From contig JAJZDI010000003.1 of assembly GCA_021806045.1 (NCBI GenBank), positions 124,001 to 188,000 on the forward strand: a DNA stretch of 64,000 nucleotides, read 5' to 3'. A program made the position numbers and the translations under genes. Source of the DNA: Actinomycetes bacterium (lineage in GTDB: Bacteria > Actinomycetota > Acidimicrobiia > Acidimicrobiales > RAAP-2). The first letter of the stretch is position 1. Every line of letters starts with the position of its first letter. Of this stretch, positions 1 to 64,000 are shown piece by piece. A model generated the notes under the pieces. The model ran no database searches, was not told the origin of the DNA, and saw only the letters and a program-made list of their open reading frames with translations.

Positions 1-1
1 G

Positions 2-1222
2 CCGGGTACCCCGGCACCGGCCGCACCGGCAGCGGGTGCACTCCACCCGGCACAACCGGTCGATCCGGACTGGCGGTTCGCCGGCGGGGCCGATCCCCAC
101 ACGCAGCCCCACCAGGCACTGCCGCCGGACGGCAGCGGCTGGGCCGCCCCGCCGGACGCCGGAGGTGGTCACGCCGGTTGGGCGCACGTGCCGGGAACCT
201 GGCACGGCCAGGCGCCGTGGGCAGCGCCCTTCCACCTGGGCGCGCATGCTCCCGATACGCCTCCGGGAGCCGGCACGCCGGTCCCCCGCCACCGGGCCGG
301 GCTGAAGACCACGGCCACACTGCTGGCAGCCGTGCTGGTCGGCGCGGCAGGTGGTGGTGCCGTCGTCGCCGCCACCCACGGCTCGAGCCCGACCACCACG
401 CCAGTCACCCCCGTGAAAGTGGCCGCCACCCCCCCGTCCGCCGGGTCGTCGATGTCGATCTCGTCGATCGTGAAGTCCGTGTCGCCCGCCGTGGTCGAGG
501 TCACCGACACCTTCGCCGGCGGCAGCGACGCCGGCACCGGCATGATCATCACCTCGTCCGGCGAGGTGCTGACCAACAACCACGTCATCGCCTACGGCGG
601 CACGGTGACGGTCGCCCTGAACGGCTCCTCGACCCAGTTGCCGGCCACGGTGGTCGGCACCGACCCCGACAAGGATGTCGCCCTACTCCAGATCACCGGC
701 GCCAGCGGCCTTCCCACGGTCACGTTCGGCAACTCGTCGGACGTGCAGGTCGGCGACCAGGTGGTGGCCATCGGCAACGCCTTGGCCCTGGGGACGAGCT
801 CGTCGGTGACCTCCGGGATCATCTCGGCCACCAACCGCTCCATCACCGCCGGCACCAGCACGGGCAGCGGCACCGAGACCCTCACCGGGCTCCTGCAGAC
901 CGACGCCCCCATCAACCCGGGCAACTCGGGCGGCCCTCTCCTCAACAGTGCCGGCCAGGTCATCGGGATGAACACGGCAGCGGCCGGCTCGACCTCGGGT
1001 TCGAGCGCCCAGAACATCGCCTTCGCCATCCCCTCCAATGAGCTGGTATCGCTGATCGCCGGACTCCGGACCGGCGGCGACGGGAGCCCCAACACCATCG
1101 CCGGCGCGGGTAGCTCCGGTGGCTACGGCTCGGGTGGCTACGGCTCAGGTGGCTACGGCTCGGGTGGCTACGGCTCGGGTGGCTACGGCTCGGGTGGCTA
1201 CGGCTACGGGGGCAGCTTCTGA
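2..1222 (+). CDS. HtrA/DegP-like trypsin-fold serine protease, 5' end cut by window edge
   Basis: Membrane-anchored S1C serine protease, probably acting outside the cytoplasmic membrane in protein quality control. The reading frame is open to the left edge and codes for a Pro-rich segment, as in actinobacterial HtrA/PepD proteins with a cytoplasmic Pro-rich tail, so the true start is probably outside the window; an ATG at 188 is the first internal Met. Counting from that Met, one membrane helix lies at about residues 40-63 and the protease domain at about 85-290. The triad is His132 (TNNHVI), Asp163 (DKDVALL) and Ser247 (GNSGGP). No PDZ domain follows. The chain ends in a GGYGS repeat tail, unusual because HtrA proteins normally end in PDZ. 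The substrate is unknown. A hairpin follows the gene, which is convergent with an SDR. Confidence 0.9.
   Translation, partial: PGTPAPAAPAAGALHPAQPVDPDWRFAGGADPHTQPHQALPPDGSGWAAPPDAGGGHAGWAHVPGTWHGQAPWAAPFHLGAHAPDTPPGAGTPVPRHRAGLKTTATLLAAVLVGAAGGGAVVAATHGSSPTTTPVTPVKVAATPPSAGSSMSISSIVKSVSPAVVEVTDTFAGGSDAGTGMIITSSGEVLTNNHVIAYGGTVTVALNGSSTQLPATVVGTDPDKDVALLQITGASGLPTVTFGNSSDVQVGDQVVAIGNALALGTSSSVTSGIISATNRSITAGTSTGSGTETLTGLLQTDAPINPGNSGGPLLNSAGQVIGMNTAAAGSTSGSSAQNIAFAIPSNELVSLIAGLRTGGDGSPNTIAGAGSSGGYGSGGYGSGGYGSGGYGSGGYGSGGYGYGGSF
1118..1207 (+). repeat. 15-bp in-frame tandem repeat (GGYGS)
   Basis: About six copies of a 15-bp unit (ggtggctacggctcg) code for GGYGS five times and then GGYGY at the end of the protease gene. 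The unit is a multiple of three, so copy-number changes keep the frame. Confidence 0.9.
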
Positions 1223-1344
1223 CCGGCCCTCCCCGACCATCCGGTGGGCCGGCGCCATGACCGACCTACCGGGCTCCGGCGCCCCAACACGTTCGCCCCA
1301 ACCAGCCGGGAGCGGTTCCCCCGTCCGCTCCCGGCCCCCCCACT

Positions 1345-1376
1345 CGACGAGCCCCGCCTACCGGCGGGGCTCGTCG
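1345..1376. terminator. Hairpin between convergent genes, probable bidirectional terminator
   Basis: A perfect 14-bp GC-rich inverted repeat (1345-1358 with 1363-1376, loop TACC) lies between the protease and the convergent SDR and covers the last codons of the SDR. There is no T-tract, which is common for high-GC actinobacterial terminators, so intrinsic activity is inferred. Confidence 0.6.
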
Positions 1377-2110
1377 GGCACCCGGTGGTGGACGCGCCCG
1401 GGGTCGGTCCTTCCCTCACACAGCTCGATCAGGTAGGCGCCAACCCAGGCCGGCGAGTTGAACGCCCCTCGTGCGCGCAGGTCGATGAACCGGTCGACGG
1501 CCGGGAAGCGCTCGGCCGGCTGGTCGCGGATGAGCGCCTGCATGGCGGTGTCGACGACACCGGGCGAGAGGGTGTGGGCCCGCAGCCCGAACCGGGCGCC
1601 CTCCAGCGCCAGCACCTCGGTCGCCTGGTCCACGGCCGCCTTCGACGCGCAGTACGGTGCCCATCCCTCATAGGGCGTCGTGGCCGCGCCGGAGCTGATG
1701 TTGACGACCACCCCGGCGCCGGGACGGTCACGCACGTGCCGCGCGAACGCCCGGGATCCGAGGAGGACGCCGGTGACGTTCACCGCCACCAACCTCGAGA
1801 CGGCCTCCGGATCGGCGTCGGCCAGAGGTCCCACCGGCTCGAGGAGCCCGGCGTTGTTCACCCACCAGTCGATACGGCCGAACGTGCCCACCACGCCGGT
1901 CACCAGCCGGTCGAGCACACCGGGATCGGTCACGTCGCCGGCCATCGGCACGCAGCGATCCTCGGCACCCGTAGGCACCGGCGGCTCGTTCCGGGCCAGG
2001 AGGCCGAGCCGCATACCCGACCCGGCCAGGGCCTCGGCCAGCCCGGCGCCGAGCCCCCGGCTCGCCCCCGTCACCACGACGACAGGCCCCGGCGTCCCGC
2101 TCGCCGTCAT
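1358..2110 (-). CDS. Short-chain dehydrogenase/reductase
   Basis: Classical SDR of 250 residues, a cytosolic NAD(P)-dependent oxidoreductase. Visible motifs are the nucleotide-binding TGASRGLG near residue 14, NNAG near 90, the catalytic Ser (NISSG) and YCASK (Tyr-x-x-x-Lys) near 152. The substrate cannot be told. It is last in a three-gene operon: its ATG overlaps the aldehyde dehydrogenase stop as ATGA, so it is probably translationally coupled to that enzyme and may work on the same aldehyde or alcohol. FabG-like reductases are the alternative, but context favours a catabolic role. Confidence 0.88.
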   Translation of the reverse strand: MTASGTPGPVVVVTGASRGLGAGLAEALAGSGMRLGLLARNEPPVPTGAEDRCVPMAGDVTDPGVLDRLVTGVVGTFGRIDWWVNNAGLLEPVGPLADADPEAVSRLVAVNVTGVLLGSRAFARHVRDRPGAGVVVNISSGAATTPYEGWAPYCASKAAVDQATEVLALEGARFGLRAHTLSPGVVDTAMQALIRDQPAERFPAVDRFIDLRARGAFNSPAWVGAYLIELCEGRTDPGRVHHRVPDEPRR

Positions 2111-3498
2111 GGCTCGGTCGCCACGAAGACGTTCTTCACCTCGGTGTAGCCGTCGAGTGCCTCGAGGCCGAGCTCGCGCCCGAAGCCCGACTGCTTCATG
2201 CCCCCGAAGCTGGTCTGGACCCGCACCGAGCCGTTCGAGTTGATCGACAGGTTCCCCACCTCGAGGGCCCGGGCCACCCGGAACGCACGCCCGACGTCGC
2301 GTGTCCAGATCGAGCCGGCCAGGCCGTAGGGGGTGTCGTTGGCCAACCGGACGGCGTCCTCCTCGTCCTCGAAGGGCAGCACGGCCACGACTGGTCCGAA
2401 GATCTCGTCACGCACCAGGCGCCACTCCGGTTCAGCCGGAGCGACCACCGTGGGCGGGAACCACCACCCGGGTCCGTCGGGCACCGCCCCCTGGAGGGCG
2501 GGCACGATCGGGCCGCCCCCAGGATCCCCCATACCGGCACCGAGGTACCCGGCGACCACGCCGAGACGCTCGGCGGAGACGAGCGGCCCCATCTGCGTCG
2601 CCGGGTCGGTCGGGTCCCCCACCCGCCAGGCGTCGACGGCCGCGCCCAGCAGGACGAGGAAGTCGTCGAGCACCGAGCGCTGGACGAGGATCCTGCTCCG
2701 GGCGCAGCAGTCCTGGCCGGCGTTGGCGAAGACGGCACCGGGGGCGGCTGCGGCGGCCCGGTCGAGGTCGGCATCGGCGAAGACGACGTTGGCCGACTTC
2801 CCCCCGAGCTCGAGGGACACCCGCTGGATGGTCGCCGATGCCCCCGCCATGACCTGGCGTCCCACCCGGGTCGAGCCGGTGAAGGAGACCTTCGCCACGC
2901 CCGGATGCCCGACCAGCCGGGCGCCCGCCACCGGCCCCGTGCCCGGCACCACCTCGAGGACGCCCGGCGGGATCCCTGCCTCGAGGGCGAGCTCGGCCAG
3001 CCGCAGCGCGGTGAGCGGCGTCAGCTCAGCCGGCTTGACCACCACCGTGTTGCCGGCGGCCAGCGCCGGGCCCACCTTCCACGAGGTGATGGCCAGGGGG
3101 AAGTTCCACGGGACGATGGCGCCCACGACGCCGAGCGGCTCCTTGAACGTGCAGTCGATGCCCCCGGCCACCGGTACGGTCGCCCCCCGGAGCTTGTCGA
3201 CCGCACCCGCATAGAAGTGCAGCACCTCAGCCACCATGGCCACGTCGTCACGGCTCTCGGCGATCGGCTTGCCCACGTTGGCCGTCTCCAGGGCGGCCAG
3301 GTGATCCACGTCGGCCTCGACCCGCTCGGCGAACCGGCGCAGGAGCCGGGCCCGGTCGGCCGGCGCCAGCGACCGCCACCCGGAGAAGGCGGCCCCGGCC
3401 CGGACGACGGCGGCGTCCACCTCCCGGGCGCCGGCTGCCGGAAGGGTGGCGAGTACCTCTTCGGTTGCCGGATTGATCACGGTCAACGTGTCGGTCAC
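2107..3498 (-). CDS. NAD(P)-dependent aldehyde dehydrogenase
   Basis: Aldehyde dehydrogenase superfamily enzyme of 463 residues that oxidises an aldehyde to its acid. Visible: the PWNFP motif at about 130, the general-base Glu230 in SLELGGKS, the catalytic Cys264 in GQDCC, and EIFGPV near the C-terminus. The GTG at 3498 was chosen because it overlaps the stop of the upstream amidotransferase as GTGA; the frame is open further upstream. The pairing with a class I glutamine amidotransferase resembles puuD-puuC, so a gamma-glutamyl-aminobutyraldehyde or similar aldehyde is a fair guess; betaine or other aldehydes are possible. Confidence 0.92.
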   Translation of the reverse strand: MTDTLTVINPATEEVLATLPAAGAREVDAAVVRAGAAFSGWRSLAPADRARLLRRFAERVEADVDHLAALETANVGKPIAESRDDVAMVAEVLHFYAGAVDKLRGATVPVAGGIDCTFKEPLGVVGAIVPWNFPLAITSWKVGPALAAGNTVVVKPAELTPLTALRLAELALEAGIPPGVLEVVPGTGPVAGARLVGHPGVAKVSFTGSTRVGRQVMAGASATIQRVSLELGGKSANVVFADADLDRAAAAAPGAVFANAGQDCCARSRILVQRSVLDDFLVLLGAAVDAWRVGDPTDPATQMGPLVSAERLGVVAGYLGAGMGDPGGGPIVPALQGAVPDGPGWWFPPTVVAPAEPEWRLVRDEIFGPVVAVLPFEDEEDAVRLANDTPYGLAGSIWTRDVGRAFRVARALEVGNLSINSNGSVRVQTSFGGMKQSGFGRELGLEALDGYTEVKNVFVATEP

Positions 3499-4238
3499 GG
3501 GGATTGCACCTCCACCGACGCCGCTGCCACCACGGCCTCGAAGAGCGCGGCGCCATCCCGCTCCTCGGGGTGCCATTGCACGCCCACCACGAACCCGCCA
3601 CCGCTTCGCTCGACCGCCTCGACCAACCCGTCGTCGGCCCAGGCCGTCGCCACCAGGCCGTCCCCCAGGCGGCCCACTGCCTGGTGGTGCGAGCAGGGGA
3701 CGGAGGCCTGGGGGCCGAGCAGGCGGTGGACGGTCGACCCGACGGCCGTCTGCACCCCGACGGCGCCTAACGTCCCCGGCGCCCGCCGGTGCACGTCGGT
3801 CCCGACGACGTCGGGCACATGGCCCACCAGGTCTCCCCCCAGCGCCACGTTGAGGACCTGCATCCCTCGGCAGATGGCCAGCACCGGGAGGCCGGCATCG
3901 AGGGCGGCGGTCGCCAGTGCAAGCTCAGCGGCGTCACGCCCGGGCAGCACCCCACCCAGGTGATCGTCGGCCACGCCGCCGTATCGGGCCGGATCGACGT
4001 CCCCCCCGCCGGTCAGCACGAGCGCGGCAGCTGCGCCGACTACCCCCGCCGCCCATCCGGGCATGTCGACGCCGTCCCCAGAGGTGCCCTCCGGCGGAGC
4101 GACCACCAGCGGGAGCCCACCCGCCGCGTGCACGGCATCGACGTAGGTGGTGGCCAGCACCACCGCCTCGCGGTCCCACGCGCCCCACGTCGCCCGCAGG
4201 CGAGGCGCAGTCAGGGCAACGACGGGGCGACCCGGCAC
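3495..4238 (-). CDS. Class I glutamine amidotransferase, PuuD-like gamma-glutamyl hydrolase (peptidase C26)
   Basis: A 247-residue protein of the gamma-glutamyl-GABA hydrolase type, expected to cleave gamma-glutamyl amides. The triad is visible: nucleophile Cys123 in AICRGMQ, and His223 and Glu225 in QWHPEE. LTGGGDVDPARYG near residue 75 is typical of the PuuD group. The GTG at 4238 fits the family length; the open frame upstream codes for unlikely sequence. It is first in an operon with aldehyde dehydrogenase and SDR (4-bp overlaps), divergent from another SDR across about 165 bp. With the glutamine synthetase at 9.2 kb it suggests a gamma-glutamylated amine pathway. Confidence 0.88.
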   Translation of the reverse strand: MPGRPVVALTAPRLRATWGAWDREAVVLATTYVDAVHAAGGLPLVVAPPEGTSGDGVDMPGWAAGVVGAAAALVLTGGGDVDPARYGGVADDHLGGVLPGRDAAELALATAALDAGLPVLAICRGMQVLNVALGGDLVGHVPDVVGTDVHRRAPGTLGAVGVQTAVGSTVHRLLGPQASVPCSHHQAVGRLGDGLVATAWADDGLVEAVERSGGGFVVGVQWHPEERDGAALFEAVVAAASVEVQSP

Positions 4239-4402
4239 CGGGTCAGTATCGCACCGGCCACGATGGGTACAGCCAGCCCGGCGCAGCCAGCCCGGTACAG
4301 CCAGCTGGCAACCTGCAGCCGGGCTCGCCCAACCGGTAGGGTCGGCGGCCGTCGACACGGCGCCGGGCCCACCCGGCACCTGACCGGGGAACGGAGGGCA
4401 CC

Positions 4403-5179
4403 ATGGGCCGGCTCGATGGCAAGGTGGCGATCGTCACCGGGGGTGGCAGCGGGATCGGGCGGGTCTCGTCGGAGCTGTTCGCGGCCGAAGGCGCCCGGGT
4501 GGTGGTGGCCGATGTGTCCGGTGCCGCCGCCGGCGAGGCCGCCGCGGCCATCGCCGCGGCCGGCGGCGACGCTCGTGCCGTCGAGGTCGACGTGGCCGAC
4601 GAGGCCGGCGCCGCCCACATGGTCCGGTCGGCGATCGACGCCTACGGTCGACTCGACGTCCTCTTCGCCAACGCCGGCATCTTCCCGGCCGACGACGGCG
4701 GTGTGCTCGACACGCCCCCTGACACGTGGCAGCGGGTGATGGACGTCAACCTGAAGGGCGTGTGGTTGAGCTGCCGGGCGGCCATACCCGCCATGCTCGA
4801 CTCGGGGGGCGGCTCGATCGTGAACGTCGCGTCCTTCGTCGCCATCGTGGGGGCGGCCACCGCACAGGTCGCCTACACCGCCTCGAAGGGCGGCGTCCTG
4901 GCCTTCACCCGCGAGCTGGCCGTCGAGTACGCCCGCAAGAACATCCGGGCCAACTCCCTGTGCCCCGGGCCTATCGAGACGCCCCTGCTGGCCGAGCTGC
5001 TGGCCGACCCCGCCCGCCGGGAGCGGCGGCTCGTCCACATCCCCATCGGTCGCTTCGGCCGGCCCGAGGAGATCGCCCGTGCCGCGCTCTTCCTCGCCTC
5101 CGACGAGGCGTCGTTCGTCACCGGCTCGTCCTTGGTGGTCGACGGCGGCATCACCGCCGCGTACGTCACTCCGGAGTAG
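4403..5179 (+). CDS. Short-chain dehydrogenase/reductase (FabG-like)
   Basis: A 258-residue classical SDR. Motifs: TGGGSGIG at about 13-20, ANAG near 92, the catalytic Ser in VNVASF near 142, YTASK near 155, and the C-terminal GSSLVVDGG typical of FabG-like members. A purine-rich ribosome site (GGAACGGAGG) precedes the ATG. It is transcribed away from the PuuD-like operon from a shared intergenic region, suggesting joint control. The substrate is unknown. Its 3' end overlaps the convergent MFS gene by 14 bp. Confidence 0.9.
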   Translation: MGRLDGKVAIVTGGGSGIGRVSSELFAAEGARVVVADVSGAAAGEAAAAIAAAGGDARAVEVDVADEAGAAHMVRSAIDAYGRLDVLFANAGIFPADDGGVLDTPPDTWQRVMDVNLKGVWLSCRAAIPAMLDSGGGSIVNVASFVAIVGAATAQVAYTASKGGVLAFTRELAVEYARKNIRANSLCPGPIETPLLAELLADPARRERRLVHIPIGRFGRPEEIARAALFLASDEASFVTGSSLVVDGGITAAYVTPE

Positions 5180-7001
5180 CCCCCCCGGCCGTCGGAGCGT
5201 CGCTGCCAGCACGGGGTGCGCCCCCGCCGGCAGCAGACCCGCCGGCAGCAGACCCGCCGGCAGCAGACCCGTCGGCAGCAGACTCGTCGGCAGCAGACCA
5301 GCCGGCAGCAGACCCGCCGGCAGCAGACCCGCCGGTGCCGGCATCAGGGGCACCTGCGTCACGGGCACCTGCCCGGCCGGCAAGTTCAGAGCCGTCCCTG
5401 GCGGGCAGTAGGACCAGCACCAGCAGGGCGCCGGCTGCGGCAGCCACTGCGCCCACCACCATGGCCAGGTCCATCCCGGCCAGGAACGCCTTCCTCGCTG
5501 CGTCGGCAAGGGCGGCACCGAGTGCACCGCCCACGTGCTCAGCGACCGCCAGCGCACCGCCGAGCGAGCCGAGGATGAGGTGCTGCACGTTCGCTGGGAT
5601 CCCATGCCCGGCGATCGTCGTGCCGAGGTCGCCGTGGAACCGCATGTTGAGGAGGCTGCCGAGGACGGCCACGCCCAGCGCCCCACCGACCTGGAGGGCG
5701 GAGCCGTTGGTGGCCGAACCGACACCCGCCTGGTCGGCCGGGAGCGATCCCATGATCGACTCGGTCGACGGAGCGAACGACAGCCCGGTCCCGAGGCCGA
5801 GCAGGAGCAGGGCCACCAACGCGTCCCCGTAGGTCCCGGCCGTGGTCGTACGCGACAGGAGCACCATGCCCGCCGCGATGAGCCCGAGCCCGACGAAGAC
5901 GACGATCTTCGTCCCCACCATCCGCACGAGCACGGTCGAGAGCGGTGCCACCACCAGGATCAGCGCCGCCACCGGCATGACCCTGACGCCCGTCTCGAGT
6001 GGCGAGTAGCCCAGCGAGAACTGGAGGTACTGGGTCAGGAGGAACAGGGTGCCCATGAGGGCGAAGATCACCAGTGCCATGGCCGACATGGCCACCGAGA
6101 ACCTGCGGCTGGAGAAGAACTCGAGGGGGAGCATGGGATGGTCGATCCGCCGCTCCCACCAGACGAACCCGGCCATCACCAGGCAACCGACGACGAGCGT
6201 CCCCCATACCAGCGGTGATCCCCATCCGCGTTGGGGTGCCTCGATGATCCCTCCCACCACGAGCGCCAGCCCCACGATCGAGCAGACGGCGCCGACCGGG
6301 TCGATGCGCTTGGGCGTCGGGCTCTTGGAATTGGGAACCAGCCACCAGGCGGCCAACGCCCCGGCCGCGGCGATCGGCACGTTCACGAGGAAGACCGATC
6401 CCCACCAGAAGTGGGCGAGCAGCCACCCCCCCACGATGGGACCGATCCCGATCCCGATCCCGGTGGTGCCCGACCAGATCCCGATGGCCCGGGCCCGGTC
6501 GTGAGGCTCGGTGAAGATGTTCGTGATGATCGACAGGGTGGTCGGCATGATGGCGGCGCCGCCGATGCCCATGAACCCGCGAGCGACCACGAGCAGCGTC
6601 GGCGTCCCCGAGAACGCGGATGCGGCCGAGCCCGCGGCGAACAGCACCAGGCCGGCCATGAACACGACCTTCCGACCGATCCGGTCGCCCAGGCTCCCGA
6701 AGGCGAGCAACAGGCCGGCGAAGACCACCGCGTAGGAGTCGACGATCCACTGGAGCTGCGAGTCCGACGCGTGGAGGTCACGCACCAGGGTGGGCAGGGC
6801 GACGTTGAGGATGGTGTTGTCGAGGCTGACGACGAGCAGGCTGACGCACAGGACGATGAGGGCGACCCACCGCCGGGCGTCGGAATGACGGGCATCCGCC
6901 CGCACCCGGTGACGTGGTGAGCCCGTCGTTGCCGATCCCCGGCTCGCCGGTCGGTCGGTGCCATCCCCGGTCGGCAGATCGCCCCCGTCCGGTGCCGCCA
7001 T
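5166..7001 (-). CDS. MFS transporter, DHA2 (EmrB/QacA) drug-efflux family
   Basis: A proton-driven exporter of the 14-helix DHA2 group in the cytoplasmic membrane. After about 45 hydrophilic residues, helix 1 carries the family pattern SLDNTILNVALP. The motif GDRIGRK follows helix 2, and GIWSGTTGIGIGIGPIVGGW corresponds to motif C of antiporters. The ATG at 7001 follows a good ribosome site (GGGAGG, 7-nt spacing); two in-frame ATGs lie just upstream. The hydrophilic C-terminal tail contains a run of SAAG/SAAD repeats. Substrate unknown. No adjacent regulator. Confidence 0.9.
   Translation of the reverse strand: MAAPDGGDLPTGDGTDRPASRGSATTGSPRHRVRADARHSDARRWVALIVLCVSLLVVSLDNTILNVALPTLVRDLHASDSQLQWIVDSYAVVFAGLLLAFGSLGDRIGRKVVFMAGLVLFAAGSAASAFSGTPTLLVVARGFMGIGGAAIMPTTLSIITNIFTEPHDRARAIGIWSGTTGIGIGIGPIVGGWLLAHFWWGSVFLVNVPIAAAGALAAWWLVPNSKSPTPKRIDPVGAVCSIVGLALVVGGIIEAPQRGWGSPLVWGTLVVGCLVMAGFVWWERRIDHPMLPLEFFSSRRFSVAMSAMALVIFALMGTLFLLTQYLQFSLGYSPLETGVRVMPVAALILVVAPLSTVLVRMVGTKIVVFVGLGLIAAGMVLLSRTTTAGTYGDALVALLLLGLGTGLSFAPSTESIMGSLPADQAGVGSATNGSALQVGGALGVAVLGSLLNMRFHGDLGTTIAGHGIPANVQHLILGSLGGALAVAEHVGGALGAALADAARKAFLAGMDLAMVVGAVAAAAGALLVLVLLPARDGSELAGRAGARDAGAPDAGTGGSAAGGSAAGWSAADESAADGSAAGGSAAGGSAAGGGAPRAGSDAPTAGGATPE
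5223..5337 (-). repeat. 15-bp in-frame tandem repeat in exporter tail
   Basis: About eight degenerate copies of a 15-bp unit (gccggcagcagaccc on the + strand) code for GSAAG/ESAAD-type pentads in the C-terminal tail of the MFS protein. Confidence 0.85.
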
Positions 7002-7256
7002 CCCATCACCTCCCGGCATCACTGCCTGCGGTCCGACCGGCCTGTGTGGCCGGACGCGGATCCCTACCGGCTACCAGGGCGAACCTTAGGGTCGCCACCC
7101 GCGCCGGGGCGAACCCGGGGGGAGCCGGTACTTGCATGGCGGCACACATGGCCGCCCCGGTGGCGAATGCGTGCGAGCCGCCGCGCACGGGTCGCGGTGC
7201 GCGATCGCCTTCCGAGGCGGGCGCACCGGCGGGAGCACGGGTTCGGTGCGGGCGCC

Positions 7257-8870
7257 TCAGGTTCGGGACGGCAACGGACGCATGGCACGCGGCCGGCGTG
7301 TGCGCACGGCCAGCGCGAGCAGGCCGGTGCCACCGATGGCGATCGCCAGGAGCAGGCCACCGGCCGCCCCCGTCGGCAGCTCGGTGCCGGAGATGGCGGC
7401 AACGTCGGCGACCACGCCGTCACCCGCAGCGACACAGTCCGGGGTGGTCGTTGCCTGGACCGATGTGCCACCCGGACCGCCGACGCCCGGACCGCCCGGA
7501 CCGTGCGGACCGTGCGGACCGTGCGGACCGTGCGGACCGTGCGGACCGTGCGGACCGCCCGGAGATCCCTTCGCCCCTCTGGCGTCGCACCAGAGCGCGT
7601 CCAGGCCCCCCGCCGGACCGGTACCCGGGCCGACGACCGGCACCTGCACCCACCCGGACGGGGTCTGCTCGGCAGCCAGTCCGCTGGTGGAACCGGCGGA
7701 ACCTGCGGAGCCGACCGCTTGGCACGCTTCACCCCTCGGGCAGGACAACGCAAAGGGGCCGAACGGTCCCGACGCCGATGAGGACGGGAACGGCGGACCG
7801 CCGGCACCAGTGCCTGGGGGACGGTGACCCGACGGCCCACCGTGCACGCCCGGGTCGACTGAGAGGAACGACACCTGCGCGACCGCCCCACCGGGGAAGG
7901 CGCCCGTCCCGGTGACGGCGACCACACACCGGCTCACCGTGCTGCATGCCGTGCCGGTGAGCGTCCAGGACGTGTTGCGAGGCACCGACACGATCTCCTG
8001 TGTGGTGGACCACTCCGGCCCCACGAGCTGTGCGAACGACAGCGACTCCGCTCCCACCCCGTAGGGCAGGGCCCCGACGCCCACGTCGCACCGATCCGGG
8101 CCCACGCAGTCGACCGAGCCCGCACCGGCCAGGCCCGGCGGCGCGGCCATCGGATGCCACGAGCCAGGTACACCGGAGCGGGCGACCGATCCATCGGGCG
8201 TGCGAGCGATGACCAGGCACCAGGTGGGCGACGGGCAGGAGACAGCCGGTCCGGCGCTGTCCGACATGGATGTCGCCATCCCCGGGACCAACTCCGGCGG
8301 TCCGACAGCATCGCTCGACACCAGGATGGTGAAGACGGACGTACCGCCCTCAGGAGCAGTCGCCCACCCGGCCACCACGCAGTTCCCCCGGGGGACGCAG
8401 CTGACCGAGGTCAGCCGTCCACCTGTCGCACCTGCCGGGAGCAGGCCCGTCGTGACGAGCTCCAGCCTGCCCCCGTCATCGATCACGACCACCGGTGCAG
8501 GCGGGTCACCCGGGAGGCTGCCCGCAGCGACGCACCACCCGGATGTGGCACACGAGATCGACGTCAGATCGGGGAGGCGACCGTCCACCCGGGGCACCGC
8601 CACCTCGTTCCACTGCCCGGCCACGGGAGCGCCGGCTGCCGCCGCCGGTGCAGCCAGCGCCAGTTGTACGGTCACCCACCCGACGAGGACCAGGATCGAC
8701 GCGACTGCGCGGACGGCACGGCCTTGCCGTCGGTCCGCCTCAGGCCGCGCACCGCCGACCGCCCGCTCCGCGCCCCCATCCGAGCTCACCAGCGCATCCC
8801 CTCCGAGACCGACCACTACTCCGCCACCCATCCCCACATCACACATCTCCCCGTCACCCACCGCCGCCAC
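7257..8870 (-). CDS. Secreted, C-terminally anchored protein with repeated Cys-pair motifs and a GPH tract
   Basis: No enzyme family recognised. A hydrophobic segment (about 53-78, ending APAAAAGAP) looks like a signal peptide behind a long N-terminus, so the real start may be an internal Val or Met. The body repeats a short pattern of two Cys about seven residues apart followed by a V-A-x-G strand: ISCATSGWCVAAG, VSCVPRGNCVVAG, VSCPSPTWCLV, VDCVGPDRCDVG, TACSTVSRCVV, LSCPRGEACQAVG. This suggests a beta-propeller-like surface protein with disulfide-stapled blades. A collagen-like GPH run and a C-terminal helix followed by RTRRPRAMR suggest a membrane anchor. Function unknown. Confidence 0.65.
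   Translation of the reverse strand: MAAVGDGEMCDVGMGGGVVVGLGGDALVSSDGGAERAVGGARPEADRRQGRAVRAVASILVLVGWVTVQLALAAPAAAAGAPVAGQWNEVAVPRVDGRLPDLTSISCATSGWCVAAGSLPGDPPAPVVVIDDGGRLELVTTGLLPAGATGGRLTSVSCVPRGNCVVAGWATAPEGGTSVFTILVSSDAVGPPELVPGMATSMSDSAGPAVSCPSPTWCLVIARTPDGSVARSGVPGSWHPMAAPPGLAGAGSVDCVGPDRCDVGVGALPYGVGAESLSFAQLVGPEWSTTQEIVSVPRNTSWTLTGTACSTVSRCVVAVTGTGAFPGGAVAQVSFLSVDPGVHGGPSGHRPPGTGAGGPPFPSSSASGPFGPFALSCPRGEACQAVGSAGSAGSTSGLAAEQTPSGWVQVPVVGPGTGPAGGLDALWCDARGAKGSPGGPHGPHGPHGPHGPHGPHGPGGPGVGGPGGTSVQATTTPDCVAAGDGVVADVAAISGTELPTGAAGGLLLAIAIGGTGLLALAVRTRRPRAMRPLPSRT
7498..7551 (-). repeat. 9-bp in-frame tandem repeat (Gly-Pro-His)
   Basis: Six perfect copies of ggaccgtgc (+ strand) code for alternating Gly-Pro-His in the surface protein, flanked by diverged copies. 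Confidence 0.9.
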
Positions 8871-9221
8871 TACCCACCGCCGCCACTACCCACCGCCACC
8901 TGCCACCGACCGCCACCTGCCGCTAACCGCAGCCGCCCGGCGGCCGGCCACCGAACTGACGATGGCAGCGGCTCCCACGACGTCCATACCTGCTCGCGCA
9001 CCGGACCGGACCGAGGCCAGCGGACTCGCTGCTCCGTGGGCAGGTCGATCCTCACCGCCGCAGCCCGCCCGGACAAGGTCTCATGGCGGAGCTTTCTCCT
9101 CACAACTGCGGATCGTGCCGTAGCAGCCACGGAACGACCTCGTTCCCGCCACGCAGCGGGGTTGGTCCCGGACGATCCGCCACCACTGGACGTGGCCGCC
9201 TCCAGCGGCGACCATGCGGGG
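8871..9221. other. Divergent intergenic region
   Basis: About 350 bp between the secreted protein and the glutamine synthetase. It begins with a 16-bp CCACCGCCGCCACTAC-type direct repeat around 8859-8890 that runs back into the start of the secreted-protein frame. The rest is open in the glutamine synthetase frame but has no coding character. Promoters for both genes must lie here; no clear -35/-10 boxes were recognised. Confidence 0.5.
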
Positions 9222-10592
9222 ATGCTCAGCGAGGACGCCCTCGGGCGGATGATCGATACCGGCGAGATCGACACGGTCGTCGTCGCCTTCCCCGACCTGC
9301 ACGGCCGACCAGTGGGGAAGCGCGTCACCGCGTCCCACTACCTCGACCAGGTGGCTGATCACGGCATCGACGCCTGCGACTACCTGCTGGCCGTCGATCT
9401 GGACATGACCCCGCTCCCCGGCTATCGCTTCGCCGGTTGGGACCAGGGCTACGGGGACTTGGTCGCCATCCCCGACGCCTCCACCCTGCGCCTGCTGCCG
9501 TGGGTGGAGGGCACCGCGTTCGTCCTGTGCGACCTGGTCGACCGGGAGGGCGCGCCCATCGCCGTCTCGCCCCGGCAGATCCTGCGGGACCAGATCGCCC
9601 GTGCCGCCGAGCACGGCCTCGAGGTGCGGGGCGCCACCGAGGTCGAGTTCTTCCTCTTCAACACGTCGCCGGCCGAGGCGGCGGCACGCGGCTGGCAGGC
9701 GCTGGAGCCGGCCAGCCGGACGATCCAGGACTACCAGTTGCTCGAGACGTCTGACCACGAAGACGTCCTCCGCCAGGTGCGCAACGACCTCCTCCAAGCC
9801 GGGGTGCCGGTGGAGTGCTCCAAGGGCGAGGCGGGCCGGGGGCAGGTCGAGGTCAACGTCACCTATGGCGGCGCCCTCGAAGCTGCCGATCGCCACCTGA
9901 TCCTCAAGCAGGCGGTGAAGGAGATCGCCGCCCAGCACGGTCGGGCCGTCACCTTCATGGCCAAATGGTCGATGGACGAGGTCGGATCGTCGTGCCACCT
10001 CCACACCAGCCTGTGGGAGACGGCATCGGGCCGCCCCCTCATGGCGCCGGCGGCACCGGACGAGGCGGGGGCGGCCGACGGGCTGTCCACACTCGGACGG
10101 CGGTGGCTGGCCGGCCAGCTGGCTGCGGCGCGCGACCTGGCGTGGTGCTTCGCCCCCACGCTCAACTCCTACAAGCGCTACGTGCCCGGATCGTGGGCAC
10201 CCACCGCGGTGGTGTGGGGCGAGGACAACCGGACATGCGGGTTCCGCGCCGTGGGCAGCGGGCCGGGGCGTCGCATCGAGAGCCGGGTGCCCGGCGCCGA
10301 CGTCAACCCGTACCTGGTCCTGGCCGGCGCCATCGCCGGCGGCCTGTGGGGCATCGATCACGAGCTCGATCCGGGCCCGCCGTTCCGGGGGAACGGGTAC
10401 GAAGCCGACGTGCTCCGGTTGCCGACCACCCTGGTCGAAGCGACCGAGGCATTCGAGGCGAGCGAGATCGCCCGGGCCGCCTTCGGCGAGGACGTCCACC
10501 ACCATCTGGCCAACACCGCCCGCCAGGAGTGGCTGGCCGCCAACCGCGCCGTCACCGATTGGGAACTGGCCCGGTACTTCGAACGGATCTGA
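9222..10592 (+). CDS. Glutamine synthetase family protein (gamma-glutamyl-amine ligase type)
   Basis: A 456-residue GS-fold ligase, ATP-dependent and cytosolic. The short N-terminal beta-grasp domain (VVVAFPDLHGRPVGKR) and catalytic-domain motifs are visible: ATEVEFFLF (metal-binding Glu), AGRGQVEVN, SSCHLHTSLW (His near the ATP site), NSYKRYVPG and RIESRVPGADVNPYL. This architecture is that of PuuA/GlnA3-type enzymes that glutamylate polyamines or ethanolamine rather than ammonia; the substrate is inferred. The ATG at 9222 gives the family length, although the frame is open far upstream. A PuuD-like hydrolase and an aldehyde dehydrogenase 5 kb away support the amine role. No adenylylation-site signature was noticed. 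Confidence 0.85.
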   Translation: MLSEDALGRMIDTGEIDTVVVAFPDLHGRPVGKRVTASHYLDQVADHGIDACDYLLAVDLDMTPLPGYRFAGWDQGYGDLVAIPDASTLRLLPWVEGTAFVLCDLVDREGAPIAVSPRQILRDQIARAAEHGLEVRGATEVEFFLFNTSPAEAAARGWQALEPASRTIQDYQLLETSDHEDVLRQVRNDLLQAGVPVECSKGEAGRGQVEVNVTYGGALEAADRHLILKQAVKEIAAQHGRAVTFMAKWSMDEVGSSCHLHTSLWETASGRPLMAPAAPDEAGAADGLSTLGRRWLAGQLAAARDLAWCFAPTLNSYKRYVPGSWAPTAVVWGEDNRTCGFRAVGSGPGRRIESRVPGADVNPYLVLAGAIAGGLWGIDHELDPGPPFRGNGYEADVLRLPTTLVEATEAFEASEIARAAFGEDVHHHLANTARQEWLAANRAVTDWELARYFERI

Positions 10593-10989
10593 CCGGATAG
10601 CACCGACCCGGCGGCTCCCCCGCCCTGCCCCGGGGTAGGCCCCTGCTGTTCCGTGGACACGACGCGGGTTCGACGTGGGTGCGGCGCCGATGCGGTGTTC
10701 CGTGCCACCCGAGCCGCGAGGGCGATGCCCGGGTGGGAACGGCGATGCCCGGGTGGGAACGCAGGTCGTCGGGCCCCGCCGCGGAATGGGTGTCCGGCAC
10801 CGGGCGGAGGTGCCGCCTGCCACCGGTCGGCCGGGAGCACCTGCGGCAGGCACCGCCACCCCATCGGCGACCTGACCGTCACGGCGGGAGCGAGTCCGTC
10901 GCCGTCGTGCACCTGCCCAACCGCGCGCCGGTGCACCCGCAGATGCGTCACCACCGCCAGCGGGCGGACGGAGCATTACGCTCACGGGT
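10593..10989. other. Intergenic region with a perfect 20-bp tandem duplication
   Basis: About 400 bp between the glutamine synthetase and the MgtE_N/CBS gene. A perfect 20-bp unit (ggcgatgcccgggtgggaac) occurs twice in tandem at 10721-10760. No convincing gene, RNA or riboswitch is seen. A weak AT-richer stretch (cattacgct, about 10973) sits just before the downstream ATG and could be a promoter element. Confidence 0.5.
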
Positions 10990-12282
10990 ATGGCCGATGC
11001 GACAACGTCGGATTCGACCCGCACCGCTATCACGCTCGTGCACCTCTCCTGCCTCCTGGGCGGGCAGGTGACGACGTCAGGTGACCGGCGCGTCGGGAAG
11101 TTGAGCGACGTGATCGTCCGGTTGGGCGACGGGGGGTACCCGCCGCTGACCGGACTGGTGGTGACGGCCGGCGGGCGCCAACGGTTCGCCCACATGCACG
11201 ACGTGGCGCGCCTCGATCGGGACGGGGTCCAGCTGTCGTCGGATCCCGACCAGCTCGGCCCCTTCGAGCGCCGCCAGGGGGAGGTGCTTCTGGCGAAGGA
11301 CGTGGCGGGCCGGCACCTGATCCACCTCAGCGGCGCCCGGCTCGTCCGCGCCAACGAGATCGAACTGGCGCACATCGACGGCCGGTGGTCGGTGATCGGC
11401 GTCGACCCGACGTCCAAACCGGTGCTGCGCCGCCTCCTGCCTCGTGGGGCACGGGACCGGATCAGAGCAGGGGGCACCGTGGACTGGGCGGAGATCGAGC
11501 CGTTCGTCTCCCACGTCCCCACCGCCCGGTTGCGGATCCCCCTGCGCAAACTGGCACGCCTCCACCCGGCCCAGCTGGCAGACCTCGTCGAAGCGGCGTC
11601 GCATGAGGAAGGTGAGGAGATCATCGCCGCCGTGGGAGGGGACCGCGAGCTCGAGGCGGACGTGTTCGAGGAGCTCGACATGGAGCACCAGGTCGAATTC
11701 CTCCGGTCGCGATCGGACGACGAGGCGGCTCGGGTCCTGGCTGCGATGGCACCGGATGACGCCGTGGACCTGTTGGAGGAGCTCGACCAGGAGCGCCGCC
11801 TTCCGATCCTGCAACGCCTGCCGGCCCCACACCAGCGCAAGCTCCGCTCGCTGCTCAGCTACAACCCCGAGACAGCCGGGGGCCTGATGAACCCGGACTT
11901 CGTCGCCGTGTCCGCGGAGCGCACAGTCGGCGAAGCCCTGGCCGAGGTGAAGAGATCGCCGGTCGCTCCCGAGGCATCGGGGGTGGTGCTCGTGACCGAC
12001 CCGGCCGGCCACCTGGCCGGGACCGTGCTGGTCGTCGAGCTCCTTCGAGGCGACCCCACCGCGGAGGTGGGCACAGTCGCCCATCCCGATCCCGTCGCGT
12101 TGACGCCGGACGCCGACGTGCACGAGGTGTCGCGGGCCATGAGCGACTACAACTTGGCGGTCCTGCCCGTGGTGGACGACGACCGGGCCGTCCTCGGGCT
12201 CATCAGCGTGGACGACGTGCTGGAGCTGCTCCTCCCCGAAGGGTGGCGCCGCCAGTACGGCATGACGTCCACCAACGGGTAG
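10990..12282 (+). CDS. PRC-barrel / MgtE N-domain / CBS-pair protein, Mg2+-sensor-like, no channel domain
   Basis: A 430-residue soluble protein assembled like the cytosolic part of the Mg2+ channel MgtE. It has a PRC-barrel-like N-terminal region (about 20-150, VGKLSDVIVRLGDG), the superhelical MgtE_N domain (about 185-290, with LAAMAPDDAVDLLEELD), the linker LLSYNPETAGGLMNPDFVAV, and two CBS repeats (about 305-425, ending VLGLISVDDVLELLL). The transmembrane MgtE channel is absent, so this is not itself a channel. In MgtE these domains sense Mg2+. It lies upstream of an M-box riboswitch and an NRAMP-type transporter, suggesting it senses Mg2+ for, or gates, that transporter (inference). Confidence 0.88.
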   Translation: MADATTSDSTRTAITLVHLSCLLGGQVTTSGDRRVGKLSDVIVRLGDGGYPPLTGLVVTAGGRQRFAHMHDVARLDRDGVQLSSDPDQLGPFERRQGEVLLAKDVAGRHLIHLSGARLVRANEIELAHIDGRWSVIGVDPTSKPVLRRLLPRGARDRIRAGGTVDWAEIEPFVSHVPTARLRIPLRKLARLHPAQLADLVEAASHEEGEEIIAAVGGDRELEADVFEELDMEHQVEFLRSRSDDEAARVLAAMAPDDAVDLLEELDQERRLPILQRLPAPHQRKLRSLLSYNPETAGGLMNPDFVAVSAERTVGEALAEVKRSPVAPEASGVVLVTDPAGHLAGTVLVVELLRGDPTAEVGTVAHPDPVALTPDADVHEVSRAMSDYNLAVLPVVDDDRAVLGLISVDDVLELLLPEGWRRQYGMTSTNG

Positions 12283-12397
12283 GCGACCCGGGGATGCGGC
12301 CAGATCCCTGACCGCCAGCCCCGACCAGGCCCCGATCAGCCCCCGACCCACACCCGACGGGCCCACGTCGGCCCCCCGACCGGTCTTCAATTACCGG

Positions 12398-12403
12398 TAT
12401 ATT
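12398..12403 (+). promoter_or_regulatory. Candidate -10 element for the riboswitch transcript
   Basis: TATATT stands out in otherwise GC-rich DNA, about 10-15 bp before the first conserved M-box bases, so a start near 12410 would place the aptamer at the 5' end of the mRNA. The -35 region is not clear. Confidence 0.5.
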
Positions 12404-12411
12404 GATGGCGC

Positions 12412-12581
12412 AGTCGCACCTCGTTCGGTGAGGCGTCTGTTCGGACATAGGCCGCTGGCCCCACCTGTCGAGAGACACTCCGGGCCAGAACAGTCCTCCC
12501 CGACCCAAGGGGTGGACCGAAGCGGCTGACCTCTCGAGGTCTACGCCGGGCAGTGCCAAAGCTCTTACGGGAGGGTGCAAC
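12412..12581 (+). promoter_or_regulatory. M-box (ykoK) Mg2+ riboswitch
   Basis: Several strongly conserved M-box segments appear in the right order: GGTGAGGC at 12427-12434, GGACATAGGCCGCTGGCC at 12443-12460, TGTCGAGAGAC at about 12466-12476, and the 3' block CAGTGCCAAAGCTCTTACGG at about 12551-12570. Size (about 165 nt) and position fit the family, which turns off Mg2+ uptake genes when Mg2+ is high. The aptamer is followed by about 260 nt before the transporter ATG, room for an expression platform; the switching mechanism could not be read. Confidence 0.9.
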
Positions 12582-12840
12582 CTGGACACCTGGTCCCCTG
12601 CGGACCACAACGCCCGGCGCGCATTCGTCGCGCGGCTGCCTGCCTCCGCGGCCGACGTGCCGAGGGCAGGAACTGTTGGAACGACCAAGGAGCTTCGCTG
12701 AGCGCCGACAGAGGGTCACCTCACCAACCTTCGGCGCCTCCTGCCGACCCGGGCCCGGCCGGCTGAGCCGACCGCCCCGGGAACGGGGGGCGCCTGAGCT
12801 TCACTCAGTCCGTCCACCACGTCCCCGGGAGGCCACCGGC

Positions 12841-14469
12841 ATGTCTGACGACACGATCGACACGTCGACCGGCCCCAGCGCGGTCCTCGACGAGGCCCAC
12901 CTCGGTGACATCCGGGGAGCGCTGGGCACCATCAAGCAGCACGACCTCGGGGCGCGGCGCACCTGGCGGGCCCGGCTCCTGACCCTGGCGGCCATCGTCG
13001 GCCCGGGGATCATCGTCATGGTCGGCGACAACGACGCCGGTGGGGTGGCGACCTACTCGCAAGCCGGGCAGAACTACGGAACCAGCCTGCTCTGGACGCT
13101 GATCCTCCTCATCCCCGTGCTGGTGGTGAACCAGGAGATGGTCGTCCGGCTCGGAGCCGTGACCGGCGTGGGACACGCCCGCCTGATCAAGGAACGGTTC
13201 GGCAAGTTCTGGGGATGGTTCTCCGTCGGCGATCTGTTCCTGCTCGACTTCCTCACCATCGTGACGGAGTTCATCGGCGTCGACCTGGCCCTGTCCTACT
13301 TCGGCGTCAGCAAGTACGTGTCCGTGCCGATCGCCGCCTTCGGGCTCGTGGTCATGACGGCCAGCGGCAGCTTCCGGCGATGGGAACGGTTCATGCTCCT
13401 CTTCGTCGCAGCGAACTTCCTGGTCATCCCGCTCGCAGTGTTCGCCCATCCCCACGCCGGGCCGATCCTGCACGACCTCGTCGTCCCGGGCATCCGGGGA
13501 GGGGTGAGCTCGACGTCGGTGCTGTTGATCATCGCCATCGTCGGCACCACGGTCGCCCCGTGGCAGCTCTTCTTCCAGCAGTCGAACATCATCGACAAGC
13601 GGATCACGCCCCGGTGGATCAATTACGAGCGCGCCGACACCGTCATCGGTTCGGTCGTCACGGTGGTCGGCGCCGGCGCCATGATCGTCACCTGCGCGTT
13701 CGCACTCGATCACAGCCACTATTTCGGCGCGTTCACCGACGCCGGCGGTGTCGCCCGGGCCCTCTCCCACCAGGTCAGCTACACGGCGGGCGCCCTGTAC
13801 GCGATCGTCCTGGTGAACGCGTCGATCATCGGTGCCGCCGCCGTGACGCTCGGCACCTCGTACGCCTTCGGGGACATGTTCGGTGCCCGCCACTCGTTGC
13901 ACCGGAACTTCTTCGAGGCCCCGGGCTTCTACTCGAGCTTCGCCGGCCTCGTCGCCCTCGCCGCCGGGATCGTGCTGATCCCCGGAGCGCCCCTGGGGCT
14001 CATCACCACCTCGGTGCAGGCCCTGGCCGGCGTGCTGCTGCCGTCGGCGTCCGTCTTCCTCCTCCTGCTCTGCAACGACAAGGAGGTCCTCGGTCCGTGG
14101 GTCAACCGGCCGTGGCTGAACGCCGTCGCCGCCTTCATCATCGGTGTGCTGCTGATCCTGTCGCTCGTCCTGGTGGTGACCACCATCTTCCCGGCCATCA
14201 ACGTCACCGTCCTGACCCTCGTCCTGTTCGGCGTCCTGATCGTGTCCCTCGGTGCAGGTGGCTTCGTCTATGCCGCCACCCTCGGCAAGCGGCAGGCCAC
14301 AGCGCCGATCGGGCACCGCGACACCTGGCGGATGCCGCCGCTCACCCTGCTCGGCCGGCCGGAGTGGTCCCGGGGCAGGACCGCTGCCATGTGGTCCCTG
14401 CGGGGCTACCTCGTGGTGGCGGTGGTCCTGCTCGTCGTCAAGGCGGTCCAGCTCGGAACCGGGCACTGA
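12841..14469 (+). CDS. NRAMP-fold divalent cation transporter, NRMT (Mg2+) type
   Basis: A 542-residue polytopic membrane protein of the NRAMP family (LeuT fold). Helix 1 begins GPGIIVMVGDNDAGG: the canonical metal motif DPGN is replaced by DAGG (Asp65 kept, Asn to Gly). In helix 6 the usual MPH is APW (A239-P240-W241), so the soft-metal-selecting Met is lost. These changes are what I recall for NRAMP-related Mg2+ transporters (NRMT), not Mn2+/Fe2+ NRAMPs. An M-box riboswitch in its leader and an MgtE_N/CBS gene upstream both support Mg2+. The ATG at 12841 follows GGGAGG within the leader. Mn2+ transport is the alternative, but the missing Met argues against it. Confidence 0.88.
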   Translation: MSDDTIDTSTGPSAVLDEAHLGDIRGALGTIKQHDLGARRTWRARLLTLAAIVGPGIIVMVGDNDAGGVATYSQAGQNYGTSLLWTLILLIPVLVVNQEMVVRLGAVTGVGHARLIKERFGKFWGWFSVGDLFLLDFLTIVTEFIGVDLALSYFGVSKYVSVPIAAFGLVVMTASGSFRRWERFMLLFVAANFLVIPLAVFAHPHAGPILHDLVVPGIRGGVSSTSVLLIIAIVGTTVAPWQLFFQQSNIIDKRITPRWINYERADTVIGSVVTVVGAGAMIVTCAFALDHSHYFGAFTDAGGVARALSHQVSYTAGALYAIVLVNASIIGAAAVTLGTSYAFGDMFGARHSLHRNFFEAPGFYSSFAGLVALAAGIVLIPGAPLGLITTSVQALAGVLLPSASVFLLLLCNDKEVLGPWVNRPWLNAVAAFIIGVLLILSLVLVVTTIFPAINVTVLTLVLFGVLIVSLGAGGFVYAATLGKRQATAPIGHRDTWRMPPLTLLGRPEWSRGRTAAMWSLRGYLVVAVVLLVVKAVQLGTGH

Positions 14470-14556
14470 CGTAGCCGCCGCGGGAGCGGGTGACGACGAA
14501 CCCACCGCCACTGGGTGACGGGAACCACCAGGTGGAGCCCGGCCCACACGGTCCCG

Positions 14557-18124
<3,568 letters not shown>

Positions 18125-18231
18125 CGGACGGTTCCCTGCCACACCGGTGCGTGGAGTGCACCGCCTCCTATCGGAGCGCTACCGGAGCGTGCCCTGCGGG
18201 GTCGACAGTCCAGCCGGCGGTGCCGACGGAC

Positions 18232-19158
18232 CTAACCGACTCGCCGAAGATCGACCCGGGCCGGCTCGGACCGCTCGCGGAGCATCCGTTGGCGGTCTCC
18301 GGCGCCGAGGTGGGCGGGTTCCGTCGTATCGATGAAGCCGACGAGCGCGTCGACGAACAGCTCCGGACTCTCGATCTGAGGGAAGTGACCCACGCCTTCG
18401 ATGACCTCCAAGCGGCTCCCGGGTAGGACCTCGTGGGCGGCGTACGCGTGGCTCACGGGAATGATCACATCCCGGTCCCCCCAGATGATCAGGGTCGGCA
18501 TCGAAGATGCCAGATAGAGGCGGTCCATCGCACTCACCGTCTGACCGCCCGGATCGATGACGGACTTGATGGTGCGTGCGAACGCACGGCGGTTGTCCGA
18601 CTCGACCAGCGATGCATAGGCGCTCCACATCTCGTCGATGCGACCCAACCGGATACCGCGATCGTTGATCATCCGGAACAAGCCGTCGCCCCAGTCGCGA
18701 ACGAACGACGGAAAGAGCACCGGCATCACGTACTCGCTCGCCGGCAGCGCTACGAGCCGGAGAACCCAGTTGACTTCCCGTCCGAGACCGCCGCTGTCCA
18801 CCAGCACCAGGCGTTCACAATGTTCTGGGTATTGGTAGACGAATTGCATGGCGACGCCACCGCCGAAGGACTGACCCACGACGGTCGCCCGGTCGACGCC
18901 GAGGACTTCGAGGAGATCGCGGATCCCGGTCGCGAAGGCGCCAAGCGAGTAGTCCCCGACCGGCTTTTCGGACTGACCGTGGCCCGTGAGATCCGGTGCG
19001 AGCACCGTGAAGCGATCGGTCAGCCGAGGGATCACGTCCCGCCAGGTCCGGGAGCTGCCGGCGATCCCGTGGAGGAGCAGAAGCACGGGACCGCTGCCTT
19101 CCATCCGGTACGCCATGTCGTGACCGTGGATCGAGACGTGCCGGACGTGCGCTTCCAT
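18232..19158 (-). CDS. Alpha/beta hydrolase
   Basis: A 308-residue alpha/beta-hydrolase-fold protein. Visible: the oxyanion segment LLLLHGIAGSSRTW, the nucleophile elbow GQSFGGG (Ser), the acid in WGDRDVIIP, and the catalytic His in GVGHFPQIE. It resembles esterase or meta-cleavage-product hydrolase types; substrate unknown. The ATG at 19158 was chosen because homology begins there (MEAHVRHVSIHG) behind a GAGGGA ribosome site. The frame is open further upstream, but that part codes for a relic of an ileS C-terminus and so is not part of this protein. Confidence 0.9.
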   Translation of the reverse strand: MEAHVRHVSIHGHDMAYRMEGSGPVLLLLHGIAGSSRTWRDVIPRLTDRFTVLAPDLTGHGQSEKPVGDYSLGAFATGIRDLLEVLGVDRATVVGQSFGGGVAMQFVYQYPEHCERLVLVDSGGLGREVNWVLRLVALPASEYVMPVLFPSFVRDWGDGLFRMINDRGIRLGRIDEMWSAYASLVESDNRRAFARTIKSVIDPGGQTVSAMDRLYLASSMPTLIIWGDRDVIIPVSHAYAAHEVLPGSRLEVIEGVGHFPQIESPELFVDALVGFIDTTEPAHLGAGDRQRMLRERSEPARVDLRRVG

Positions 19159-19236
19159 GCGCACATCATCCCTCAACGGAGGACGTTTGCCTGCATGGAC
19201 CCCTTCCGCATCCGCCCGACGCGCCTGTCCACCTGG

Positions 19237-19422
19237 CCCGTCCGCCAGACCCTCGCCACACACGCGGGCCGGCGGCCCGTCACCCCGCTCGACCTCGGAG
19301 CCCGCTCCCCCGACGCCGTCCGGCGGCGGGCTCGTCGACACCTCCACCGCCAGCACATCTCGGGCGATGTCGCCGACCAGCCCGTCCCCCAGGTCGTCGA
19401 GCCCCGTGACGTAGAGGTTGAC
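19237..19422 (-). pseudogene. Fragment of an isoleucyl-tRNA synthetase C-terminus
   Basis: The translation includes GLDDLGDGLVGDIARDVLAV and SEVERGDGPPA. By eye about two thirds of some 54 residues match the last 55 residues of the intact ileS in this window (GLDDLGGDLVDDIAHDVLAV ... AEVERGEGPPA). No other synthetase sequence is present. The relic is joined without a gap to the broken DUF5996 gene at 19422, so the junction marks a past rearrangement. Confidence 0.75.
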
Positions 19423-19985
19423 AGTGCCGGCTCCCACCGGGCCACTGCAGGTTCCAGCGGCGCCGACTGGTAGCCGGGGGGAGCGGGATGGGCGTAGGTG
19501 TAGAAGGCGGCCTTCGGGTAGCGGGGGTCGCCGGGCCACCAGCCCATCGCAACCTCCTCGGCGTCCATGGCATTGCGCCGGACGAACTCCGACGACCCGG
19601 GATCGGCTGGCCGGCCGGAGCGCAGGCTCACCGCCAGGTCGAACGACCCTCACCACGCGTTGACCGGCGTCGCCCGCCCCCGATAGGGGGCACGCAGCTC
19701 CGACGCCGGCCGTCGCTGTGCTCGATGATCGCCTGGTGGGCGTGCAGGTCCAGCGCGACCACCACGGAACCGGATCGGTCTGGCACCGGAAGCGGCTGGG
19801 TCTCCCAGCCTCGGGCCGTCAGGCGCAGCGCGGCGTGCTGGAGCTGCAGCTCAGGCGGGGCCAAGCTGGCAGCCAGCTACCCGAGCACCTGGGTATGGGC
19901 GTGCACCGTGTCGCAGGTCGCGCTCCAGCCGTGGAGCACGAGGGCAAGCGCGCACAGCCGCCGGGCGATCGACGTGCCCGGAACC
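19422..19985 (-). pseudogene. Degenerate DUF5996-family gene
   Basis: Two pieces match the DUF5996 pattern. The N-terminal piece reads WSATCDTVHAHTQVLG, then a TAG stop at 19877-19879 where the family has Lys, then LTARGWETQPLPV ... IIEHSDG. The C-terminal piece, in another frame, reads SFDLAVSLRSGRPA ... MGWWPGDPRYPKAAFYTYAHP. About 120 middle codons are missing and the 3' end is cut where the ileS relic begins. A stop codon, a frameshift, an internal deletion and a truncation together show that it is not functional. DUF5996 function is unknown. Confidence 0.72.
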
Positions 19986-20024
19986 CCGGGTCTGCCGGCG
20001 CGCACCAGCCCGTGGCCTCCTCGG

Positions 20025-20372
20025 TCATGGAAGCTCTCTGATGATCTGGATGACGTCGTCCCGCTGAAAGCCCTGCGTACGGCAGAACTCGACCAGTTCC
20101 CGGATCCGCTTCGTCACCACTCCCCGTTGTGGGCTCCCGGCAACGGTGATGCCACGACCTCTCTGGAACTCGAGCAGGCCTTCCTCACGGAGGATGTGCA
20201 AGGCGCGCAGCACGGTGTTCTTGTTGACACCGAGGACTGCGGCCATGTCCTTCGCAAGTGGCAGCCGCTCGCCAAGCGTGGCCTCACCCTCGGCGATGGC
20301 CCGACGGATCTCCGCTGCTACCTGCTCGTGCAGTGCCAGCGGGTCCTGTCGGTCGACCTTGACAGCGAACAT
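20025..20372 (-). CDS. GntR-family regulator, YtrA subgroup
   Basis: A 115-residue DNA-binding protein. The N-terminal winged helix-turn-helix (about 10-75: PLALHEQVAAEIRRAI, KDMAAVLGVNKNTVLRAL, EGLLEFQRGRGITV) is typical GntR. The short C-terminal part with one or two helices places it in the YtrA subgroup, which binds operators as dimers without a large ligand domain. It starts next to the inverted repeat at 20375-20388 and is divergent from the SecD-head-domain gene, so autoregulation and control of that pair are likely. Downstream on its strand lies only the broken DUF5996 gene. Confidence 0.88.
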   Translation of the reverse strand: MFAVKVDRQDPLALHEQVAAEIRRAIAEGEATLGERLPLAKDMAAVLGVNKNTVLRALHILREEGLLEFQRGRGITVAGSPQRGVVTKRIRELVEFCRTQGFQRDDVIQIIRELP

Positions 20373-20374
20373 GG

Positions 20375-20388
20375 TACTAGCAATAGTA
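20375..20388. promoter_or_regulatory. Inverted repeat TACTA-N4-TAGTA, probable GntR operator
   Basis: A perfect 5+5 inverted repeat (TACTA gcaa TAGTA) lies in the 32-bp gap between gntR and the divergent SecD-head gene, only 2 bp from the gntR ATG. It is AT-rich in a GC-rich setting and also resembles a -10 box on the minus strand, so binding would shut off gntR. The regulator-operator link is inferred. Confidence 0.65.
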
Positions 20389-20404
20389 GGTCCATGATTT
20401 CCCG

Positions 20405-21259
20405 ATGGCCAGGTGCGGCATGACCATCAGCGAGTTGTCGCCGACGAGATCCCACGCTTACGACCCGGCGGGACTCGACACGATCAGCACGCAGCTTCTC
20501 TTCAAGGAAGCCAGGCAGCGCAGAAGGCGGAGGTGGCTGATCTCGAGCATCGTGACGGTGATCGGGCTCCTCGTCCTCGGCGCGCTCGCCGGCGTCGCGT
20601 TCGGGCCGGCCACGGTCGGCCCCGTGGCGTCTCCGGCAACTCCCCGACCGCCAGGGAGCGCGGCCACGCTCACGGCGAGCGAGTTCAGCGTCCGGCCGGT
20701 GCTCTGCCTCGCACCTCCCGCATCGACAGACGCTCCGCTGAACCTGAGCGCTCCCCTGCCGGCATGCACTGCCGCATCCGCCCTGACTGCAGGCAACGTG
20801 GGAGCCCGCTTCGGCCCGTCCAGCTTGGGCCGGAGCTCCCAGAACATCGCGTCCTTCCCGCCCGACCCCCAATTCGCCTCCATTCCGTCCACGCCGTCCA
20901 CTCGTGACAGGTCCACTACCACGGTGATCCTGCCCGGACCGGCCGGGGCGAACACCTCGGTCCGCTACGTGCTGGGTCCTGCCGGAGTGACGGCGACCGA
21001 CGTCCGGGCTGCGACGGCGCAACTCGTCCTTGGAACGTGGCAGGTAGACCTGTCACTGACCACGTCAGGATCGGCTCGGTGGGACACATTGGCCCATCAA
21101 CAATTCCATGCATACCTCGGTATCGTCGTCGACAACCGGGTGATTTCCGCGCCCATCGACGAGCCGACGGATTCGACCTTCACCTCGCTCTCGGGTCGGT
21201 TGGAGATCGTCGCTGGTCTGACCGAACGACAGGCGAAGGCCCTGGCGGCCACGCTATGA
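20405..21259 (+). CDS. Membrane-anchored protein with an orphan SecD P1-head-like domain
   Basis: A 284-residue protein with one helix at about 45-66 (WLISSIVTVIGLLVLGALAGVAF) after a basic stretch (RQRRRRR), then an extracytoplasmic part. The C-terminal ~100 residues follow the SecD/SecDF P1 head pattern: SVRYVLGPAGVTATDVRAAT, WQVDLSLTTSGSARWDTL, LGIVVDNRVISAPI, LSGRLEIVAGLTERQAKALA. None of the SecD membrane helices are present, so it is not the translocase motor. It may bind exported or misfolded proteins; function unknown. Its stop overlaps the lipoprotein ATG, and the start could also be the Met five codons later. Confidence 0.72.
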   Translation: MARCGMTISELSPTRSHAYDPAGLDTISTQLLFKEARQRRRRRWLISSIVTVIGLLVLGALAGVAFGPATVGPVASPATPRPPGSAATLTASEFSVRPVLCLAPPASTDAPLNLSAPLPACTAASALTAGNVGARFGPSSLGRSSQNIASFPPDPQFASIPSTPSTRDRSTTTVILPGPAGANTSVRYVLGPAGVTATDVRAATAQLVLGTWQVDLSLTTSGSARWDTLAHQQFHAYLGIVVDNRVISAPIDEPTDSTFTSLSGRLEIVAGLTERQAKALAATL

Positions 21260-21912
21260 ACGTGCGAGCCGTCGTCGGATCGATGCGCCGATACCCTTCC
21301 TGCCAACGGCTGACCTTGGTTGCCAGATGTGGTTCGGCAACCGGTAACCGGGCGCCTGCGAACATCCGGATCGCCGTGCATCCTGCCGGTTGGGCCGCCA
21401 TCGCAGGGATCCTGCTGGCGGCCTGCAGCTCGGCACCGACAGCTGCGACGCACGTGGCGCCAGGTTCCCCGCGGACGGTGTGCTCACTGGTGAACACCGC
21501 CGAGGTGAGCGCCGCCCTCGGCGAGCCCGCGTACGGTCCGAGTGGCTGCACAGTGCAGCGGGGCAGTCAGAGCATCGCTGACTACGTCGTGCAGGGGAAG
21601 ATCGCAGGGACGCTGCTCGAGGTGAGCCTCGCTTGGAGCACCACCGCTGTCACCACGTTCACGACGAGCCACAGCGGCCACGCCCGATACACCACCCAGC
21701 AGGGAGCGCCCGTTGCCCCGCCCACGTTCGCCAAGGTCACCGTGGCCGGGGTGCCTGCCTATTGGCAGGTCACCCCCCTTCCAGAGCCGGGCGATCCGAA
21801 GGCCATGCGGATCAGCGCCCTCAAGAACGGCTACGTGGTCAGCGTCTATTCCTCGGAGTTGAGCCAGCTCCAGGACGAGAAGGTGTTAGGCGCAGTCCTC
21901 ACCAACCTGTAG
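21256..21912 (+). CDS. Putative lipoprotein
   Basis: A 218-residue protein with a lipobox GILLAACSS, so it is expected to be lipid-anchored on the outer face of the membrane. The mature part has two Cys (about 76 and 96) and a DUF3558-like look (CSLVNTAEVSAALG ... GCTVQRG), but I would not assign the family. The ATG at 21256 overlaps the upstream stop (ATGA), giving a long 57-residue leader; an internal GTG near 21376 would give a normal signal peptide and is a real alternative. It is probably co-expressed with the SecD-head protein under the GntR regulator. Confidence 0.72.
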   Translation: MNVRAVVGSMRRYPSCQRLTLVARCGSATGNRAPANIRIAVHPAGWAAIAGILLAACSSAPTAATHVAPGSPRTVCSLVNTAEVSAALGEPAYGPSGCTVQRGSQSIADYVVQGKIAGTLLEVSLAWSTTAVTTFTTSHSGHARYTTQQGAPVAPPTFAKVTVAGVPAYWQVTPLPEPGDPKAMRISALKNGYVVSVYSSELSQLQDEKVLGAVLTNL

Positions 21913-22229
21913 GCACAGCTTCGCCGATCCCCGCCCATCCGAGCGGAACCGGACGGACGATCGTCTCGGATCCGGGCGTCTCCCGTCGGGCTGACATCCA
22001 GGGCACGGAGAACATGTCGGGACGGATCGGCCATCACGTGCCCCTGACCGGGCACCGACCAAATTCACCAGGCCGCCAGTCACCAGGCCACCAGCCTCGA
22101 TGCCCCGCCGCCGCCCGCCGGCAGCCGCCCCGTGGCAGCTCCCGAGCCGATGCCCGCTCGACGCCTAAGCTCTGCCCCTTGGGGACGCGTCCGGGGGCTC
22201 GGACGCCGTCGGAAGGGGGTGCTGCCGGC
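21913..22229. other. Intergenic region before the Gly-rich surface protein
   Basis: About 317 bp with no convincing gene. It holds a short imperfect repeat (caccaggccgccag / caccaggccaccag, about 22067-22095). The promoter of the downstream gene probably lies here. Confidence 0.4.
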
Positions 22230-25200
22230 ATGGTGCGCGTTTCGGAACGGGTCCGGCGGCGAGCCGGCCGCGCCGCGGTGGTCATGGTGCTGGCACTGCC
22301 GTCGACCGGCGTGATCTCGGCGATCACCGCAACCGGCGCCGGAGCAGCGACCACCCTGACCGTCACCAATTGCAGCGACTCGGGTGCGGGATCGCTGCGC
22401 GACGCCGTCTCGGCCGCCGATGCGACCGCCGGCGCCACCATCTCGTTCTCCCCGTCACTGGGATGCTCACTGATCACGCTCACCAGCGGACCGCTCGACC
22501 TGACCAGCACGGTGACGATCACCGGCCCCGGCGCGTCCGCGCTTGCCATCTCGGCCAACCACGCCAGCCAGGTCGTCACCATCACCGGCCCTTCCACGTC
22601 CGTCACCCTGGCCGGCCTGACCATCGAGGACGGGCAGGCCGGCCCCGGTGCCTCCGGCGGCGGCATCGACGACCAGTCGGCCTCCGGCGACCTCGCGCTC
22701 GACGGTGTCACCGTCACCGGCAATGCGGCCGGTGCCGGCAGTCCCGGCCTCCCTGGCAGCTCCAGCTCGACCGCACCCGGCGGGAGCGGTAGCGCCGGGG
22801 GGAACGGCGGGGGGGGCGGGGGGATCATGTTCGCCGGGTCCGGCACGCTCGCCATCACGGGCAGCACCATCGCCTCCAACTCCGCGGGTTCAGGGGGGAA
22901 CGGTGGTGACGGAGGTGCCGGCTCCACCGGTGGGGCCGGGGGTGCCGGTGGCTCCGGGGGTGCCGGGGGCGGCATCCTCGTTGCCACCTCCGGGACACTC
23001 GCCGTGGACAACAGCACCATCACCTCCGACTCGGCAGGTCCCGGCGGCGCCGGCGGCGCCGGCGGCGCGGGCCTCAGCGGCAGCGCCGGTGGCGGTAACG
23101 GTGGGGTCGGGGGCAGCGGTGGCGCAGGCGGTGGGATGTCCCTGTCCGCATCGTCGAGCCTGCGGATCTCCGGCAGCTCCGTGACGGCGAACCGCGGCGG
23201 CGCGGGTGGCGCCGGTGGTTCGGGGGGTGCCAACGAGGGCGGTGGCGGCAGCGGCGGGGGGGTCGGGGGTAGCGGCGGCACGGGTGGCGTCGGCGGTGGC
23301 GTGTCGACGTCCTCGTCGGGGACCATCGCCCTGACCGGCATCTCCCTCTCCTCGAACAGCGCCGGAGCCGGCGGGAACGGTGGCGCGGGCGGCGTCAACA
23401 TCGGCACCGCACCGGCCGGGACCGGCGGTGACGGCGGTGCCGGCGGTGCCGGTGGGGGGATGAGCGCGACCGGTCCGGCCGCCCTGGATGTCATCGGGGG
23501 TACGGTCGCCTCGAACACGGGCGGCGCGGGCGGGAGCGGCGGTGCCGGTGGCGAGCAGCAGGGCTCCGGCGGTCCGGCCGGCGTGGGCGGGCTCGGTGGA
23601 CCGGGCGGGGGCGGCGGCGGGGTCGCCGTTGGGTGTCCGGGGAGCTGTGCGGGCCCGTCGACCATCTCCGGGACCACTGTCACCTCGAACATGGGTGGCC
23701 CGGGCGGCGCGGGCGGGCCAGGCGGCGGCGTGAGCGGGAGCACGGCCGCCGCCGGGAGCGGAGGCGCCGGTGGGACGGGCGGTACCGGCGGCGGCGTCCT
23801 GGCCGCCGGCTCGGGCTCGTTGGGCCTCTCGGATAGCACGGTCTCCCTCAACGGCGCCGGTGCGGGGGGTGCCGGCGGCATCGGCGGGAGCAACCTCACC
23901 AAGGCGAACGCACCCAGCACCTCGTTCCAGGCGGGTGCCGGCGGGCAGGGTGGCTCCGGTGGGAGCGGGGGTGGTGCGGCCGCCGCGTCGTCGGTCTCGC
24001 TGAGCGCCACGGACGCGACGTTCTCCTCCAACACGGCGGGCGCCGGTGGTGCCGGCGCCACCGGTGGCAACACCGCCGGTGGCCTGAGTGGCGGCAACGG
24101 CGGCGGCGGCGGGTCAGGGGGAGACGGCGGTGGGATCTCGTCGAGCTCGTCCCAGGCGACCGCCGTCACCAGCAGCACGGTGGTCTCCGACGTCGGAGGC
24201 ACCGGAGGCGGCGGTGGTGCGGGTGGCAGCAGTGCCGGGACGGCCGGAACTGCCGGCGTGACCGGTCCGGACGGCACCGTCGCCGGTATCTCCCTTTCGG
24301 GACCCGCGACGGGCGACCTCACAGCGTCGCTGCTGGACGACACGGCGGGCGGGGGGACCGAGTGCGGCGCGGCGATGGGAACCGGCGGCGGCTACAACGT
24401 GGCCACGGACGGGTCGTGCTTCGCCGCTCCAGCGCCGGCCACCGACGACACGACGTGGAACGGCAGCGACCTCGGACCGCTGGCGAGCAACGGGGGTCCC
24501 ACCCAGACCCGTGCCGTGCTGGCCGGCAACCCGGCCATCGGGTCCGTCACCAGCGCCGCCGAGTGCGCAGCGGCCGACCAGCGGGGGGCGACGCGCCCGT
24601 CGACCCACTGCACGGCGGGCGCCTACGAGTACTACGCCGTGCTGCTGAACATCGATGGCTCCCAGAGCTTCGGGAGCTCCCCCACCTTCGAGGCGACGGG
24701 GACGCTGCCGGCCGGGATCACCTTCACCGGCACCCCCTCGTGCGCCACGGTCGGCGGCGGCACCCCGATCTCCCTCACCCTGGGGGCGCCCGGCGCGTAC
24801 ACCAGCTTCACCATCGACGCCGACTCGTGTTCCGGGCTCGCACTCGCCGGCCCCGGCGCCGGGAGCTACGTCATCACCTACGTGGGCGGGGGCTTCATCG
24901 TCTCCCCTGCCGACTTCACCGGCTACGACCTCGCTGGCGCGGACGGCGGGGTGTTCGCTTTCGGGGACGCCCGCTACCACGGCTCGGTCCCCGGGCTGGG
25001 TGTGCACGTCTCCGACATCGTGGCCATGGCGGCCCCGCCCGGTGGCGGCGGCTACTGGCTCGTCGGCCGCGACGGCGGGGTGTTCGCCTTCGGGGACGCC
25101 CGCTACCACGGCTCGGTCCCCGGGCTGGGTGTGCACGTCTCCGACATCGTGGCCATCGTCCCCACGCCCGACGGCGGGGGGTACCTGCTGGTCGGCCGCG

Positions 25201-25691
25201 ACGGCGGGGTGTTCGCCTTCGGGGACGCCCGCTACCGGGGCTCGGTCCCCGGGCTGGGCGTGCACGTCACCGACATCGTGGCCGCGGCTCCCTCGCCCGG
25301 CGGCGGGGGGTACCTGCTGGTCGGGTCGGACGGCGGGGTGTTCGCCTTCGGGTACGCCCGCTACCGGGGCTCGGTCCCCGGGCTGGGCGTGCATGTCTCC
25401 GACATCGTGGACGTGGCCACCACCCTCGACGGCGGCGGCTACTGGGTCGTGGGCCGGGACGGCGGGGTGTTCGCCTTCGGGGACGCCCGCTACCGCGGCT
25501 CGGTCCCCGGGCTCGGCATCCACGTCTCCGACATCGTGGCCGTCACGCCGAGTGCCGACAGCGGTGGGTACCTGCTGGTGGGGGCGGACGGTGGGGTGTT
25601 CGCCTTCGGGGACGCCCCCTACCGCGGGTCACTCCCCGGACTCGGTGTGCACGTCACCGACATCGTGGGGGGCGTGACCACGGGGAACTGA
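22230..25691 (+). CDS. Large secreted Gly-rich (PGRS-like) repeat protein with GGVFAFGDA repeats
   Basis: A 1153-residue predicted surface protein. A signal peptide (VVMVLALPSTGVISAITATGAGA) follows RRRAGRA. Residues about 40-140 resemble the start of a right-handed beta-helix (NCSDSGAGSLRDAVSAAD, ITGPGASALAI). Residues about 170-690 are very Gly-rich (GGAGGAGG) with regularly spaced strands such as TLAITGSTIASNSAG, as in polymorphic beta-helix and PGRS proteins. After a short domain (about 790-900), six 43-residue repeats of the GGVFAFGDARYxGSVPGLGVHV type reach the C-terminus. Such repeats occur in actinobacterial cell-surface proteins and may form a beta-propeller. The ATG at 22230 was chosen at the signal peptide. 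Adhesion or matrix function is only inferred. Confidence 0.8.
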   Translation: MVRVSERVRRRAGRAAVVMVLALPSTGVISAITATGAGAATTLTVTNCSDSGAGSLRDAVSAADATAGATISFSPSLGCSLITLTSGPLDLTSTVTITGPGASALAISANHASQVVTITGPSTSVTLAGLTIEDGQAGPGASGGGIDDQSASGDLALDGVTVTGNAAGAGSPGLPGSSSSTAPGGSGSAGGNGGGGGGIMFAGSGTLAITGSTIASNSAGSGGNGGDGGAGSTGGAGGAGGSGGAGGGILVATSGTLAVDNSTITSDSAGPGGAGGAGGAGLSGSAGGGNGGVGGSGGAGGGMSLSASSSLRISGSSVTANRGGAGGAGGSGGANEGGGGSGGGVGGSGGTGGVGGGVSTSSSGTIALTGISLSSNSAGAGGNGGAGGVNIGTAPAGTGGDGGAGGAGGGMSATGPAALDVIGGTVASNTGGAGGSGGAGGEQQGSGGPAGVGGLGGPGGGGGGVAVGCPGSCAGPSTISGTTVTSNMGGPGGAGGPGGGVSGSTAAAGSGGAGGTGGTGGGVLAAGSGSLGLSDSTVSLNGAGAGGAGGIGGSNLTKANAPSTSFQAGAGGQGGSGGSGGGAAAASSVSLSATDATFSSNTAGAGGAGATGGNTAGGLSGGNGGGGGSGGDGGGISSSSSQATAVTSSTVVSDVGGTGGGGGAGGSSAGTAGTAGVTGPDGTVAGISLSGPATGDLTASLLDDTAGGGTECGAAMGTGGGYNVATDGSCFAAPAPATDDTTWNGSDLGPLASNGGPTQTRAVLAGNPAIGSVTSAAECAAADQRGATRPSTHCTAGAYEYYAVLLNIDGSQSFGSSPTFEATGTLPAGITFTGTPSCATVGGGTPISLTLGAPGAYTSFTIDADSCSGLALAGPGAGSYVITYVGGGFIVSPADFTGYDLAGADGGVFAFGDARYHGSVPGLGVHVSDIVAMAAPPGGGGYWLVGRDGGVFAFGDARYHGSVPGLGVHVSDIVAIVPTPDGGGYLLVGRDGGVFAFGDARYRGSVPGLGVHVTDIVAAAPSPGGGGYLLVGSDGGVFAFGYARYRGSVPGLGVHVSDIVDVATTLDGGGYWVVGRDGGVFAFGDARYRGSVPGLGIHVSDIVAVTPSADSGGYLLVGADGGVFAFGDAPYRGSLPGLGVHVTDIVGGVTTGN
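24945..25688 (+). repeat. Six 129-bp in-frame tandem repeats
   Basis: Copies begin at GGVFAFG and run 43 codons each; the last is truncated at about 33 codons by the stop. They are highly similar at DNA level, suggesting recent duplication or gene conversion. Confidence 0.88.
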
Positions 25692-25758
25692 GTCTGGTGC
25701 GGCCGGCGGCGTGTCGGGCCGGTGCCGCCCGGCACGAGCCCGCGCCCCCTGGTCCCCG

Positions 25759-27576
25759 TCAACCGGAGGCAGCTGCCGCCGCACCGGGCAGGATCAGCGC
25801 GTGCGTCCCTGGTGGGCGATGCCAGGTCATCGCCACGACCCCGTCGGCGTCCACCACGGTCCGGGCTCCGAGTCGCCGGAGGTAGCCGATGGTCGCCGCA
25901 GCATCGGCGGGAGTGCCGATCTCGATGCCCGCATTGGGAACGATGACGAAGTACACCTCCCCGCCGTGGACCGGCACGGACACGCCAGCCGGGAAGAGCA
26001 TGTCGAAGGGGTAGATCCATCGCCGTCCCCCGAACCGCCCCATGACTCCCTGGGACACCACGACTTCGGCGTCGGGAGGCACCTTGGCAGCCACGGTGGC
26101 GAGGGTCGAAGCGGTAGCGGGTCCGACCCGGGCGAAGGTGGTCCGTGCCTGGGGGGTCGTCCTCACGCTCACCACCAGGGCCTGGACGAGGCCGGCGACG
26201 GCAAGCAGGCCGCACGCCCACCACACCAACCGGGACCGGCGTCTCGCCGCCCATACGAGGACGGGAACGGCCCCGGCGCACACGGCCATGACCGCGGCGA
26301 AGTTCTGGAACGCGGCGATGTGGCTGATGAAGATCCCGTTCGAGTACAGCGTGTTGGGCACCAGGACGACCAGGGTGAGCGCGGCGCCGATCGGGCTCAA
26401 CACGCCGATCGTCCCCGCTCCGGCCAGGTACTGGCCGGCGTCCCACCACCGGGAGCGCAACGTGTCCCACGGGTGGGACGGGTGCAGGAGCATGCCGACG
26501 ACGATCGCCACCATCCCGCCGATCCCGTCGCTCACCGGATGGCCTGCCAGGTAACCGTAGCCGGCGTTGAGGCTCGAGCCCTTGCCCGCGCCGGCGAGGC
26601 TCACCACACCCAGCCAGACGACGCCGGCGGCGATCATCGCCACACCCCACCGGCGCGTGGCACGCCCCGCGATCAGCGCGGCCAGCCCCAACGCCAGCAC
26701 GTAGGTGGCGGCGACGTCGCCGCACAGGAGGACGAGGACGACCCAGATCCACGCCCGTCGCCCTCCGGCCCACACGTCCCTGGCCGCGGCGACGACGAAG
26801 AACGTGGCGATCGGTTGGAAGTGCCAGTCGAAGGAGGCGACCCAGTACGTCCACGGGTTGGCGACGATGACGGCGAGCACACCGGCGCCCACCATCACGC
26901 GTCCCCTGCGCTCCGCCGGCCACTGCCGGTCCAGGATCTCGCACGCCCACCGGAACACGAGGGCGCCGGAGCCGGCCAGGGCCAGGTCCTGCACGATGAG
27001 CAGGGTGAACGTCGTGCGGGTAACCGTGTAGAGGAGCGCCAGCGGCCACATCAGCAACTCGAAGTGGCTCTGGTAGAACGAGTAGCCCCAGTGGGGATAG
27101 CCGAAGACGAACGTCGTCTCGTAGGGATCCAGGTGCCCGGTCCCGATCTGCTGGAACGCCTGGGAGAAGGTCGCCATGTCGGCCGTGAGGTCGAAGCGGG
27201 TCCACAGGTGCCAGCTCCATGCGACCAGCCCGGCGAACTGCAGAGCGATCAGCGCGGCACCCGACACCCACAGCCTCCGCATGGCGACCGACGCCAGTGG
27301 GCGCTGCCGCCGGGTGGCGCGCTCGTCCCCGGGCGGAGGCGGAACGCGCTCGACCCCCTCCCGGTGGGGCTCGTCCCCGGGCGGACCGGCCGGTTCGTCG
27401 CCGGGGGCAGCCTGGTCGGGGGCGTCCACGTCGCGATCCCCGCCCGTCCCGGCGCCACGATCGGTCACTGCCCCGGTCGCTGCCCCGGTCGCTGCCCCGG
27501 CGGGCGCGGCAGCCTGTCCGGAGCCCTGGGGACCGGGGGCCGGTCCGGACCGCTCCCCGCCGGAGCCGCCGGTCAC
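25759..27576 (-). CDS. DUF2079 family polytopic membrane protein
   Basis: A protein of about 605 residues with a charged, Pro-rich N-terminus (about 95 residues), then about ten or more membrane helices and a C-terminal soluble part. Family-type features: FDLTADMATFSQAFQQIGTGHLDPY and HWGYSFYQSHFELLMWPLALLY in the first loop, and SFDWHFQPIATFF later. DUF2079 proteins resemble membrane glycosyltransferases, but the reaction is unknown. The GTG at 27576 overlaps the ileS stop as GTGA; a later Met (MRRLWVSG) is possible. Co-transcribed with ileS. Confidence 0.82.
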   Translation of the reverse strand: MTGGSGGERSGPAPGPQGSGQAAAPAGAATGAATGAVTDRGAGTGGDRDVDAPDQAAPGDEPAGPPGDEPHREGVERVPPPPGDERATRRQRPLASVAMRRLWVSGAALIALQFAGLVAWSWHLWTRFDLTADMATFSQAFQQIGTGHLDPYETTFVFGYPHWGYSFYQSHFELLMWPLALLYTVTRTTFTLLIVQDLALAGSGALVFRWACEILDRQWPAERRGRVMVGAGVLAVIVANPWTYWVASFDWHFQPIATFFVVAAARDVWAGGRRAWIWVVLVLLCGDVAATYVLALGLAALIAGRATRRWGVAMIAAGVVWLGVVSLAGAGKGSSLNAGYGYLAGHPVSDGIGGMVAIVVGMLLHPSHPWDTLRSRWWDAGQYLAGAGTIGVLSPIGAALTLVVLVPNTLYSNGIFISHIAAFQNFAAVMAVCAGAVPVLVWAARRRSRLVWWACGLLAVAGLVQALVVSVRTTPQARTTFARVGPATASTLATVAAKVPPDAEVVVSQGVMGRFGGRRWIYPFDMLFPAGVSVPVHGGEVYFVIVPNAGIEIGTPADAAATIGYLRRLGARTVVDADGVVAMTWHRPPGTHALILPGAAAAASG

Positions 27577-30500
27577 GCCTTCGCCACCCACACCATGGCC
27601 GGCGGCCCCTCGCCCCGCTCCACCTCGGCGCCGTCACCACCGGTGCCGTCCGGAGGCGGGCCGACGGCCACGTCCACCGCCAGCACGTCGTGGGCGATGT
27701 CGTCCACCAGGTCGCCGCCCAGGTCGTCGAGCCCCTTGGCGAAGAGGTGGATGCGGTCGGAGACGTCGAAGCCGGACGCCTTGCGCAGGTCCTGGACGAT
27801 GCGGACCACCTCACGGGCCACCCCCCGCCGCACCAGGTCGTCGTCGAGGGTGAGGTCGAGGGCCACGACCTCGGCCCCGTCACGCGAGACGCTGAAGCCC
27901 TGCTGGGCCCGGACCCGGAGCTCGACCTCCTCACCGGTCAGCTCGACGGTGCCGTCCTCCAGCTGGACCACCACCGGCCGGCCGGCGCCCAGCTCCTCGG
28001 CGGCCGCCGGGCCGTCGACACCGCCAAGCGCGGCCCGCAGGGCCTGGACCTTCGGTCCGAGGCGCGGCCCCAGCAGCCGGAAGTTGGGGACCAGCTCGTA
28101 GTCGAGGACCTGGCCCAGTTCCGCGGCCAGCTCCAGCGCATCCACGTTGAGCTCGTCACGGACGACCGCCTCGAGCTCGCCGGTGAGCTCCGCGTGCCCG
28201 GCCGGCAGGTGCACCAGAGCCCGGGCCAACGGCTGACGCACCTTGAGGCCGGCCTCGCCCCGCGCCGCCCGGCCCAGCGAGGTGAGCCGGCGGGCGAGCG
28301 CCATCGATGCCTCGAGGGCGACGTCGATGGCACCGGTGTCCGCCTCGGGCCAGTCGGCCAGGTGGACGGACGCCCCGCCGTCGGGGTCGGCCCCCGTCAG
28401 GTCGCACCACATGCGGTCGGCCACGAACGGGCACAGGGGGGCGAGGAGCAGGGCCACGGTGACCAGGGCCTCGTGCAGTGTGGCCTGGGCGGCCAGGCCA
28501 TCCGCCGGATCCGTTCCCGGGTCCGTCCGCCAGAACCGTCGCCGGCTCCTCCGCACGTACCAGTTGGACAGGTCGTCCACCAGCTCGGCGATGGCGGCGG
28601 CCGCTGGTGTGGGCTCGTAGCCGTCGAGGGTGGCCGTCGTCGCCGCGACGGTGGAGTGGAGGCGGGAGCGCAACCACCGGTCGAGCACCCCCCGTTCCGG
28701 CGCCGGCGGGATGCCCGGGTCGGCCGGGTCGAACCCGTTCAGCGACGCGTAGGTGGAGAAGAACGACCAGGTGTTCCACAGGGTGAGGAGGGTGTCACGC
28801 AGCGACGCGTCGATGGCGTCGAAGCTGACCCTGGTGGGGGTCCACGGCGATCCCTGGGAGAACATCCACCACCGCAGGGGGTCGGCGCCGCGGGTGTCGA
28901 CGATGTCCCACGGGTCGATGACGTTGCCGACGCTCTTGGACATCTTCCGGCCCTCGGCGTCGACGATGTGGCCGAGGCACAGGACGTTCCGGTAGGGGGT
29001 CTGGCCCCGCACCAGCGTGTTGACGGCCAGCAGCGAGTAGAACCACCCCCGGGTCTGGTCGATGGCCTCGCAGATGAAGTCGGCCGGGAACGTGAAGCGC
29101 TCCCCGGCACCGGGGGCCTGGGGGTAGCCCCACTGGGCGGTGGGCATCGACCCCGAGTCGAACCAGGCGTCGATCACCGGGGCGACCCGGTGCATGTCGG
29201 CCGGGGCGCCGGCCGCCGCGCACTCGGCGCACGGCACCGTCACCTCGTCGATGGCCGGCCGGTGGGGGTCGACCCCGGTGACGTCCCGGCCGGCCAGCTC
29301 CGAGAGCTCGGCCAGGGACCCGGCACAGACGGCGTGGCCCGCCTCGCACCGCCACACCGGCAGCGGCGTCCCCCAGAACCGGTCCCGCGACAGGGCCCAG
29401 TCGACGTTGTTGGCCAGCCACTCCCCCATCCGCCCGTCCCGGATGTGCTCGGGGTGCCAGCTCACCGTCTGGTTCTGGGCGACCAGGTCGTCCTTGCGGG
29501 TGGACGTCCGGATGTACCAGCTCGGCTTGCCCCAGTAGACGAGGGCGGTGCCGCACCGCCAGCAGTGCGGGTAGGGGTGCGTGTAGGGGTGGCGGCGCAC
29601 CAGCAGGCCGGCCGCCTCCAGGCGGTCGTTGACCCGGCCGTTGGTGGACCGCACTGGCTCCCCCTCCAGCCACGCCACTGCACCGGTGAAGCAGCCGTCC
29701 GGCCCCACCGGGTTGAGGGCGGGCAGGCCGTGCTCCTGGCCCACCTGACGGTCCACCTCGCCGAAGGCGGGGGCGAGGTGGACGATGCCCGTCCCCTCGT
29801 CCGCCTCGACGAACGTCCCGGGGACCACCCGCCACGCCGCGCCCCGCTGGGCGGGCAACGGTTCGACGTCGTCGAAGGGGCGGGTGTAACGCAGGCCGAC
29901 CAGATCGGCGCCGGACACGGTGGCCGTCGGGGTGACGCCCTCGCCGAAAGTGGACTCGGCCAGCGGGGCGGCCACGATGTCGTCGCCGACCAGCACGTAG
30001 TCGAGCTCCGGATTGACGGCCAGGCCGGTGTTGGAGAGGAGGGTCCACGGCGTGGTCGTCCACGCCACCAGGGCCACGCCGTCGAGCGACGGCCGGCCCA
30101 GGGCGGCGGCCAGGCGGGCGGCGGCGGCTGCGCCTCCGCCAGCGTCTTCGCCTTCACTGCCGTCTCCACCGGCGCCTGCCTCCCCCGCCCCTGCGATGAG
30201 GGGGAAACGCACGTAGGCGGACTCGTCGACCACCTCGCGGTAGACGTCAGGCTGTCCCAGCTCGTGGCTGGAGAGAGCGGTGCCGCACCGGGGGCAGTAG
30301 GGCACGACCTTCAGGTCCTCGTAGAGGAGCCCCTGGTCCCAGATGGCCTTCAGGTTGGCCCACACCGCCTCGACGTAGTCGGAGTCGAAGGTCCAGTAGG
30401 CGTCGTCGAGGTCGACCCAGTAGCCGATGCGCTCGGTGAGGCGCTTCCAGTCGTCGACGTAGTTGCGCACCGACTCCTTGCACAGCCGGGTGAACTCGGC

Positions 30501-30842
30501 GATGCCGACCTCTTCCTCGATCTGGCGCTTGGCGCTGATACCCAGCTGCTTCTCCACCTCCACCTCGACGGGCAGGCCGTGGGTGTCCCACCCGGCCCGG
30601 CGGGGAACGGCGTAGCCCCGCATCGTCCGGTAGCGGCAGAAGAGGTCCTTGTAGACGCGGGCCCATACGTGGTGGAGGCCCGGCCGGCCGTTCGCCGTCG
30701 GCGGGCCTTCGTAGAAGACCCAGGGGGTGGCCCCCGCACGCAGCTCGACCGAGCGTTCGAACACCCGGTGGCGGGACCATCGGTCGAGCTCGGCTCGCTC
30801 GAGGGCGACGAAGTCGGCTTCGGTGGGGACAGGGCGGAACAA
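27573..30842 (-). CDS. ileS: Isoleucyl-tRNA synthetase, long type 2 form
   Basis: A 1089-residue class Ia synthetase charging tRNA-Ile. The HIGH-equivalent motif is in GPPTANGRPGLHHVWAR near residue 45, and the KMSKS loop in GRKMSKSVGNVIDP near 620. The CP1 editing domain lies between (WTTTPWTLLSNTGLAV). An anticodon-binding region and a C-terminal extension follow. The sequence around the first motif and the length mark the eukaryote-like type 2, often mupirocin-insensitive. The insertion at about 218-240 (AGAGEAGAGGDGSEGEDAGG) is low-complexity. A TAGTAT box near 30890 on the minus strand could be the promoter, leaving too short a leader for a T-box. Followed by a DUF2079 gene with 4-bp overlap. 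Confidence 0.97.
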   Translation of the reverse strand: MFRPVPTEADFVALERAELDRWSRHRVFERSVELRAGATPWVFYEGPPTANGRPGLHHVWARVYKDLFCRYRTMRGYAVPRRAGWDTHGLPVEVEVEKQLGISAKRQIEEEVGIAEFTRLCKESVRNYVDDWKRLTERIGYWVDLDDAYWTFDSDYVEAVWANLKAIWDQGLLYEDLKVVPYCPRCGTALSSHELGQPDVYREVVDESAYVRFPLIAGAGEAGAGGDGSEGEDAGGGAAAAARLAAALGRPSLDGVALVAWTTTPWTLLSNTGLAVNPELDYVLVGDDIVAAPLAESTFGEGVTPTATVSGADLVGLRYTRPFDDVEPLPAQRGAAWRVVPGTFVEADEGTGIVHLAPAFGEVDRQVGQEHGLPALNPVGPDGCFTGAVAWLEGEPVRSTNGRVNDRLEAAGLLVRRHPYTHPYPHCWRCGTALVYWGKPSWYIRTSTRKDDLVAQNQTVSWHPEHIRDGRMGEWLANNVDWALSRDRFWGTPLPVWRCEAGHAVCAGSLAELSELAGRDVTGVDPHRPAIDEVTVPCAECAAAGAPADMHRVAPVIDAWFDSGSMPTAQWGYPQAPGAGERFTFPADFICEAIDQTRGWFYSLLAVNTLVRGQTPYRNVLCLGHIVDAEGRKMSKSVGNVIDPWDIVDTRGADPLRWWMFSQGSPWTPTRVSFDAIDASLRDTLLTLWNTWSFFSTYASLNGFDPADPGIPPAPERGVLDRWLRSRLHSTVAATTATLDGYEPTPAAAAIAELVDDLSNWYVRRSRRRFWRTDPGTDPADGLAAQATLHEALVTVALLLAPLCPFVADRMWCDLTGADPDGGASVHLADWPEADTGAIDVALEASMALARRLTSLGRAARGEAGLKVRQPLARALVHLPAGHAELTGELEAVVRDELNVDALELAAELGQVLDYELVPNFRLLGPRLGPKVQALRAALGGVDGPAAAEELGAGRPVVVQLEDGTVELTGEEVELRVRAQQGFSVSRDGAEVVALDLTLDDDLVRRGVAREVVRIVQDLRKASGFDVSDRIHLFAKGLDDLGGDLVDDIAHDVLAVDVAVGPPPDGTGGDGAEVERGEGPPAMVWVAKA

Positions 30843-31035
30843 CGGGGAGGTCCTCTCGGGTCGCCACCGACCCGGCGGCCGGGGCAGCAGAGATACTACG
30901 GGGACGGCAGCGCAGTCGGGGGCGACGCGGCACCGGCCGCCAGGTCGGGGCGTGCGGTGGGGTCCGGGCAGGAGCAGTGCGGCGAGGTCCGGGGCGGGTG
31001 CACGGCCGGGCGACTCCCCTCCCTAGAGTGGCGCC

Positions 31036-32589
31036 ATGACTGACGCCCCGTCACCATCCGGCGCGCCCGCCCATCGCCACTCGCTGTGGGTGGTGCTCCT
31101 CGTGGTCTGCATCGGCCAGTTCATGGTGGTCCTCGACGTCTCCGTCGTGAACGTGGCATTGCCCGCCATCCAGCGGAGCCTGCACTTCACCGAGGCCAAC
31201 CTCCAGTGGGTGGTCACCGCCTACGCCCTGACCTTCGGCGGGCTCCTCCTCCTCGGTGGGCGCCTGGCCGACCTGTTCGGCAGGCGCCGGATCTTCCTCA
31301 TCGGCCTCGGCCTCTTCACCGTGGCCAGCATCGCCGGCGGCTTCGCCCCGAACCAGGGGACCCTGGTGGCCGCCCGGGCCCTCCAGGGCATCGGCGGCGC
31401 CGTCCTGTCGCCGGCCACCCTCACCATCATCACCGTCACCTTCACCGAGAACCACGCCCGGGCCCGGGCCCTCGGCGTGTGGAGCGCGGTGGCCGCCGGG
31501 GGCGGCGCGGCCGGCGCCCTCTTCGGCGGGGTCCTCACCGACCTGCTGTCGTGGCGGTGGATCCTCTTCATCAACGTCCCCATCGGGATCGTCGCCATCG
31601 TGGTCGCCCGCATCGTGATCGCGGAGTCGCGCGCCACCGGCGAACGCCAGCCCCTCGACGTGGCCGGTGCCGTCACCGTGACCGCCGGAATGATCGCCCT
31701 CGTCTACGCCATCGTGCGTACCGACCAGGTGCCGTGGGGCTCGGCCCAGACCATCGGGATCCTGGCCGTGGCCGCCGTGCTTCTCGGCGCCTTCGTGCTG
31801 ATCGAGGCCCGGCTCGCCTCCCACCCCCTGGTGCCCCTGCGGATGTTCGCCTCCCGCGCCCTCACCGGCGCCAACGCGGCCATGTTCTGCTTCGGCGCCT
31901 CCATGTTCGGCATGTGGTTCTTCCTCACCCTCTACCTCCAGCAGGTCCTCGGCTTCAGCCCCCTCACCACCGGGTACGCCTTCCTCCCTCAGACGGCGGC
32001 CATCGCCATCGCCGCCACCATCGCCGGGCGATTGGCCCCGAGGATCGGCCCCCGGCCGGTCATCGTGGTGGGAGCCCTCATGGCCGCCGGCGGCCTCTTC
32101 TGGCTGTCCTTCATCGGTGTGGGCCAGAGCTACTGGGCGAACGCCTTCGGCGGCGGTGTGCTCGCCACCTTCGGCATGGGGCTGGCCTTCACCCCGATCG
32201 CCCTGGCCGCCACGGCCGGCGTGCGTGCCCACGAGGCCGGGCTGGCGTCCGGGCTCGTCAACACCAGCCGCCAGATCGGCGCCGCCCTCGGGCTGGCCGT
32301 CCTCTCCACGGTGGTGGCCGACCACATGCGCTCCTACCTGGACCAGACGTTCCACGGTCCCGCCTTCACCACCCCTGCCCAGGCCCAGGCCGCCCATCAG
32401 CACCTGGTGGCCACGGCATCGGCGTCCGGCTACGCCCAGGGGTTCGGGATCGCCGCGGCCATCGCACTGGCCGGCGCCGTGCTGGCCCTCGTCATCCCGG
32501 CCCACCCCCGCCGCCCCGACCCGTCGCCGGCCGGAGCGGGAGCGGGCGCCGTCATCGAGGGTCCGCTCCCTGCTCCCGAGCCCGCCTGA
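31036..32589 (+). CDS. MFS transporter, DHA2 (EmrB/QacA) family
   Basis: A 517-residue multidrug-exporter-type protein with 14 predicted helices. Helix 1 has GQFMVVLDVSVVNVALPAIQ, motif A is GGRLADLFGRRR, and the motif C region is GVWSAVAAGGGAAGALFGGV. The start is ATG at 31036, divergent from ileS across about 190 bp. The 3' end overlaps the convergent YihY-family gene by 38 bp. It is distinct from the DHA2 protein at 5.2-7.0 kb (different loops and tail). Substrate unknown. Confidence 0.93.
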   Translation: MTDAPSPSGAPAHRHSLWVVLLVVCIGQFMVVLDVSVVNVALPAIQRSLHFTEANLQWVVTAYALTFGGLLLLGGRLADLFGRRRIFLIGLGLFTVASIAGGFAPNQGTLVAARALQGIGGAVLSPATLTIITVTFTENHARARALGVWSAVAAGGGAAGALFGGVLTDLLSWRWILFINVPIGIVAIVVARIVIAESRATGERQPLDVAGAVTVTAGMIALVYAIVRTDQVPWGSAQTIGILAVAAVLLGAFVLIEARLASHPLVPLRMFASRALTGANAAMFCFGASMFGMWFFLTLYLQQVLGFSPLTTGYAFLPQTAAIAIAATIAGRLAPRIGPRPVIVVGALMAAGGLFWLSFIGVGQSYWANAFGGGVLATFGMGLAFTPIALAATAGVRAHEAGLASGLVNTSRQIGAALGLAVLSTVVADHMRSYLDQTFHGPAFTTPAQAQAAHQHLVATASASGYAQGFGIAAAIALAGAVLALVIPAHPRRPDPSPAGAGAGAVIEGPLPAPEPA

Positions 32590-33484
32590 GCGGTCGGGGC
32601 CACAGGCGCAGCGACACCACCGCGTCGACCTCCGCCGCGTACACCGACACCATGGCCCCCAGGGCCAACCACCACGTGAGGCCGAGCACCACCGCGAACG
32701 TGCCGTAGAGGTTCGAGAGGTGCCGGACCTGGTGGTTCACCAGCAGGGCGCCCGCGTTCAGGAGCACCGTCCACGCCACGCCGCCGACCAGCGCGCCCAC
32801 CCAGTGGCCCCGGCGGGTGCCCGGGAGCGCGATGAGGACGGTGAAGGCCACCCGGTACATGCAGACGTTGACCACCAGCGAACCGGCCAGCCCGATCCAC
32901 GTCGAGTAGCTCCCGAACCCGCCGAACGACCCGATGCCGGCCAGCGCGCCCCCCGCGATGAACCCCACGCCGAGGGTGGCGAGGAACCCCACGGCGCGGG
33001 GCAGCCACCGGGGCAGGTCGGGCAGGTCGTCCCGGTCGATCCCCCACACGCGGGCCAGCATCGCCTGGGAGCTCCTGCTGAGCCGGGTGGCGCCGTAGAG
33101 GAGCCAGACGACGCCGACGATGAGGCCCAGGGCGTTGCCGGTGCTCAGCTGCTGGACGTTCTTGTAGATGTCTGAGCCGATGACGGGGAACTGGCGGAGC
33201 GCCGAGTCGACCAGGTCGACCTGGAGTTGCTTGTGGCCGGCGAGCACGATCCCGACCGACGTCACGAACACGAGGAAGAGCGGGAACACCGACTGGAACC
33301 CGGCGTAGGCGATCTGCGACGCCAGCCGCCCGCCCCGGTCGTCGGAGTACTTACGGACCACCGCGGCGGGGAAGGCCAGGGGGGCGTGACGCTGCTGGAA
33401 GGCGTCGGCCGCGTCGACCCTCCGGGTCACGGCCGCCCACCGGCGGGAGAACCACCCCGCGGGCGGGTGCCCCTCCTCGGTCAT
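32552..33484 (-). CDS. YihY/virulence factor BrkB family inner-membrane protein
   Basis: A 310-residue protein with about six helices. Typical family segments: RGGRLASQIAYAGFQSVFPLFLVFVTSVGIVL, NALGLIVGVVWLLYGATRLSRSSQAML, and VRHLSNLYGTFAVVLGLTWWLALGAMVSVYAAEVDA. The molecular function of YihY proteins is not settled; they were once wrongly called RNase BN. The ATG at 33484 overlaps the upstream thioesterase stop (ATGA), which fixes the start and suggests co-transcription. Confidence 0.9.
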   Translation of the reverse strand: MTEEGHPPAGWFSRRWAAVTRRVDAADAFQQRHAPLAFPAAVVRKYSDDRGGRLASQIAYAGFQSVFPLFLVFVTSVGIVLAGHKQLQVDLVDSALRQFPVIGSDIYKNVQQLSTGNALGLIVGVVWLLYGATRLSRSSQAMLARVWGIDRDDLPDLPRWLPRAVGFLATLGVGFIAGGALAGIGSFGGFGSYSTWIGLAGSLVVNVCMYRVAFTVLIALPGTRRGHWVGALVGGVAWTVLLNAGALLVNHQVRHLSNLYGTFAVVLGLTWWLALGAMVSVYAAEVDAVVSLRLWPRPLRRAREQGADPR

Positions 33485-34320
33485 CCCGGCGGCTCCACCA
33501 GCAGGTCCTGGATGGCCCGGCCGATGCGGCCCTGCTCGTCCCACAGGGCCGATTCGGCCGTGCCGATGCCCGGTGCCCCGAACCGGGTCCGCGCATCGAG
33601 ACAGACCCACTCGCCCACCGGAGGCCGGTGGACGGAGACGGTCAGGTCCGGGTTGATGAAGATGGTGCCCGGCCGGAACTCGAGCTCGGCGGCGATGCCG
33701 TTGCCGAAGTCCGAAGCCGCCGCCGCCCGCTCGAAGGGGATCGGCTCCTCGCCGGCGATGACCGGACCGCGCAGCCGGAACCACACCGTGGCCGGTCCCG
33801 GCCGGTCGAAGCGGCCCCGCACGAACCGGATCTCGATCCCACCGTTGTGGAAGGCCGGGTACGCGTCGCTCATCGGCGGGCGGGTCACACCGGCGCCCGG
33901 ACCGGGCGGCGCCTCATCCTCGGGCACCGTCGGCTCCACCGCCAGGTCGGGATGGGCTTCGCGGATGCCGAGCACCCGCCCGAGGGCCACCTCTGTGCCG
34001 GTGGCCGCCACCGTCACCGTCACGTCCAGGAGGCGCACCCGCTTGCCCGGACGGACCTCCCGAACGGCAAGGGCCAGGGGAGCCACCGGCACCGGCCGCA
34101 CCAGTTCGGCGGTCAGGCGGACCGGAAGCATGCCGTCGATGGACAGCCGGCGGCCGGCGACACCACCGATCAGGGCGGCCACCGGGCCGCCGTGGAGCGC
34201 GTCGGGCGACCAGGGTCCGCGAGCCAGGTCGGTAGGGACGACGACGTCGCCGTCCCGGGTGAAGAGGGCGTGCTCGTCCTGGTCCGGACGCGTCCGCTCG
34301 GCAGGTTCAGCGGTTGCCAT
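33481..34320 (-). CDS. Acyl-CoA thioesterase-like double hotdog protein
   Basis: A 279-residue TesB-like protein expected to hydrolyse acyl-CoA esters. The N-terminal hotdog carries RGPWSPDALHGGPVAALI; the C-terminal hotdog includes VHRPPVGEWVCLDARTRFG and GTAESALWDEQGRIGRAIQDLL, a common ending in actinobacterial thioesterase-family proteins. The ATG at 34320 fits the family start. It overlaps the YihY-family gene by 4 bp. Chain-length preference cannot be told. Confidence 0.85.
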   Translation of the reverse strand: MATAEPAERTRPDQDEHALFTRDGDVVVPTDLARGPWSPDALHGGPVAALIGGVAGRRLSIDGMLPVRLTAELVRPVPVAPLALAVREVRPGKRVRLLDVTVTVAATGTEVALGRVLGIREAHPDLAVEPTVPEDEAPPGPGAGVTRPPMSDAYPAFHNGGIEIRFVRGRFDRPGPATVWFRLRGPVIAGEEPIPFERAAAASDFGNGIAAELEFRPGTIFINPDLTVSVHRPPVGEWVCLDARTRFGAPGIGTAESALWDEQGRIGRAIQDLLVEPPG

Positions 34321-34440
34321 GCACAGCGACGTTAGAGGGGAGGCGTTGCCGGTCGCCACGTCGGGGCGGTGCCGACCCGGGCGACGGCACCGGGATAGCC
34401 CACCTGGCTTCGTGCGTGCCGCCGGCGGCTGGTCACGGTT

Positions 34441-34478
34441 AGCATGCCGGCGGTGCCCGAGCATGCCGGCGGTGCCCG
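34441..34478. repeat. 19-bp perfect direct repeat
   Basis: Two adjacent identical copies of agcatgccggcggtgcccg sit between the divergent thioesterase and SRPBCC genes. Each contains the small palindrome GCATGC, so they might be protein-binding sites; purely speculative. Confidence 0.7.
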
Positions 34479-34555
34479 GCAGGGCGCTCCGGCATCGTGC
34501 CGGCCCGACACACCCGACCACGCCATGGCGGGTAGACCGACGACCAGGGGGATCC

Positions 34556-34939
34556 GTGGCCCACGAACAGGCATCCATCGACATCGACCGCTCGCCCGAC
34601 GACGTCTGGGCCCTGGTGGGACAGTTCGGGGGGCTCGACGAGTGGATGCCCGGCATCGACTCGTGCCGGGTCGAGGGCGACGACCGCTTCCTGGAGATGC
34701 TCGGGATGAACATCACCGAGCATCTGGTGGCACGGGACGACGCCGCCCGCACCATCACCTACTCGATCACGGCCGGCCTGCCCGTGGAGCACCACGAGGC
34801 GACCATCGCGGTCACCGCGTCGGGCGACGGCTCCCACGTGACGTGGGACGTGGACGCCACGCCCGACGAGATGGCAGGCGTCATGGTGGGCGCCTACCAG
34901 ACGGCCCTCGAGACGGTGAAGAAGCACCTGACCGCATGA
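34556..34939 (+). CDS. SRPBCC (START-like) family protein
   Basis: A 127-residue single-domain helix-grip protein. Features: SIDIDRSPDDVWALVGQFGGLDEWMPGIDSC at the N-terminus, the usual SRPBCC opening, and a long C-terminal helix (MVGAYQTALETVKKHLTA). It is polyketide-cyclase/Bet-v-1-like; such proteins bind hydrophobic ligands and the ligand here is unknown. The GTG at 34556 follows a purine-rich site (CAGGGGGA). The stop overlaps the ATG of a second SRPBCC gene. Confidence 0.85.
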   Translation: MAHEQASIDIDRSPDDVWALVGQFGGLDEWMPGIDSCRVEGDDRFLEMLGMNITEHLVARDDAARTITYSITAGLPVEHHEATIAVTASGDGSHVTWDVDATPDEMAGVMVGAYQTALETVKKHLTA

Positions 34940-35409
34940 GCTCGCCGGCGGGCCCGGATCCTGGCGGCGCCGTTCCCGGCTCGCGCTCGGTCTCCGTCAC
35001 CGCCCGGCTCGACGCGCCCCCGCAACGGGTGTGGCCGTTGCTGGCGGAGGTGGCCCGCTGGCCCGAGTGGTCGTTCGTGACCAAGGGCACCCTCATCCGC
35101 CAGGGATCCCCCGATCCCGACGGGGTGGGCGCGCTCCGCCACCTCACCGTCCTCGGCGTCGGCTCGCGCGAGGAGGTCCTTGCCGTCAACGCCCCCACCC
35201 ACCTCGCCTACGCCATCCGGTCGGGGTTCCCGGTCCGCAACCACCGTGCGGACGTGACCCTCGCCCCCGACGGGCCCGGCACCGTGCTGACGTGGGCGGC
35301 GCGCTTCGACCCCGTGGTGCCCGGAGCCGGTCCGGCCACCGACTGGCTCATGCGAGCGGTGCTCGGGCGTTTCGCCACCATGCTCGCCCGGCACGTCGCC
35401 GGCGGCTGA
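34936..35409 (+). CDS. SRPBCC (START-like) family protein
   Basis: A 157-residue helix-grip protein: VSVTARLDAPPQRVWPLLAEVARWPEWSF opens the domain, strands with VLGVGSREEVLAV follow, and the C-terminal helix is WLMRAVLGRFATMLARHVAGG. The start ATG overlaps the previous stop (ATGA), so it is a tandem, co-translated pair with the upstream SRPBCC gene, perhaps a duplication that has diverged. Ligand unknown. Confidence 0.85.
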   Translation: MSSPAGPDPGGAVPGSRSVSVTARLDAPPQRVWPLLAEVARWPEWSFVTKGTLIRQGSPDPDGVGALRHLTVLGVGSREEVLAVNAPTHLAYAIRSGFPVRNHRADVTLAPDGPGTVLTWAARFDPVVPGAGPATDWLMRAVLGRFATMLARHVAGG

Positions 35410-35449
35410 CCCGCCGATCAGTCGGTGCGCCGTTCAGTCCGTGCGCCGA

Positions 35450-36904
35450 TCAGTCGGCGACGAGCCGGGCCGCTCGACGCGTCACCTGGGTGCGGGCCTC
35501 GTCGACGTCGACGGTGAGGCACCTCCCGCCGGCGACCACCTTGCGGCCCCCCACCCACACGTCGGTCACCAGGCGGCTCTGGGCCGACCACACGAGGTGA
35601 CCGACGACGTCGGTCGGCTCGCTCATCGGGGAGAACACCGCGTCGTCCAGGTCGACGAGGATGAAGTCGGCGGCAGCGCCGTTGTAGAGGGAGCCCAGGT
35701 CGGGACGTCCCAGAGCGTGACCGGCTGCCCGGGTGGCCATGTCGAGCGCAGCCACGGCCGAGACGACGCCGGCGTCCCGTTCCCGCAGCCGTGCCAGCGA
35801 GGCGGCCAGCCGCATCTCCTTCCACAGGTCGAGATCGTTGTTCGAGGCGGGACCGTCGGTGCCCAGCCCGACCCGCACCCCGGCCGTGAGCATCCCTGTC
35901 AGCGGCGCGATCCCCGATGCCAGCTTGGCGTTGCTCTGGGGGCAGTGGGCGACCGCCGCCCCGGCCTCGGCCAACAGCGAGATCTCCTCGTCGTCGATCC
36001 ACACCGCATGCGCGGCCAGCAGGCGCCCCTCGAGGAGCCCGACGTCGGCCAGGGCGTGGACGATGCGGCGACCGTGGGTCCCGACGAACTGGTCGACCTC
36101 CGCCTTCGTCTCGGCCACGTGGAGGTGGACCAGCGACCCGAGCTCGGCAGCCAGGGCGCCGATCACGGTGAGGACCTCGGGAGGGACGCTGTAGGGGGCG
36201 TGGGGGCCGAAGCCCACCTCGATGCGTCCCCCGTCGCCGTTGCGCCTCCGGTGGAACTCGGCGACCTCTTCGAGCCGGCCCGCCCACGACGGGTTGCCGT
36301 CGTCGTCGGGGAACTGCAGGATCGCCGGCGTGATGACGGCCCGCCCCCCGGTCGCCAGCACCGCGTCGGCGATGGCGTCCTCCTCGAAGTACATCTCACA
36401 CGTGGTGGTGACCCCGAAGCGGAGGGACTCGGCTGCGCCGAGCACCATCCCCCAGTAGACGTCCTCGGCCGTGAGCTTGGCCTCCCGGGGCCAGAGGACC
36501 TCCGTCAGCCACCGGTCGAGAGGCAGTCCCTCGCCCGATCCCCGGAACAGCACCATCGGCGAGTGGGCGTGCACGTTGACCAGGCCGGGCAGGACGGCGC
36601 CCTCGAGACGGACCTCGGTGGCCACCCGGTTGGTCGGCGTCCGACCCACGTGCACCAGGCGATCGCCCTCGACCTCGAGTACGCCGGGCGCCAGCACCAT
36701 GCCGGTGCCATCACAGGGGACGACGATGTCGGCCGTGTAGCGGACCAGGGTCGCGGGTACGGGGAAGTCGTCCGCGCCCAGGTCGAGCGGCTCGCCGGAG
36801 CCGAAGCGGGCCAGGTCCTGCACCCCGGGCGCGGACGGTTCGGAGCTCCCGTGGTCCTCCGCCACCACGGCCGGGCCACGCATACCGCGGCGGATGGGGG
36901 TCAT
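35450..36904 (-). CDS. Amidohydrolase of the adenosine/SAH-deaminase (MtaD/TrzN) type
   Basis: A 484-residue metal-dependent hydrolase of the amidohydrolase superfamily. Metal ligands are visible: HxH in LVNVHAHSP, His in VHLHVAETK, and Asp in GLGTDGPASNN. HCPQSNAKLASG is typical of S-adenosylhomocysteine, methylthioadenosine or 5'-deoxyadenosine deaminases. The ATG at 36904 overlaps the hpnA stop (ATGA), fixing the start. It is third in an operon with a class III aminotransferase and hpnA. A deaminase for adenosine-type by-products of radical SAM chemistry would suit the hopanoid context and nearby MftC, but that is speculative. Confidence 0.85.
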   Translation of the reverse strand: MTPIRRGMRGPAVVAEDHGSSEPSAPGVQDLARFGSGEPLDLGADDFPVPATLVRYTADIVVPCDGTGMVLAPGVLEVEGDRLVHVGRTPTNRVATEVRLEGAVLPGLVNVHAHSPMVLFRGSGEGLPLDRWLTEVLWPREAKLTAEDVYWGMVLGAAESLRFGVTTTCEMYFEEDAIADAVLATGGRAVITPAILQFPDDDGNPSWAGRLEEVAEFHRRRNGDGGRIEVGFGPHAPYSVPPEVLTVIGALAAELGSLVHLHVAETKAEVDQFVGTHGRRIVHALADVGLLEGRLLAAHAVWIDDEEISLLAEAGAAVAHCPQSNAKLASGIAPLTGMLTAGVRVGLGTDGPASNNDLDLWKEMRLAASLARLRERDAGVVSAVAALDMATRAAGHALGRPDLGSLYNGAAADFILVDLDDAVFSPMSEPTDVVGHLVWSAQSRLVTDVWVGGRKVVAGGRCLTVDVDEARTQVTRRAARLVAD

Positions 36905-38040
36905 GCTCCCCATGCCACGTCCCCTTGGACATGTTCCTGTGCCATACCCGCCATCTCGTGCCCCCACGTCATCTTGGCCAGGCGCTCCGGCCGCACGTAG
37001 CCGTGGTCGGCGAACCACCGAGCCGCCCTGGCCAGGGCATCTGCCGCCGGACGCGACCGGTGGCCCAGCTCGTCACGGGCACGCCGGTCATCGAAGGCCA
37101 TGTGGGTCGTCGACATCCGTGCACCTTCCAGGGGCACCGACGGCGGCCTGCCGAGCAGGCGATCCTCGATCAACCCGGAGAGATGGGCGGCGGCCAGGGC
37201 GACCTGGCGGGGGACCTGCCGGGTGGGGACGGGCAGCCCGGTGGCGGCGCCCAGGGCAGCCAGCACGTCGCGCAGCGGTAGGTTCTCGCCACCGACGATG
37301 TAGCTGCGGCCCTGGCGGCCCCGCTCGGCAGCGGCCAGGTGGGCGGCGGCCACGTCGTCGACGTCGACGATGTTGAGCGTGGTGTCCACGTAGGCGGGGA
37401 TCCTCCCGTTGAGGAAGTCGACCACCGTCCTGCCTGTCGGCGTGGGCCCGCGATCCCCGGGCCCGACGGGCGTGGTCGGCAGCACGAGGACGACAGGCAG
37501 GCCCTCGGCAGCGGCGCGGAGGACCTCGTGCTCGGCCACGTACTTGGACTGCTTGTAGAGCCCGAAGAGATGGTCGACTTCGGCGTAGGAGGTCTCGTCG
37601 GCCGGTCGCTCCAGGACCGTTCCCCGCAGGCCGATGGTCCCGACAGTCGAGGTGTAGACGACGCGGTGCACCCCGGCCGCACCCGCAGCGGCGAGGACGT
37701 TACGCGTCCCGTCGACGTTGACCGAGTAGAAGTCGCCCGGGTCCGGCGCCCAGAACCGGTAGAGGGCGGCCACGTGGAAGACGCCCGAGCAGCCCGCGGC
37801 GGCCCGCTCCACCGAGGCGCCGTCCCGCACGTCCGCCTCGACCCGCTCGACATCGAGGCCGTCCAGGTTCGGCGACGGCGACCCCGGCTCGACGAGGGCG
37901 ACGACGTCGGTGCCACGGGCCACCAGCTGGCGGGTGATGGCGGACCCGATGAACCCGGCTGCACCCGTGACGAGCACGCGGTCAGCCGGCCCCGGCGACC
38001 AGCCGCCAGGCACCTGGTCCCCGCCTGCGGGCGCCCTCAC
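36901..38040 (-). CDS. hpnA: Hopanoid-associated sugar epimerase, NAD-dependent epimerase/dehydratase family
   Basis: A 379-residue extended SDR. Rossmann motif VTGAAGFIGS near residue 24; HVAALYRFWAPDP, VYTSTVGTIGL, YKQSKYVAEHE (Tyr-x-x-x-Lys), TTPVGPGDRGPTPTGRTVVDFLNGRIPAYVDT and IVGGENLPLRDVL all follow the HpnA pattern closely. HpnA accompanies hopanoid clusters; its exact reaction is not established. The GTG at 38040 overlaps the aminotransferase stop (GTGA). No squalene-hopene cyclase is in the window, so the rest of the pathway must lie elsewhere. Confidence 0.88.
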   Translation of the reverse strand: MRAPAGGDQVPGGWSPGPADRVLVTGAAGFIGSAITRQLVARGTDVVALVEPGSPSPNLDGLDVERVEADVRDGASVERAAAGCSGVFHVAALYRFWAPDPGDFYSVNVDGTRNVLAAAGAAGVHRVVYTSTVGTIGLRGTVLERPADETSYAEVDHLFGLYKQSKYVAEHEVLRAAAEGLPVVLVLPTTPVGPGDRGPTPTGRTVVDFLNGRIPAYVDTTLNIVDVDDVAAAHLAAAERGRQGRSYIVGGENLPLRDVLAALGAATGLPVPTRQVPRQVALAAAHLSGLIEDRLLGRPPSVPLEGARMSTTHMAFDDRRARDELGHRSRPAADALARAARWFADHGYVRPERLAKMTWGHEMAGMAQEHVQGDVAWGA

Positions 38041-39458
38041 CGGACGCGGTCCCCCGGGGCACGCGCTCCTCGCCGGTGGGTCCGGGCGGCGAGTGACCCC
38101 CTGGCCATCGTCCGACCCACCTCGACGAGCAGGGCGCTGCTGCGCCCGGCGTCGGTGAGGACGTCGTCCAGTGCCGCCACGAAGCGGTCGATCTCCTCGT
38201 CGCCGATGATGAGGGGAGGGAGCAGCTTGACGATGTTGACGTTGTCGGCGGCGACCTGGGTGAGGATCCGGTGGCGGTGGTAGAGGGGGACCACGACGAG
38301 CTGGGAGAACATCCCCTTCCTGGCCAGCTCCATGAGCCGGAACCGGGCACGCCCGTGGGTGCTCGGCGCGGCGAACTCGAGCCCGATCATGAGGCCCCTG
38401 CCCCGGACCTCGGCCAGGAGCTCGTGGCGTTCCACCAGGGGAGCCAGCGCGGCCACCAGGCGGTCCCCCATCACCCGTGCCCGCTCGACGATGTTTTCGT
38501 CCTCGAAGGCGGCCAGGGTCGCCAGCCCGGCCACCATGGCCAGCTGGTTGCGGGCGAAGGTCGACGAGTGCACGACGGCCCGGTCCATGGAGCTGTAGAC
38601 GGCGTCGAAGATGCGCGCCGAGGTGAGGACGGCCCCAACCGGGATGTAGCCCCCGGAGAGCGCCTTGGACAGGGTGATCATGTCGGGCCGCACGCCGAAG
38701 TGGTCGTGGCAGAAGAACCGGCCGGTGCGGCCCATCCCCGTCTGGACCTCGTCCGCCACGAACAGCGTTCCGTGCGCCCTGCAGAGCGCCTCGACCTCGT
38801 GCCAGTACTCGACGGGCGCCTCGTAGACGCCCTTGCCCTGGATCGGCTCGACCACCACCGCGGCCACGTCGCGCCCGGCCAGGGCCCGGGCCAGTGCACC
38901 GGCGTCGCCGAACGGTACCCGGTCGCAACCGGGGAGCAGCGGGCCGAACCCGCTGCGGAACTCGGCCCCGCCGTTCAGGGCGAGCGCGCCGGTCGTCAGC
39001 CCGTGGAAGGCGTGGTCGCAGTAGACGATGCGGTCCCGCCCGGTGGCGCACCGGGCGAACTTGATGGCGGTCTCGACCGACTCCGCCCCCGAATTGGTGA
39101 AGAAGACCCGCTCGATGCCCGGGTGGGCCCGGTCCACCAGCGCTTCGGCCAACACCCCGGGCAGCAGGGCTGCATCGAGCTGGACGAGGTTGGGAAGGTC
39201 GAGGTCGAGCGCCTGGTGGAGGGCCGCCTTCACGCCGGGGTGGGCCCGCCCCAGGGCGAACACACCGAACCCGGAGAGGAAGTCCAGGGTGCGCTCGCCC
39301 GTGTCGTCGATCAGGTACGCACCCTCGCCCCGGACGTAGGTCCGGTCGAACCCGAGCGTCTGCAGGACGCGCACCAGCTGGGGGTTGAGGAAGGCGCGAT
39401 GGAGGTCGAGTCGCTCGGCGCGCCGGGATCCGAGGATGTCCTCAAGGTCCAACGGCAC
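38037..39458 (-). CDS. Class III PLP aminotransferase, HpnO-like
   Basis: A 473-residue fold-type I aminotransferase. Visible: the Gly-rich cofactor loop TNSGAESVETAIKFAR, the AFHGLTTGAL segment, the Asp ligand in FVADEVQTGMGRTG, and the PLP lysine in TLSKALSGGYIPVGA. Position directly upstream of hpnA (4-bp overlap) and the length suggest HpnO, which makes aminobacteriohopanetriol side chains. Acetylornithine- or omega-amino-acid-type aminotransferases are the alternative. It is first in a three-gene operon. The C-terminal ~35 residues are basic and without clear homology. Confidence 0.82.
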   Translation of the reverse strand: MPLDLEDILGSRRAERLDLHRAFLNPQLVRVLQTLGFDRTYVRGEGAYLIDDTGERTLDFLSGFGVFALGRAHPGVKAALHQALDLDLPNLVQLDAALLPGVLAEALVDRAHPGIERVFFTNSGAESVETAIKFARCATGRDRIVYCDHAFHGLTTGALALNGGAEFRSGFGPLLPGCDRVPFGDAGALARALAGRDVAAVVVEPIQGKGVYEAPVEYWHEVEALCRAHGTLFVADEVQTGMGRTGRFFCHDHFGVRPDMITLSKALSGGYIPVGAVLTSARIFDAVYSSMDRAVVHSSTFARNQLAMVAGLATLAAFEDENIVERARVMGDRLVAALAPLVERHELLAEVRGRGLMIGLEFAAPSTHGRARFRLMELARKGMFSQLVVVPLYHRHRILTQVAADNVNIVKLLPPLIIGDEEIDRFVAALDDVLTDAGRSSALLVEVGRTMARGSLAARTHRRGARAPGDRVR

Positions 39459-39739
39459 AGATCACCTCCACCCCCGGCACCACGTCCGAGAACATTCCGC
39501 CACGTGACCGCCACGGCCACGACGCCCGAGACCGCGCCGCCAGGTTACCGGGCGGTTGGAAAAGCCGCCCGGAACTGGTCCGGCGCGGGTCCGTCGGGTC
39601 CGTCGCACACCCGGCCGGGTGAAGAGTGGCCCCGAACGCGCCACCGCCCCCGCTGCGCCATCGGGGGCAACGAGGGCGGTGGGCACCGCAACGGGTCTGT
39701 GCCCGCCCGTGGCCGGCCGAAGCCGGTCAGGGACGCCGA
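39459..39739. other. Intergenic region
   Basis: About 280 bp between two genes on the minus strand. Frames here are open on both strands but have no coding character, and no regulatory element was recognised. The promoter of the aminotransferase-hpnA operon should lie here. Confidence 0.4.
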
Positions 39740-40888
39740 TCAGTCGAAGGTGACGATGCCCCGGACGTTCACCCCGGCGTTCAGGTCGTCGTAGCCCTTC
39801 TGGACCTCATCGAGGGTGTACTCGTTGGTGATGAGGCTGTCGAGCTCGAGGATCCCGGCCCGGTAGAGGTTCAGGAGGTTCGGGATCTGCACCCGCGGGC
39901 TGCGAGAGCCGAACACCGTCCCGAGCAGCGACTGGTTGAACATCGACAGGTTGAACACGTTGAGCTGCACGTCGAGCTGGGTGATGGGGGCGATGGCCGT
40001 GGCCACGATCCGGCCGTCCTTGGAGGCGATGGACTGCGCCGGGGCGAGCAGGTCCCCGGTCAGGACACCCGGGGTGAGGACGACCACGTCGGCCATCCGG
40101 CCCTCGGTCATCTCGGCCACCATGAACGTGGCCTCCTCCACCGAGGCGGCGCCGTGGGTGGCACCGATCGTCTTGGCCCGCTCCACCTTGAAGGGGAGGG
40201 GGTCGACGGCCACGATGTTGCTGGCGCCGGCGATGCGGGCCCCCTGGATGGCGCCCGATCCCACGCCACCGCAGCCGACGACGACGACCGTCTCGCCCGG
40301 CCGCACCTCGGCCCGGTCCACGCACGAGCCGAAACCGGTGGAGATGCCGCAGCTGATCAGGGCGGCCGCCTTGAGCGACGCGCCCTGGTCGATCTTCACC
40401 ACCGACGCCTCGTTCACCAACATCTGCTCGGCGAACGTGCCGAGCTGCGTCATGCGGTTGAGGGGGGTGCCGTCGAGGTGGTGGCGCCACTGACCGTCGC
40501 TCATCATGGGGCCGGCCAGCGTGGTCATGCCCAGGTCGCACAGGTACTGACGCCCGGTCGAGCACCAGAAGCAGCGGCCGCACGACGGGATGAAGGACAT
40601 GGCGACGTGGTCGCCCACCGCCACGCTCTCGACCCCCGGGCCGACCTCGGTCACGATGCCGGCGCCCTCGTGCCCGCCCACGATCGGGTACATCGACTCC
40701 ACGCCCAGCATCTGGAGGACCTCGGTCGGGGCGGACATGTCACCGGTGCGCAGGTGCTCGTCGGAGTGGCACATCCCGGCGTATGCCATCTTCACGACGA
40801 CCTCGTGCGGACCGGGAGGATCGATGTCGATCTCCTCGATCTTCCAGGGCTCGTTTACTCCGAAACAGATTGCGGCACGGACCTTCAT
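39740..40888 (-). CDS. NDMA-dependent (mycofactocin-linked) alcohol dehydrogenase, zinc MDR family
   Basis: A 382-residue class III-like zinc alcohol dehydrogenase. Visible: catalytic zinc ligand region GMCHSDEH, GGHEGAGIVTEVGPGV, structural zinc cysteines CGRCFWCSTGRQYLC, and the nucleotide motif VVGCGGVGSGAIQGARIAGA. It closely resembles the NDMA-dependent alcohol dehydrogenases that hold NAD tightly and pass hydride to mycofactocin in vivo. Position next to mftR and the mft operon agrees. The ATG at 40888 gives the family N-terminus (MKVRAAICFGVNEPW). The upstream extension is noncoding in character. Confidence 0.93.
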   Translation of the reverse strand: MKVRAAICFGVNEPWKIEEIDIDPPGPHEVVVKMAYAGMCHSDEHLRTGDMSAPTEVLQMLGVESMYPIVGGHEGAGIVTEVGPGVESVAVGDHVAMSFIPSCGRCFWCSTGRQYLCDLGMTTLAGPMMSDGQWRHHLDGTPLNRMTQLGTFAEQMLVNEASVVKIDQGASLKAAALISCGISTGFGSCVDRAEVRPGETVVVVGCGGVGSGAIQGARIAGASNIVAVDPLPFKVERAKTIGATHGAASVEEATFMVAEMTEGRMADVVVLTPGVLTGDLLAPAQSIASKDGRIVATAIAPITQLDVQLNVFNLSMFNQSLLGTVFGSRSPRVQIPNLLNLYRAGILELDSLITNEYTLDEVQKGYDDLNAGVNVRGIVTFD

Positions 40889-40975
40889 CGATCGAGTCCT
40901 CCCCTTCACCTCGTCGTCCGGTGGCCTCCGGTCGGCCCGGATCGTACGGCGGTCCCAGCATGGCACCGCACGGGC

Positions 40976-41644
40976 TCAGCTTCCCACCGCCGTGTCGCCT
41001 CCGTCGAACCCACCGGCGACGAGGCCGAGCGCCCGGTCGAGCTCCGGTGCGGGATCCTCGCCCCCGCCGGCGGCCCAGTGCTCGTACGCGGCCGTGGCCG
41101 CCCCCAGGGCCACGTGGGCCACGGTCCGGGCCCGCAGGTCGTCGGGCCCGACGCCCATCCGGCCCGCGGCGAAACGGGCCACCACGTCGAGCCAGTCGGC
41201 GTAGCGGAGGGTCGAGTGCGCCACCAGGGCCGGCACCGTCGTGATCAGGGTGATCCGGATGCGAAGCTCGTCGAGGGCGCCGGCCCCGAAGTGGTTGGTG
41301 GCCACCACCGCCCGCCGCACCGCCTCGAAGATGGGCTCATCGGCCGGGCCGGCGGCCAGCTGCTCGGCCAAGCGTTCCAACTCGTCGTCGAACTCGCCCC
41401 ACACCAGGTCGGCCTTGGTGGGGAAGTACCGGAACAGGGTCCGCCTCGAGATCCCGGCGGAGGCGGCGACCTCCTCGACGGTGGTCTCGTCGTAGCCGTT
41501 GGTCGCGAACAGCTCGAGTGCGACCCGGGCCGCGTGCCGGCGGGTCGTCGACGGGCGGCGCCCCCGGAGCGGGCGGTCGGGGGCGGGCGGTGCCGCGGGC
41601 GGTACTGCGGGCATCGCCCCGCCATCGCTCGTCGGTCGTTCCAC
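40976..41644 (-). CDS. mftR: Mycofactocin system TetR-family regulator
   Basis: A 222-residue TetR protein. The N-terminal helix-turn-helix reads TTRRHAARVALELFATNGYDETTVEEVAASAGISRRTLFRYFPTKADLVWGEF, as in MftR. The C-terminal ligand domain is variable; in mycobacteria MftR responds to long acyl-CoA. The GTG at 41644 is chosen for its strong ribosome site (GGGAGGA, 7-nt spacing); ATGs at 41689 and 41704 are alternatives, but the latter lies inside the palindrome at 41699-41713. It is divergent from mftA, so it probably represses the mft operon and itself. Confidence 0.87.
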   Translation of the reverse strand: MERPTSDGGAMPAVPPAAPPAPDRPLRGRRPSTTRRHAARVALELFATNGYDETTVEEVAASAGISRRTLFRYFPTKADLVWGEFDDELERLAEQLAAGPADEPIFEAVRRAVVATNHFGAGALDELRIRITLITTVPALVAHSTLRYADWLDVVARFAAGRMGVGPDDLRARTVAHVALGAATAAYEHWAAGGGEDPAPELDRALGLVAGGFDGGDTAVGS

Positions 41645-41698
41645 CCCGGGATCCTCCCATCCGCCCGCCGCGCGTCTTCGATCGCCCATCTTCCATTT

Positions 41699-41713
41699 TG
41701 ACATCGAGTGTCA
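41699..41713. promoter_or_regulatory. Palindrome TGACA-N5-TGTCA, probable MftR operator and promoter region
   Basis: A perfect 5+5 inverted repeat, TGACA tcgag TGTCA, is followed 4 bp later by a third half-site (TTGACA at 41718-41723). It is the only clearly AT-richer stretch between mftR and mftA, and TTGACA hexamers at 41698 and 41718 resemble -35 boxes. A TetR dimer bound here would block both directions. Binding is inferred. Confidence 0.65.
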
Positions 41714-41824
41714 TAAATTGACACCATCGTCCCGGCTCCCGCCCGGGCAGCGACACGGCGACGGTCGCCGACACCGACGATCGAGCACCGACGACTGACC
41801 ATCGAACACCGACCGGAGGCACCG

Positions 41825-41971
41825 ATGACCGATCCCACCACCGACGAGATGACCGCCGACACCACCGCCCCCGACGCGGGAGCGGACGCCGCCGTCGACA
41901 CCACCGGCCCGATCGAGTCCGAGCTCCTCGTCGAGGACGTGTCCATCGACGGGATGTGCGGCGTCTACTGA
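41825..41971 (+). CDS. mftA: Mycofactocin precursor peptide
   Basis: A 48-residue RiPP precursor. The acidic, Thr/Asp-rich leader (MTDPTTDEMTADTTAPDAGA...) leads to the recognition part ESELLVEDVSIDGMCGVY. The C-terminal IDGMCGVY is the signature of MftA: MftC decarboxylates the terminal Tyr and couples it to the penultimate Val. A ribosome site GGAGG lies 5 nt before the ATG. The gene is short and easily missed. First gene of the mft operon; mftB begins 7 bp after its stop. Confidence 0.96.
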   Translation: MTDPTTDEMTADTTAPDAGADAAVDTTGPIESELLVEDVSIDGMCGVY

Positions 41972-41978
41972 GGACGTC

Positions 41979-42329
41979 GTGACCCCCGACACCGCCTCGG
42001 CGGCACGCACCGGCCGGGCAGCCGGCGGGCACACGGACGACCCGGCTGCACCGTCGGCGTTCGACCCCGACATGCCCTGGGCGCTCGACCCCCGGGTCTC
42101 GCTCCGCCCCGAGCCCTTCGGCGCCCTCGCCTACCACTTCGGCAACCGCCGCCTGGCCTTCGTGAAGAGCCCCACGCTGCTGTCGGTCGTGCGCGGTCTC
42201 GACGACCATCCCTCGGCCCGTGCCGCCTGCAGGGCGGCCGGCGTCGGCGACGACGAGCTGGCCCGTCACGAGCAGGCGCTGGCCGCGCTGGCCGCCCGGG
42301 GCATGCTCGTCCCGAGGGGTGACCGATGA
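41979..42329 (+). CDS. mftB: Mycofactocin precursor-binding chaperone
   Basis: A 116-residue PqqD-like RiPP recognition element that binds the MftA leader and presents it to MftC. The core reads WALDPRVSLRPEPFGALAYHFGNRRLAFVKSPTLLSVVRGLDDHPS, typical of MftB, after a ~32-residue variable N-terminus. The GTG at 41979 sits 7 bp after the mftA stop with GAGGAC upstream. The stop overlaps the mftC ATG (ATGA), so the two partners are translationally coupled. Confidence 0.93.
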   Translation: MTPDTASAARTGRAAGGHTDDPAAPSAFDPDMPWALDPRVSLRPEPFGALAYHFGNRRLAFVKSPTLLSVVRGLDDHPSARAACRAAGVGDDELARHEQALAALAARGMLVPRGDR

Positions 42330-43534
42330 CGGCCGTCATGCCGGGCGGCGTGCGCCTGATCGACCAGTTCGAGCGCGGCCTCGACGCCCCCATCTGCCTG
42401 ACGTGGGAGCTCACCTACGCCTGCAACCTGGCCTGTGCCCACTGCCTGTCCTCCTCGGGGCGCCGTGACCCGGGTGAGCTCACCACGGCCGAGTGCGAGG
42501 CGGTCATCGACGAGCTCGAGGCCATGCAGGTCTTCTACGTCAACATCGGCGGCGGCGAGCCCACCGTGCGGCGCGACTTCTGGCACCTGGTCGACTACGC
42601 CACCGCCCACCACGTCGGGGTCAAGTTCTCGACCAACGGCTCGCGCATCACCCCGGCGGTGGCCGCCCGCCTGGCCGCCTCGGACTACGTGGACGTCCAG
42701 ATCTCGCTGGACGGGGCCACCGCCGAGGTGAACGACGCCCTGCGTGGCGAGGGAACGTACGCCACCGCCCTCGCGGCCATGGACCACCTGGCAGCGGCCG
42801 GCTTCGAGGGCTTCAAGCTGTCGGTGGTCGTCACCCGGGAGAACGCCGCTCAGCTCGACGACTTCCTCGCCCTGGCCGACCGCTACCGGGCCCAGCTCCG
42901 CCTGACCCGCCTGCGGCCCTCCGGGCGCGGCGCCGACGTGTGGGACCGGCTCCACCCGACGGCCGACCAGCAGCGGGCGCTCCACGCCTGGCTCCTCCGC
43001 CACGGCGAGCGGGTCCTGACCGGCGACTCGTTCTTCCACCTGGGCGCCTATGGCGAGTCGCTCCCCGGCCTCAACCTGTGCGGCGCCGGGCGGGTCGTGT
43101 GCCTGATCGACCCGGTCGGCGACGTCTACGCCTGCCCGTTCGCCATCCACGACCGCTTCCGGGCCGGCAACGTCCGCGCCGAAGGCGGCTTCACGTCGGT
43201 GTGGCGGGAGTCGTCCCTCTTCGCCGAGCTCCGGCGCCCCGACGGCGGCGGCGCATGCAGTTCGTGCGGCCACTTCGACGCCTGCCGGGGCGGGTGCATG
43301 GCGGCCAAGTTCTTCACGGGCCTGCCCCTCGACGGGCCCGATCCCGAGTGCGTGCTCGGGCACGGCGCGGCGTCGCTCGCCGATCGTGACCCGGAACGCG
43401 CCACGCCCCGCCCGTCGGGCGACCACTCCGTCCCGGGCCGGGTCCCCGTACGCCTCGCCCCCCGCTCCCGACCCGTGACCGACCGGGCCTGCGCCGACCA
43501 CCCGCTGGCCGGCGCCGACCTGGCCACGGCCTGA
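42326..43534 (+). CDS. mftC: Mycofactocin radical SAM maturase
   Basis: A 402-residue radical SAM/SPASM enzyme. The SAM [4Fe-4S] cysteines C33, C37 and C40 lie in ACNLACAHC; IGGGEPTVRRDF follows. C-terminal SPASM cysteines for the auxiliary clusters lie in LCGAGRVVCLIDPVGDVYACPF and CSSCGHFDACRGGCMAA. MftC performs the oxidative decarboxylation and then carbon-carbon cross-linking of the MftA Val-Tyr end. It overlaps mftB by 4 bp; a 17-bp gap precedes the OYE gene. The last ~55 residues are Arg/Ala/Pro-rich with no known role. Confidence 0.96.
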   Translation: MTAVMPGGVRLIDQFERGLDAPICLTWELTYACNLACAHCLSSSGRRDPGELTTAECEAVIDELEAMQVFYVNIGGGEPTVRRDFWHLVDYATAHHVGVKFSTNGSRITPAVAARLAASDYVDVQISLDGATAEVNDALRGEGTYATALAAMDHLAAAGFEGFKLSVVVTRENAAQLDDFLALADRYRAQLRLTRLRPSGRGADVWDRLHPTADQQRALHAWLLRHGERVLTGDSFFHLGAYGESLPGLNLCGAGRVVCLIDPVGDVYACPFAIHDRFRAGNVRAEGGFTSVWRESSLFAELRRPDGGGACSSCGHFDACRGGCMAAKFFTGLPLDGPDPECVLGHGAASLADRDPERATPRPSGDHSVPGRVPVRLAPRSRPVTDRACADHPLAGADLATA

Positions 43535-43551
43535 GCACCCCGGCGGGTGCC

Positions 43552-45579
43552 GTGCTGCTGACCGAGCCCGTCGTGATCGCCGGCCGCAGCGCGCCGTCCC
43601 GGACCGTCTTCGGTCCCCACGAGACCAACCTGGCCAGAGGGAGGTCGATCGGCGACCGCCACGTGGCCTACTACGCGGCCCGTGCCGCCGGCGGGTGCGG
43701 CGTGGTGGTGACCGAGACCGCCTCCGTCCACCCGTCCGACTGGCCCTACGAGCGGGCACCGCTGGCCGAGGCGTGCGGCGAGGGTTGGGCGGCCGTCGCC
43801 GATGCGTGCCACGCCGGGGGCGCCCTCGTGCTCGCCGGGCTGGGACATGCCGGCGGCCAGGGGTCCTCCGCCTACTCCCAGCGCGCCATGTGGGCCCCCT
43901 CGGCGGTGGCCGACGCCGTCAGCCGGGAGCTCCCCATGGTCATGGGCCAGGACGAGATCGACGCCGTCGTCGCCGGGTTCGCCGCCGGGGCACGGCTGGC
44001 CGCCGCATCGGGCCTGGACGGGGTCGAGATCGATGCCGGCCCCGTGTCGCTCCTGCGCCAGTTCCACTCCGGGCTGACCAACCAGCGCGCCGATGCCTAC
44101 GGGGAGGACCGGCTGGCCCTGACGGTGGCGGTCATCGAGTCGGTTCGGGAGGCGATGGGGACCGACCGGATCGTCGCCCTGCGGCTGTCGTGCGACGAGC
44201 TCGCTCCGTGGGCCGGGGTGACCCCCGAGCAGGCAGCCGCCCACGTCGACGCTCTCGCCGCCCGGCTCGACCTGCTCACGGTGGTCCGCGGTGGGCCGTT
44301 CTCGGTGACCGCCTACCGGCCAGATGCCCACACACCGCCGGGCTTCAACCTCGAGCTGTGCCGGTCCATGCGGGAGGCGGCGGCCGGCCGGGTGCCAGTC
44401 GTCCTCCAGGGGAGCGTCGTCGATCCGGTCATGGCCGAGGAGGCGCTGGCCGGCGGGGTGGCCGACCTGGTGGAGATGACCCGGGCCCAGATCGCCGATG
44501 CCGGGATGGTCACCGCCGTGCGCGCCGGCCACCCCTCGGGGCCACGGCCCTGCCTGCTCTGCAACCAGGCGTGCCGGGTGCGCGACAACCGCAACCCGCT
44601 CGTCAGCTGCGTCGTCGACCCGGCCGCCGGGCACGAGACGACCGAGCCGGCACCGGCCAGCGCCAGCGGCGGCGGCAGCGGCGGCGGCAGCAACGACGGA
44701 GACGGCGCCCGGGACACCGCGGGAACGACCCCGCCCGTGCTGGTGGTGGGTGGCGGTCCCGCCGGCCTGGAGTGCGCCCGGGTCCTGGCCGCCGCCGGCC
44801 GGCCCGTGCGCGTGGTGGAGCGCTCCGACCGCCTGGGCGGAATGGTGCGGGCCACCGCGGCCGGACCGGGGCGGGAACGCCTGGTCGCCGCGGTCGACTG
44901 GCTGGAGGCCGAATGCCGGAGGCTCGGCGTCTCCTTCCAGACGGGCACCACCGTCACCGGGGCCGAGATCGCCCGGGCGGGCGCCGAGGGCGCTCCCGTC
45001 GTGGTGGCCGTCGGCTCCGTACCGGCGCCGCTCGGGTTCGCCGTGGCGGGGCCGACCGTGGTGGTCGACGGTGCTGAGCTGCTCGCCGCCGGATCGCCCG
45101 CAGGGCTGGCCGACGGACCGGTGGTCGTCCACGACCCGGTCGGCGGGCCCGTCGGCGTGGCCGTCGCCGAATGGCTGGCCACGGCCGGTCGCTCGGTGGC
45201 GCTCGTCACCCCTGACCCGGTGGCGGGGACGCTCCTGGCCCGCACCGGCGACCTGGCCGACGCCAACGTCCGCCTCCAGCGTGCCGGGGTCGAACGGGTG
45301 CTGCGCTCGCGGCTGCGTCGGGTGGACGGGGGCGAGGCACACGTGGAGGACGTCTGGACATCCGCGACCCGGTCGCTTCCCTGTGCCGTCGTGGTCGACT
45401 GCAGCCACCGCCTGCCCTGCCCGTTGCCCGGGAACACACCTGAGGGCGCCGCGGGCAGCGAAGCTCCGCCTGCCGGGACCCGGGTGCTGACCGCAGGCGA
45501 CTGCGTCGCCCCCCGGACCATCCTCGAGGCCGTCCTCGAAGGGCGGCGGCGGGCACTCGCGCTGGTGGCGGCGCCGTGA
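43552..45579 (+). CDS. Mycofactocin-associated FadH/OYE-family oxidoreductase 1
   Basis: A 675-residue relative of 2,4-dienoyl-CoA reductase FadH and old yellow enzyme. The FMN TIM barrel (about 1-345) opens RTVFGPHETNLARGRS. A [4Fe-4S] motif C-x2-C-x3-C-x11-C lies at CLLCNQACR...VSC, then a Gly/Ser linker (ASGGGSGGGSNDGD), and an FAD/NAD(P) half begins VLVVGGGPAGLECAR. This enzyme class is known beside mft operons in several phyla, with unproven function. Start is GTG at 43552. Given the absence of MftD, it could take part in precursor oxidation, or act on the cofactor or a substrate; this is inference. Confidence 0.88.
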   Translation: MLLTEPVVIAGRSAPSRTVFGPHETNLARGRSIGDRHVAYYAARAAGGCGVVVTETASVHPSDWPYERAPLAEACGEGWAAVADACHAGGALVLAGLGHAGGQGSSAYSQRAMWAPSAVADAVSRELPMVMGQDEIDAVVAGFAAGARLAAASGLDGVEIDAGPVSLLRQFHSGLTNQRADAYGEDRLALTVAVIESVREAMGTDRIVALRLSCDELAPWAGVTPEQAAAHVDALAARLDLLTVVRGGPFSVTAYRPDAHTPPGFNLELCRSMREAAAGRVPVVLQGSVVDPVMAEEALAGGVADLVEMTRAQIADAGMVTAVRAGHPSGPRPCLLCNQACRVRDNRNPLVSCVVDPAAGHETTEPAPASASGGGSGGGSNDGDGARDTAGTTPPVLVVGGGPAGLECARVLAAAGRPVRVVERSDRLGGMVRATAAGPGRERLVAAVDWLEAECRRLGVSFQTGTTVTGAEIARAGAEGAPVVVAVGSVPAPLGFAVAGPTVVVDGAELLAAGSPAGLADGPVVVHDPVGGPVGVAVAEWLATAGRSVALVTPDPVAGTLLARTGDLADANVRLQRAGVERVLRSRLRRVDGGEAHVEDVWTSATRSLPCAVVVDCSHRLPCPLPGNTPEGAAGSEAPPAGTRVLTAGDCVAPRTILEAVLEGRRRALALVAAP

Positions 45580-46421
45580 CGGCAGCCACCCCCGCTACCC
45601 CTTCCGCCCCCACGGGCGGCCGCCTGGCCGGCAAGGTCGCGCTGGTGACCGGCGCGGCCCGGGGCATGGGTCGGGCACACGCCCTGCGCCTGGCCGGCGA
45701 GGGAGCTGACGTGGTGGCCATCGACTCGTGCGCCGACGACCCGGCCATCCCCTACCCCCTGGCGACACGTGACGATCTCGAGACCACGGTCGGCGCGGTG
45801 CGCGCCCTCGGTCGCCGGGCGGTGGGAGCGGTGACCGACGTGCGCGACGCCGCCGCGCTTGCCGGTGCGGTCGACGCCGCCGTCGCCGATCTCGGCCGGC
45901 TCGACGTGGTGGTGGCCAATGCCGGCGTCTGCACCGTCCAGCGGTGGGACGAGGTCACGCCCGAGGTGTGGGACGCGGTGGTCGGGGTGAACCTCACCGG
46001 CGTGTGGAACACGTGCACCGCCGGCGCCCGGCACTTGGTGGCGGCGGGCGGTGGCTCGATGGTGCTCGTCAGCTCGGCGGCCGGGCTGAAAGGCCACCCC
46101 TTCTTCGCCCCCTACGTGGCCGCCAAGCACGGGGTGGTGGGGATCATGCGGGTGCTGGCCATGGAGCTCGCCGCCCACCACGTCCGGGTGAACACCGTCC
46201 ATCCCACCGGCGTCGACACCCCCATGCTGGCCGGCCTGGGCGGGCTTGGGGAGCGGCTGGAGGCGGCGCCCGAGCTCGGCCCCATCTTCATGAACGCCCT
46301 CCCCCTCGACCTGGTGAGCGCCGAGGACGTCGCCGGCGCGGTGGCCTTCCTGGCCTCCGACGAGGCTCGGGCCGTCACCGGTCTCACCATGACCGTCGAC
46401 GCCGGGACCACGGCCCGATGA
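45576..46421 (+). CDS. Mycofactocin-coupled SDR-family oxidoreductase
   Basis: A 281-residue SDR. Motifs: TGAARGMG near 20, ANAG near 111, the catalytic Ser in LVSSAAG and YVAAKHG near 178. After the second strand it has an insertion ([23 protein letters not shown]) characteristic of mycofactocin-dependent SDRs. These keep NAD bound and are thought to recycle it via mycofactocin rather than exchanging it. Start is GTG overlapping the previous stop (GTGA), and the end overlaps the next ATG. Substrate, an alcohol or sterol-like compound, is unknown. Confidence 0.9.
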
Positions 46422-48550
46422 CCGCGTCCACCACGTACCCGCGCCTCTTCTCCCCGCTGCGGATCGGGCCGGTGACGGTGCCCAACCGCATCGTCTTCTC
46501 CGCCCACCTGACCAACTACGCCGAGGACGGCTTGCCCACCGAGCAGCACGCCGCCTACTACGCGGCCCGGGCGGCCGGCGGTGCCGGCCTGATCATCACC
46601 GAGGAGCACTCCACCCACCCCACCGACTGGCCCTACGAGAAGCTGATCCACGGCTTCGACCCCCGGGTCGTCCCCGGGTACCGCCGCATCACCGCCGCCG
46701 TGCACGCCCACGGCGTGCCGATCCTGGCCCAGATCAACCACAACGGCGGCCAGGCGTCGTCGATGTACAGCCGCCTGCCCGTGTGGGCACCGAGCCCGGT
46801 GCCCGATCCCCTCTTCCGCGAGGTGCCGAAGGCCGTCGACCGCCACGAGATCGACGAGATCATCGCCGGGTACGCCACGGTGGCGGCCCACTGCGCGGCG
46901 GGCGGGTTCGACGGGATCGAGCTCCAGTGCTCGCACTCGTCCATCGTCCGGGGGTTCCTCTCCCCGGCGACGAACCACCGGGAGGACGAGTACGGCGGGA
47001 GCCTGGCCAACCGGGCCCGGCTGCTCCTCGAGCTGGTGGCGGCGGTCCGGGACGCCATCGGCCCCGACCGGGCCCTCGGGGTCCGGCTGTGCGGCGACGA
47101 GCTCATCGAGGGCGGGACGACCATCGACGACGCGGTGTCCGTGGCCCGCATGGTCGAGGCCTCCGGGCACGTCGACTACATCAACACGTCGATCGGGGTG
47201 GCGACCGCCACCCTGTTCATGATCGAGGCGAGCATGCAGGTGCCGCCCGGCTACGCCAGCTTCATCCCGAGCGCCATCCGCGACGCCGTCGACCTCCCGG
47301 TCGTCGGCGTCGGACGCTTCAAGGACCCCGTACAGGCCGAGCGGGCCCTCGACGAGGGGATCTGCGACCTGATCGGCGTGGTGCGCGGCCAGATCGCCGA
47401 CCCCGAATTCGCGGCGAAGGCACGGGCCGGGGAGACGTCCTCCATCCGCACCTGCCTGTCGTGCAACCAGGAGTGCGTGGGCCGGATGGGCCTCAACCGG
47501 TGGCTGGGCTGCATCGAGAACCCCACGGCCGGCCGGGAGTCGGTGCCCGTGCCCCCGCCCCAGCGGCCCCGGCGGGTGGTCGTGGTCGGTGGCGGGCCCG
47601 GCGGGCTCCAGGCCGCGGTCACCGCCGCCGAGCGCGGGCACCGCGTGACCCTCTTCGAGCGGGGGACGCGCCTCGGCGGCCAGGTGGCCCTGGCCGCCTC
47701 GGTCCCCTCCCGAGCCGAGTTCCTCGACCTCACCCGCAACCTCATCGCCCGGGCCCAGTCGCTGGGCGTCGACATCCGCCTGTCCACCGAGGTCGACGCC
47801 TCGGCCATCCTCGGACTGGGGCCCGACGCGGTCGTGGTCGCCACCGGGGCGAGGCCGAAGCGGCCGTGGTGGGCGGGCGACGAACCCCGCGTGGTCGACG
47901 TGCGCGACGTGCTCGAGGGGAGGGCATCGCCCACCGGACGGATCGTGGTCGTCGACGAGCTCGGGTTCCACCAGGCGACCTCCGTCGCCGAGCTGCTCGC
48001 CGACCGCGGTGGGCGGGTGACGGTGGTGACCCCGGGGATGGTGGTCGGGCAGGATCTGGGGGTGACCCTCGACCTCGAGACGTGGAACGTGCGGGCCCAC
48101 GCCCGGGGGATCGTCCAGGTCACCGACGTCGTCCCCATGGGGGTCACGCCCGCCGGGGAGGGCAGATCCGGGGAGGGCAGCTCCGGGGAGGGCAGCTCCG
48201 GGGAGGGCAGCTCCGGGGAGGGCAGATCCGGGGAGGGCAGATCCGGGGACGGCAGCTCCGGGGACGGCAGCTCCGGGGACGGCAGCTCCGGGGACGGCAG
48301 CTCCGGGGAGGGCAGCTCCGGGGAGGGCAGATCCGCGATCGTGCTCGAGCTCCAGCACCACCCCACGGGCGAGACGCGGCTCGTCGACTGCGACTGGGTC
48401 GTCTGCGCCGTCCAGCAGGAGGCGGACGACGCGCTGTGGTCAGCATTGGCGGGTGCCCCGTTCCCGGTCCACCGGGTCGGTGACTGCGTGGCGCCCCGAC
48501 GTGCCCACGCCGCGGTGATCGAGGGACAGCGGGTGGGGGTGGAGCTGTGA
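46418..48550 (+). CDS. Mycofactocin-associated FadH/OYE-family oxidoreductase 2
   Basis: A 710-residue second FadH/OYE enzyme, clearly related to number 1 but better conserved in active-site regions: [51 protein letters not shown] (FMN/active-site signature of FadH). [4Fe-4S] cysteines are CLSCNQEC...GC (C-x2-C-x3-C-x11-C) near 345-365. The FAD/NAD(P) part starts [14 protein letters not shown] near 390. A 60-residue GEGSS repeat interrupts the reductase half near 580-640. ATGA overlap with the SDR and GTGA overlap with the ETF gene place it firmly in the operon. Function unproven. Confidence 0.9.
48155..48334 (+). repeat. Twelve 15-bp in-frame tandem repeats (G-E/D-G-S/R-S)
   Basis: Twelve units of ggggagggcagctcc and close variants (gac for gag, aga for agc) insert 60 residues into the reductase half of OYE enzyme 2. 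Variants come in blocks, as expected from unequal exchange or slippage. Confidence 0.95.
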
Positions 48551-49785
48551 GCGCGACCGCCGCAGGCAGGCTGCATACCAGCCGGCCGCTCGCCGTCGCC
48601 CTGTCGCGCGACGGGAGACTCCCACCCGGCGCCGACGAGGCCGCGTGTGAAGTGGGCGAGTCCGGCGGCACGGCCCTCGTCGTCGGGACCGGCGCCGGCG
48701 AGGCCGGACGCGCGCTCGCCGACCTGTTGGGCGGATCGGTGCCCGTCGCCACCGCCGAGACGGGTCCCGGCCTCCAGGCCGGCACCCTGGCGGCGTCCCT
48801 CGCACCCCTGTGCGCCACCTCGCCCCTGGTGGTGCTGCCGGCGTCGGCCGACGGACGCGACCTGGCCCCCCGGCTCGCCGCGCTGCTCGACCGGCCCCTG
48901 CTTTCCAGGGCCGTGCGCATCGCCGTCGAGGTGCCCGAGGCCCGAGCTGCCGATCCGGACGGGGCTGGCCGGTCCGGGCGGTCTGGCCGGTCCGGGCGGC
49001 CCGGCGACCCCGGCGAGCTCGGCACGACCGTTCGGATCCGGGCCGAGTTGACCCGGCTGGATGACCGGATCCTGGTGCCGGTGACCGTCGAGGGACCGGC
49101 GGTGGCCACCTTCGTACCCGGCTCCCGCGCCGTGACACCGATCTCCGGAGCGCACACCATTCCCGGAGCCGCCGACCGGGTGGCGAGCGCCGAGGGTGGG
49201 GCCACGACCTCGGCCACCGTCGTCGACCTCCCCGACGTGGCGGCCGTCCCCGACGTGGCGGGTATCCCCGACGTCGAGATCGAGGCGCTGCTCCCTCCCG
49301 ACCCGGCGACCATGGACCTGGCCGACGCCGGCCGGGTCCTCGGTGGCGGAGCCGGCCTGGTGCCTCCGGGGACCGACGACGCCACCGCAGTCCGGATCTT
49401 CGAGCTGTTGGCCGAGGTGGCCACGGCGCTGGGGGCGTCCGCAGGCGCGACCCGGGTGGCGACCGACGCCGGTTGGATCGACCATGACCGCCAGATCGGG
49501 ACCACCGGCGTGGCGGTCGACCCCGAACTGTACGTTGCATTCGGCATATCGGGCGCCTCCCAGCACGTCGGCGGTCTCGGCCATCCGCAGCACGTCGTCA
49601 GCGTCAACACCGACCCGTCGTGCCCGATGACCTCGATGGCCCGGCTCGGCGTGGTTGCCGACGCCCTCGGCACGCTGGTGGCCCTCGCCGGCCAGGTGGG
49701 CGTCGCCGTCCCACCCGCCATCGACCGGATCACAACCCCGGGTGGGAACGGGGGCGACCACGGGGACGGGGGCGACCGTGCCTGA
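48547..49785 (+). CDS. Mycofactocin-associated electron transfer flavoprotein alpha subunit (FixB-like)
   Basis: A 412-residue ETF-alpha-like protein. The C-terminal FAD-binding domain is well conserved: GASAGATRVATDAGWIDHDR, QIGTTGVAVDPELYVAFGISGASQH, VVSVNTDPSCPMTSMARLGVVAD. The N-terminal domain is divergent and has a low-complexity insertion (GRSGRSGRSGRPGDPGE). It should form a heterodimer with the ETF-beta-like product three genes on and carry electrons to the FixC-like dehydrogenase. GTG start overlaps the OYE 2 stop; the end overlaps fixC-like by 8 bp. Confidence 0.9.
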   Translation: MSATAAGRLHTSRPLAVALSRDGRLPPGADEAACEVGESGGTALVVGTGAGEAGRALADLLGGSVPVATAETGPGLQAGTLAASLAPLCATSPLVVLPASADGRDLAPRLAALLDRPLLSRAVRIAVEVPEARAADPDGAGRSGRSGRSGRPGDPGELGTTVRIRAELTRLDDRILVPVTVEGPAVATFVPGSRAVTPISGAHTIPGAADRVASAEGGATTSATVVDLPDVAAVPDVAGIPDVEIEALLPPDPATMDLADAGRVLGGGAGLVPPGTDDATAVRIFELLAEVATALGASAGATRVATDAGWIDHDRQIGTTGVAVDPELYVAFGISGASQHVGGLGHPQHVVSVNTDPSCPMTSMARLGVVADALGTLVALAGQVGVAVPPAIDRITTPGGNGGDHGDGGDRA

Positions 49786-51085
49786 ACCGGTGCTCGACGC
49801 CGTGGTGGTGGGGGCCGGTCCGGCAGGCGCCGCCGCCGCCCTGGCACTGGCGCGCGCCGGACGGTCCGTCGTCATGGTGGAGCGGGGCCCCTTCCCCGGA
49901 TCGAAGAACGTCTACGGCGGCGTCATCTACGCCAGGATCCTCGACGAGGTGGTCCCGTCGTGGTGGGAGGAGGTCCCGGCCGAACGATGGGTCGTGCGCC
50001 GATCGACCATGGTGGTCGACGGGGATCGGTCGCTCGCCATCGACTACCGGACCCCCACCTGGGGTGAGGCCCCCTACAACGGCATGACGGCGATCCGGGC
50101 CGAGTTCGACCGGTGGCTGGCGTCCAAGGCCACCGACGCCGGCGCCCGGCTGGTGACCTCGACGGTGGCGACCGGTCTCCTGCGCGACGAGCGGGGCGCC
50201 ATCTGCGGCGTACGGACCGATCGCCCCGACGGCGACCTGCGCGCCCGGGTGGTCGTCGCCTGTGACGGTGTGAACTCGTTCCTTGCGAAGGAGGCCGGGA
50301 TCCACCCCAAGGCCGACGCCGCCCACCACACGTTGGGGGTGAAGGAGGTGCGGTCCCTCGATCCCGACCGGATCGACGAGCGGTTCGGCGTCCCACGCGA
50401 CCACGGCGTCGACATCGAGATCCTGGGGTGCACCCGGGGGATCCCGGGCGGGGGCTTCCTCTACACGAACCGGGACACGGTCAGCATCGGCGTGGTCGTC
50501 TCCCTCACCGGGCTGGCTGCAGCAGGCGTCCGCCCCGAGGAACTGGTGGCCGACGTCCGGGAGCACCCGTCGGTCGCTCCCCTGCTGGCCGGGTCCGAGC
50601 TGGTGGAGTACGCAGCCCACCTGATCCCCGAGGGCGGTTACGACACCATGCCGGAGCTGGTCACCGACGGCATGGTGGTGGCCGGCGATGCGGCGGCGAT
50701 GACCCTGGCCGCCGGCATCTGGCTCGAGGGCGTGAACTTCGCCATCGGGTCCGGCCTGGCGGCTGGGCGGGCGGTGGACGCCGCCCTGCGGGCCGACGAC
50801 ACGTCCGCCGCCGGGCTGGCCCGCTACCGCCGGGAGCTCGAGTCCTCATTCGTCCTGGCCGACCACAAGCGGTTCCGCAAGGCACCGTCCCTGGTCCTTT
50901 CCGACCGGGTCCAGCAGCGCTACCCGGGGCTGGTCTGCGATCTCGTCGAGGGCCTCTTCACGGTGAACAACCCCGAGCCGAAGCCGGGAGGCGCGTCCTT
51001 CGCCCTGTCCGTCGCCCGCCGCAACGGCGTCCGCCTCCGCGAGCTGGCCGCTGACGCGTGGCGGGCGGCGAGGATCTTCGGATGA
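49778..51085 (+). CDS. FixC-like flavoprotein (ETF:quinone oxidoreductase family)
   Basis: A 435-residue FAD protein. The dinucleotide motif VVVGAGPAGAAAALALARAG opens the chain, and GSKNVYGGVIY is a FixC/ETF-QO signature. A conserved block GMVVAGDAAAMTLAAGIWLEGVNFAIGSGLAAG lies near 300, and the end LVEGLFTVNNPEPKPG is typical of FixC. It should take electrons from the ETF pair and, with the FixX-like ferredoxin, deliver them to quinone at the membrane. The GTG at 49778 lies 8 bp before the ETF-alpha stop. Confidence 0.92.
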   Translation: MPEPVLDAVVVGAGPAGAAAALALARAGRSVVMVERGPFPGSKNVYGGVIYARILDEVVPSWWEEVPAERWVVRRSTMVVDGDRSLAIDYRTPTWGEAPYNGMTAIRAEFDRWLASKATDAGARLVTSTVATGLLRDERGAICGVRTDRPDGDLRARVVVACDGVNSFLAKEAGIHPKADAAHHTLGVKEVRSLDPDRIDERFGVPRDHGVDIEILGCTRGIPGGGFLYTNRDTVSIGVVVSLTGLAAAGVRPEELVADVREHPSVAPLLAGSELVEYAAHLIPEGGYDTMPELVTDGMVVAGDAAAMTLAAGIWLEGVNFAIGSGLAAGRAVDAALRADDTSAAGLARYRRELESSFVLADHKRFRKAPSLVLSDRVQQRYPGLVCDLVEGLFTVNNPEPKPGGASFALSVARRNGVRLRELAADAWRAARIFG

Positions 51086-51411
51086 GCGCGGCCCCGGCCT
51101 CCGAGCAGCCCGGCGACGGCCATCGGCGACCCGAGGTCTCCTTCGAGACCCGCATGGCCACCGTGGAGTTCCGGGTGGGCTCCCGGCCCCACATCACCGT
51201 CGACGGGGACACGTGCCGGGGGTGCACCACCAAGGCGTGCGTCCATGCCTGCCCGGCCAACCTGTTCGCCCCCACGGCCGACGGGGGCATCCTCTTCAAC
51301 TACGAACAGTGCTTCGAGTGCGGCACCTGCTACATGATCTGCAACCACGAGGGCGCCATCACGTGGACGTACCCCGACGGAGGGCACGGCGTCGTGTTCC
51401 GGCGAGGATGA
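51082..51411 (+). CDS. FixX-like ferredoxin
   Basis: A 109-residue ferredoxin-like partner of FixC. Two Cys-rich motifs are visible: CRGCTTKACVHACP near 46-59 and CFECGTCYMICNHEG near 77-91. This matches FixX proteins, where one [4Fe-4S] cluster is usual, and the core ETVEFR-like opening (ATVEFRVGSRPHITVDGDTC) fits. The ATG overlaps the fixC-like stop (ATGA). In FixABCX systems FixX sits with FixC on the membrane side. Confidence 0.9.
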   Translation: MSAAPASEQPGDGHRRPEVSFETRMATVEFRVGSRPHITVDGDTCRGCTTKACVHACPANLFAPTADGGILFNYEQCFECGTCYMICNHEGAITWTYPDGGHGVVFRRG

Positions 51412-52433
51412 CGCCCGTGCACGCCGAGCACGGACGGGAGGGGCGGGGAGTGGTCGCCTGTGTCCGACCCGTCGACCTGCGGCCGACCGTCGACCCCCTC
51501 GATGGGACGGTGACCCGCGACGACCGGTCACCCGCCCTCGCTCCCCAAGAGGCGGCTGCCGTCGAGCATGCGCTCCGCATCGCCAAAGGGTGGGGCGTGA
51601 GCGTCCGGGTCATCGTGGGTGGGCCACAACCCGACCCCGCCTTCGTGGACGAGCTCGCTGCGCTCGGCGCCGGTGTCGAGGTCGTGTCGGGCCCCGATGG
51701 CGACCCGGAGGAGCTGGTGCCCGACGAACGCCTGGCGGCCGCACGCGTGGCCCGCGTCATCGAAGCAGGCGGGGGAGCCGACCTCGTCCTGTGCGGCGAC
51801 CGTTCCGCCGATCGGGGCACCGGTGCGTTCGGCGCCTTCCTCGCCCACGAGCTCGGCGTGGCCCAGGCACTCGGCCTCGTCTCGCTCGGGATCGACGGCG
51901 ACCACCTCACCGGCGAGCGGCGCCTCGAGGGCGGGTGGCGCGAGCGAGTCGTGGTGCGAGGGCCGGCCGTGTGCTCGGTCGAGGGAGGGCTGCGCCTGCG
52001 CCGCGCTCCCCTCGGCGCGCTGCTGGCCGCATCGGCTGCCACGCATCGACGGGTACCCGATGACGGTGACGCAGCCAGGGGTGCCGAGGCCGGCCGCGCA
52101 GCGCCGGGGCCGGGGCCGGGGACCGGATCGGCGGCGCTGGCCGTCCACGCCACCGAGCGGTCGCGGGAGAACGTCGCCGTGGGACCACCTCGTCCCCACC
52201 GAGCACGGGTCCATGTGGTGCCACCACCGGTGGGTGGCGCCCACGAACGCCTCCTCGCCCTGACCGGTGCCCTCACCGCCCACGATCCCCCGGCCCTGGT
52301 CGGGCCGGTCGGCGCCGGCGAGGCGGCTGCTGCCATCCTCGAGTACCTGGCACACCACGGCCACGCGCCGGAGGGGGACGGTCGTGCCCCCGAGCACCAC
52401 GGCCATGACCCCGTCGCGGAGGCCGCCCCATGA
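51408..52433 (+). CDS. Mycofactocin-associated electron transfer flavoprotein beta subunit (FixA-like)
   Basis: A 341-residue ETF-beta-like protein. N-terminal VVACVRPVDLRPTVDPLDGTV is the FixA start pattern; EAAAVEHALRIAKGWGVSVRVIVGG and GADLVLCGDRSADRGTGAFGAFLAHELGVAQALGLVSL are conserved in the family (DxxTGxxG-like AMP region). The C-terminal third is longer and Ala/Pro/His-rich compared with the usual ~260 residues. The ATG overlaps the fixX-like stop, and the stop overlaps mftE. It should pair with the ETF-alpha-like product. Confidence 0.88.
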   Translation: MTPVHAEHGREGRGVVACVRPVDLRPTVDPLDGTVTRDDRSPALAPQEAAAVEHALRIAKGWGVSVRVIVGGPQPDPAFVDELAALGAGVEVVSGPDGDPEELVPDERLAAARVARVIEAGGGADLVLCGDRSADRGTGAFGAFLAHELGVAQALGLVSLGIDGDHLTGERRLEGGWRERVVVRGPAVCSVEGGLRLRRAPLGALLAASAATHRRVPDDGDAARGAEAGRAAPGPGPGTGSAALAVHATERSRENVAVGPPRPHRARVHVVPPPVGGAHERLLALTGALTAHDPPALVGPVGAGEAAAAILEYLAHHGHAPEGDGRAPEHHGHDPVAEAAP

Positions 52434-53203
52434 TCGCCGTCGCCGACACCGTCTGGACCGAGATGGACCATGTGGGGCCCGACGCGCTCCTGGCCGTGCC
52501 GATCGGCTCGACCGAGCAACACGGCCCCCACCTCCCCCTCGGCACCGACACCCTGCTGGCCGTCGAGCTGTGCAATCGCCTGGCCGCTCGCGTTCCCGAA
52601 GTCCTCGTCGCACCGGCGATCACGTTCGGGGCCAGCGGAGAGCACGAGGGGTTCCCCGGGACCCTCTCGATCGGGACCATGGTCCTCGAATCGCTCGCCG
52701 TCGAACTGGCTCGCTCGGCGAGCAGGTGGGTCCAGCGGATCATCTTCGTGAACGGCCACGGCGGGAACGTCGATGCGCTGGCGCGGGCCGAGAGCCGACT
52801 CCGCTCCGAGGGGCGCGACGTGCTGGCGTGGACGGCCCGTTGGCGGACGCCGCGGGCGCACCGGGGCGTGGTCCCCGACGCGCACGCCGGTCGCACCGAG
52901 ACCTCGCTGGTCCTCGCGCTCCGTCCCGATCTCGTGCGCTCCCACGTCGCCACTGCGGGCGTGACCACCCCGCTCAGAGAACTGTGGCCCCAGCTCCGCG
53001 GCACCGGGGTCCGGGCGGTCAGCCCGAACGGCGTCCTCGGCGATCCCTCGGGTGCCTCGGCCGAGCTGGGGGCGGCCCTGGTGGACGAGGCCACCGCCCA
53101 CCTCATCGCAACTGTCGCCGAATGGCCACGGGACCGCACGGTGGCGGCCGGCTCTCCCGCCCAGCCGAACGCCGGTGCGAGGAGGACGGAGGTCGGGACG
53201 TGA
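52430..53203 (+). CDS. mftE: Mycofactocin peptidase, creatininase family
   Basis: A 257-residue metal-dependent amidohydrolase that frees the modified C-terminal dipeptide (AHDP precursor) from processed MftA. Metal and active-site motifs: PIGSTEQHGPHLPLGTDT (Glu, His, Asp) near 24-41, GEHEGFPGTLSIG, FVNGHGGN near 108, and DAHAGRTETS near 158. It starts at ATG with a 4-bp overlap to the ETF-beta-like gene. The C-terminal ~20 residues are Ala/Gly-rich. Confidence 0.95.
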   Translation: MIAVADTVWTEMDHVGPDALLAVPIGSTEQHGPHLPLGTDTLLAVELCNRLAARVPEVLVAPAITFGASGEHEGFPGTLSIGTMVLESLAVELARSASRWVQRIIFVNGHGGNVDALARAESRLRSEGRDVLAWTARWRTPRAHRGVVPDAHAGRTETSLVLALRPDLVRSHVATAGVTTPLRELWPQLRGTGVRAVSPNGVLGDPSGASAELGAALVDEATAHLIATVAEWPRDRTVAAGSPAQPNAGARRTEVGT

Positions 53204-54009
53204 CGGCGGCCGGCTCCGGGACGCCCGTCGCGGTGGTGACAGGTGCCGCCCGCGGCATCGGCGCCGCCGTCGTCACCGCGTTGGCCGGCGCCGGGTGGTC
53301 GGTGATCGCCGCCGACATCGCCACCGACGATCCCCGCCTCCCCTACCACCTGGGGACGCTCGACCAGCTCGACCACGTCGCCTCGAGCGCGTCAGCCGGG
53401 GGCGCCTCCGTCGTCCCGCTGGTCGCCGACACGTGCGACCCGGCAGCGCTCGGGCGGGCGGTCGACGAGGCGGAGCGCCGTTTCGGCGGCCTCGACGCGA
53501 TGGTGGCGGTGGCTGGCGTGGTCGGCGGCGGCGCACCGTTGTGGGAGATGGACGAGGGCGCGCTGCGGGCGGTGGTCGAGATCGACCTCGTCGGGCCGAT
53601 CGTCGCCGCCCGGGTCGCGGTGCCCGCCCTCCTGCGCCGGCCGGTCCCCCGACAGGGACGGTTCATCGCCATCGCCTCGACGGCGGCGACCAGGGGCATG
53701 CCCGGGCTCGCCGCCTACGGCGCGGCCAAGGCGGGGGTGACCGGGCTGGTCCGGGGCCTGGCCGCCGACCTGCGCGGCACGGGGGTGACAGCCAATGCCG
53801 TCAGTCCCGGCTCCACCGACACGGCGGGACTGGCCGAGAGCGCCCGCCTCTACGGGCTCACCTCACCGCAGGCGTTCGCCGCCCAGCAGCCCATCGAACG
53901 GTTGCTCGCGCCGGAGGAGATCGCGGCCGCCGTCCTGTGGCTCGCCGGCCCCGACGCGGGCGGGGTCACCGGGGCCACGTTCGCCGTCGACGGCGGCCTG
54001 GCTCTGTGA
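53200..54009 (+). CDS. SDR-family oxidoreductase, mycofactocin system
   Basis: A 269-residue SDR lying between mftE and mftF. Motifs: TGAARGIG near 15, VAGVVGGG instead of the usual NNAG, a Ser in IASTAAT and AYGAAKAG near 170. It has a short insertion DDPRLPYHLGTLDQLDHV after strand 2, like other mycofactocin-linked SDRs. Position suggests a biosynthetic or closely associated role, as for the mycofactocin-biosynthesis SDR group. GTG start, GTGA overlaps on both sides. Confidence 0.87.
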   Translation: MTAAGSGTPVAVVTGAARGIGAAVVTALAGAGWSVIAADIATDDPRLPYHLGTLDQLDHVASSASAGGASVVPLVADTCDPAALGRAVDEAERRFGGLDAMVAVAGVVGGGAPLWEMDEGALRAVVEIDLVGPIVAARVAVPALLRRPVPRQGRFIAIASTAATRGMPGLAAYGAAKAGVTGLVRGLAADLRGTGVTANAVSPGSTDTAGLAESARLYGLTSPQAFAAQQPIERLLAPEEIAAAVLWLAGPDAGGVTGATFAVDGGLAL

Positions 54010-55544
54010 CGCCCCGGCCGGATCCTCCCCGGCTGGTGCTCGACCCGACACTCCGTGCCTTCGAGGCGCCCGATGGCGGGATCGTCCTGGCCGGTGGCCG
54101 GCCGGGGCGGCTGCTGCGCCTGAGCCGGACTGGAACCGCCGCCTTCCGCCGCCTGGTGAGCGCCTCGACGGAACGGGGACAGCGGCCCGGCGGCAGCGGA
54201 ACCGGCAGCGGAACCGGCAGGGCCGACGACCAGCTGGGGCGCACCCGTGTCGACGACCAGCTGGCAGCACGGCTGGTCGGGGCGGGCATGGCCCACCCCA
54301 GACCACCCCGGGCGGTCGCCACCGACGGTCGGGTCACCGTGGTCGTCCCGGCACGGGACCGGCCGGGCGACCTGGACCGGTGCCTGGGGGCCCTCGGGGC
54401 GGGTATCCCGGTGATCGTGGTCGACGACGGTTCGGACGACCCCATGGCGATCGCGGACGTGTGCCGGAGACACGGCGCCCGGGTCGTGCGCAGGGAGCAG
54501 GCGGGCGGGCCGGCGGCGGCCCGGAACGCCGGCTGGGACGCGGCGGGCAGCGAGCTGGTCGCGTTCGTCGACAGCGACTGCATGGTGACCGAGGGCTGGT
54601 TGGGCGATCTGGCCGGATGGTTCGACGACGATGCCGTGGCCGCGGTCGCCCCGCGGGTACGCCCCCTGCCACCCGCCGGCCGGCGCACCGTGCTGGCTCG
54701 ATTCGGCGAGCGGCACGGTCCACTCGATCTGGGCGACCGGCCCAGCCCGGTCGGGCCCGGCCGCGCCGTCGCCTACGTTCCCACCACCACGCTCGTCGTC
54801 CGGCGCGACCTGCACTGGTTCCGCTTCGACCCGTCCCTCCGCTTCGGCGAGGACGTCGACCTGGTGTGGCGGTTGGTCGAGGCCGGCCACGTCGTCCGCT
54901 ACGACCCCTCCGTCGTCGTCCATCATCGGGAGCCGGACACCTGGGGATCCACCTTGGCCCGCCGCTTCCGCTACGGGACGAGCGCGGCCGCCCTGGCCCG
55001 CCGGCACGAGGGACGGCCAGCGGCGGCCGAGGTCCAACCGGTCCCGGCCGTCATCGCCGGGCTGGTGCTGACCGGTGCGCCGGCAGGGGCGCTGGCGGTC
55101 GCGACACTGGCGACCATCCGGCTGGCCGGGCGCGTCCGTCCGTTCGGCATCCCGGCGACGGTGGCGGGAGGATGGGTGGCCGCCGGTGCCTGGTGGACCC
55201 TGGTCGGCCTGGGACGGGCCGCCACCATGCTGGCGTCCCCCCTGCTGGTGGCGGCCGCCGGCGGGCGGTGGGCCGGCCGGCGGGGACGGCGTGCCGCCTG
55301 GGTGCTGCTGCTCGCCGCCCCGCTCGCCGACTGGTGGCGCCTCCGGCCCGATCTGGACCCGGCACGCTGGACGCTCGCGTCCATCGCCGATGACGCCGCC
55401 TACGGCCTCGGCGTCTGGGCGGGATGCCTCAGGCACCGGACGCTGTCGCCGCTCCGGGTGCGGCGGGACCGCAGCGGGCAGGAACGGGTTGACCGCGGAT
55501 CCCCGCCACCTGACACGGTGGCCGGCCGCAAAGATGGTCCCTGA
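54006..55544 (+). CDS. mftF: Mycofactocin glycosyltransferase
   Basis: A 512-residue GT2-family transferase that adds the oligoglucose chain of mycofactocin. The N-terminal ~100 residues resemble a PqqD-like fold (LVLDPTLRAF ... GGRPGRLLRLSRTGTAAFRRL), with a Gly/Thr-rich insert. The GT-A domain starts VTVVVPARDRPGDLDRCLGAL; VVDDGSDDP and DSDCMV (DxD) bind UDP-sugar and metal; FGEDVDLVWRLVEAGHVVRYDP follows. C-terminal helices (about 345-460) suggest membrane association. Last gene of the operon; GTG start overlaps the SDR stop. Confidence 0.95.
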   Translation: MTPRPDPPRLVLDPTLRAFEAPDGGIVLAGGRPGRLLRLSRTGTAAFRRLVSASTERGQRPGGSGTGSGTGRADDQLGRTRVDDQLAARLVGAGMAHPRPPRAVATDGRVTVVVPARDRPGDLDRCLGALGAGIPVIVVDDGSDDPMAIADVCRRHGARVVRREQAGGPAAARNAGWDAAGSELVAFVDSDCMVTEGWLGDLAGWFDDDAVAAVAPRVRPLPPAGRRTVLARFGERHGPLDLGDRPSPVGPGRAVAYVPTTTLVVRRDLHWFRFDPSLRFGEDVDLVWRLVEAGHVVRYDPSVVVHHREPDTWGSTLARRFRYGTSAAALARRHEGRPAAAEVQPVPAVIAGLVLTGAPAGALAVATLATIRLAGRVRPFGIPATVAGGWVAAGAWWTLVGLGRAATMLASPLLVAAAGGRWAGRRGRRAAWVLLLAAPLADWWRLRPDLDPARWTLASIADDAAYGLGVWAGCLRHRTLSPLRVRRDRSGQERVDRGSPPPDTVAGRKDGP

Positions 55545-55919
55545 CCTGGGGTGTTTGCAAAAGTTCACTACACTGCCACTGCAACGACTATCCTTGTGAA
55601 CGCGCACACGACCTGACCGCCCTCCGTGCCGACGTGCACGGGCGAGCGTGCGGAGGGTCGGGACCGGCCACGACCGGGATGTGCCATCCACCGGCGCCAC
55701 GCCGCCTGTCGCAGCGCAGCGCCCTGCCTCTACTCCCGAACTCTGGAGAGACCGCACAGGACCACACCCTGGGCACCACCAACCGGCCGCACACCCTTTG
55801 GCGATACGCCAGGACGGACGACGCCTTCCCGCTCGCCGTCCGGGGACCGCATGCAAGGGCCGGAGCCCGCCAACACCGAGCAGAGGAAGGCGCATCAGCG
55901 CCCTACGAAGGGAGGTGCC
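55545..55919. other. Long 5' leader region of the Rpf-like gene
   Basis: About 375 bp. Its left end is AT-richer: ttcact and tatcct about 19 bp apart (55569-55599) could be a promoter. An inverted repeat CCCTCCG/CGGAGGG (about 55618-55655) follows. Leaders of rpf genes in actinobacteria often carry a c-di-AMP (ydaO) riboswitch; I looked for its conserved segments and did not find them. Otherwise nothing was recognised. Confidence 0.45.
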
Positions 55920-56519
55920 ATGCGGACCCGCATCGCACTTGCGTCGGCAGCCGCCGCCGCATCCATCATCGCCGGGAACACCGCCAACGCGGTGCCCCGT
56001 TCGCCGGCGCGCACCAGTGCGCCGGCCGCCCGCCTCGTGCGGGCAACCGCCCCGTTCCCACGTCCACGCGCCGGGCACGCCCGGGTGGTGACGCCACACC
56101 CGTTGACCGCAGCCAACGCGCTCGATGCCGGGCTGTCGATCGGGCCCGTCGCCAGCGCCCTGGGCCTCGAACTGTTCGCGCCCCTCGGCACGCGGACCAC
56201 ATCAGCCACGTCGCCCGCGCCAGCTCCGCTGCCTCGCCCGGTGCCGGCGGTGGCGCCACCACCGGTTCCCGTCACCGACTCGACCAGCACCAACACGGCC
56301 GATTGGGCGTGCATCCGCGTCCACGAGTCGGGCGACCGGTACAACAGCGCCTCGGCGCCGTCCGGTGCCTACGGGATCATCGAGATCACGTGGGAGTCCT
56401 TCGGCCACTACGGCTGGCCCTACGAGGCGCCCGCAGCCGAGCAGGACGCGCTCGCCCTCGAGCTCTACCACCTGTACGGCTGGGCACCGTGGAGCAGCCG
56501 GTGGGCATGCGGCCTGTGA
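55920..56519 (+). CDS. Secreted Rpf/lysozyme-like muralytic protein
   Basis: A 199-residue secreted protein. The signal peptide is RTRIALASAAAAASIIAGNTANA; a Pro/Ala/Thr-rich linker spans about 25-125. The C-terminal ~70 residues (WACIRVHESGDRYNSASAPSGAYGII) match the resuscitation-promoting-factor/transglycosylase pattern, with the likely catalytic Glu in HESG and two Cys that could form the domain disulfide. It would cleave peptidoglycan. The ATG at 55920 has a strong ribosome site (GGGAGG, 4-nt spacing). Confidence 0.85.
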   Translation: MRTRIALASAAAAASIIAGNTANAVPRSPARTSAPAARLVRATAPFPRPRAGHARVVTPHPLTAANALDAGLSIGPVASALGLELFAPLGTRTTSATSPAPAPLPRPVPAVAPPPVPVTDSTSTNTADWACIRVHESGDRYNSASAPSGAYGIIEITWESFGHYGWPYEAPAAEQDALALELYHLYGWAPWSSRWACGL

Positions 56520-56643
56520 GCGTGACGACCGCCAGCGGCACGGCAGCGCCGTAGGCGCGTCAGGTGACGGTGCGCCGGGCCACCGGCGCCAGTCACGTTG
56601 CCGGACACGTCCATCTGCGACCGGCGGTGTTTAGAGTGCAGTC

Positions 56644-57561
56644 ATGCCCCCGCTCCGTGTCGCCGTCCAGCCCGTCGAAGCCGACTTCGCCGTCGATGCC
56701 GTGCACCGGGCGGGCGGTGAGGTCGTGGGGATCGACGATGGGCCCGACGCGCTGGTCTGGCTCGATCCGGCCGACGTCGACGGGCTGGCCAGGGCCGCCA
56801 CGGTGCCCACGCTCCGGTGGATCCAGCTTCCGTTCGCCGGGGTCGAGCGGGTGGCTGCCGCAGGGCTCCTCGATGAGGCACGAACGTGGACCTGCGCCAA
56901 GGGCGCCTACGCCGAGCCGGTAGCCGAGCATGCCCTCGCCCTCGCGCTAGCAGGGCTGCGGGTCCTGCCGGTGCGTGTGGCGGCACGCTCATGGGGGAAG
57001 CAGGCAGGCACCAGCCTGTTCGGTGAGCGCGTCACCATCGTGGGCGGCGGGGGGATCGCCAGGGTGCTCGCCCGGCTCCTCGAACCGTTCGGAACAGAGC
57101 TCACGGTGGTGCGCCGTGACCCATCCCCGTTCCCGGGGGCGGCGCGGACGCTGGCCGCGTCCCGGCTCGACGAGGCTCTTCCCGGTGCGCTCGTCGTGTT
57201 CCTCGCGCTGGCCCTCACACCGGAGACGACCGGGCTGTTCGGCTCCGGGCAATTCGCGCACATGGACGAGCGCGCCTGGCTGGTCAACGTCGCCCGCGGC
57301 AGGCACGTGGACACCGACGCACTGGTCGCCGCGCTCGACAGCGGGTCGATCGCCGGTGCGGCACTCGACGTGACCGACCCGGAGCCACTCCCCGACGGGC
57401 ACCCGTTATGGGGCCGGGACAACGTGATCATCACCCCACACACGGCTGACACCCTCGAGATGGTGATGCCGCTCCTCGGCGAGCGGATCGCGACCAACGT
57501 CGAGCGCTTCATGGCCGGGCAGGAGCTCGTCGGCCTCGTGGACCCAGTGGCCGGGTACTGA
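56644..57561 (+). CDS. D-isomer-specific 2-hydroxyacid dehydrogenase
   Basis: A 305-residue NAD(P)-dependent dehydrogenase. The catalytic domain is shorter than usual. Visible: EPVAEHALALALAGLRVLP, the nucleotide motif VTIVGGGGIARVLARLLEPFG, LALALTPETTGLFG, WLVNVARGRHVDTDALVAAL (catalytic Arg), DVTDPEPLPDGHPLWGRDNVIITPHTA (Glu and His of the catalytic set). Glyoxylate/hydroxypyruvate reductase-like; substrate unknown. Start ATG 56644. Confidence 0.92.
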   Translation: MPPLRVAVQPVEADFAVDAVHRAGGEVVGIDDGPDALVWLDPADVDGLARAATVPTLRWIQLPFAGVERVAAAGLLDEARTWTCAKGAYAEPVAEHALALALAGLRVLPVRVAARSWGKQAGTSLFGERVTIVGGGGIARVLARLLEPFGTELTVVRRDPSPFPGAARTLAASRLDEALPGALVVFLALALTPETTGLFGSGQFAHMDERAWLVNVARGRHVDTDALVAALDSGSIAGAALDVTDPEPLPDGHPLWGRDNVIITPHTADTLEMVMPLLGERIATNVERFMAGQELVGLVDPVAGY

Positions 57562-57751
57562 TCCGTCAGCCGGGTACTGATCGAGCCGGGTACCCATCCG
57601 TGAGCCGGACACGATCCCCCGCGTCGATGCGTGCCCCGTCGACCTCGGACGCCTAGGGTCGGCGACACAACGGGCGGGACGCGTGCCGGCGGTGCGGCGT
57701 GCCGGTGGATGACCCCCTGCTCGGATGGGAAGACGGCGACCGGAGGAGCAC

Positions 57752-58738
57752 ATGCTCGAGGAGCACCGGGCGAAGCAGGCAGAGAAGCACTATGAGACTG
57801 CGCTGGCCGCCTGGCAGGCCGAACGCGACGGGTTGGCGCACCTGATCGACGTGGCCGGCAACGATCAGTGGGATGTCCCCGAAGGCGTCATCCTCCACCA
57901 GGGGGAGGACGTCGTCTTCACCGTTACCGGCGCCGGGCTGATCGAGGACCGGCGCGGTGCAGGCCACTGGGTCGGCGGGAGCCAGGGCGTCTCCATCCCC
58001 ATCGGATCACTCGGGGGACGATCGGTCCGCTACCGGGTCGGGGCCACTCGTGGGCACTACGTCCAGGCCCCACCGACGCCGACGGCGATCGACACCGGCA
58101 ACCTCTACATCACGACGCGCCGCGTCCTCTTCATCGGCGGCAAGCAGACCCGTGAGTGCGCCTTCGACAAGCTCGTCGGCTTCACCCATGACGACACGGC
58201 CGGCGAGAGCACCTTCGCCGTATCGAACCGCCAGAAGGCCACCGTGATCCACTACGGACCCAAGTTGGCCGATGCGGTGGACTTCCGGCTCGACCTCGCG
58301 TTGGCCCGCTTCCACGGCACCACGGACCAGCTGATCGCCGAGTTGCAGAAGCAGATCGAGGAGCTCGACTCCCACCGGCCGCAGCCGCCACAACCGGAAC
58401 CGACCCCGAGCGCGACACCGCCACAACCCGCACCGCCACAACCCGCACCGCCACAACCCGCACCGCCACAACCCGCACCGCCACAACCCGCACCGCCACA
58501 ACCCGCACCGCCACAACCCGCACCGCCACAACCCGCACCGCCACAACCCGCACCGCCAGCAGCCGCCGGCGTTCCACCCACGACGCCGCCGGGATACGTG
58601 ATCATGTCCCCAGACGGATTCGCCTGGTGGGACGGATACGCGTGGATCCCCGTCACCCGAGCGACGCCCGGTTGGGCCATCCGCTCGGAGGACGGTCGTT
58701 GGTGGTGGGACGGACGCGCCTGGCGACAGGTGGTCTGA
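57752..58738 (+). CDS. Protein with a Pro-rich PPQPA tract and C-terminal DUF2510-like repeats
   Basis: A 328-residue protein of unknown function. The N-terminal ~200 residues form a soluble domain (QAEKHYETALAAWQAERDGL, then strands with TRRVLFIGGKQTRECAFDKLVGFTHD). This middle part resembles phospholipid- or SHOCT/PH-like domains of actinobacteria, but I cannot name it. Nine PPQPA repeats follow, then two WWDG-type motifs (GFAWWDGYAWIPV, GRWWWDGRAWRQVV) as in DUF2510. The ATG at 57752 is preferred over 57725 because of GGAGG 5 nt upstream. Confidence 0.8.
   Translation: MLEEHRAKQAEKHYETALAAWQAERDGLAHLIDVAGNDQWDVPEGVILHQGEDVVFTVTGAGLIEDRRGAGHWVGGSQGVSIPIGSLGGRSVRYRVGATRGHYVQAPPTPTAIDTGNLYITTRRVLFIGGKQTRECAFDKLVGFTHDDTAGESTFAVSNRQKATVIHYGPKLADAVDFRLDLALARFHGTTDQLIAELQKQIEELDSHRPQPPQPEPTPSATPPQPAPPQPAPPQPAPPQPAPPQPAPPQPAPPQPAPPQPAPPQPAPPAAAGVPPTTPPGYVIMSPDGFAWWDGYAWIPVTRATPGWAIRSEDGRWWWDGRAWRQVV
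58418..58552 (+). repeat. Nine 15-bp in-frame tandem repeats (PPQPA)
   Basis: Nine near-perfect copies of ccgccacaacccgca code for PPQPA pentads joining the N-terminal domain to the DUF2510-like end. Confidence 0.95.
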
Positions 58739-58766
58739 GCCCGGACGGCACCCAACCGGACGACGT

Positions 58767-59558
58767 TCAGCGACGCTGGAGTGCCGCCGCCTTCAGGGAG
58801 AACGCCAGCTCGACCGCCCCTTCCCACGACCCCACCACCTCGATCTGGGCCGGCGTGCCACGGACGTCGGTCGGGCCGAGCTCCCACCGGGTGACCCGGT
58901 AACCGGCATCACCGGCAGGGGCGACGTTGACACGACCAGACGGGGTCCTGAGTCCGAGCGACCGGTTGTGGACCGACCCGTACGTGGCCGACAGGCGACA
59001 GAACGGTTCGGTGTGCCGGGGGGCCAACGCACCGGATACCTGGCGATAGCGCAACGTGCCCACCGACCAGCACTGCGAGACCGAGAGCACCACGGTGCCG
59101 TCGACATCGGTGACCTCCACGGCCGACCCTGGCCCATGGGCGATACCGCCGTCATCGGGAACAGCGTCAGCATCGAAGTAGGGGTCGCTGATCACCCGGC
59201 CCGAGGGCGTCTCCACCACAGCCGACCCGTGGAAGTCGACCGCCGGTGCCGTCGGGTCGACCCGCGACAGGACCATCACGCCCGCCCGCTCCACCCCGTC
59301 CAGCTGTGAGGCGAGTGCGGCGACCAACCCGGACTGCACCCAACAGGACACCCCCACCGTCGGGTGCTCGAGGTGGAGGCGGGCCGAGACTTCGGGGTCA
59401 CTCCCCGGCGGCGGTTCTCCCCGCTCGATCGCCGCCAGCTTGGCCTCCGAACCCCGGGGTAGGCGCATGGACAACTCGGTCGACAGCCCGGCCACGGTCG
59501 GCGGGCGGCCGATCTCCTCCCACAGCTCGCGCACCGCCCCGCCTCCCCTACCGGCCAT
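58767..59558 (-). CDS. Uncharacterised protein, possible NAT/transglutaminase-like Cys-His-Asp fold
   Basis: A 263-residue cytosolic protein without a clear family. The order and spacing of VGVSCWVQSGLVAAL, DFHGSAVVETPSGRVISDPYF is reminiscent of the Cys...His...Asp arrangement of arylamine N-acetyltransferases and transglutaminase-like enzymes (Cys about 72, His about 109, Asp about 123). The C-terminal ~100 residues look beta-rich. No operon partner: it is convergent with the DUF2510 gene and divergent from a methyltransferase. The enzyme assignment is tentative. Confidence 0.6.
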   Translation of the reverse strand: MAGRGGGAVRELWEEIGRPPTVAGLSTELSMRLPRGSEAKLAAIERGEPPPGSDPEVSARLHLEHPTVGVSCWVQSGLVAALASQLDGVERAGVMVLSRVDPTAPAVDFHGSAVVETPSGRVISDPYFDADAVPDDGGIAHGPGSAVEVTDVDGTVVLSVSQCWSVGTLRYRQVSGALAPRHTEPFCRLSATYGSVHNRSLGLRTPSGRVNVAPAGDAGYRVTRWELGPTDVRGTPAQIEVVGSWEGAVELAFSLKAAALQRR

Positions 59559-59710
59559 CTTCCGCGTGCCTCCAGTCCTGCCAGCTCGACCGTCGCCCTA
59601 CACCGGGCGCCATTCCACCACGGGTGCCGGCGGGTGGCCACGGGTGCCGGCAGGTCGGCCCGGGCGAGTCCACCCGCGGACCGTGCGTCGGAGTTGCGTT
59701 GCGGGGCCCC

Positions 59711-60325
59711 GTGGCCTACAAGAGGCAGGTGCCGGATCGCTGGACCACCGCCGACGTGCCCCGTGGGAGCGAGTACGACGCCCGCTTCGAGCAGTTGGCG
59801 GCCAGCGGCGTTCACGTCCACGGCGAGGCCGACCTGGTCGAAGGGCTCGCCCGCGACCACGGGATCCCGGCCGGGCGCGTCCTCGACGCCGGCTGCGGCA
59901 CCGGGCGGGTGGCGATCGAGCTGGCCCGGCGGGGGTGGTCGGTGGTGGGTGCCGACATCGACCCGGCCATGCTCGAGGCGGCACGGGCCAAAGCCCCGGA
60001 ACTGTCGTGGGTCCTGGGGGATCTCGCCGATCCGGCCCTCGAGGTCGGTGACGGGTTCGACGTGGTGGTCATGGCCGGCAACGTCATGATCTTCGTCGCA
60101 CCGGGAACGGAGGCAGACGTGGTCGCCAACATGACCCATCGCCTGCGGCCGGGGGGCCTGCTGGTCACCGGGTTCGCCATCCGGGACGGCGGGCTCGACG
60201 CCGCCACGTTCGCCCGGCTGGCGTCGGCGGCCGGCCTGGTGCCCGCCGGCGCGTGGTCGACGTGGGACCGGGCACCGGCTGCGCCGGGCGACGGCTACAC
60301 GGTGCAGGCCTACCGCCGACCCTGA
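59711..60325 (+). CDS. Class I SAM-dependent methyltransferase
   Basis: A protein of about 204 residues. Motif I is VLDAGCGTGRVAIELARRG, followed by VVGADIDPAMLEAARAKAPE (acidic ribose-binding residue), GDLADPALEVGDGFDVVVMAGNVMIF, and LRPGGLLVTGF. It belongs to the broad Methyltransf_25-like group; substrate unknown. The start is uncertain: GTG at 59711 or 59729 are both plausible, and the frame is open further upstream without coding character. Confidence 0.85.
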   Translation: MAYKRQVPDRWTTADVPRGSEYDARFEQLAASGVHVHGEADLVEGLARDHGIPAGRVLDAGCGTGRVAIELARRGWSVVGADIDPAMLEAARAKAPELSWVLGDLADPALEVGDGFDVVVMAGNVMIFVAPGTEADVVANMTHRLRPGGLLVTGFAIRDGGLDAATFARLASAAGLVPAGAWSTWDRAPAAPGDGYTVQAYRRP

Positions 60326-60412
60326 TCCGCAGCGGAGGGCCCCCGCCGGCTCGCCTGCCCATTGGACCGACCGTCCGCCGGGCGTGGCGCGTGCCGGGGC
60401 CGGCCGGGGCGG

Positions 60413-60880
60413 TCAGGTGAAGATGATCTGGCCGCCGGCCGACATGGCGAAGAACTCGCCGACGGTGATGATGTCCTTCACCTGGTCGACCAGGTCGTCC
60501 TTCGTCAACTCGAACAGGTCGCACGACGCCTTGCACCCGTAGAGGCCGGCACCGGTGTCGGCGATCATCTCGATGAACTCGGGGATGGGAGGGATGTCGA
60601 GCTTCGCCATCTTGCGGTCGAGGTAGTGGGTCATCACGCTGGAGACCCCGGGAAGGCCACCGACCAGGGTGGCCAGGTGGAGCCCCGGGTTCCCGACGGT
60701 GGCCACCTTGACGTGCTCCGCCCGCCCCTTGTGGACGGCGTCCAGGCCGAAGAAGGTGAAGAAGAGGTTGGCCTCCATCCCCTCCGCACGGGCACCGTTG
60801 GCCATGATGAGCGCGGGGTAGATCCCCTCGAGGGACCCCTTGGAGACGACGATCGACACCTTGGTGATCTCGTCGGTCAC
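60413..60880 (-). CDS. DsrE2-like sulfur-carrier family protein
   Basis: A 155-residue protein of the DsrE/DsrF-like superfamily (DsrE2, COG2210 type), thought to relay persulfide sulfur. Sequence: KVSIVVSKGSLEGIYPALIMANGARAEGMEANLFFTFFGLDAV at the N-terminus and GAGLYGCKASCDLFEL with conserved Cys at about 117-121. A hydrophobic stretch LFFTFFGL is typical. The GTG at 60880 has a strong ribosome site (AAGGAGG, 8 nt). It is the last gene of a sulfur operon and its start overlaps the stop of a small basic ORF (GTGA). Confidence 0.88.
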   Translation of the reverse strand: MTDEITKVSIVVSKGSLEGIYPALIMANGARAEGMEANLFFTFFGLDAVHKGRAEHVKVATVGNPGLHLATLVGGLPGVSSVMTHYLDRKMAKLDIPPIPEFIEMIADTGAGLYGCKASCDLFELTKDDLVDQVKDIITVGEFFAMSAGGQIIFT

Positions 60881-61047
60881 TTCGCCAACCTCCTTCCCGG
60901 GTGTTCCGTGCGGGTGGTGGGCGCCTGCTCGTGCAGGCGTTCCGGGTCGACGGGCCCTGGCGGCATGCGGCGGCGCCGCGACCTCCACTGGCCCACCATC
61001 GACCAGCGCCGCATCTCCTTGCGTTGATGACGTGGTCTCCTCGTCAT
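60877..61047 (-). CDS. Small basic 56-residue protein between dsrC-like and dsrE2-like genes
   Basis: A short frame starting 2 bp after the DsrC-like stop and ending in a GTGA overlap with the DsrE2 start; it fills the gap exactly. The product is very basic (MTRRPRHQRKEMRRW ... RSRRRRMPPG) and has no recognised family. The tight spacing on both sides argues for translation, even if only as a coupling ORF; the absence of a strong ribosome site and of homology leave doubt. Confidence 0.45.
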   Translation of the reverse strand: MTRRPRHQRKEMRRWSMVGQWRSRRRRMPPGPVDPERLHEQAPTTRTEHPGRRLAK

Positions 61048-61049
61048 GA

Positions 61050-61367
61050 TCAGATGCACCCCCTCGGCTTGGGGATCCCGGCGATCCGTGCCGCCAACTT
61101 GGCGGGTCCCTTGGGGAAGAGCTGGTAGAGCTCCTTCACCGAGACGCCCGACGCCTTCCCGAGCACGCGAACCGTCGGCCCGGCACCGTGCTCGTCGTAC
61201 TCGTGGCGCATGAACCGGATGACGTCCCAGTGGCGGTCGGTCAGCTCGTCGACCCCGGCGTCCTTGGCGATGTCGGGAGCCATCTCCTCCGACCACGCTG
61301 ACGGGTCGAGGAAGAAGCCCTCGTCGTTCACGTCCACGTCGTGGCCTGCATAGGTGGCCGTCGGCAT
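61050..61367 (-). CDS. DsrC/TusE-family sulfur-relay protein with one conserved Cys
   Basis: A 105-residue protein. Family features: VDVNDEGFFLDPSAWSEEMAPDIAKDAG, LTDRHWDVIRFMRHEYDEHG, and the C-terminal IAGIPKPRGCI carrying the penultimate-type Cys. In true DsrC a second Cys lies about 11 residues upstream (ACRIAG-like); here that site is Ala (LAARIAG), so it is a single-Cys TusE-like form. It should carry persulfide sulfur between enzymes. The ATG at 61367 has a strong ribosome site (AAAGGAGGA). Lies between a SQR-like gene and dsrE2-like. Confidence 0.92.
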   Translation of the reverse strand: MPTATYAGHDVDVNDEGFFLDPSAWSEEMAPDIAKDAGVDELTDRHWDVIRFMRHEYDEHGAGPTVRVLGKASGVSVKELYQLFPKGPAKLAARIAGIPKPRGCI

Positions 61368-61377
61368 GGCTCCTCCT

Positions 61378-61457
61378 TTGCTCGATTCCCGCGCCGGTTG
61401 CTCGTTCCCCGCGCCGGTTGCTCGCTTTGCGCGCTCGTTACTCGTTCTCGGCGCCCG
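61378..61457 (-). repeat. Four degenerate 20-bp tandem repeats in the SQR-DsrC spacer
   Basis: The 91-bp spacer is almost wholly made of four 20-bp units (+ strand start TTGCTCG or TTACTCG, then a GCGC-rich half): 61378-61397, 61398-61417, 61418-61437, 61438-61457. The first two are nearly identical; the others have diverged. They lie just upstream of the dsrC-like ribosome site. Confidence 0.85.
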
Positions 61458-61458
61458 C

Positions 61459-62700
61459 TCAGGCGCTCACCCGTTCCTTCCCTCGCTGCGGCATGTCCGA
61501 ACCGAGACCGGGTACGTCCCGTCCGGGGAGCAGGACGTGCCAGTAGAACCACTGGAACATGAGCTTCCCGAGGTGGTTGAGGCGGGACTCCTTGAGCAGC
61601 GGCAGTCCAGCGATGCCGGGGAAGTGGCCGGGCAGCGGCTCGGTGTCGTAGTTGAAGTCGATGAGCAGGGCCTTGTGGAAGCCCGTCTCGATGAAGCAGT
61701 TGGTGTGGCCGTCGAACGAGGCGTCGAGCGGCTGGCCATCCAGGTGGCGCAGCAGGTTCTCGACCAGCACCTCGCCTTCGAAGTGGGTGACCGACCCCGC
61801 CTTCGACGTGGGGACGCCCGCCGCGTCGCCGATGGCGAAGATGTTGGGCTTGACCTTGGCCTGGAGGGTGGCCTGGTCGGTCTCGACGAAGCCGACCGCG
61901 TCGCCGAGACCGGGGCTCCGGGTGATGAACGGCGCCCCGCCGTGCAGTGGGATCACCGCCGCCAGGTCGAAGGCGACCTCGCGGCCGTCGTAGGAGACGA
62001 GGCGACCCCCGGCGTCGTCGACCTCGCCGGTGTTGAACTCGGTGACCAGCTCGATCCCCTTCTCGGAGAGCAGGCCACCGATGCGCTCGGACGCGACCGG
62101 CTTGGTGAACGCCGAGTCGAGAGGGGTGACACATGCGAGCTCGACCCGGTCCCTGATGCCCCGCTCCTGGAAGTACCAGTCGGCCAGGAACCCGAACTCG
62201 AGCGGGGCCACCGGGCACTTGATCGGCATGTCGATCATGTTCACGACCAGGCGCCCACCCTCGAACGCGGACAGGGCGGCGCCCAGGGCGGCTGCCCCGT
62301 TGGGCTCGTAGAAGGTGTGGACGCGCCGGAGATGTCCGAGATCGGCCAGGCCCTCCGTCTCACCCGGCTGGAGGACGGCACCCGTCGCCACCACCAGGGT
62401 GTCGTACTCGAGAACGGTCCCGTCGGCCAGGATGACCCGGTCGCCGTCCACCTCGATGTGGTCGACCTCGGCCTCGATGAACCGGATCCCGGAATGCAGC
62501 TGGGCACGACGCGAGCGCACGATCTCGTCCACCGTCGCCAAGCCGAAGGGGACGAAGAGCAGGCCGGGTTGGTACACGTGGCGGTCGTCACGGTCGACCA
62601 CCACGATCTCGGTCGCCTCACCGGCGAGCGACTTGCGGAGCCGGTTCGCCACCAGCGTCCCGCCGGTGCCGCCGCCGAGGATGACGATGCGCTGTGCCAT
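61459..62700 (-). CDS. Sulfide:quinone oxidoreductase-like FAD/NAD(P) oxidoreductase
   Basis: A 413-residue flavoprotein. N-terminal FAD motif VILGGGTGGTLVANRLRKSL; DRDDRHVYQPGLLFVPFGLAT and the substrate-side Cys in MPIKCPVAPLEFGFLADWYF are as in SQR/flavocytochrome c sulfide dehydrogenase types. NIFAIGDAAGVPTSKAGSVTHFEGE is the second FAD-binding stretch. A C-terminal amphipathic/hydrophobic end (HLGKLMFQWFYWHVLLPG) fits membrane docking. Sulfide oxidation to persulfide with quinone as acceptor is the likely role, given the DsrC and DsrE2 neighbours; other SQR-like NADH dehydrogenases are possible. Confidence 0.85.
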   Translation of the reverse strand: MAQRIVILGGGTGGTLVANRLRKSLAGEATEIVVVDRDDRHVYQPGLLFVPFGLATVDEIVRSRRAQLHSGIRFIEAEVDHIEVDGDRVILADGTVLEYDTLVVATGAVLQPGETEGLADLGHLRRVHTFYEPNGAAALGAALSAFEGGRLVVNMIDMPIKCPVAPLEFGFLADWYFQERGIRDRVELACVTPLDSAFTKPVASERIGGLLSEKGIELVTEFNTGEVDDAGGRLVSYDGREVAFDLAAVIPLHGGAPFITRSPGLGDAVGFVETDQATLQAKVKPNIFAIGDAAGVPTSKAGSVTHFEGEVLVENLLRHLDGQPLDASFDGHTNCFIETGFHKALLIDFNYDTEPLPGHFPGIAGLPLLKESRLNHLGKLMFQWFYWHVLLPGRDVPGLGSDMPQRGKERVSA

Positions 62701-62760
62701 ACGGCCATCGTGCGGCGTCAGGGTGGCCCCAGATAGGGGCCATGGTCCCCTCGTCGTCAG

Positions 62761-62790
62761 GACCGGCCGGGACCGGCCGGGACCGGCCGG
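62761..62790. repeat. Three 10-bp tandem repeats
   Basis: Three perfect copies of gaccggccgg between the AhpD-like and SQR-like genes. No function seen; the spacer must hold the SQR promoter. Confidence 0.85.
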
Positions 62791-62872
62791 GACCCGTGAC
62801 CCGGACCGTGGCCCGGGCGGCCGGTGGCTGCTGGAGGCCGGCTAGCCGCCGCCGGAGGCCGGAACAGCCCCC

Positions 62873-63235
62873 TCAGCCGGCTGGCTCGTTCTGGATCTCC
62901 TCGGCGAACTCGTTGAACGCGGCCCAGGCACGGGGGGCGTACACCGTGGCCGGACCGCCGTTCATGAGCACGGCCACCCCCAGCGCCTCGGCCACCTCCT
63001 CGGCCGTGGCACCCTTGCGAGCCGCGGCCCGGGCATGCGAGGCGATGCATCCGTCACACTCCCGGGTGACCGCGATGACGATGGCCATCAGCTCCTTGAC
63101 GTGCCCGGGGAGCATGCCGTCCGCCATCGCTCCCTTGTGCATGGCGGCGAACCCCGACCACGTCTCGGGGATCGCCTGCCGGAGCGACCGGGTAGGTGCC
63201 CGGAGCTCGTCGAGCACGTCACGTGCCTGTCCCAT
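62873..63235 (-). CDS. Carboxymuconolactone decarboxylase/AhpD-like protein
   Basis: A 120-residue all-helical protein. The redox motif CDGCIASH (C-x2-C-x3-H) near 59-66 is the AhpD-like active site; FAAMHKGAMADGMLPGHVKELMAIVIAVTREC precedes it. Such proteins have peroxidase or disulfide-reductase activity; the sulfur operon nearby makes a thiol redox role attractive, but unproven. The ATG at 63235 follows AGGAGG with 7-nt spacing. The gene is in line with the PIG-L gene upstream. Confidence 0.9.
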   Translation of the reverse strand: MGQARDVLDELRAPTRSLRQAIPETWSGFAAMHKGAMADGMLPGHVKELMAIVIAVTRECDGCIASHARAAARKGATAEEVAEALGVAVLMNGGPATVYAPRAWAAFNEFAEEIQNEPAG

Positions 63236-63246
63236 CTGCTCGCCTC

Positions 63247-64000
63247 CTAGGTTGTCTCGATCGTCGCCGCCACGAGCCCGTCGCCCGTGCTGCCGGCAGC
63301 TCCCCCGTGGCCCTGGCGGGGCTGGCTGCCCTCGGGGTTCCGTGCTGCCCGTGCTGTCCGTCCTGTGTCCGATACCCCCGATGCAGTGGGTGGAGCGGGG
63401 GGATGGACCGCTGCCGTGCGCCGGAGCCATCGGGTCGACTCGACGCCGCCCTGCAGCTCCAACCTGCGCCGCAGCACCGGGTTGTCCTCGGACTGGCTCC
63501 CATGGCACGCGATGGCGGCCAGTTGGGCCGCCCGGTCCACGTGCAGCTCCAGATCGACCAGGGCGGGCTCGACCCCGACGAAGCCGGTGGACAGCTCCTG
63601 GTTCAACGCCTCGGCGACGTCGGCCGGCAGGGTCCACGCCAGCACCGGCCGGTCCATACGGCCAGCGGCGACCAGTGCTGCCTCGGTGGCACGGCGGTGG
63701 TCCGGGTGACCGGTCACCCCTCCGGGATCGAACACGAGCAACAGGTCGGCGGCGACCTCGTCCGCAGCGGCGACCACCTCCCCCGCCAGCTCGACCATCG
63801 GCACCGTCTCCAGCGAGCCGTCAGGGTGATCGTGAAGGCCGGCGACCTGTGCCCCCAGTGCGGCCGCTGCCGCAGCCAGCTCCCGGGAGCGTTCCGCCGC
63901 GAGATCCTCCACGTCTGCGCCCAGGGTCGACGCCTCTCCCCTGGTCAGCGACAGCACCGCCGTCCGCATGCCCCCGTCCGCCAGCGCGGCCAGCAGGGCG
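63247..64000 (-). CDS. PIG-L family deacetylase, 5' end beyond window
   Basis: About 250 codons of a LmbE/PIG-L zinc-dependent N-deacetylase (family of MshB/Mca). The visible part begins inside the domain (LLAALADGGMRTAVLSLTRGEASTLGA); the N-terminal HPDD zinc motif lies outside the window. The later zinc-binding His region VTGHPDHRRATEAAL is present. The C-terminal ~45 residues are Ala/Gly-rich and variable. The frame is open to the right edge, so the gene is truncated by the window, not broken. Actinobacterial members act in mycothiol or GlcNAc-type metabolism; the substrate here is not known. Confidence 0.85.
   Translation of the reverse strand, partial: ALLAALADGGMRTAVLSLTRGEASTLGADVEDLAAERSRELAAAAAALGAQVAGLHDHPDGSLETVPMVELAGEVVAAADEVAADLLLVFDPGGVTGHPDHRRATEAALVAAGRMDRPVLAWTLPADVAEALNQELSTGFVGVEPALVDLELHVDRAAQLAAIACHGSQSEDNPVLRRRLELQGGVESTRWLRRTAAVHPPAPPTASGVSDTGRTARAARNPEGSQPRQGHGGAAGSTGDGLVAATIETT

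Follow-up and report, generated by a model that had tools for sequence, protein, structure and literature searches.

We find that nrmT, a gene on a 64,000-nucleotide stretch of an Acidimicrobiia genome (contig JAJZDI010000003.1, the window hereafter), probably encodes an NRMT-type Mg2+ importer that is controlled by an M-box riboswitch together with a short leader open reading frame (ORF). The source assembly has a size of 3.1 Mb in 43 contigs and is 97.5% complete. The pairing of an M-box with NrmT is not new. The core of the locus was already known, because Shin et al. 2014 (PMC4072509) reported the combination of M-box, NrmT and an MgtE-N fragment from clostridia and deltaproteobacteria. 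What appears to be undescribed is the leader ORF between the M-box and nrmT, as well as the arrangement of the locus. Our literature search found no published account of an nrmT leader ORF. The following features make up the core of the locus:

10990-12282, + strand: mgtE-N, encoding a soluble protein of 430 aa with MgtE_N and CBS domains (PF03448, E 1.7e-20; PF00571, E 2.4e-15) and no MgtE transmembrane domain
12398-12403, + strand: TATATT, candidate -10 hexamer of an internal promoter just 5' of the M-box (TANNNT in 10/10 loci)
12413-12581, + strand: M-box (ykoK) Mg2+ riboswitch aptamer (RF00380, 128.8 bits, E 1.4e-28)
12569-12576, + strand: P1 3' strand of the M-box, purine-rich and Shine-Dalgarno-like (GGGAGGGU), complementary to CCTCC at 12643-12647, weakly so in the window
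12643-12647, + strand: CCTCC, by its complementarity a candidate anti-Shine-Dalgarno sequence or alternative partner of the P1 3' strand
12827-12832, + strand: GGGAGG, Shine-Dalgarno sequence of nrmT, complementary to bases immediately upstream of the 3' arm of helix H1 (see below)
12841-14469, + strand: nrmT, NRAMP-related putative Mg2+ transporter of 542 aa with DAGG and TTVAPW (PF01566, E 9.4e-77; EleNRMT, 7qia, E 1.9e-60)

An earlier, sequence-only reading of this DNA had seen an M-box in front of an NRAMP-type transporter with an altered metal site, and both parts of this observation hold. The search with RF00380 that it proposed returned a strong match (E 1.4e-28), which spans the full model (positions 1-169 of 169) and exceeds the gathering score of 44 by far. 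This M-box is the only one in the 3.1-Mb assembly. Its start had been placed at 12398, which is the first base of the TATATT hexamer; the aptamer proper begins at 12413. The M-box very likely controls nrmT.

The M-box lies between mgtE-N and nrmT in ten Acidimicrobiia-like loci, including the window. In all ten of them a TANNNT hexamer starts 15-21 nt upstream of the aptamer, compared to 0.6-6.5% per leader in shuffled sequences. Since the M-box and the promoter-like site stand between the two genes, mgtE-N is probably not regulated by the window's M-box. In two mycobacterial loci (L105 and L110) the M-box is found upstream of mgtE-N. Across the class the aptamer is sparsely distributed: 2 of 158 sampled genomes carry it, and it is absent from some relatives as close as 77%. 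Locus L050 retains a remnant (at about 3560-4000), where the ends of the region, the 5' hairpin and the downstream leader, are kept and the aptamer core is gone. Two further M-boxes near nrmT loci stand on the opposite strand and presumably serve other genes (L083 9268-9448, Kitasatospora; L095 793-967, Mycobacterium).

How the M-box may act on translation can be seen directly in another locus, L014 (genome G194, M-box at 1145-1314), because there the P1 3' strand (CAGGGGUCGGGU, which carries AGGGG) runs right up to the AUG of nrmT and leaves no room for a leader ORF. Judged from its sequence, L014 is a minimal M-box that would mask the Shine-Dalgarno sequence itself. In the window, the P1 3' strand could instead pair with CCTCC, and stronger equivalents of this pairing occur in L009, L010, L011, L033 and L037. 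Despite this complementarity we treat the alternative P1 helix as a suggestion, because a swap test between leaders is not significant (p 0.38). Right after the M-box, a three-way-junction-like stretch can be seen by eye; it is also found in leaders without M-box.

Alternatively, the M-box could act through Rho-dependent or other premature termination, and the leader ORF would then only cover or uncover RNA for Rho. We regard this as conceivable and well short of probable. The M-boxes of Mycobacterium tuberculosis pair translational control with Rho-dependent termination, as at pe20, where the translational M-box is accompanied by uORFs (PMC12810186). Actinobacterial leaders are also GC-rich, and by eye there is no hairpin followed by a U-run in the window's leader, while Alicyclobacillus (L076), where the M-box lies directly upstream of nrmT, has a clear intrinsic terminator behind it. 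The complementarity to the nrmT Shine-Dalgarno sequence and the L014 locus, on the other hand, favor a translational component, and both mechanisms can coexist. We infer control that is translational rather than purely Rho-dependent.

The interval between aptamer and ATG measures 259 nt. It had gone unremarked in the sequence-only reading, yet it holds a conserved leader ORF and a switchable structure:

12685-12794, + strand: conserved leader element, covariance model R1, comprising the leader ORF and helix H1 (84.6 bits, E 8.3e-14, with the window in the training set)
12687-12692, + strand: AAGGAG, Shine-Dalgarno sequence of the leader ORF, conserved in leader alignment A1
12698-12766, + strand: putative leader ORF of 22 codons with CTG start, (M)SADRGSPHQPSAPPADPGPAG, and stop codon TGA (invariant CTG, synonymous excess, acidic residue 4)
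12733-12741, + strand: 5' arm of helix H1, GGCGCCTCC, inside the leader ORF (covariation; swap test p about 0)
12786-12794, + strand: 3' arm of helix H1, GGGGGCGCC, past the stop codon of the leader ORF (covariation; alternative downstream pairing across the family)

A joint alignment of all long leaders revealed no structure; the structure emerged once the leaders were split by block. One block of about 110 nt aligns well among leaders both with and without M-box. The covariance model built on it, R1, matches at E below 1e-6 in 18 leaders, which are mostly its own training set. Among 296 genomes of the class it occurs in four, once per genome and before nrmT only. No Rfam family gives a credible match at E up to 10 in the leader (12582-12860). 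The sequences AAGGAGUAG/CCGACAG had led us to consider a yybP-ykoY Mn2+ riboswitch downstream of the M-box; it was rejected, since RF00080 has no match at E up to 10 in the same interval.

Two general points count against the ORF: at this GC content many frames happen to lack stop codons, and CUG starts are rare. The CTG columns are invariant in 17 leaders, about five bases 3' of a near-invariant AAGGAG, and ORFs of 15-28 codons open from that start in 21 leaders (two with GTG). Within the window's clade, the first 11 codons have accumulated 13 synonymous and 3 non-synonymous changes. Over three clades the ratio is 24:13 in the correct frame, compared to 12:21 and 5:27 in the other two (Fisher 1.6e-4, for related sequences whose pairs are not independent). 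Residue 4 of the leader peptide is an almost invariant Asp, and the peptide is rich in Pro. An acidic residue 4 is encoded by ORFs with a preceding Shine-Dalgarno sequence in 21 of 99 leaders, many of them related, whereas dinucleotide shuffles yield 1.6 (maximum 5). The ORF is also kept in relatives without M-box. In distant leaders (L048, L059 and L063) a GTG or ATG takes the position of the CTG downstream of the same ribosome site, and these leaders too encode peptides: VDADSEPRSTTPVARTP in L048, MDREQPRSTQPAARP in L063, and one of 17 residues in L059. From these signatures we judge it likely that the leader ORF is real and translated.

In seven further nrmT leaders (L029, L030, L031, L032, L046, L071 and L116), ORFs of 18-23 codons preceded by a Shine-Dalgarno sequence encode peptides with a PPS, PHS or PLS core, for example VKRGEPPSSR, MRSNPPSHRS and VESDDPLSS. 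They possibly belong to the same peptide family.

Our first reading of the conserved stretch was a purely non-coding element, which we gave up when the CTG that follows AAGGAG proved invariant and synonymous changes came to light. A variant of it, in which the stretch 3' of the M-box is a structured RNA such as another aptamer and the ORF is incidental, we consider unlikely. It could account for the covarying helices, for the lack of a fitting Rfam family and for codon 2, which varies mainly at positions one and two instead of the third. It does not account for a synonymous excess that is confined to the right frame, for the exchange of CUG, GUG and AUG starts at similar Shine-Dalgarno spacing, for gaps of 3 nt, or for ORFs in distant leaders that have no R1 match.

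Helix H1 joins the translated part of the leader to the sequence behind it, and it covaries. In the alignment fitted to the model, 21 cells changed on both sides, compared to 5.8 in shuffled alignments and far above slid controls; in the unfitted alignment the numbers are 12 and 4.6. The 3' arm of H1 can also pair with an arm further downstream. For this competing helix, partners from the same leader beat swapped partners (p 0.0005; with one leader per clade p 0.005 or less), although in the window itself the helix is weak. Immediately upstream of the 3' arm of H1, the leader is complementary to the Shine-Dalgarno sequence of nrmT, a pairing with weaker support (swap p 0.005 overall; median 0.025 with one leader per clade).

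If H1 is forced to form, the predicted access to the nrmT Shine-Dalgarno sequence in the window increases from 0.17 to 0.61. Access rises similarly in L009, L040 and L062, and about four or five of 17 leaders change as our model expects. In the remaining leaders of the 17 predicted access barely changes or moves the opposite way, making the free-energy picture mixed. On balance, we lean towards the view that the leader ORF gates nrmT.

Our proposal is an OFF-switch that acts on translation and takes two Mg2+ inputs; the second input would resemble MgtL and MgtQ. In this model, nrmT is the principal Mg2+ importer of the cell (an NRMT-type SLC11 protein) and would be expressed only at low cytosolic Mg2+. 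The regulated transcript would begin just upstream of the M-box, within the mgtE-N/nrmT pair. We infer the direction of the switch as follows. With ample Mg2+ the aptamer would be folded and P1 closed, and the downstream leader would hold the ribosome site of nrmT in a paired state (OFF). When Mg2+ is scarce, P1 would open, its 3' strand would become free for downstream pairing, and the nrmT ribosome site would be released (ON).

The second step would depend on the ribosome. The 22-codon leader ORF would be translated across the 5' arm of H1. A ribosome that reads through the ORF would open H1, so that the 3' arm pairs downstream and the nrmT ribosome site is masked. A ribosome that drops off early at the N-terminal Asp- and Pro-rich codons, as in MgtL at low Mg2+, would allow H1 to form and free the nrmT site.

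This second step is modelled on enterobacteria. In MgtL an EPDP motif causes ribosomes to drop off at low Mg2+ (PMC11282234), and in mgtQ the codons for Asp2 and Glu5 act through alternative stem-loops that release the ribosome site of mgtB (PMC8092293). The features that characterize these leaders, a short ORF with early acidic or Pro codons before a Mg2+ importer, are also present here: 22 codons, Asp4 and a Pro-rich sequence, together with alternative helices that would control access to the ribosome site or for Rho. However, no sequence homology to MgtL or mgtQ is shown, and transporter family, phylum and start codon all differ. The likeness is one of logic only. By this analogy, the leader ORF itself may sense Mg2+, which we suggest tentatively. 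Equally tentative is a broader proposal: the nrmT leaders could carry an undescribed family of Mg2+-sensing leader peptides (CUG, GUG or AUG start; acidic and Pro residues near the N-terminus) that act by ribosome drop-off and have an origin separate from that of MgtL. In this genome and some other Acidimicrobiia, such a leader would be stacked behind an M-box, placing two chemically different sensors in series on one message.

The product of nrmT itself is very likely a Mg2+ importer, as its metal site and its kinship suggest. The gene is a single ORF with ATG at 12841 as the most plausible start, 8 nt after GGGAGG. The defining feature of NRMTs is an ion site with DxxG-TxxA/T (PMC8806188), and aligned to EleNRMT the protein has DAGG in helix 1 and TTVA in helix 6. 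The replacement of DPGN by D-A-G-G and of MPH by APW (T-T-V-A-P-W) had been read correctly from the sequence. The DxxG-TxxA site is common to nearly all nrmT orthologues that we fetched. Alignment with characterized NRMTs, which the earlier reading had named as a check, points the same way: EleNRMT matches at E 1.9e-60 and the best canonical Mn2+/Fe2+ Nramp at 2.8e-15. In a tree, ScaDMT and BfraNramp stand apart from EleNRMT and the nrmT clade; we use the tree as supporting evidence only, because the outgroup branches are saturated. A canonical Mn2+/Fe2+ Nramp (MntH) was rejected, as DPGN and MPH are missing and the protein reaches 92 bits with the NCBIfam MntH model, whose cut-off is 430.

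The genome encodes two more NRAMP-superfamily genes (C38:12660-13895 and C41:18231-19382). One is NRMT-like with DAGC/VVMPW and has EleNRMT as its best solved match; the other has DPTT. The closest relatives (L037, 88% identical, and L038, 80%) come from assemblies labelled Acidobacteriota, although the whole locus looks Acidimicrobiia-like. These assemblies are likely mislabelled or misbinned.

The neighboring gene and the rest of the genome strengthen the Mg2+ reading. The mgtE-N product aligns with the Mg2+-gated cytosolic domain of Thermus thermophilus MgtE. Domain order and the sequence of the Mg2+-sensing N and CBS parts are alike, but the protein is free-standing and has no membrane domain. 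We fetched 110 loci, some of which are redundant, and in 98 the gene directly precedes nrmT in the same orientation; its product is probably a cytosolic Mg2+-dependent partner of the transporter.

The MgtE membrane domain (PF01769) is absent both from this neighbor and from the whole assembly, whose single MgtE_N domain is the neighboring fragment. CorA was not found in the 97.5% complete assembly by a search that was positive in 14 of 14 control genomes, and no MgtA lies above the cut-off in the assembly, though other P-type ATPases are present. One CNNM/CorC protein is encoded, a family usually tied to Mg2+ efflux. Close nrmT orthologues (E below 1e-150) occur in 41 of 148 genomes of the order. 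CorA is present in 7 of these 41 and in 61 of the other 107 genomes (Fisher 1.5e-5, with kinship not corrected for). Functional replacement would produce such a pattern of avoidance. The Mg2+ reading gains from all three: a genome without CorA, MgtE or an MgtA over the cut-off, the avoidance of CorA, and the MgtE-N/CBS neighbor.

That the transporter is instead an NRAMP-superfamily Mn2+/Fe2+ importer, tuned by the M-box to overall divalent-ion status, is improbable: Pfam and NCBIfam do label it Nramp, an A. capsulatum relative that has an MgtE-N partner was able to complement a Mn2+ defect (PMC4072509), and the genome has the two other NRAMP-superfamily genes, but the DxxG-TxxA site lacks the Met and His found in canonical Nramps, the protein is nearest to EleNRMT and below the curated cut-offs of Mn2+ models, no other Mg2+ importer is recognized in the genome, and nrmT avoids CorA. 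Kinship alone does not settle the metal, because the A. capsulatum relative, which lacks an M-box, behaved mainly as a Mn2+ transporter (PMC4072509). The sequence-only reading had called the Mg2+ assignment unusually firm. Its direction is supported by the very strong RF00380 match, by EleNRMT as nearest solved relative and, independently, by the genome context; Mg2+ is the most likely substrate. The A. capsulatum relative makes "unusually firm" slightly too strong.

The best comparisons are Ca_c0685 of Clostridium acetobutylicum (PMC4072509) and EleNRMT (PMC8806188), which have in common with the window the M-box, the DxxG-TxxA NRAMP-related transporter and the MgtE-N operon gene. The window differs from them in its host, an actinobacterium of Acidimicrobiia type, and in the place of the M-box, which sits between mgtE-N and nrmT and has a promoter-like site of its own. 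It also has the leader ORF and a switchable helix between aptamer and gene, and no intrinsic terminator was seen. Unlike pe20 of M. tuberculosis, the window's M-box would directly control an NRMT gene, and the leader peptide has a CUG start and an acidic residue 4, with the ORF kept where the M-box is missing.

If our model is right, NRMT importers have an apparently unreported regulatory layer, a leader ORF through which the state of the ribosome is read out, in some cases with an aptamer for the same ion on top. Ribosome-based Mg2+ sensing would then exist outside enterobacteria. Why a cell would have two Mg2+ sensors could be studied in a natural comparison, since relatives have both, the ORF only, the M-box only (L014) or neither. 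The avoidance of CorA also suggests that a large, mostly uncultured group of actinobacteria takes up Mg2+ mainly through NRMT; annotation would otherwise present these transporters as Mn2+/Fe2+ importers.

Elsewhere in the window, low-complexity ORFs lie at 7257-8870 and 5166-7022 (both - strand), with a GPH-repeat stretch and an MFS-type transporter that has a repetitive Gly/Ala/Ser tail. A long Gly-rich ORF at 21633-25691 (+ strand) ends in tandem GDARYHGSVPGLGVHVSDIV repeats.
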